NCBI GenBank assembly: GCA_021778935.1
Contig: JAJYBQ010000011.1
Span: 1 to 23,336, forward strand
From: Pseudomonadota bacterium
Lineage (GTDB): Bacteria > Pseudomonadota > Gammaproteobacteria > Burkholderiales > Burkholderiaceae
DNA length: 23,336 nucleotides
Direction: 5' to 3'
The translations under genes were made by a program, and so were the position numbers. Within the stretch, counting starts at the first letter, position 1; every line of letters starts with the position of its first letter. This document shows positions 1 to 23,336 of the stretch, one piece after another. The notes below the pieces were generated by a model. That model saw only the letters and a program-made list of their open reading frames with translations. It did no database searches and was not told the DNA's origin.

Positions 1-266
1 TGATTCGGGCCTTCACAAACTGGCAGCCGTTCATCCTCAACTACTTCGAGCACCCAGTCACGAATGCATACGCGGAGTCGATGAACTCGCTGATCCGAGT
101 GATGAACGGGCTAGGCCGGGGCTACTCGTTCGAGGCACTACGCGCCAAGATTCTGTTCACAGAAGGCATCCACAGCAACAAGCAAACGCGGCCACGGTTC
201 GAATGCCCGGAAATAGAAGGCCAAGAACGCTGCGCAAGCATTGCCGTCGTACAAAAGAGCGGGTGA
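1..266 (+). pseudogene. ISL3-family transposase, C-terminal fragment
   Basis: The window opens inside an open frame (frame of position 3) that runs to a TGA ending at 266. The translated end contains NAYAESMNSLIRVMN followed by GRGYSFEALRAKILF, which I recognise as the C-terminal signature of ISL3-type DDE transposases, where the last catalytic Glu lies in the AES segment. Only the last 80-odd residues are inside the window, so I cannot tell whether the gene is complete upstream or a remnant. It is the left-most sign that the first 12 kb is a mobile-element-rich accessory region. I could not identify its terminal inverted repeat in the 160 bp that follow. Family assignment is from remembered motifs, not a search. 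Confidence 0.75.
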
Positions 267-391
267 GAGCCAACCGTGCCTTCCGTTCCGGGGTAAACCG
301 AAACTTACTTTTTGTGAACCTTGACCGGATGGCGCAAGTCGCGAGAGGGGGCGGTCGTTTACGCGGACGTGAAAGTGGCTGTCACCTTGGC

Positions 392-420
392 TTGACAATA
401 CATAACCAATTGATTATTAA
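392..420 (+). promoter_or_regulatory. Sigma70-like promoter for the Fic gene
   Basis: A perfect TTGACA (392-397) is followed after 17 bp by TATTAA (415-420). The AT-rich stretch between them stands out from the GC-rich surroundings and contains CAATTG. Transcription would start near 426-428, almost exactly on the ATG at 426, so the message would be leaderless or a later start is used. The promoter could also be an outward-facing one from the end of the ISL3 element. Confidence 0.55.
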
Positions 421-425
421 AGCGT

Positions 426-1658
426 ATGGGAGACAAGAAAGCGGACATTAAAGAGGACGTCGTAACGGTCGCGGATCGGGGCGAGTCGGTCGCCGCCATG
501 GAGCCGTTGCTGATTGGCGAGCGGCACCGCGGCGCTCTTGCCGACTTGGCGCTGGAGCTTGCGCAGCGGAGTGCCGGCTTCCGCCGGAGCCTGCCCGACA
601 GCCTCCTGGCTTCGCTCGCCGAACTCGTTCGCGCGATGAATTGCTACTACAGCAACCTCATCGAAGGTCACGATACCCATCCTGTTGACATCGAGCGCGC
701 GCTCAAGGGCGACTACAGCAACGACGTGAAGAAGCGCGACCTCCAGTTGGAAGCGAAGGCGCACATCGCAGTTCAGCAATGGATCGACGAAGGCGGCTTG
801 CGCGGCCGCGCGATGACCGGCGGCGCCATTCGTGAGGTGCACGAGCGCTTCTGTCGGCGTCTCCCCGAGGAATTGCTCTGGGTCGAAGATGAGGCGACGA
901 AGGAACGCGCAAAAGTCGTTCCGGGTGAATGGCGGCACCGAGACGTTCGGGTGGGCAATCACGTTGCCATCAGCCCTGGCGCGGTGCCGCGGTTTCTTGA
1001 GCGTTATGAGCAGGTCTATAGCCGCCTCGGAAAGACCGACACCATCATTGCCGCCGCCGCGGCGCATCACCGGCTGGTCTGGATTCACCCGTTCCTGGAC
1101 GGTAACGGGCGCATGTCGCGCCTGATTTCGCACGCGACCTTGCTCGACGTTCTCGACACGGGTGCGGTGTGGTCGGTTGCGCGCGGACTCGCGCGCACCG
1201 TCAGGGATTACAAGTCGCATCTCGCCAATTGCGACCTGCCACGGCGCAACGATCTCGACGGGCGCGGCAGCCTCAGCGAGGAGTGTCTCGCGGAATTCAG
1301 CCGTTACTTCCTCTCGACCTGCATCGATCAGGTGCGCTTCATGGAATGGCTGATGCGGCCCGACGAACTGCGGGTGCGCATCCTGCGCTGGACGGACGAA
1401 GAAACGCAGCTCGGCCGTCTCCCCGCGAAATCCGGCGCAGTGCTTGAGGCGGTGCTTTACCGCGGTGAACTGCCGCGCGGCGACACGGCCGCTGTCGTAG
1501 GTACAGGCGAACGTCAGGCGCGTCGGGTCGTGTCTGTCCTAGTGGAGCAAGGCGTCCTGACATCGGAGAGTACCCGAGCGTCCCTTCGCCTCGCCTTCCC
1601 TGCCGCCCTTGCGTCTCGATGGATGCCAGGGCTCTTCCCTGAACAGCCAAGGGCGTAG
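426..1658 (+). CDS. Fic-domain protein with C-terminal winged-helix-like region
   Basis: Fic enzymes transfer a nucleotide monophosphate, usually AMP from ATP, onto target proteins. This 410-residue protein has the complete core motif HPFLDGNGR at residues 221-229, containing the catalytic His, the metal-binding Asp and the anion-binding Gly-Asn-Gly-Arg. Upstream it has SNLIEG at 76-81, matching the (S/T)xxxE(G/N) inhibitory motif; its placement before the Fic core is the class II (auto-inhibited) arrangement, where the Glu blocks ATP gamma-phosphate binding. Residues of about 315-400 have the look of a winged helix, suggesting DNA binding or self-regulation. No Shine-Dalgarno precedes ATG 426 and the promoter -10 is 5 bp upstream, so the start may be leaderless; ATG 498 is an alternative. 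It stands alone, with no small antitoxin ORF next to it. The target is unknown. Confidence 0.88.
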   Translation: MGDKKADIKEDVVTVADRGESVAAMEPLLIGERHRGALADLALELAQRSAGFRRSLPDSLLASLAELVRAMNCYYSNLIEGHDTHPVDIERALKGDYSNDVKKRDLQLEAKAHIAVQQWIDEGGLRGRAMTGGAIREVHERFCRRLPEELLWVEDEATKERAKVVPGEWRHRDVRVGNHVAISPGAVPRFLERYEQVYSRLGKTDTIIAAAAAHHRLVWIHPFLDGNGRMSRLISHATLLDVLDTGAVWSVARGLARTVRDYKSHLANCDLPRRNDLDGRGSLSEECLAEFSRYFLSTCIDQVRFMEWLMRPDELRVRILRWTDEETQLGRLPAKSGAVLEAVLYRGELPRGDTAAVVGTGERQARRVVSVLVEQGVLTSESTRASLRLAFPAALASRWMPGLFPEQPRA

Positions 1659-1803
1659 AACCCACCACAGCCCCGCCGGAACGGTGTCGGCTGGGCACAG
1701 ACTCCGCTCAAGGACTGACGTTGTGCAGCCGCTGATTTTCGACTTTCGCAACGCCGCGCCGTGTGAGGTGTGGATCCTGGCTACCGGCACGGGCGACCGC
1801 TGA

Positions 1804-2018
1804 TGGCCGCGCGGGCTGCGAAACCGGTTCGACGCTGCCCGCGCAGCCGTCGCGGCCGCAGGGCGCCCCGATCTGGCGGACTGGCAATTCCGGGATCTGC
1901 GGGCCAGGACGGCCAGCGATTCCGAGAGCCCGGAGGCTGCGCAAGACCGGCTCGGGCACACGTCTGCGGGGATTACGCGGCGCGTCTACCGGCGCGGCGC
2001 GAAGGTCAAACCGCTGCG
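1804..2018 (+). pseudogene. Tyrosine recombinase (phage integrase) C-terminal remnant
   Basis: Reading the frame of 1816 gives LRNRFDAARAA, then FRDLRARTASD, a RLGHT box and RRVYRRGAKVKPLRRY. These are the last catalytic elements of a tyrosine recombinase: the Arg of the HxxR-like RDLRA box, the LGH box and the nucleophilic Tyr in VYRR. A TGA at 1801-1803 lies in this frame immediately upstream, no start codon fits, and I could not recover the N-terminal half between 1659 and 1800, so this is a broken remnant. It lies directly before a second integrase that has only its N-terminus left, the arrangement expected where two islands inserted in tandem. Seen directly: the motif-bearing frame and stop. 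Inferred: the island history. Confidence 0.75.
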
Positions 2019-2258
2019 GCGATATTGGGCCGGTCCCATATCCGGCCAATCATTTTCCGCCGACGGCTCGCGTAACCCATTGATTTCTGGTGCTGTTGAG
2101 AGGAATCTAATGCGTTTCACCGACACGCGCAAGTGCCCCCATGTGAGCGCAAGCGATTGTTTTTGTTGGGCCAGTCCGCGACCATTCAGTTCATTTGCCC
2201 TCAGATTAGCGCATGCGATACATTTCCGCTGCGTCAAAACTGCGTCAATGCGTCGCTC
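2019..2258. other. Inter-integrase gap, no gene seen
   Basis: This 240-bp stretch between the decayed integrase end and the next integrase start holds no convincing ORF or tRNA. It would be the natural place for an attachment site of the second island. It contains an imperfect palindrome, GGCCGG-(8 nt)-CCGGCC at 2028-2047, with a similar sequence at 11783-11801 near the right edge of the accessory region. Confidence 0.4.
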
Positions 2259-2792
2259 ATGGGAACTGTCAGGAAAAGAGGAAAGAGCTGGTTTGCCGAG
2301 GTGCGGGTCAAGGATCACGCACCCAGGCGATCTTCGCACGACACCAAGGCGCAGGCGCTGGCCTGGGCGTCGAGCGTTGAGGCGCAAATGCGCAACGGCC
2401 AGCGCGCAAATATAGCGGCGGCCGACAAGACGCTGTTTGATGCCATTGAGCGATTCAAGGCGGAGATATTGCCAAGTCGCCGCGGTCACCGAAAGGATGC
2501 GCTGCGACTGGATCGCATCGCGAGAGAGGCCGATTTCCTGGGAAGTCGGCTGCGCGATATCGACAAGCACGACATCAGCCGCTGGCGCGACATGCGCCTG
2601 GGCAGCGTCAGCCCGGCCAGCGTAAATCGGGACATGAATACATTGTCTGCGGTCTTCGTCGCCTGCGTGCGCCGCTGGGATTGGATGACGCGCAACCCGG
2701 TACGCGACACAATGCGTCCCCCAGCCACCAAGCCGCGTGATCGCCGCGTCACGGAAGAAGAAACCGCCGCCATGTGCGACGCGCTCGGACTA
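2259..2792 (+). pseudogene. Phage-type integrase, N-terminal part, cut by IS630 element
   Basis: The frame beginning MGTVRKRGKSWFAEVRV is the N-terminal arm of a tyrosine site-specific integrase, followed by the helical core-binding domain (about residues 50-150, including the VNRDMNTLSAVF segment). The catalytic domain has barely begun (RDRRVTEEETAAMCDALG) when the IS630 element starts after 2792; the frame then runs into the element and stops at 2816. All catalytic residues are absent. The remaining 3' part does not occur on the far side of the element, where the sequence is instead the end of an unrelated minus-strand gene, so the insertion was accompanied or followed by a deletion or rearrangement. 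Start 2259 was chosen because homologous integrases begin this way; a longer frame from 2133 exists but lacks similarity. Confidence 0.82.
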
Positions 2793-2820
2793 TTTATCCG
2801 GCCAAAATGTACTTGAAATC
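2793..2820 (+). repeat. IS630 left terminal inverted repeat
   Basis: Inverted match to 3880-3906: TT(T/G)ATCCGGCC is shared at the tips, with partial matches inward. It begins immediately after a TA dinucleotide. Confidence 0.75.
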
Positions 2821-2837
2821 TGATAGTCTGCCCCGAT

Positions 2838-3881
2838 ATGGGGAAGATGGAAGCAACCGACATGAGATCGTTGTCGCGCGAAGCGCGGCATGAGAGGCGC
2901 GTGCAGGTGATCCGCCTTCGTCGGGCTGGGCGAACGTATGACGAGATCGCCGAGCAGACGGGGCTGAGCCGCACGGGCGTGTTCAATATTTGCCAGCGCC
3001 ACGCGAAGGGCGGAGCACGGGCACTGCATGACGCGGCGTGCGGACGCAAGACGGGCGAGAGGCGGTTGCTCAGCGCCGAGCAGGGATCGGCGGTGTGCAA
3101 GCTGATTGCGGACAAGACGCCCGACCAGTTGAAGATGCCCTACGCATTGTGGTCGCGCACGGCGGTCAGCGGACTCATCGAGCAGCGCTACGGAATCCGG
3201 CTTTCGGCCCGCACGACCGGCAAGTATCTGGCGCGTTGGGGATTTACGCCGCAAAAGCCGATGCGCCGGGCTTACGAACAGTCGCCGACGGCGGTAAAGA
3301 AGTGGCTCGACGAGCAATACCCGGAGATCGAGGCGCGCGCCAAGGCCGAGGGCGCGGAGATCCACTGGGGAGACGAGACCGGATTGCGCAGCGACGACGT
3401 GCGTGGGCGCAGCTACGCACCGCAGGGACAGACGCCGGTAGTTCGCGTCAACAACAAGCGACACGGACTCTCGGTCATTTCCACGGTCACGAACAAGGGA
3501 ACGATGCGCTGGAAGATGTTCGACGGTGCGCTCAACTCCGCCATCCTGATCGATTTCCTGAAGCGGTTGGTCAAGGACGCTGACCGCAAGGTCTACCTGG
3601 TCCTGGACAACCTTCGGGTGCATCACAGCAAGCCGGTGAAGGAGTGGCTGGCCAAGCACCAGGACGACATCGAGGTCTTCTACCTGCCGAGCTACAGCCC
3701 GGAACTGAACCCGGACGAGATGGCCAACGCCGACCTCAAACAAGCGGTGACGAAGCTGGCACCTGCGCGCACGAAGCTGCAACTGGTCGAAGCCACCGCT
3801 CGCCACCTGAAGAGCGTCCAGCGTCAGCCCGAGCGGATCAAAAAATACTTCGAACATGCCCCAGTCCGTTATGCAGCATGA
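2838..3881 (+). CDS. IS630-family transposase
   Basis: This 347-residue DDE transposase would cut and paste its element at TA sites. Residues of about 20-60 form an N-terminal helix-turn-helix (YDEIAEQTGLSRTGVFNI). The catalytic triad is visible: D179 in HWGDETGL, D257 in YLVLDNLRVHHS, and E294 in SPELNPDEMANADLKQ, in the order and spacing of the IS630 family. The length is normal and the frame is intact, so the element could still be active. ATG 2838 is used here; an in-frame ATG at 2847 is equally possible. The stop lies 25 bp inside the right end. Confidence 0.9.
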   Translation: MGKMEATDMRSLSREARHERRVQVIRLRRAGRTYDEIAEQTGLSRTGVFNICQRHAKGGARALHDAACGRKTGERRLLSAEQGSAVCKLIADKTPDQLKMPYALWSRTAVSGLIEQRYGIRLSARTTGKYLARWGFTPQKPMRRAYEQSPTAVKKWLDEQYPEIEARAKAEGAEIHWGDETGLRSDDVRGRSYAPQGQTPVVRVNNKRHGLSVISTVTNKGTMRWKMFDGALNSAILIDFLKRLVKDADRKVYLVLDNLRVHHSKPVKEWLAKHQDDIEVFYLPSYSPELNPDEMANADLKQAVTKLAPARTKLQLVEATARHLKSVQRQPERIKKYFEHAPVRYAA

Positions 3882-3906
3882 TTCAATTTAATTCGGGCCG
3901 GATCAA
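3880..3906 (-). repeat. IS630 right terminal inverted repeat
   Basis: Complement of the left end. Its outermost bases also provide the TGA stop codon (3905-3903, minus strand) of the neighbouring DUF6527-like gene. Confidence 0.75.
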
Positions 3907-4364
3907 TAAAGTGACTTCCACCAGCAAGTCAGATGTTGCAGCCAGTTCATACTTGGTTGCGATTCCTGAGTAGGTGTAATTGGGGCGTTCGGTTGTGCGG
4001 CCGCCTCCTTAGTGTGATTAGTGCGGCGGATTTGAGCGGTTTTGTCGGCACGGTCAGTCGCTTTCACCTGCTGAATCTGGCGATCCGTCATTGCCTTAGC
4101 TTCCAGAACGCGGCTGTCCCGGATCACGTAGTGTGAGCGGCACCGATAGCTCCAGTTGCCGATCGACGGCCAAAGCGACACCCGGCTACCGTTGTGCCTC
4201 ACCGACCATTCGGCTGGGGACAGCGGTGTCACTACTTCCTCCCCGCAGCCGCAGCAGCACTTATGCACCGCCGTTCGGTAGCGTTCGCTGATGTAGAGCA
4301 CGCCCTCTTCGAGTCGCTCCGGGATAAACTCAACGTGTTGAGGCCTGATCTGCTTGATCTTCAT
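3903..4364 (-). CDS. DUF6527-like protein of the ubiquitin-like operon
   Basis: A 153-residue protein with a cysteine-rich centre: C36-C37-C38-x-C40-G (KCCCGCGEEV) and C75-R-S-H78, a likely metal site. The overall pattern matches what I remember as DUF6527, a family repeatedly found beside ThiF/E1 and ubiquitin-like genes; a peptidase-type role in processing the modifier has been suggested for it, which I cannot verify here. Residues of about 105-137 are low-complexity, followed by a Trp-rich tail. The ATG at 4364 lies inside the end of the E1 gene (35-bp overlap), indicating translational coupling. The TGA stop is formed by the IS630 terminal repeat, so the true C-terminus may have been slightly longer; the core looks complete. 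Confidence 0.7.
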   Translation of the reverse strand: MKIKQIRPQHVEFIPERLEEGVLYISERYRTAVHKCCCGCGEEVVTPLSPAEWSVRHNGSRVSLWPSIGNWSYRCRSHYVIRDSRVLEAKAMTDRQIQQVKATDRADKTAQIRRTNHTKEAAAQPNAPITPTQESQPSMNWLQHLTCWWKSLY

Positions 4365-5565
4365 GCGTCGGGAGGTTCAGCGTTTCGCTGCGCGTCAGGG
4401 AGGCGGAGTCGATCGAATAGGTGTGGTGGTGCGGCTGCCAGTGGTCGAGGTAGAACTTGCAGTGCTTCTTCCACAACTGGACAGCGAGGACGGCGTTGAG
4501 CATGTTCATGTCTGCCACCTGAATGTTGCTGCGGTAGAGATCATTCTCCGGAGCATCGCTTTGTGGTGCGCGCCGGCCGAAATGGTCCGATTTCCCCGCA
4601 GTGCACATGGTGGTCCGGCAGGTACCCAGAATGGCGTTTTCCTCCGGCAACACGGTCAACTCCATCCCGGTGTCGGCAAACGGGATGCCCCGTGCGGTGA
4701 GGTATTCGCCCAACATCTTGCGCACACCACCCTTGTCGACGCACAGGAACACGAAATCGAAGCTGCCCAGTTCAGACAGGTTCCCGTCGTCGATGTGGGT
4801 CGAATGCGGATTGATCCCCTTACGCATCTTGGCGTAGATGGCGGCGAAGTATTCGACCTTTGGCATGCCGGCTGCGATGTCCTCAATCGAGGCGGCGCCG
4901 GGAGCACGGAAGGCGCTGTGCTGCTCGAACTTGTCGCCGTCGAAGAGGTGGATTTCACGCACGGGGGTCTTGGCCACAAGGTCAAGAACGTAGCTGCCCG
5001 TGCCGCCCAAACCGACGATGGCCACCCGGGGTTGCGCAAGCTTTGCGGTAACAGCAAGAATGCCGGCGCGCGTCGAGGCGGTATCCCAGTAGTGGAAGAT
5101 CTGTTCCGGGTCGAAAGAGACCACGGGGTCGAACACGTAGGGCTTCGCTTCAGGATTGACGAATGCAGCCTCCGCACAGATCAGCGCGAGATAATGGCGA
5201 ATCTTGGCAGAATGCGTTTTCGGGAAGTCTGCCTGCCCGTGGGGCTTGTTAGAGAAGTGGTGCTGCGCCACAAACCCTGGCCAGAGTTCGCGCGGCCCTT
5301 CGGTGCGATTGAGCGACCGGATCGGTGTGCCATTGGCGTGGCATGGGATATCGCCAACGAACCATACTTGATGGTCGCGCGGCTTGCCGAATGTGCCGAT
5401 GTTGCCGGACAGATCTGTGACCATGATGCCGCGCGCCACCTGCCCGCCTGCATTGACGTAGGGCACTTGATGAACCAACAGGTGCCCATGCATCACCTCG
5501 ACACTCAGTCCCTCGTCCTGAAGGGACTGGATGTCGGGGTCAAGAACGATTGGTCTTGGTGACAT
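4330..5565 (-). CDS. E1-like ThiF-family adenylyltransferase for a ubiquitin-like modifier
   Basis: E1-like enzymes adenylate the C-terminus of a ubiquitin-like protein and pass it on. This 411-residue protein has an N-terminal domain of about 150 residues (including QHHFSNKPHGQADF), resembling what I remember as DUF6791, then a ThiF domain: the nucleotide loop GLGGTGS at 185-191, the acidic strand end LFDGD at 207-211, the FRAPGA turn at 219-224 and the conserved Asp in FLCVDKGG (D277). Cysteines at 316 and 321 (CRTTMC) are candidates for a catalytic thiol, and the YRSNIQVADMNMLNAVLAVQLW helix region follows. ATG 5565 overlaps the last codons of the Ubl gene by 26 bp, and the end overlaps the DUF6527-like gene. 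The frame is intact although the upstream Ubl gene is split. Confidence 0.82.
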   Translation of the reverse strand: MSPRPIVLDPDIQSLQDEGLSVEVMHGHLLVHQVPYVNAGGQVARGIMVTDLSGNIGTFGKPRDHQVWFVGDIPCHANGTPIRSLNRTEGPRELWPGFVAQHHFSNKPHGQADFPKTHSAKIRHYLALICAEAAFVNPEAKPYVFDPVVSFDPEQIFHYWDTASTRAGILAVTAKLAQPRVAIVGLGGTGSYVLDLVAKTPVREIHLFDGDKFEQHSAFRAPGAASIEDIAAGMPKVEYFAAIYAKMRKGINPHSTHIDDGNLSELGSFDFVFLCVDKGGVRKMLGEYLTARGIPFADTGMELTVLPEENAILGTCRTTMCTAGKSDHFGRRAPQSDAPENDLYRSNIQVADMNMLNAVLAVQLWKKHCKFYLDHWQPHHHTYSIDSASLTRSETLNLPTHEDQADQASTR

Positions 5566-5742
5566 TGAACACCATCCCTTCCTTCACATGAACGTCCTGT
5601 CCGGCGACCAGTTCCCCGTCCTTCCCGTGGGGGTTGGCATAGGCGACCGTGAAGTCGACGTCCTGATTGGATGGTTCATTCGGAAAGGCAAGTCTGACGA
5701 TCTCATCGTAGGAAACCGTCTTGCCGGTCACCTCGCGCTGGC
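5540..5742 (-). pseudogene. Ubiquitin-like modifier, 3' part (split by IS21 element)
   Basis: This is the C-terminal two-thirds of a small beta-grasp protein: QREVTGKTVSYDEIVRLAF, then DVDFTVAYANPHGKDGELV, then HVKEGMVFNVTKTNRS. The pattern (a tyrosine-containing helix start, YDEIVRLAF, and the final GMVFNVT strand) is that of the bacterial 'multiubiquitin' domain family as I remember it. The stop codon lies inside the E1 gene. Joined to the 5' part at 9136-9207 after removing the IS21 element and one CTGGC copy, it forms an 89-residue single-domain Ubl in frame. The C-terminus is Arg-Ser, not Gly-Gly, so any E1 chemistry would act on a C-terminal serine or after trimming. As it stands, this part has no start codon of its own. 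Confidence 0.85.
5738..5742. repeat. IS21 target-site duplication, left copy
   Basis: CTGGC, identical to 9136-9140. It marks the insertion point within the Ubl reading frame. Confidence 0.85.
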
Positions 5743-5791
5743 TGCGCGCGCCGGTTTGATTTTGGTGTAAATCCGCCGGTTTGAAACTGCG
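5743..5791. repeat. IS21 left terminal repeats
   Basis: An outer copy at 5743-5760 (contains GCGCCGGTTTGAT) and an inner copy at 5775-5791 (GCCGGTTTGAAACTGCG). They match, inverted, the repeats at the other end at the same distance from the tip. Confidence 0.85.
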
Positions 5792-5832
5792 AACATTTTT
5801 GCTGGCGGCTTTTGGTGCCGGGGCTGCGTGGA

Positions 5833-6606
5833 TCAGGGATCGATCTGGTCTTTCATGCGATAGCTTTTGCCCTCGATGCGCACCGTTTCGGCGTGGTGGA
5901 GCAGTCGGTCGAGCAGCGCGGAGGTGAGCACGCTGTCGTTGTTGAAGATCGTTGGCCATTGCTTGTAGACGCGGTTGGTCGTCAGGAGCGTGGCCCCGCG
6001 CTCGTAGCGATGGCTGATGATCTGGAACAGGCAGTCGGCGCCGAACTTGTCGATGGGCAGGTAGCCCAGTTCGTCGACGCACAGGACGCTGGGTTTGAAG
6101 TAGCGTGCCAGGGCGGCTTTGATGTTGCCGCTGGCGTGGTGCGCGGCGAGCGTGTTGACGATATCGATGGCGCCGGTGAACAGCACGCTATGCCCGCGCA
6201 GGCAGGCGGCGTGGCCCAGGGCGGTCATGATGTGGCTTTTTCCCAGGCCGGTTCCCGAGATGAAGATGATGTTGGCGTGCTCAGCGACGAAGTCCAGGCG
6301 GAACAGGTTCTGGATCTGAGCCCGGTTGATCTTGGTGGGCCAGTTCCAGTTGAACTGGTCCATGGTTTTTTGCACCGGGAAGCGCGCCAGCCGGATGCGC
6401 CGCTGGGTGCTGCGGTCGTCGCGCCAGGCCGCCTCGCCGTTGATGAGCTCGGACAGGTAGTCGATATGCGACCAGCTCTTGTCGGCGGCCGTTTGCGCCA
6501 GGGGCCGGTAGTGCTCGAGCATGAAGGGCAGGCTCATTGCGCCCAGGCGCTGGGCGAGCGGATCGGCGTCGGCCGCCGGCGGGGTTTCAGTTCGTTTGGC
6601 TCGCAT
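5833..6606 (-). CDS. istB: IS21 helper ATPase IstB
   Basis: This 257-residue AAA+ ATPase assembles on target DNA and recruits the IstA transposase. It has an N-terminal helical region (about 1-90) and a Walker A loop, GTGLGKSH, preceded by NIIFISG. The Walker B region is VLCVDELGYLPID, and the arginine-containing end of the fold includes RYERGATLLTTNR. All are typical of the IstB/DnaC-like family and the length is normal. Its ATG at 6606 lies within the last codons of istA (20-bp overlap), the usual istAB coupling. The frame is intact. The C-terminal stop is 90 bp from the element's left tip. Confidence 0.94.
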   Translation of the reverse strand: MRAKRTETPPAADADPLAQRLGAMSLPFMLEHYRPLAQTAADKSWSHIDYLSELINGEAAWRDDRSTQRRIRLARFPVQKTMDQFNWNWPTKINRAQIQNLFRLDFVAEHANIIFISGTGLGKSHIMTALGHAACLRGHSVLFTGAIDIVNTLAAHHASGNIKAALARYFKPSVLCVDELGYLPIDKFGADCLFQIISHRYERGATLLTTNRVYKQWPTIFNNDSVLTSALLDRLLHHAETVRIEGKSYRMKDQIDP

Positions 6607-8068
6607 CGTCGCCTCGGTCGTAGATGGACAGGTCCGGATCGGGAATCTCCAGGTCGAGCAGGTCCTGGCGCCGGGTCAGTTGCAGCGGTGCCGGTACGGG
6701 TTGGATTCGCCTGCGGGCGTCCAGGATGTTGGCGATGTACTCGCAGCTGAAGGCCTGCAGCTCGATGCCGTCGTCGAGCGCGCGCACCAGGGCGTCGCGG
6801 CCGTGGATCTGGGCCAGGGCGAGGATCTTGCGCATGTGCGCGCGGGGGTTGCCGCGCTTGGCCTCCAGGCCCTCGTAGTAGATCTGGGCGCGCGGCGAGA
6901 GCGCGAGGAACTGGCTCATCAGTTGCTGCTCGCGGGCGCGCTGGCGCTGCGCCACAAGCACCCTGGGGTGGTCCGGATCCTCGATGTCCTGGTGCCGGTC
7001 CAAGCAGCGACGGTGGCGGGCGATGAGCTGGTCGCGGTGGTAGATGCAGATGCGGTCCGGATACGCCTTCACGGTCACGCGTTGGTTGGCGTACTGCGCC
7101 GGCACGGAGTAGCGGTTGGCATCGAGGGCAACGCGGAACTGGTTGGAGGCGCGTACCGTGCTCAGGCGCCCGAGATCGAAACCGCAGGCATTGAGCGGGC
7201 GCAGCGCCGTGCGCTCCTGCTCAAACCGGTCGATCGGCCGCTGGTGCGTTTGTCGGTGTACGCGCACGTTGGCGATGGTGTCGACCCACAATTGCGCGGC
7301 CGGCTGCAGGGCGCTAAAGTCGGCAAGCTCCAGACCGGCGAGGAAGTTCTTCTTGACGTACCCGACGCCATTCTCGACTCGCCCTTTTTCGTTTCCCTTA
7401 CCCACGTTGCACGCGGTGATATCAAAGGCCCAGTGACGCGCGAAGTCCAGGTAGCGGGGGTTGAACACCGGCGCCTGGCCGACCAGGCGCTGCAAGACGG
7501 CCGACTTGAGGTTATCGACCATGATCCGTGTTGGCACTGCGCCGAAGGCGGCGAAGGCGTGCTCGTGGCAGCCCAGGAAGAACTCCATGGTCTGCGAGAC
7601 GGTGAACTCCAGATACATCCGGCGGCTGTAGCACAGCACCATCACGAAGAAGCTCAGCTTGCGCCGCGTCGAGCCCACGCCGATGCTGCCGTATGACCCC
7701 CAGTCGACTTGGGCGCACTCACCCGGGGCAAAGGAAAGGGTGAGGAATGCCTCGCGTTTCCTGGGCCGGATCTTGTGAACGTAGTCCTTGACGATGGTTT
7801 CGCCGCCAGCGAATCCTTCCTCGCGCAGGCGCTGCAGAATCTGCTGCGCGCTGTACGGGTGCGTGTCGAGCCAGCGCACGATCAGGCCCTTGTACGGATC
7901 GAGCCGGCTGGCCCGCGCGGTGGCCGCGCGCGGCCGGTACTGCTCGACGCGCGACCACTTCCAGACCGTGCGCGGGTGCAGGCCCAATTCACGGGCGGCC
8001 TGCGCCTGGCTCAGGCGCTGCCGATCGAGCAGATCCCGGATCCTGCAAAACATCTCATAGTCGACCAC
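6587..8068 (-). CDS. istA: IS21 transposase IstA
   Basis: A DDE transposase of the IS21 family. An N-terminal helix-turn-helix (RLSQAQAARELGLHPRTVWK) is followed by an rve-type catalytic core with visible acidic residues: the Asp in CAQVDWGSYG, the Asp in IMVDNLKSAV and the Glu in KGRVENGVGYVKKNF. A Mu-type beta-barrel-like C-terminal domain follows (ANRYSVPAQYANQRVTVKAY). I prefer GTG 8068, which has GGGAG a few bases upstream and gives MVDYEMFCRIRDLL; the same frame extends upstream to 8122 but that overlaps the preceding gene heavily, and ATG 8053 is also possible. The gene overlaps both neighbours, so the four element genes are probably co-translated. Confidence 0.93.
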   Translation of the reverse strand: MVDYEMFCRIRDLLDRQRLSQAQAARELGLHPRTVWKWSRVEQYRPRAATARASRLDPYKGLIVRWLDTHPYSAQQILQRLREEGFAGGETIVKDYVHKIRPRKREAFLTLSFAPGECAQVDWGSYGSIGVGSTRRKLSFFVMVLCYSRRMYLEFTVSQTMEFFLGCHEHAFAAFGAVPTRIMVDNLKSAVLQRLVGQAPVFNPRYLDFARHWAFDITACNVGKGNEKGRVENGVGYVKKNFLAGLELADFSALQPAAQLWVDTIANVRVHRQTHQRPIDRFEQERTALRPLNACGFDLGRLSTVRASNQFRVALDANRYSVPAQYANQRVTVKAYPDRICIYHRDQLIARHRRCLDRHQDIEDPDHPRVLVAQRQRAREQQLMSQFLALSPRAQIYYEGLEAKRGNPRAHMRKILALAQIHGRDALVRALDDGIELQAFSCEYIANILDARRRIQPVPAPLQLTRRQDLLDLEIPDPDLSIYDRGDDASQTN

Positions 8069-8471
8069 GGCCGCTCCCGAACTGCTCGCGCAAGCGTTGC
8101 AAATGCTCGCGCGCCGCTTCACGGTCCATCGATGCCGGCGGCGTGGTGATCGCTGCCACCACCGGCGCCGGGGCCGGCAAGGCCAGGACCTGGTAGACCG
8201 GCGCCTGGTAGGCGATCAGGTCGGCGCCGATCAGCCGGTCGCGCGCGTCGTTCAATTGATCGGCCGTCAGTTGCAGGTGCCGGCAAAGCGCCGCCGGGCC
8301 GTAGTAGCTCAGGCCCTGGGCATCGGCCACCGTGACCAGGAACAGATACAGGGCGGCCGCCGGCGGATTGCATCGATCGATGAATCCGCCGCGCACCAGC
8401 TGCTGATCAACCCAGCTGAACTGCGGGGGCACGCGCCGCAGCCGCTGCGGCCAAAGCACGCGTTTGATCAT
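8055..8471 (-). CDS. Accessory protein of the IS21-like element (HTH-like)
   Basis: This 138-residue soluble protein begins MIKRVLWPQRLRRVPPQFSWVDQ. The middle (ALYLFLVTVADAQGLSYYG... LCRHLQLTADQLNDARDRLIGADLIAY) has the look of a winged helix-turn-helix of the replication-initiator or helicase-loader type. From memory, proteins like this recur directly upstream of istA in a subset of proteobacterial IS21 relatives, paired with the cysteine-containing ORF seen just before it. The stop overlaps the preferred istA start. Its role could be regulating the istAB transcript or helping choose the target; neither is visible in the sequence. Confidence 0.75.
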   Translation of the reverse strand: MIKRVLWPQRLRRVPPQFSWVDQQLVRGGFIDRCNPPAAALYLFLVTVADAQGLSYYGPAALCRHLQLTADQLNDARDRLIGADLIAYQAPVYQVLALPAPAPVVAAITTPPASMDREAAREHLQRLREQFGSGRGRL

Positions 8472-8949
8472 GGAAACCGCCTCCTCCAGCCATGACGTCG
8501 GTGCCCAGTTGTACGAGCCGACGGGTGGTGTCGGCTATCTCCTCTTGTAACGTCACTTGGAACAGATGCGCGATCAGGCCCGCCAGCACTGGCGCCGCGG
8601 CTCCCAACAGATCTTGTAACGGCGCCAGGGGGGGCGTGGTACGAACGACCGATTCCCCTTTAAGATCATCAAGTTGCAAGATGCACTGATCTTGTAACGC
8701 CGGCGCCGAGCGCCGGCTCCGCTCGTAGCCCGGGTGCGCGGCGCGCCAGGCCTGCACGCGCGCTACGTGAACGGGGCCGCGGAAGTAGTCCAGGTTCTCG
8801 GGTTTGGATTGCCAGCGCTTGTGGCTGGCCAGCTTGCTCGCGTGCCGGCAGGCCTCGGCGGCGCAGTACCGCTGTCGCGACCCGACGCGCCGGTCCGGGT
8901 CAAAATACCGGCCGCAACTCAAGCACTTGCGTTGTCCCGCTTGCGCCAT
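8407..8949 (-). CDS. Accessory Cys-containing protein of the IS21-like element
   Basis: A 180-residue protein. The N-terminus carries a probable zinc-binding motif: CLSCGRYF (C-x2-C), then RQRYCAAEACRHASK (C-x4-C), followed by the basic segment HKRWQSKPENLDYFRGP, a likely nucleic-acid-binding surface. The C-terminal half is Ala/Leu-rich and probably helical (LQDLLGAAAPVLAGLIAHLFQVTLQEEIADTTRRL). It overlaps the next ORF by 65 bp and is the first gene of the four-gene element. I remember this ORF as a regular companion of the HTH-like ORF and istAB in some proteobacteria, but it has no established function that I know of. Three copies of CGTTACAAGA lie inside its coding sequence. Confidence 0.72.
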   Translation of the reverse strand: MAQAGQRKCLSCGRYFDPDRRVGSRQRYCAAEACRHASKLASHKRWQSKPENLDYFRGPVHVARVQAWRAAHPGYERSRRSAPALQDQCILQLDDLKGESVVRTTPPLAPLQDLLGAAAPVLAGLIAHLFQVTLQEEIADTTRRLVQLGTDVMAGGGGFHDQTRALAAAAAARAPAVQLG

Positions 8950-9086
8950 CGCCGCCTCCCGGCCACGCCGACAAAAGCAGCAACGCTAACCGCACCGGCA
9001 TCGCCGGCCAGGGCGCAAGAAAATCAAACGACGCGAAGAAGACGCGTCAGAGACGCAGCTCGGAAGAAAATCGACGAAGAAGATTA

Positions 9087-9135
9087 CGCAACTTCAAACC
9101 GGCCAGATCGCGGCACTTTCAGGTCGGCGCTCACA
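9087..9135. repeat. IS21 right terminal repeats
   Basis: The inner copy (minus strand GCCGGTTTGAAGTTGCG) is at 9103-9087; the outer tip (minus strand TGTGAGCGCCGACCTGA) starts at 9135. The inner copy starts 32 nt from the tip, the same as at the left end. Confidence 0.85.
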
Positions 9136-9140
9136 CTGGC
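9136..9140. repeat. IS21 target-site duplication, right copy
   Basis: CTGGC, identical to 5738-5742. Confidence 0.85.
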
Positions 9141-9207
9141 GACCATTGACGATGATGGTAACGGTTTTGTCCTGACCGAAAGCATCGCTGCTGTTGGAGT
9201 TACTCAT
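9136..9207 (-). pseudogene. Ubiquitin-like modifier, 5' part (split by IS21 element)
   Basis: Reading leftward from ATG 9207 gives MSNSNSSDAFGQDKTVTII followed by VNGRQ, at which point the IS21 element begins; translation continues 13 codons into the element and stops at TGA. A flexible Ser/Asn-rich start followed by a first beta strand (KTVTIIVNGR) is what the beta-grasp fold needs, and it joins in frame to QREVTGKTV at 5740 once the element and one CTGGC are removed. The segment AAGGAAAAGGAA lies just upstream of the ATG and supplies a ribosome-binding site. It is too short to appear as a gene by itself and would be missed by most annotation. The reconstructed protein is 89 residues. Confidence 0.85.
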
Positions 9208-9285
9208 TTCCTTTTCCTTATGTGACGAAGGGTTGTCGCTCCCACGCATCATCGCTCCTTCACGAAATGTATGTTAGCGCGTCTA

Positions 9286-9315
9286 ATAGTACGCCTGGGC
9301 TTCCAACGCTGTCAA
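9286..9315 (-). promoter_or_regulatory. Promoter of the Ubl-E1-DUF6527 operon
   Basis: On the minus strand, TTGACA (9315-9310) is followed after 18 bp by TACTAT (9291-9286). Transcription would start near 9279, giving a leader of about 70 nt before the Ubl ATG at 9207. The whole divergent region to the TIGR04255-like gene is only 172 bp, so the two operons probably share control sequences. Confidence 0.6.
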
Positions 9316-9379
9316 GTAATGCGTATGATTGACGTAAATTGAAGTAGCGCCCCCCTTAAACACACCAGGAGGTATGACC

Positions 9380-10204
9380 GTGAGCAATCAGGACCGGGCG
9401 CTGGGCAAGTGGCCCAACGCGCCGTTGGCCCTTGTGCTGGCGCAAATCCGTTTTGATCCCGAAGTCGACACCGAGTACAAGGAGGTTTCTGCGCGCCTCA
9501 AGGCCGTGCTGAGTGGGCGCTTTCCCGCCATGAAGGCCGTGCGCCAAGTGACGTTTGTATTCGGCAACACGCCTGGCCCGGCAATGGAGTCCAAGCCGAA
9601 CGAGGGCGAGGTCGGCCGCGAGTTGCGCAGCGACGACAATCGTGCCGCTTTGCGCCTTCAGGATGGGGTGATGACCTACACCACCTCCCTCTACGAGGAT
9701 TCGCAGCACTTCCTCGCGGAATGGCGGTCCATGCTGGACTGCCTGTGTGCCGCCGGAGGGGTCGTGGTGCAGCGGCTAGGCCTGCGCTACGTTGACTTCA
9801 TCATCCCCACGGCTGGAAAGATGCCCGAGGACTACTTCGAGGACGGATTTGGGCAATTGACCCACGTCTTCGGCGAAATCGCCCCAACTGCCTTCATGAG
9901 CCACGAATACCCCCGAGGGGCCGATGGGGCGATGCGCGTCCAGTTTGGACGGGGCTTTGCACCTCCTTCACTGCCGCCTGATCTCGATGGTCCCGTTCAG
10001 CCCCCTCCCGGCTTGTTGAGGAAATACACCACAGGGCAGCCATCGGCAGTGCTGGACATCGACCGCTGGCGCGTGGACTCCCGTCGAATGCAGACGGAAG
10101 AAATCACCGATGAATTCCAGCGCCTTCGCGACGATATCTGCATGGCATTTAGGCGTATCACTACGCGAGAAGCCGAGGCTGAGTGGTCGGGCCAGCCGGC
10201 ATAA
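9380..10204 (+). CDS. TIGR04255-like family protein
   Basis: A soluble protein of 274 residues with no signal peptide or membrane segment. The start (WPNAPLALVLAQIRFDP) and the middle (GGVVVQRLGLRYVDFIIP) match what I remember of the sporadically distributed TIGR04255 family, which is of unknown function and often found on islands near toxin or defence genes. Start choice: ATG 9374 directly abuts AGGAGGT (9367-9373) with no spacer, whereas GTG 9380 has a 6-nt spacer, so GTG 9380 is preferred. It is the first gene of a three-gene operon: its TAA (10202-10204) runs into the ribosome-binding site of the HTH gene 10 bp downstream. No catalytic motif is evident. Confidence 0.75.
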   Translation: MSNQDRALGKWPNAPLALVLAQIRFDPEVDTEYKEVSARLKAVLSGRFPAMKAVRQVTFVFGNTPGPAMESKPNEGEVGRELRSDDNRAALRLQDGVMTYTTSLYEDSQHFLAEWRSMLDCLCAAGGVVVQRLGLRYVDFIIPTAGKMPEDYFEDGFGQLTHVFGEIAPTAFMSHEYPRGADGAMRVQFGRGFAPPSLPPDLDGPVQPPPGLLRKYTTGQPSAVLDIDRWRVDSRRMQTEEITDEFQRLRDDICMAFRRITTREAEAEWSGQPA

Positions 10205-10214
10205 GGAGGAGAGA

Positions 10215-10940
10215 ATGCGCAATTCACTAGCGCAGGCCAGCCGTGATTTCGCGATCTGTCATGGTGCCATGCGTGGTCTCTATTGCGAAGGGACCGGAAG
10301 CGTCATCGACGAGGAACGGTCTGACCCTTTCCAAGGCGTTCCGCGCGTGTGGACGCTGTTGAACCCCGCCACTCGGTATTCGCGGGAAGGCCATTCGGCG
10401 ACGACCGGCGTTTGCGTCGTTATCACCAAGAATCAAATCGACCTCCCAAAAGCCCCTGAGGCGATGGAGTCCAACCTCGATGCCGCGCCACCCTCCATCG
10501 CGCTCTCACCGGCATCCGTTCTGGACAGGGTGCGTACCGTCTTCGGGCTGAACATCAGCGAGACCGCCGAGGTTTTCGGAATCACGCGGCAGACGGCCTA
10601 CCAATGGATGAAGCTCACCGACATGGAGCAGGTACGCTCCTACGAGAATCGCGACCGCATCAAGCAACTCTACATCGCGGCGCGATCATGGCAGAGCCAC
10701 CCGCTGCTCAAGGGGCGCTGGCTCCATGCGCTCCTGCCTTCTGGCAAGACCCTGCTAGACGTTCTCAAAGATTCTCCGGTCGATCTCAATGCCCTGCAGG
10801 CCGCTTATCAAGCGCTCGTCGTCAGCACGGCTGACAGAGCACGCGAGGAGGGTGAGCGCGCGACCCAGGCAGGCACTGCGCTGGCTGGCGCGTTTGCAGA
10901 CCTCGGTGCAGGTCGCAAGGCTCGAAAGGGGGCGAGCTGA
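10215..10940 (+). CDS. HTH protein, probable partner or antitoxin of the zeta-type kinase
   Basis: A 241-residue protein preceded by AAGGAGG with ideal spacing; ATG 10215 is chosen over an upstream ATG lying inside the previous gene. Residues of about 101-133 form a helix-turn-helix (VRTVFGLNISETAEVFGITRQTAYQWMKL) of Xre-like character. The region after it (RSYENRDRIKQLYIAARSW... LLKGRWLHALLPSGKTLLDVL) is reminiscent of the toxin-binding half of Xre/Res-type antitoxins. The C-terminus is Ala/Glu-rich and helical. The N-terminal 95 residues have no family I recognise. Its stop overlaps the likely start of the zeta-type kinase gene by 3 nt (CTGA). The antitoxin or repressor role is inferred from position. 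Confidence 0.7.
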   Translation: MRNSLAQASRDFAICHGAMRGLYCEGTGSVIDEERSDPFQGVPRVWTLLNPATRYSREGHSATTGVCVVITKNQIDLPKAPEAMESNLDAAPPSIALSPASVLDRVRTVFGLNISETAEVFGITRQTAYQWMKLTDMEQVRSYENRDRIKQLYIAARSWQSHPLLKGRWLHALLPSGKTLLDVLKDSPVDLNALQAAYQALVVSTADRAREEGERATQAGTALAGAFADLGAGRKARKGAS

Positions 10941-11680
10941 ATCCGCTCGCAGCCTTTCTGAAGCACTTGCAGGCGCGCTTGCGCGAGATCCCAAAACAGG
11001 ATCGCCGCCTGCTGGTGGTGATCGCCGGTCATAACGGTGCCGGCAAAACCACGATCTACAACGAGAGACTTGCTGCCGCCCTCGCCGCCGATCTGGCGGC
11101 CCATATCAACCCGGATGAGATCGAGCAGACGATAACCCTCGATCTCGGCGAGCAAAGTCTTACCAAGGATGAATTGGAAGAACTTGCAGCGAAGGAAGCT
11201 GCCCGCCTACGCCAGCAATACCTCGACCGGGAGATCAACTTCAGCTTCGAGACGGTGCTCTCCGATCCCATGCAGGACAAGGTGCACTTCATGGCGGAAG
11301 CCTGTCGACGCGGCTATCTGGTGGTGCTCATTGCTGTCGGCCTCGATTCAATAGAATTATCAAAGGCGCGCGTGGCCATCCGGCACGCCAAGGGCGGCCA
11401 CACTGTCAGGGAGGACAAGATTGAGGGTCGTTACGAGCGGGTCCTGCTGAATTTCGCACACGGCGCTCGCACCGCTACGTTGGCGATCTTTTTCGACAAT
11501 AGCGAGGATCGCAGCGGGGACGACTTGGATACCTACTGGGACATTGCTTTTTTTGAGAATGGGAAGCTGAATGTCAAGGATGAATCTCCACCGGCATGGT
11601 GGCATCAAGTTGAGAAGTACTTTCTATCAGTTCAATGCCGGTGCAACGTGAATCGCCCAGGTCTTGCAGATATGCCTTAG
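10937..11680 (+). CDS. Zeta-toxin-like P-loop kinase
   Basis: Zeta toxins phosphorylate UDP-N-acetylglucosamine and block cell-wall synthesis; some relatives act on other substrates. With the start used here (247 residues), the Walker A loop GHNGAGKTT is at 31-39, NPDE with the likely base Asp60 at 58-61, FSFET at 103-107, and the Arg/Gly-rich substrate loop KGGHTVREDKIEGRYER at 152-168, all in zeta-family order. The start is unusual: no ATG or GTG fits. CTG 10937 overlaps the upstream stop as CTGA, has AAAGGGGG a few bases upstream and gives MNPLAAFLKHLQ; TTG 10967 is the alternative. Third gene of the operon. I see no epsilon-type antitoxin; the HTH gene is the only candidate. Confidence 0.82.
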   Translation: MNPLAAFLKHLQARLREIPKQDRRLLVVIAGHNGAGKTTIYNERLAAALAADLAAHINPDEIEQTITLDLGEQSLTKDELEELAAKEAARLRQQYLDREINFSFETVLSDPMQDKVHFMAEACRRGYLVVLIAVGLDSIELSKARVAIRHAKGGHTVREDKIEGRYERVLLNFAHGARTATLAIFFDNSEDRSGDDLDTYWDIAFFENGKLNVKDESPPAWWHQVEKYFLSVQCRCNVNRPGLADMP

Positions 11681-11862
11681 GACTGCTTCGATCCTCAGAG
11701 CGGTCGGCATCCCAAACGGAATTGAACGTCCGCTCTGGCCGACTTGGAGACGGCCGCCCAATAACCGCTCTGGCGGTGAAGCGGCCGGTCAAGATCCGGC
11801 CTGTTGTAGCAACTGCGTCCGACAGCGGTTGGCCATGGAGCGAATCTCCGCGGCTTACCCGT

Positions 11863-12201
11863 TCAGCCCAGCGGGATTCGATCGATCTTCGCGGCGCAGA
11901 TGAAGTCGTTCTCGGACAGACCCTTGATGGCGTGCGTGGTGTACTGCACGCGGCAGTAGTTGTAGCCGATCTCGAGGTCCGGATGATGGTCCTCGATGTT
12001 GGCGATGTGCGCGAGGGCGTTGACGAAGCTCATCGTGCGGTAGAAGTCCCGGAAACGGAATTCGCGCCGCAGGAAAGTCCCGTCCTCCGAGACGATCCAC
12101 CCGGGCGCAAGGGAGCGGGCCAGCGCCTCGGCCGCTTCGCGCGCCAGCGGTGCCACCCCGCCCTCGCAAGGCGTACATTTGCGCTCCGTGAGTTCGCTCA
12201 T
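11863..12201 (-). CDS. phhB: Pterin-4a-carbinolamine dehydratase
   Basis: The enzyme dehydrates 4a-hydroxytetrahydrobiopterin and so recycles the pterin cofactor used by phenylalanine hydroxylase. The 112-residue protein contains the family core IANIEDHHPDLEIGYNYCRV (catalytic His-His-x-x and the downstream His in TTHAIKGLSENDFICAAKID), with normal length. It starts at ATG 12201, with GAGG about 8 nt upstream. It has no pterin-pathway neighbour in the window. It is the first clearly chromosomal gene to the right of the mobile region, so the island edge lies between 11680 and 11863. Confidence 0.93.
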   Translation of the reverse strand: MSELTERKCTPCEGGVAPLAREAAEALARSLAPGWIVSEDGTFLRREFRFRDFYRTMSFVNALAHIANIEDHHPDLEIGYNYCRVQYTTHAIKGLSENDFICAAKIDRIPLG

Positions 12202-12246
12202 CGCAGCACCTCGTTGCTGCCGCCGGATGCGGCGCTCGTACCAGCC

Positions 12247-12286
12247 AGGCTACCGCTTCACCGGTAGCCTCCAGCGCCATGCTACC
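12247..12286 (-). promoter_or_regulatory. Three-arm inverted repeat upstream of phhB
   Basis: AGGCTACCG (12247-12255) pairs with CGGTAGCCT (12262-12270) to make a 9-bp stem with a 6-nt loop. A third segment, GCTACC (12281-12286), can pair with the same middle arm (GGTAGC). The arms are 46-85 nt upstream of the phhB start, so two mutually exclusive hairpins could form in its leader. Whether the transcript includes them is unknown. Confidence 0.35.
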
Positions 12287-12426
12287 CCTTTTACAACGAT
12301 TTTCGGGCCCCCGCGAAGCTTCCGATTGGCCGGGGATCATTGACACCGGCTGCCGGTGGCGATTACCGTCGCGGCAGGTGGGTCAGGTAGGGAAGTCCTG
12401 AACCGAAACCATGGCGGGTGGGCCCA

Positions 12427-12837
12427 ATGGGACAACCAGATCTGTACGTCGCCGTGATGGCCGGGGTCGTGTTGTCGCTGTTTCTTGGCGTCGGCGAAAT
12501 CGCGGCATTGCGCAGGCCGGCATTGCGGGTTTATGTCCGCTGGACAAAGCTGGTCCGCTCCGGACGTTCGTTCCGGGTAGCCGCAGAGCTGTTCGGATTC
12601 GCTGCGCTCTTCGCGCTGCAAGCAGTGGTCGTCGCGGTACTGGTGGCCGTGGCCCTGGGCGGCCTGAATCCACGGTTCACTCAGGATGTGTCCCGACAAA
12701 TCCGACTGGAAACGATGCGGCTTCGGCAACCTTCCGGGCAAGGCGGCACCGACCGCACCAGGACGCGGCAGGTAGCGCCTTTTCGCAGTGGCCGTCCATA
12801 TCTTGCGACGGACCGGAGCTTCGGGAGCGTTTCCTGA
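12427..12837 (+). CDS. Small putative membrane protein
   Basis: I do not recognise this protein. From ATG 12427 (GTG 12418 is also possible; GGGTGGG lies just upstream) it encodes 136 residues with two hydrophobic segments: about 6-27 (LYVAVMAGVVLSLFLGVG) and about 60-85 (FGFAALFALQAVVVAVLVAVAL). The segment between them is basic, suggesting an inner-membrane protein with a cytoplasmic loop. The C-terminal 45 residues are Arg/Gln-rich and disordered-looking. It converges with the ABC-F gene and is followed by a strong hairpin. Support is ORF structure and membrane segments only. Confidence 0.45.
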   Translation: MGQPDLYVAVMAGVVLSLFLGVGEIAALRRPALRVYVRWTKLVRSGRSFRVAAELFGFAALFALQAVVVAVLVAVALGGLNPRFTQDVSRQIRLETMRLRQPSGQGGTDRTRTRQVAPFRSGRPYLATDRSFGSVS

Positions 12838-12854
12838 ACGCCGGATCGTGACGA

Positions 12855-12876
12855 AGCGGCGCAGCGATGCGCCGCT
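12855..12876. terminator. Hairpin between convergent genes
   Basis: AGCGGCGCA-GCGA-TGCGCCGCT, a perfect 9-bp stem with a 4-nt loop, lies between the end of the membrane-protein gene (12837) and the end of the ABC-F gene (12910). There is no T-tract on either side, so factor-independent termination is not assured. Confidence 0.45.
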
Positions 12877-12909
12877 ACGCCCCTGCCGACCGAACCAACC
12901 GTCGCCGGG

Positions 12910-14763
12910 TCAGGCGGTCGGGCCCGACGTGGGCGGGCGCTGCGCGCGGGCCTCCAGATCGGACCAGCGCTCGAACCACTGCGCGAGTTCGCGATCGATC
13001 TGCTCGCAACGCTCGCGGTCGGCGCGCATCTGTTCCGCGCCGGTCCGGTAGTACTCCGGGCTGCCGCTGCGGGCGTGGATCTGGGCCAGTTCCGCTTCCA
13101 GGGATTCGATCTTCCCCGGCGCCGCCTCCAGTTCCCGCTGTTCCTTGAAGCTCAGCCTTTCCTGCGGCTCCCGCTTGGCCGGCCGTGCGGGTTTGGCCGG
13201 CCGCGCCGGGGCGCGCGCGGGACCGGCATCCAGCGGCGCGGGCTGCCGGAACGCCCCTTGGGCGGCAGCGTCCGTATACCCGCCGGGGAATTCCCGCCAG
13301 GTGCCGTCGCCCATCGCCACCAGCGTCTGGGTGGCGACGTTGTCCACGAAGGCGCGGTCGTGGGATACGAACAGGAGCGTCCCCGAGTACTCCGCCAGCG
13401 TGGACTCGAGCAGCTCCAGCGACTCCATGTCGAGATCGTTTGTGGGTTCGTCGAGCACCAGCAGATTGACCGGCCGCGCGAACAGGCGCGCCAGCAGCAG
13501 GCGATTGCGTTCGCCGCCGGAGAGCGTGCGGACCGGCGCATCGGCCCGGCGCGGCGAGAACAGGAAGTCGCCCAGGTAACTCATGACATGCTTGCGCGTC
13601 GCTCCGATCTCGATCCATTCCGATCCCGGTGAAATGGTCTCGACCACCGTGCGTTCGGGATCGAGCTGCTCGCGCAGTTGATCGAAATACGCAACCTCCA
13701 GTTGGGTTCCCAGGCGCACCGAACCGCGGTCGGGTGCCAGTTTGCCCAGCAGCATCTGAATCAAAGTGCTCTTGCCTGCGCCGTTGGGGCCGATGAAGGC
13801 CAGCCGGTCGCCGCGCATCACGCGCAGATTCAGGTCGTCAACGATCCGCCGGCCATCGAAATCCTTGCCGACCCGTTCCAGCTCCGCCACCAGCTTGCCC
13901 GACCGGTTGCCGGTGTCGATCTGCAGGCGCACCGAGCCCAGCCGCTCGCGCCGCTCGCTGCGCTCCACCCGCAGACGCTCCAGGCGCCGCACGCGGCCTT
14001 CGTTGCGCGTGCGGCGGGCCTCGACGCCTTTGCGGATCCAGACCTCCTCCTGCGCCCAGAACCGATCGAATTTGCGCCGTACGACGTCCTCGGCCGCGAG
14101 TTGTTCGGCCTTGCGTTCCTCGTAGGCGGAGAAGTTTCCCGGGAACGAACGCAGCTGACCGCGATCGAGTTCGACGATGCGCGTGGCGACGCGATCGAGA
14201 AAGCGCCGGTCATGGGTGATGACGATGGCCGCCCGGCTTGACCGCTGTTCTTCGATGAGAAAGTCTTCGAGCCGCTCGATCGCGCCCACGTCCAGATGAT
14301 TGGTCGGTTCGTCGAGCATCAGCAGCTCGGGTTCGAGCGCGAACGCCAGCGCCAGCGCGGCACGCTTGCGTTCGCCTCCCGAGGCCCGCGCCGGATCGGC
14401 GTCTTCGTCGAGCCCGAAACGATGCAGGGATTCCGTCAGGCGCGCGCGCAGTCGCCACCCTTCGCGTTCGTCCTGCGCGGCATCCCAACCGGCGCGCTGC
14501 GCCAGGGCGGCCATAAACGTCGGTGCTGCGGGCAGTGCGGGCTCCTGCTCCACGCACACCACACGCAAGCCTTCGCGCCGACGCACCTCACCGTCATCAA
14601 GGGCAAGACGGCCGTCGAACGCCGCCAGCAGGGATGACTTGCCGGTGCCGTTGCGGCCGATCAGCCCGACCCGCTCGCCCTCCTGCAAGACAAAGTGCGC
14701 ACGGTCCAGCAAAGGGGTCATGCCAAAGGCGAGTTCGCCCTCCAGCAGAGTCAACAGGGTCAT
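12910..14763 (-). CDS. uup: ABC-F family ATPase, Uup-like
   Basis: This is a 617-residue soluble twin-ABC protein; ABC-F proteins act on ribosomes, and Uup is also linked to DNA-repair intermediates. The first nucleotide-binding domain has Walker A GRNGTGKS at 36-43, a signature that reads ASGGE (127-131) instead of LSGGE, and Walker B LLMLDEPTNHLD at 147-158. The charged linker lies at about 215-290. The second domain has GPNGAGKST at 325-333, LSGGE at 414-418 and LLVLDEPTNDLD after 433. The C-terminal extension from about 520 (Ala/Pro/Lys-rich linker, then a predicted coiled coil LEAELAQIHARSG) is characteristic of Uup. There are no membrane domains. It starts at ATG 14763. Confidence 0.9.
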   Translation of the reverse strand: MTLLTLLEGELAFGMTPLLDRAHFVLQEGERVGLIGRNGTGKSSLLAAFDGRLALDDGEVRRREGLRVVCVEQEPALPAAPTFMAALAQRAGWDAAQDEREGWRLRARLTESLHRFGLDEDADPARASGGERKRAALALAFALEPELLMLDEPTNHLDVGAIERLEDFLIEEQRSSRAAIVITHDRRFLDRVATRIVELDRGQLRSFPGNFSAYEERKAEQLAAEDVVRRKFDRFWAQEEVWIRKGVEARRTRNEGRVRRLERLRVERSERRERLGSVRLQIDTGNRSGKLVAELERVGKDFDGRRIVDDLNLRVMRGDRLAFIGPNGAGKSTLIQMLLGKLAPDRGSVRLGTQLEVAYFDQLREQLDPERTVVETISPGSEWIEIGATRKHVMSYLGDFLFSPRRADAPVRTLSGGERNRLLLARLFARPVNLLVLDEPTNDLDMESLELLESTLAEYSGTLLFVSHDRAFVDNVATQTLVAMGDGTWREFPGGYTDAAAQGAFRQPAPLDAGPARAPARPAKPARPAKREPQERLSFKEQRELEAAPGKIESLEAELAQIHARSGSPEYYRTGAEQMRADRERCEQIDRELAQWFERWSDLEARAQRPPTSGPTA

Positions 14764-15017
14764 GCCGTACTGTAGCAGGGCGCCCGAAACACGCGTCCGT
14801 CGAGGGTTGGTGCCCGTCCGCCCCAGCCGTCGTGCGGATCGGCAGTGCGCGGATCGAAGAGTTGACGGCAGTGCTTGCGCGCGTCAACCGCAGGAAGTAT
14901 CTTGGGCAGGCGGTTTCGGGAACGCGCTTCCTGCTCCGGCGGGGCGGTGTTTCGCGGGGCCGGACTTTCTGGTGCGAAACGGCGCTGAGCCGGGATAAAA
15001 AACCAACGGAGATCACT
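14764..15017. other. Divergent intergenic region, uup and DUF883 gene
   Basis: 254 bp between two divergent starts. It must hold promoters for both directions, but I see no box pair strong enough to assign. No small ORF is supported. Confidence 0.3.
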
Positions 15018-15344
15018 ATGGCCATCGATGCCGGCACACAAGGTTCGGCGAAAGCCGCCGAAGCCCTTGCGCAGGACTTCCGCAACGTCGTCGCGGATGC
15101 CGAGGAGCTGCTTGCTGCGCTGGGCAGCGACGGGGACGCCAAGGTCAAGGAAATGAAGGGCCGCGTGCGGGAATCGCTGAGTCAGGCACGGGGCCGGCTG
15201 AATGAATTTCAGGCAAGCGCCGTCGGTAGCGCGAAGGCGGCAGCCAGTGCAACGGACGAATACGTTCACCAGAATCCATGGCAGGCGGTCGGGGTCAGCG
15301 CGGTGATCGGCGGGCTGCTCGGCTATCTGATCGGCCGCCGCTAG
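15018..15344 (+). CDS. DUF883 (YqjD/ElaB-like) membrane-anchored protein
   Basis: This 108-residue protein is mostly amphipathic helix (AAEALAQDFRNVVADAEELL..., VKEMKGRVRESLSQARGRL), followed by a C-terminal segment HQNPWQAVGVSAVIGGLLGYLIGRR, the single tail anchor typical of DUF883 proteins. E. coli YqjD has been reported to hold ribosomes at the inner membrane in stationary phase; the same role here is an inference. ATG 15018 is chosen because CGGAG sits 8 nt upstream and the family begins close to this point; the open frame extends much further upstream without family resemblance. It is first in a tight three-gene operon matching yqjD-yqjE-yqjK order. Confidence 0.88.
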   Translation: MAIDAGTQGSAKAAEALAQDFRNVVADAEELLAALGSDGDAKVKEMKGRVRESLSQARGRLNEFQASAVGSAKAAASATDEYVHQNPWQAVGVSAVIGGLLGYLIGRR

Positions 15345-15352
15345 ATCGCCCA

Positions 15353-15748
15353 ATGGCGGGAGATCCGCGGGGGCTGGTAGGCCGTGCGCGCGGCCTTGTT
15401 GCAACGTCCATCCGGGCCGTACGGACCCGGATGGAACTCCTCGCGGTTGAAATCCAGGAGACGGGTAGCCGCGCGGTCCGCGATCTGCTGATCGCGGCAA
15501 TGGCGCTGAACTTCGTGCTGCTGGGTTTGCTGTTGGGAGCGGTCTGGATCGTGCTGACAGTGCCGGCGGAGCTGCGCCGGTTCCTCCTGGGACTCTTTTC
15601 CCTTTCCTTCCTGCTTTGCGGAGCGGGGGCGTTGTGGTGGCTGCGTTCGGAGCGCGCGGGGCGCAAGCCGTTTCTGCATACCACGCTCGCCATACTCAAG
15701 GACGACGAGCAGGCCCTGGACAGGAAGCACCGTGATGAACAGACTTGA
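15353..15748 (+). CDS. yqjE: YqjE/phage-holin-family (DUF1469-like) membrane protein
   Basis: A 131-residue protein with two hydrophobic segments: LLIAAMALNFVLLGLLLGAVWIVL and FLLGLFSLSFLLCGAGALWWL, separated by a short charged turn. An N-terminal amphipathic helix (TRMELLAVEIQETGSRAV) precedes them. This is the usual layout of YqjE proteins, which are annotated as holin-superfamily but are chromosomal with no known lytic role. ATG 15353 is 8 bp after the DUF883 stop, and the 3' end overlaps the next gene, so the three genes are one transcript. The conserved pairing with DUF883 suggests the proteins work together at the inner membrane. Confidence 0.85.
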   Translation: MAGDPRGLVGRARGLVATSIRAVRTRMELLAVEIQETGSRAVRDLLIAAMALNFVLLGLLLGAVWIVLTVPAELRRFLLGLFSLSFLLCGAGALWWLRSERAGRKPFLHTTLAILKDDEQALDRKHRDEQT

Positions 15749-15968
15749 ACTGCTGGGACGGCGTCGCGAGGTGCTGGTTCTGTCGGCCAGGTTGCAACGC
15801 GCCAACATCGAAACGCGGCTCGACCGATGGGAGGCCCATCCGGAGCGGGCGCTGTCGGATTTCGCGATTCGTCAGCTGTCCCGGCGATCAGTGCGCGGCG
15901 TATTGCTGACGGCGTTGGCCGAGGTTCTGGTGAAGGGCTGGCGGCACGCGCGGCGCCGCGACCGATGA
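15735..15968 (+). CDS. YqjK-like small basic protein
   Basis: This 77-residue, strongly basic protein begins MNRLELLGRRREVLVLSARLQRANIE and ends HARRRDR. It overlaps the end of the yqjE-like gene by 14 bp. Small proteins starting with a similar RRR-x-L-x-x-x-x-x-QR pattern are found at this position (yqjK) after yqjD and yqjE in other proteobacteria. One moderately hydrophobic helix (VRGVLLTALAEVLVKG) might associate with the membrane. The function is unknown; the assignment is mostly from position. Confidence 0.65.
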   Translation: MNRLELLGRRREVLVLSARLQRANIETRLDRWEAHPERALSDFAIRQLSRRSVRGVLLTALAEVLVKGWRHARRRDR

Positions 15969-16020
15969 TTCCGATGCAGCCGGTGCGTCGGGTTTGCGGG
16001 AACCTCGGAGGAGTTTCTTG

Positions 16021-16602
16021 TTGCAGGCATTTCTCGTCTCGACCAGCGTCGTCGCCCTGGCGGAAGTCGGCGACAAGACCCAACTGCTTTCGCTGATCCT
16101 CGCGGCGCGCTACCGCAAGCCGATTCCGATCATCCTGGGCGTGTTCGCGGCGACCCTCGTCAATCACGCCGGAGCGGGAGCGATCGGCCTCTGGCTTTCG
16201 CGGATATGGAACCCGGCGATCCTGAACTGGGCCATCGTTGCGTCCTTCCTCTTCATGGCCGGGTGGATTCTCGTTCCCGACCGGATCGAGGAAGACGAGG
16301 TCGCAACGTCCAGGAACGGTTTCGGCGTCTTCGGCACCACCGCCGTTACATTCTTTCTCGCCGAAATGGGGGACAAGACCCAGGTTGCGACGATCGCGCT
16401 CGCGGCCCGCTTTCACGAGCTGGTTGCCGTCGTCGGGGGAACGACCCTCGGCATGCTGCTCGCCAACGTGCCGGTCATCCACCTCGGGCATCGGTTCGCG
16501 GATCGGTTGCCCACGAAGGCCGTACATGCCGTCGCGTGTCTGCTCTTCGTGCTCCTGGGCGGCTTGGCGCTACGCAACGCGCTGACGCAGGCGCCGATCT
16601 GA
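16021..16602 (+). CDS. GDT1/UPF0016-family transporter (probable Mn2+ exporter)
   Basis: UPF0016/GDT1 proteins are small membrane transporters; bacterial members such as MneA and Mnx export manganese. The 193-residue protein has the two hallmark motifs, EVGDKTQ near the start and EMGDKTQ in the second half, each at the end of a membrane helix. There are about six hydrophobic segments, and the internal duplication of the family is clear. Start: no ATG fits; TTG 16021 lies 7 nt after AGGAG (16009-16013) and gives MQAFLVSTSVVALAEVGDKT, the usual beginning of the family, whereas the longer TTG 15994 lies upstream of this ribosome-binding site. It follows the yqjK-like gene by 52 bp. I see no manganese riboswitch. 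Confidence 0.88.
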   Translation: MQAFLVSTSVVALAEVGDKTQLLSLILAARYRKPIPIILGVFAATLVNHAGAGAIGLWLSRIWNPAILNWAIVASFLFMAGWILVPDRIEEDEVATSRNGFGVFGTTAVTFFLAEMGDKTQVATIALAARFHELVAVVGGTTLGMLLANVPVIHLGHRFADRLPTKAVHAVACLLFVLLGGLALRNALTQAPI

Positions 16603-16617
16603 GCCACGCGCCCCCTT

Positions 16618-17682
16618 TCAATCCGCGCCGGCGTCGCTGCCGGCTTGCGCGCGGCGCAGCCGGTCATGGATCGCATCCCATTGCGCGCCGGCCGGCGGCA
16701 CGGCGACGAGCAGGCGGTCGGCACCGCTGGCGTCCATCGCCCGGAGGTGGTCGTACAACGTGCGCGCGTAGGCATCGGCATCGTCCGGTGCCGGCAGGCG
16801 CAGGGCCAAGTCCGTCGCGAGCGCGGAGCCGGCGCCAGCCATGGCCGCTTCCGGCGCCAGCACGGCGAGGCGGGCCGGGCGCAGCGCGGCGAGGCGGGCG
16901 CCGAGATCGGCCGGGGCGACGAGTTCGAGCGGCTTGCGCGGGGCGTAGTGACCTTTCAGGCGACCGGACGCGCGCGGCGCCTCGTCGTCATCGGCTGCCA
17001 CGGTGACCACCGGGCCGGCCGACGCGACCGCGGCGGCGATCTCGTCGGGGCGGATGAACCCAGGGCGCAGCACGCGCAACGCCCCGCCCGTGCAATCGAC
17101 GATGGTCGATTCGATGCCCACGGTGCTGGCGCCGCCGTCGAGGATGACGTCGACGGCGCCTTGGGGCTTTTCGCCGAGGTCGGCGCGCACGTGCGCGGCC
17201 CGGGTGGGGCTGATCCGGCCGAAGCGGTTGGCGCTGGGCGCGGCGATCGCCGCCGCCGGATCGTTCCTGCCGGCGCACAGGCCATGGATCAATGCCAAGG
17301 CCCAGGGGTTCGCGGGCACCCGCAGGCCGACGCTGTCCTGGCCGCCCGTGACCGCATCCGAAGCCCGCGCGGAACGCGGCAGGATCAGCGTGAGGGGGCC
17401 CGGCCAGAACCGCTCCATGAGCGCGCGCGCATGCGGCGGGACATCGCGCGCCCAGGCGTGGGCCGCGGCGATGCCGGCGACATGGACGATCAGAGGATGG
17501 CCGCGGGGCCGGCCCTTGACGTCGAAGATCCGCACCACGGCATCGGCTTGGGCGGCATCGGCGCCCAGGCCGTAGACGGTCTCGGTCGGGAACGCGACCA
17601 GGCCGCCGCGCAGCAAGGCATCGACGGCACGCGCGATCTGCGCGCCGTCGACGAGGCCGGGGTCGATCAAACTGCTTTGCAC
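16618..17682 (-). CDS. L-threonylcarbamoyladenylate synthase, Sua5 type
   Basis: The enzyme makes threonylcarbamoyl-AMP from Thr, bicarbonate and ATP, the first step of the universal tRNA modification t6A. The 354-residue length is that of Sua5, which carries an extra C-terminal domain, rather than the shorter TsaC. The YrdC domain (about 10-205) contains FPTETVYGLGADA, the KGRPRGHPLIVH active-site segment, RFWPGPLTLIL, GLRVPANP and APSANRFGRISPT; GIESTIVDCTGG and LRPGFI complete it. The linker GRLKGHYAPRKPLEL leads to the C-terminal domain. It lies last in the minus-strand purine run, 72 bp after purK, a placement familiar in betaproteobacteria. Confidence 0.92.
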   Translation of the reverse strand: MQSSLIDPGLVDGAQIARAVDALLRGGLVAFPTETVYGLGADAAQADAVVRIFDVKGRPRGHPLIVHVAGIAAAHAWARDVPPHARALMERFWPGPLTLILPRSARASDAVTGGQDSVGLRVPANPWALALIHGLCAGRNDPAAAIAAPSANRFGRISPTRAAHVRADLGEKPQGAVDVILDGGASTVGIESTIVDCTGGALRVLRPGFIRPDEIAAAVASAGPVVTVAADDDEAPRASGRLKGHYAPRKPLELVAPADLGARLAALRPARLAVLAPEAAMAGAGSALATDLALRLPAPDDADAYARTLYDHLRAMDASGADRLLVAVPPAGAQWDAIHDRLRRAQAGSDAGAD

Positions 17683-17754
17683 GCGCCCCCGCTCACCCCA
17701 CCCGCTCCCACGAAGGAGAAAGGGGGTTCGTTTGGCGCCCGCCGGGTAATCCGA
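17683..17754. repeat. REP-like remnant between purK and the Sua5-type gene
   Basis: The minus strand carries CCCCCTTTCTCCTTCGTGGG followed by AGCGGGTGGGGTGAGCGG. This resembles the dispersed intergenic repeat whose translation reads like 'PLSPWERVG', common in proteobacteria. A related repeat lies at 18905-18960. Confidence 0.5.
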
Positions 17755-18972
17755 TCAACGCGGCGCTTCCAGACCGAGGATCGCCGCCACCAGACGCGCG
17801 CGGGCGAGGGCCTCTTCCACGCTCGCGCCCAGTACCGTGACGTGTCCCATCTTGCGCCCGGGGCGCGCTTCGGTCTTGCCGTAGAGATGCAGGCGCGCGC
17901 CAGGGATCGCGAGCACGGCATCGAACGGCGGCATGCGCGGCGCGCCGTCCGGACCGAACCAGACATCGCCGAGCAGGTTGCACATCACCGACGGCCGCAT
18001 CGCCGTCGGATCGCCCAGGGGTAAACCGGCCAGGCTGCGCACCTGCTGGTCGAACTGGCTGTTGATGCAGGCGTCGATGGTGGCATGGCCGCTGTTGTGC
18101 GGGCGCGGGGCGATTTCGTTGACGAGCAGCGTGCCGTCCATGCGCTCGAAGAGTTCGACGCAGAGCACGCCGGTGTACCGCAGTCCCTGGGCGACCCGGA
18201 CGGCGATCTCGCGAGCGCGTTCCGCCGTTTCGGCCGGGATGCGCGCCGGCGCGATCGATGCCGCGAGGATGCCACCGCGATGCTCGTTTTCCTGGACCGC
18301 GAAGACCGCGACGGCACCATCGTGACCGCGCGCCAGAACGACGGAGAGTTCGCGCCGCAGCTCGATCCGCTGCTCGACGACGCAGGGAACTCCACCCAGG
18401 GCCTGCCAAGCCTGCGGCAGGTCCTGCGGCACCGCGACGGCGATCTGCCCCTTGCCGTCGTAGCCCATCCGGGCAGTCTTGCAGATCGCCGGAAACAACT
18501 CCGGGGAGACCGCCGCACCATCGGCCGCGGCGGCGATCACCGCATAGGCTCCCACCGGAACGCCGCAGGACCGCAGGAACGCCTTTTCCGCGATCCGGTC
18601 CTGCGCGGCGGACACCGCCGACGCCGCGGGATGCACGACGCAGCGCTGCGCCAGGCGATCCAGGCTTTGGGCGGGAACGTTCTCGAATTCCGTGGTCACC
18701 GCGGCGCACAGCGATGCGAGCGCATCGAGCGCCTGGGGATCGTCATACGCGGCAACGATCTGGCGATCCGCGACCGATCCGGCAGGGCCGTCGGGCACGG
18801 GATCGAGCACGCAGACGCGATATCCCATCGCCTGCGCGGCCATGCAGAACATGCGGCCCAACTGGCCGCCGCCCATCACGCCGAGCCAGGAACCGGGGGG
18901 GCAGTGCTGCGCCTCGCCCCCCGCACGGCCCTCCCGCTGCGCAGGAGGGTGAGGGGAACGCTGACCGGTCAC
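17755..18972 (-). CDS. purK: N5-carboxyaminoimidazole ribonucleotide synthase
   Basis: PurK uses ATP and bicarbonate to carboxylate AIR to N5-CAIR in purine synthesis; PurE then converts the product. The 405-residue ATP-grasp protein has LGVMGGGQLGRMF (residues 30-42), TTEFENVP, KTARMGYDGKGQ, VVEQRIELRRELSV, VLCVELFERMDGTLLVNEIAPRPHNSGH and LGKTEARPGRKMGHVT-type ends (YGKTEARPGRKMGH). The N-terminus is odd: residues 5-20 (RSPHPPAQREGRAGGE) come from a palindromic REP-like repeat, so the family start is displaced by about 25 residues. GTG 18972 is used because no start codon exists between the repeat and the family core, and GGAG lies about 10 nt upstream, inside the end of purE. Confidence 0.93.
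   Translation of the reverse strand: MTGQRSPHPPAQREGRAGGEAQHCPPGSWLGVMGGGQLGRMFCMAAQAMGYRVCVLDPVPDGPAGSVADRQIVAAYDDPQALDALASLCAAVTTEFENVPAQSLDRLAQRCVVHPAASAVSAAQDRIAEKAFLRSCGVPVGAYAVIAAAADGAAVSPELFPAICKTARMGYDGKGQIAVAVPQDLPQAWQALGGVPCVVEQRIELRRELSVVLARGHDGAVAVFAVQENEHRGGILAASIAPARIPAETAERAREIAVRVAQGLRYTGVLCVELFERMDGTLLVNEIAPRPHNSGHATIDACINSQFDQQVRSLAGLPLGDPTAMRPSVMCNLLGDVWFGPDGAPRMPPFDAVLAIPGARLHLYGKTEARPGRKMGHVTVLGASVEEALARARLVAAILGLEAPR
18905..18960. repeat. REP-like palindrome inside the purK N-terminus
   Basis: On the minus strand CCCTCC-TGCGCAGCG-GGAGGG forms a hairpin with a G-rich extension, similar in kind to the intergenic repeat at 17683-17754. It is translated in frame at the start of purK. 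Confidence 0.6.
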
Positions 18973-18977
18973 GCCCG

Positions 18978-19484
18978 CTACTCCGGCGGCAGCGTCATGT
19001 CCCGCGCTTTTTGCGTCTGGGCAGCGCGGAAGGCCACCAGGCGCGCGGCGAGATCGGTATCGTCGAGCGCCAGCATCGCGACGGCGAACAAGGCCGCGTT
19101 GGCGGCGCCGGCTTCGCCGATGGCGAAGGTAGCCACGGGGATGCCGCGCGGCATCTGCACGATCGAGAGCAGGCTGTCCCGGCCACCGAGGTGGCGCGTG
19201 GCGACCGGTACGCCCAGCACGGGAACCACGGTCTTGGCAGCGAGCATTCCCGGAAGATGGGCGGCCCCGCCCGCGCCCGCGATGATGGCGCGCAGGCCGC
19301 GAGCGCCCGCCGTTTCGGCGTAGACGAAGAGGTCGTCGGGCATGCGGTGCGCCGACACCACGCGGGCCTCGTAGGGGACGGCGAACTCGCCAAGCAGAGC
19401 GCAGGCGTGCTTCATCGTATCCCAGTCGGACTGCGACCCCATGACGACTCCGATGCGTGCGATGCGCGGTGCGTGCTCCATCAT
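18978..19484 (-). CDS. purE: N5-carboxyaminoimidazole ribonucleotide mutase
   Basis: PurE moves the carboxyl group of N5-CAIR to give CAIR, the step after PurK. The 168-residue protein is the class I (bacterial) form: the phosphate-binding [16 protein letters not shown], the active-site segment [34 protein letters not shown], and [30 protein letters not shown]. The start ATG 19484 overlaps the purC stop as ATGA; ATG 19481 follows at once and is an equal alternative. A much longer open frame upstream of it (to 20009) is the shadow of purC. The stop is 5 bp before the purK start, so purC, purE and purK form one coupled unit. Confidence 0.95.
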
Positions 19485-20383
19485 GCGCGTGCTCCCGTCA
19501 GGCGATCCAGTGCTTCGCGATAGCGCGCCGCAGTCTTTTCCACGATTTCCCGCGGCAAAGCCGGCGGCGGCGGCGCCTTGTTCCAGGGCTGCGTCTGCAA
19601 CCAGTCGCGCAGGAACTGCTTGTCGAAACTGGGCGGCGAGATTCCGGCGCGGTACTGGTCGGCAGGCCAGAATCGCGACGAGTCCGGCGTCAGCACTTCG
19701 TCCATCAGCCGCAGGGTGCCGTCGTGATCCAGCCCGAACTCGAACTTCGTGTCGGCGATGATGATTCCCCGTGCCGCCGCATGTTCGGTTGCGCGGTGGT
19801 ACAACTGCAGGGAGAAATCGCGCATCCGTTCGGCGAGCGGCGAGCCGATTCGATCGCAGACCTGTGCGAACGAAATGTTTTCGTCGTGCTCGCCGACGGG
19901 CGCCTTGTGCGCGGGCGTGAAGATCGGCTCGGGAAGCTGCTGCGCCTGCTGCAGGCCGGCCGGCAAGGAGATGCCGCACACCGCGCCGGAGTCGCAGTAA
20001 TCTTTCCACCCCGATCCGATCAGATAGCCGCGGACGACCGCTTCGACCGGCAGCGGAATCAGGCGGCGGGCCACCACGGCGCGCCCGGCGACCTGGTCCC
20101 GCTCCTCGGGCCGCACGACGCGCTCGGGCGGGATGTCGACGAGATGATTGGGGCCGAGGTCCGCCAGCAGGTCGAACCAGAAGTTCGACATGGCGTTGAG
20201 CACCGCGCCCTTGCCCGGGATGGGTTCGTCCATCATGACGTCGAACGCGGAGATGCGGTCGGTCGTCACGATCAGGAGCTGGTCTTCGCCGACTGCGTAG
20301 GTGTCGCGTACTTTTCCCCGGTGCAGCAGGGGCAGGGACCGGATGCGCGATTCCAGCATCGAGGTTTGGGGGACGGGATGCAT
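19481..20383 (-). CDS. purC: Phosphoribosylaminoimidazole-succinocarboxamide synthase
   Basis: PurC joins aspartate to CAIR using ATP, giving SAICAR. This 300-residue protein has [11 protein letters not shown] (ATP-binding start), [12 protein letters not shown], the SNFWF segment, [14 protein letters not shown], the [21 protein letters not shown] catalytic stretch and [13 protein letters not shown], with [14 protein letters not shown] near the end. It is the longer PurC type typical of proteobacteria such as Burkholderia rather than the 240-residue E. coli type. ATG 20383 shares one base with the dgkA stop (TGATG) and has GGAGG 8-9 nt upstream, so it is preferred over the upstream ATG at 20410. 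Confidence 0.95.
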
Positions 20384-20820
20384 CACAGCTTGCCTCCGAA
20401 TCGGTGCCACAGGACCGCGGCCCAGGTTCCGCCGCTCAACAACAAGGCAAGGAGCACCGCGGCACTGCCGAGGTCCTTGGCGCGCTTTGCAAGCGGATTG
20501 ATTTCATAACCTTGGCGGTCGATGGCGGCCTCGATCGCCGAGTTCAAGACCTCGACGATGAGCACGAGAACCACCGATGCAACGAGGAGAATGCGTTCCA
20601 CGAAGGATACCGGCAGCAGGAGCGCCGCCGGGATCAAAATCCCCGCGAGGATGGATTCCTGACGGAATGCATCCTCGCCGAGCCACGCAAAACGCAGGCC
20701 GTCGACCGAGTAGCCGATGGCGTTCCATACCCGCCGCAAGCCGCGTTTCCCCTTCAGCGCCCGACCATCTCCGTCGGGCGCGGAAGGGGAGTCTCCCGTC
20801 ACGGAAAACCGCGGCGGCAT
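20383..20820 (-). CDS. dgkA: Diacylglycerol kinase (prokaryotic type)
   Basis: DgkA phosphorylates diacylglycerol (or undecaprenol) at the inner membrane and recycles lipid by-products. Family features: [26 protein letters not shown], with the catalytic Glu pattern, three hydrophobic segments ([39 protein letters not shown] with the conserved NSAIEAAID motif; [23 protein letters not shown]) and [19 protein letters not shown] 20820 gives 145 residues with a basic tail longer than in E. coli; no good ribosome-binding site is visible, so the start is uncertain. It sits between fba and purC, where I do not expect it in the common betaproteobacterial order, but the overlap with purC shows it is integrated in the transcript. 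Confidence 0.9.
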
Positions 20821-20964
20821 CACGCGCGGGCGGCGCGGAACGCCGGGCGTGCGCTGGCCGGGCCACGGCACACGCCGATGCGGCGCCTCCGGTGTCCGCG
20901 GTACGACGCGTGCACGTCGACCTCCAGCGCAACTTCGGCCCGCACCCGCGGTTTCCGCGCTTCC

Positions 20965-22029
20965 TTACCGCACCTGTTGCGCCAGGCCTCCGGCGCGATA
21001 ACGCTGAGCCATCTTTTCGAGCGGCACCGGAACGATCTTCGAGGCCATTCCCGCGCAGCCGAATTCGCGGTAACGCTGCTTGCACAGGTTCTTGGCAGCT
21101 TCGCGCGAGGGCTTCAGGAACTCGCGCGGGTCGAACTTCGAGGGGTTCTCGGCCAGGAACTTGCGCGTCGCGGCGGTCATCGCCAGACGGATGTCCGTGT
21201 CGATGTTGATCTTGCGCACCCCGTGCTTGATTGCTTCCTGGATCTCCTCGACCGGGACGCCGTAGGTTTCCTTCATCTGTCCGCCGAACTGACGGATGAT
21301 CTCCAGCAGGTCCTGGGGCACGCTTGACGAGCCGTGCATCACCAGATGGGTATTGGGAATGCGCGCGTGGATTTCCTTGATGCGGCCGATCGCCAGGATG
21401 TCTCCGGTCGGCTTGCGCGAGAACTTGTAGGCACCATGCGAGGTGCCGATGGCGATCGCCAGGGCGTCGAGCTGGGTGCGCTGCACGAAATCGGCGGCCT
21501 GATTCGGGTCGGTCAGCAGCATGTCGCGGGTCATCTTGCCTTCCGCACCGTGGCCGTCTTCCTTGTCGCCTTCCATGGTTTCCAGCGACCCCAGGCAACC
21601 CAGCTCGCCTTCGACGCTCACACCCTTGGCGTGCGCTTCGTCGACAACCTTCTTCGTGACCTGCCAGTTGTAGTCGTAGTCGGCAACGGTCTTGCCGTCT
21701 TCCTTGAGCGATCCGTCCATCATCACCGACGAAAAGCCCAGGCTCATCGCGCCTTCACAGACCGCGGGCGATTGACCGTGGTCCTGGTGCATCACGATCG
21801 GGATATTCGGGTACGACTCGACCGCCGCTTCGATCAGGTGACGCAGAAAGTGCTCGCCCGCGTATTTGCGCGCACCGGCAGACGCCTGCATGATGACCGG
21901 CGCGTCGACTTCGGCGGCGGCTTCCATGATTGCCTGGACCTGCTCCAGGTTGTTGACGTTGAACGCCGGCACCCCGTAGGTGTGCTCCGCAGCGTGGTCG
22001 AGCATCTGACGCAACGAAATCAAGGCCAT
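20965..22029 (-). CDS. fba: Class II fructose-1,6-bisphosphate aldolase (Calvin-cycle subtype)
   Basis: A zinc-dependent aldolase that cleaves or forms fructose-1,6-bisphosphate, and in CO2-fixing bacteria also sedoheptulose-1,7-bisphosphate. The 354-residue protein shows [26 protein letters not shown], the metal-binding [40 protein letters not shown] (zinc His), [10 protein letters not shown] (zinc His) and [13 protein letters not shown]. This sequence type is the subfamily found in cbb operons and in the pgk-pyk-fba cluster of betaproteobacteria. ATG 22029 has AGGAGAC 7 nt upstream. pgk ends 31 bp upstream; pyk, which often sits between them, is absent here. Confidence 0.95.
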
Positions 22030-22060
22030 TTGATGTCTCCTATCGACTTTTTTGGGGAAA

Positions 22061-23263
22061 TCAGCCTGCAGCGCGCGCTTGCAGCACGGCCACCGCGGGC
22101 AGAGGCTTTCCTTCCAGAAACTCCAGGAACGCCCCGCCTCCGGTGGAGATGTAGCTCACCTTGTCCGCAATCCGGTATTTGGCGATCGCCGCCAGGGTAT
22201 CGCCTCCGCCAGCAATCGAAAAGGCCCCTGCGGACGTCGCGGCAGCGATCGCCCTGGCCAATTCTTCGGTTCCTTGCGCAAACGCATCGAACTCGAATAC
22301 GCCCAGCGGGCCGTTCCAGATGATCGTTCCGGCTTCCCGCACGATTTCCGTAAGTTGGGCGGAGGTCTGCGGGCCGACGTCCAGGATGAGGTCGTCGGCT
22401 TCGACCGCGTTGGCGGCCCGCACCTGGGCCGGCGCATCCGCGGCGAAGCGCTGGGCGACCGTGACGTCGACCGGCAGCGGCAGGGTTGCTCCCTTGCGTT
22501 GCAGCGTCTCGATGACCTTGCGGCATTCCGGGACGAGATCGGGCTCGGCCAGCGACTTGCCGATCGGCAGGCCGGCCGCCAACAGGAAGGTGTTGGCAAT
22601 GCCGCCGCCGACGATCAGGCGGTCGACCTTCTGCGCCAGATTGTTCAGAATGGTGAGCTTGGTGGAAACCTTCGAGCCGGCGACGATCGCCACCAGTGGC
22701 CGTTTGGGTTCCCCCAACGCGCGGCCCAGGGCCTTGATTTCGGCGGCAAGCAGCGGACCGGCACAGGCGACCGGCGCGAAGCGCGCGATGCCGTGGGTGG
22801 TGGCTTCGGCGCGATGGGCGGTACCGAAGGCGTCGTTGACATAGACGTCGCACAGCGCCGCCATCTTGCGGGCCAGCTCCTCGCTGTCCTTCTTTTCGCC
22901 TTTATTGACGCGGCAGTTCTCCAACAGCGCGACCTGACCCGGAGCGACCGTCACGCCGTCGACCCAATCCGTGACTAGGCGCACCGGGCGGCCGAGCAAC
23001 TCCGCCATGCGCACGGCGATCGGCGCCAGGGAGTCCGCCGGGGTCAGGGTGCCTTCCGTCGGACGACCGAGATGGGACGTGACCATGACGGCGGCGCCGG
23101 CATCGAGCGCCATACGCACCGCGGGGATCGAGGCGCGGATGCGCGTGTCCTCGGTGATGTTGCCGGCAGCATCCTGCGGAACGTTGAGATCCGAGCGAAT
23201 GAATACCCGTTTGCCGTTCAGTGCACCCTGCTTGCAGAGCGATTCGAGAGTCAAGACGTTCAT
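22061..23263 (-). CDS. pgk: Phosphoglycerate kinase
   Basis: Pgk interconverts 1,3-bisphosphoglycerate + ADP and 3-phosphoglycerate + ATP in glycolysis, gluconeogenesis and the Calvin cycle. The 400-residue protein has the substrate-binding [35 protein letters not shown] and [12 protein letters not shown] in the N-terminal domain, then [13 protein letters not shown], the hinge region, [15 protein letters not shown] and [13 protein letters not shown] in the nucleotide-binding domain. Length and motif order are normal. The segment [13 protein letters not shown] carries Cys where many Pgks have Val or Leu (LLENTRF-like), as in other betaproteobacteria. ATG 23263 is the start; an AGGA lies upstream at an unusually long distance, so ribosome binding looks weak. 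Confidence 0.96.
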
Positions 23264-23336
23264 GGCGAAGGAGAAGGATCCTATTGACGTTTCGGTGAAC
23301 GCGCAGCAACCGCGCTCCCGCGCCCCGCCCCCCCCA

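Follow-up and report, generated by a model that had tools for sequence, protein, structure and literature searches.

An IS21 element within the ubiquitin-like protein gene of a Bub-like operon

How does an operon that encodes an E1-like protein come to be apparently without a modifier gene? The question is raised by a 23,336-nucleotide stretch of DNA from a member of the Burkholderiaceae (contig JAJYBQ010000011.1), here called the window. The original prediction was that a gene for a ubiquitin-like protein (Ubl), ubl, had been split at this locus by an IS21 element and could be reconstructed exactly. The operon apparently lacking its modifier gene is, on our analysis, an IS21 knockout that automated gene calling would likely misannotate.

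The insertion site and the IS21 element

The interrupted gene and the element comprise the following features.

9286..9315, minus strand: putative promoter of the sigma-70 type, TTGACA-18-TACTAT, preceding the ubl 5' piece (10 of 12 positions)
9141..9207, minus strand: ubl 5' piece, codons 1-22 plus base 1 of codon 23 (flank and frame analysis)
9136..9140: target-site duplication CTGGC, copy 1 (flank reading)
5743..9135, minus strand: IS21-family element of 3,393 bp with TG...CA ends and genes co-oriented with ubl
5775-5791 and 9087-9103: inner terminal repeats, imperfect, 88% complementary
8407..8949, minus strand: orfX, accessory ORF, 180 aa, 52% to the Caballeronia element
8055..8471, minus strand: orfY, accessory ORF, 138 aa, 58% to the Caballeronia element
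6587..8122, minus strand: istA transposase (NF033546, 280.6 bits, cut-off 160)
5833..6606, minus strand: istB helper ATPase (NF038214, 250.8 bits, cut-off 200)
5738..5742: target-site duplication CTGGC, copy 2 (flank reading)
5540..5742, minus strand: ubl 3' piece, from the end of codon 23 to the stop (PF14452, 56.4 bits for 5540-5740; 94% to homologue P0001)
5540..6082, minus strand: spurious 180-aa ORF made of the element end, in a frame overlapping istB, and the ubl 3' piece (ORF list)

Read on the minus strand from 9207, the DNA encodes 24 Ubl residues ending in VNGRQ and a further 13 codons inside the element before the frame closes at 9097, giving a predicted 37-residue product. From 5740, the same strand encodes 66 residues, QREVTGK...TKTNRS, up to the stop at 5540. 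One Gln is common to both pieces because the duplication occurs twice. When 5743-9135 and one CTGGC copy are removed, 67 + 203 = 270 nt remain in frame with a sole stop at codon 90, yielding 89 residues and placing the insertion at codons 23-24. The coordinates, residues and reconstruction all agree with what had been claimed, as does the presence of the spurious ORF overlapping istB, and the intact gene is recoverable as a reading of the sequence. The promoter pattern upstream of the 5' piece was found once in 5400-9420 against 0.7 expected in shuffles, and the stretch that holds it is kept in two relatives, L002 and L003.

Members of the IS21 family have TG...CA ends and produce a short target duplication. 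The element belongs to this family by its istA and istB, both above curated cut-offs, and its TG...CA ends and 5-bp duplication match the family feature; neither orfX nor orfY matched a Pfam or NCBIfam family. The Caballeronia sp. SBC1 and SBC2 elements share its order (istB-istA-orfY-orfX), its TG...CA ends and 68% DNA identity over an aligned 3.1 kb, but they differ in insertion site and are only 52-68% identical in protein sequence. Four Caballeronia copies, each at a different site, start with TG and end with CA at equivalent places, which supports 5743 and 9135 as the ends of the window element. By eye, a short flanking duplication could be seen in three of the copies (L015, L016 and L017) and none in L001.

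One gene in two pieces

A search with the ubl 3' piece returned 189 homologues, and the 120 listed are mostly 89 residues long. In 115 of these 120, the best match to the 24-residue 5' piece precedes the 3' piece by exactly 23 residues, so both halves fall in one gene and not in different genes; the offsets in the other five were 5, 12, 24, 21 and -14. The closest homologue among the matches listed, P0001, differs from the window at 6 of 89 residues and also contains the same 14 residues as are encoded ahead of the ubl start in the window (window DNA translated by eye). The empty site, which the original prediction had proposed to look for, is represented by uninterrupted ubl DNA in Ferrovum myxofaciens (L002) and in a Rhodocyclaceae genome (L003).

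A Ubl profile built from 37 relatives, with the window excluded, was searched against the six frames of the window. It matched the 3' piece at 134.6 bits (profile 24-89) and the 5' piece at 27.9 bits (E 4.8e-8; profile 1-26), and found nothing beyond these two pieces, the next match scoring 1.3 bits (E 9.3). By this comparison, the matches of the two pieces are not chance. The rebuilt Ubl scores 176.0 bits, within the 171.0-181.7 bits of six intact homologues among 40 scored, which are themselves members of that profile.

The protein falls in the multiubiquitin family, its 3' piece alone exceeding the PF14452 gathering cut-off of 24.5 bits, and a beta-grasp fold is predicted from this membership. 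The last domain of the ZDHYS365 multi-ubiquitin protein (PDB 9cd2), found by sequence, aligns over profile 6-89 (E 2.2e-15), and its C terminus, TQTDKS, resembles the TKTNRS of the window Ubl. The match covers only residues 137-222 of a 222-residue chain, whereas the window Ubl is a single domain of 89 residues. The C-terminal Gly-Gly of carriers of the ubiquitin, ThiS or MoaD type is absent from the window Ubl, which ends in TNRS; at the relatives' loci the C-terminal residue is Ser in 20 of 21 and Ala in one. From the operon context, we infer that this Ubl is a putative modifier.

The rest of the operon looks undamaged. All 84 E1 columns and all 29 DUF6527 columns that are invariant among 13 relatives are kept in the window, and so are the 41 Ubl columns that are invariant or nearly so. 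Values of dN/dS for window pairs and for intact-relative pairs were 0.13-0.19 vs 0.14-0.19 in E1 and 0.06-0.15 vs 0.08-0.16 in the ubl 3' piece; with dS at 0.4-0.9, this comparison excludes only long decay. The suggestion that the insertion is recent fits the absence of visible damage elsewhere and is supported to that extent, so the element apparently arrived recently, at a date that these data do not give.

The operon and its divergent neighbours

Five further genes lie on either side of the insertion.

4330..5565, minus strand: E1-like protein with an N-terminal DUF6791 domain and a ThiF adenylation domain (PF20590, 139.1 bits; PF00899, 59.4 bits; NF004804, 460.7 bits, cut-off 340)
3903..4364, minus strand: DUF6527 protein, HxCCCGCG ... 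PSIGNW ... CxSHY (PF20137, 80.8 bits; alignment A5)
9374..10204, plus strand: TIGR04255 family protein (101.3 bits, cut-off 30)
10110..10940, plus strand: HTH protein with an uncertain start, about 10215 per relatives (HTH matches below cut-off; 67% to L002, 65% to L003)
10967..11680, plus strand: zeta-toxin-like P-loop kinase (PF06414, 48.8 bits, cut-off 22.3)

In the window and at 13 of 13 named loci, the gene after ubl encodes a ThiF-type E1 fused to an N-terminal domain. The E1 start codon sits inside the ubl 3' end, and since the genes overlap there is no room between them for an E2/RWD gene. In a structure search, the closest match to the E1 ThiF domain was Citrobacter BubCD; the matches (VIA rows) span mainly model 145-392 and thus leave DUF6791 uncovered, allowing no inference on E2. 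The sequence matches did not extend to the N-terminal domain either, and a distant E1 (L036) had no PDB match at 1e-5 and so does not demonstrate that DUF6791 is the BubC part. PADLOC E1-E2 models matched the window E1 only in its ThiF part (best E 1.4e-7), and neither the Ubl relative P0002 nor DUF6527 matched any PADLOC model. In the DUF6527 protein, H34, C36, C38, C40, C75 and H78 are invariant in 14 of 14 rows; of the signature published for the small row 6e protein, C-x(3)-C-x(35-38)-H-x(2)-C, they fit the C-x(3)-C half, the second half reading C-x(2)-H. Its predicted model (mean pLDDT 76.8) had no Foldseek match below E 0.3.

In gene content, ubl followed by a DUF6791/ThiF E1 and DUF6527, the operon resembles the Bub (bacterial ubiquitination-like) or 'row 6e' kind. 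Like the window, the Citrobacter BubA-BubB-BubCD system (PDB 9ea4, 9eav and 9eae) has an E1-like protein with a fused N-terminal part. It differs in BubB, a gene not seen in the window operon, and in BubA, whose complexes were solved with residues 155-229 and which is therefore a longer Ubl protein. A literature search did not find BubCD by name. The row 6e polyUbl operons, as described in the accessible part of Iyer et al. 2006 (PMC1779556), comprise a Ubl, an E1 in which, for some species, an N-terminal domain replaces JAB, and a small protein predicted to bind metal; a solo Ubl is mentioned there for one species. The window shares the Ubl and such an E1, with DUF6527 as a candidate counterpart of the small protein, but differs from what that part describes in lacking a separate RWD/E2 gene and in having its first gene broken by IS21.

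The TIGR04255, HTH and zeta-kinase genes diverge from the ubl operon across a shared intergenic region, and the trio stands in an equal position in five of 21 relatives (L002, L003, L004, L009 and L029), of which the first four were seeds of the trio profiles (L004 not for HTH) and match by construction, while L029 was not a seed. Independently, tblastn with the window proteins found those seed loci, at identities as low as 33% (TIGR04255) and 35% (HTH). Some relatives have next to the operon regulators of types known from Bub. For the other 16 relatives, our reading of the upstream position is as follows: an IrrE-type peptidase, a protein of about 145 aa and a sigma-factor-like protein at L006, L007, L008, L010, L011 and L012; IrrE-type genes of another kind at L014 and L032; a fusion of IrrE with a helicase-like part at L034 and L035; genes of WYL type at L030 and L033; and CapK+CapS-like genes at L013, L036 and, in part, L005, with L031 unclassified. 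Upstream DNA was short (1.5-2.3 kb) in L005, L007 and L011. Most of these classes are our own reading, Pfam having been run on ten neighbours: the Peptidase_M78 of L012 and L014 and the WYL of L030 were borne out, the sigma-70 match of L012 and the HTH match of L013 fell below cut-off, and no family was found for the L012 middle, L013 CapK-like, L006 sigma-like, L005 CapS-like or L004 HTH proteins.

Three DNA-damage-responsive regulator families are named for Bub operons in the accessible part of PMC13373217, which places CapW or CapH+CapP at 219 of 544 operons and CapK+CapS at 59 of 544. When compared with these kinds (WYL, HTH + peptidase, and GHKL kinase + STAS-wHTH), the window trio matches only TIGR04255, weak HTH and zeta toxin/P-loop families. 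The word "zeta" is absent from the main text of that paper, and a literature search found no paper on TIGR04255. Because the trio is not among the reported kinds, it may be a controller or effector not yet described. We suggest, with rather less than even confidence, that it is a module dedicated to control or killing in Bub-like Ubl operons, standing where other relatives carry WYL, IrrE-based or CapK/CapS-like regulators, for which the window would be a natural Ubl-null with an intact trio. If so, it would add one module to the three families described in that part of PMC13373217.

Consequences, alternative explanations and spread

We consider it very probable that IS21 knocked out a single-domain ubl in a Bub-like operon, leaving E1 and DUF6527 without visible damage and the pathway off. 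In an intact pathway of this kind, E1 would adenylate the Ubl C terminus, transfer of Ubl to targets would fall to the N-terminal DUF6791 domain or to a recruited E2, and DUF6527 would trim or remove it. For Bub, Ye et al. 2026 reportedly describe oxyester intermediates and a Ser-His protease. Here, a four-gene IS21 element has transposed into ubl, and the native promoter would now read the 37-residue stub and then enter the element. The interrupted gene probably yields no functional Ubl. E1, whose start codon lies inside ubl, would lose its translational coupling to that gene, and E1 and DUF6527, if produced, would depend on read-through from the co-oriented istAB. With Ubl missing and E1 left without a known substrate, the pathway would therefore be off unless another ubl copy exists.

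A gene broken by an insertion sequence, in the first gene of a known operon kind, is an ordinary event, and other accounts of it appear less probable. One could ask whether the junctions are an assembly artefact, yet misassembly is unlikely to give TG...CA ends, a 5-bp duplication and two pieces lying end to end in alignments with relatives, and we regard this as the most improbable account. Hardly more credible is a reversible switch, with ubl regained by exact excision in a fraction of the population; both element ends and both duplication copies are intact, but no invertible or regulated feature was seen, and exact excision is atypical of IS21. Selection for the insertion, with Ubl loss sparing the cell the cost or self-toxicity that a defence-like conjugation pathway or the zeta-kinase trio would bring, deserves more weight but still seems unlikely. 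In its favor, the accessible part of PMC13373217 terms Bub operons putative immune pathways, often beside DNA-damage-responsive regulators, and the element fell in the operon's first and shortest gene while the trio genes stayed open. That same part, however, reports that phage protection was not shown for Bub operons, and a single insertion cannot test selection, chance transposition fitting equally well.

A simple IS21 knockout of ubl is thus the reading we retain, and it urges caution against classing 'E1 without Ubl' operons as a type of their own. The locus would also serve as a natural Ubl-null in which E1 and the kinase trio beside it are intact.

The wider spread of the operon was surveyed with both proteins; scanning genomes with E1 yielded no confirmed relative, and scanning with the Ubl alignment gave 13 loci. 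A phage-borne origin was dropped, since E1 matched 0 of 50,697 phage records at E 1e-5 and none of 27 Ubl pattern matches in viral contigs was confirmed. Within one order, 11 of 399 genomes had an E1 relative at E 1e-40; the genomes of L002 and L003 are among the 11, eight were taken with wide flanks, and one (G334) was not. At E 1e-100, eight of 300 genomes of the order of G003 matched, seven of them already known and only the genome of L004 new. Each of 11 relatives' genomes searched held a single E1 match at 1e-20. Among plasmids, E1 matched 132 of 72,556 records, all at less than 60% identity.

Divergent neighbours and the ubl promoter region

In the window, the Ubl operon lies divergent from a plus-strand trio encoding a TIGR04255 protein, an HTH protein and a zeta-toxin-like P-loop kinase (9374-11680), and the operon and this divergent trio also occur together in 5 of the 21 relatives (L002, L003, L004, L009 and L029). 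Another set, consisting of a putative IrrE-type peptidase, a protein of about 145 aa and a sigma-factor-like protein, appears to be divergent from the operon in L006, L007, L008, L010, L011 and L012. This set was identified by reading the sequences, with Pfam run for only the three L012 proteins and the L006 sigma-like protein. The L012 peptidase matched M78 (57.5 bits) and its sigma-factor-like partner reached 22.4 bits for Sigma70_r2, under the cut-off of 24; Pfam gave no match for the middle protein of L012 or for the L006 sigma-like protein.

An imperfect inverted repeat, found by eye at 9270-9288 (minus strand, TATTAG-ACGCG-CTAACATA), touches the -10 hexamer of the sigma-70-like promoter upstream of ubl. 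The DNA stretch that holds it is conserved in L002 (Ferrovum myxofaciens) and L003 (a Rhodocyclaceae genome), and the repeat is a possible operator.

Features within the Ubl operon

At 5540-5565 the end of ubl (VTKTNRS) and the beginning of the E1 gene (MSPRPIVL) are read from shared DNA in two frames, an overlap found as in the window in 12 of the 13 named loci. Many DUF6527 proteins, including that of the window (3903-4364) and those of several of L002-L013, end in a short W/F/L-rich tail, noted by eye, which looks amphipathic and is possibly membrane-binding.

Mobile elements and a Fic gene

Two extra ORFs lie within the IS21 element (8055-8949). Neither has a match in Pfam or NCBIfam, and both have counterparts, 52-58% identical, in the related Caballeronia elements (L001). 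At 2133-3881, the N-terminal part of an integrase, for which Int_N was the only match, directly adjoins an IS630-type transposase gene; this may be a broken integrase lying where a mobile island ends. Because the Fic protein encoded at 426-1658 matches PADLOC SoFic (80.9 bits), the surrounding region may be a defence cluster.
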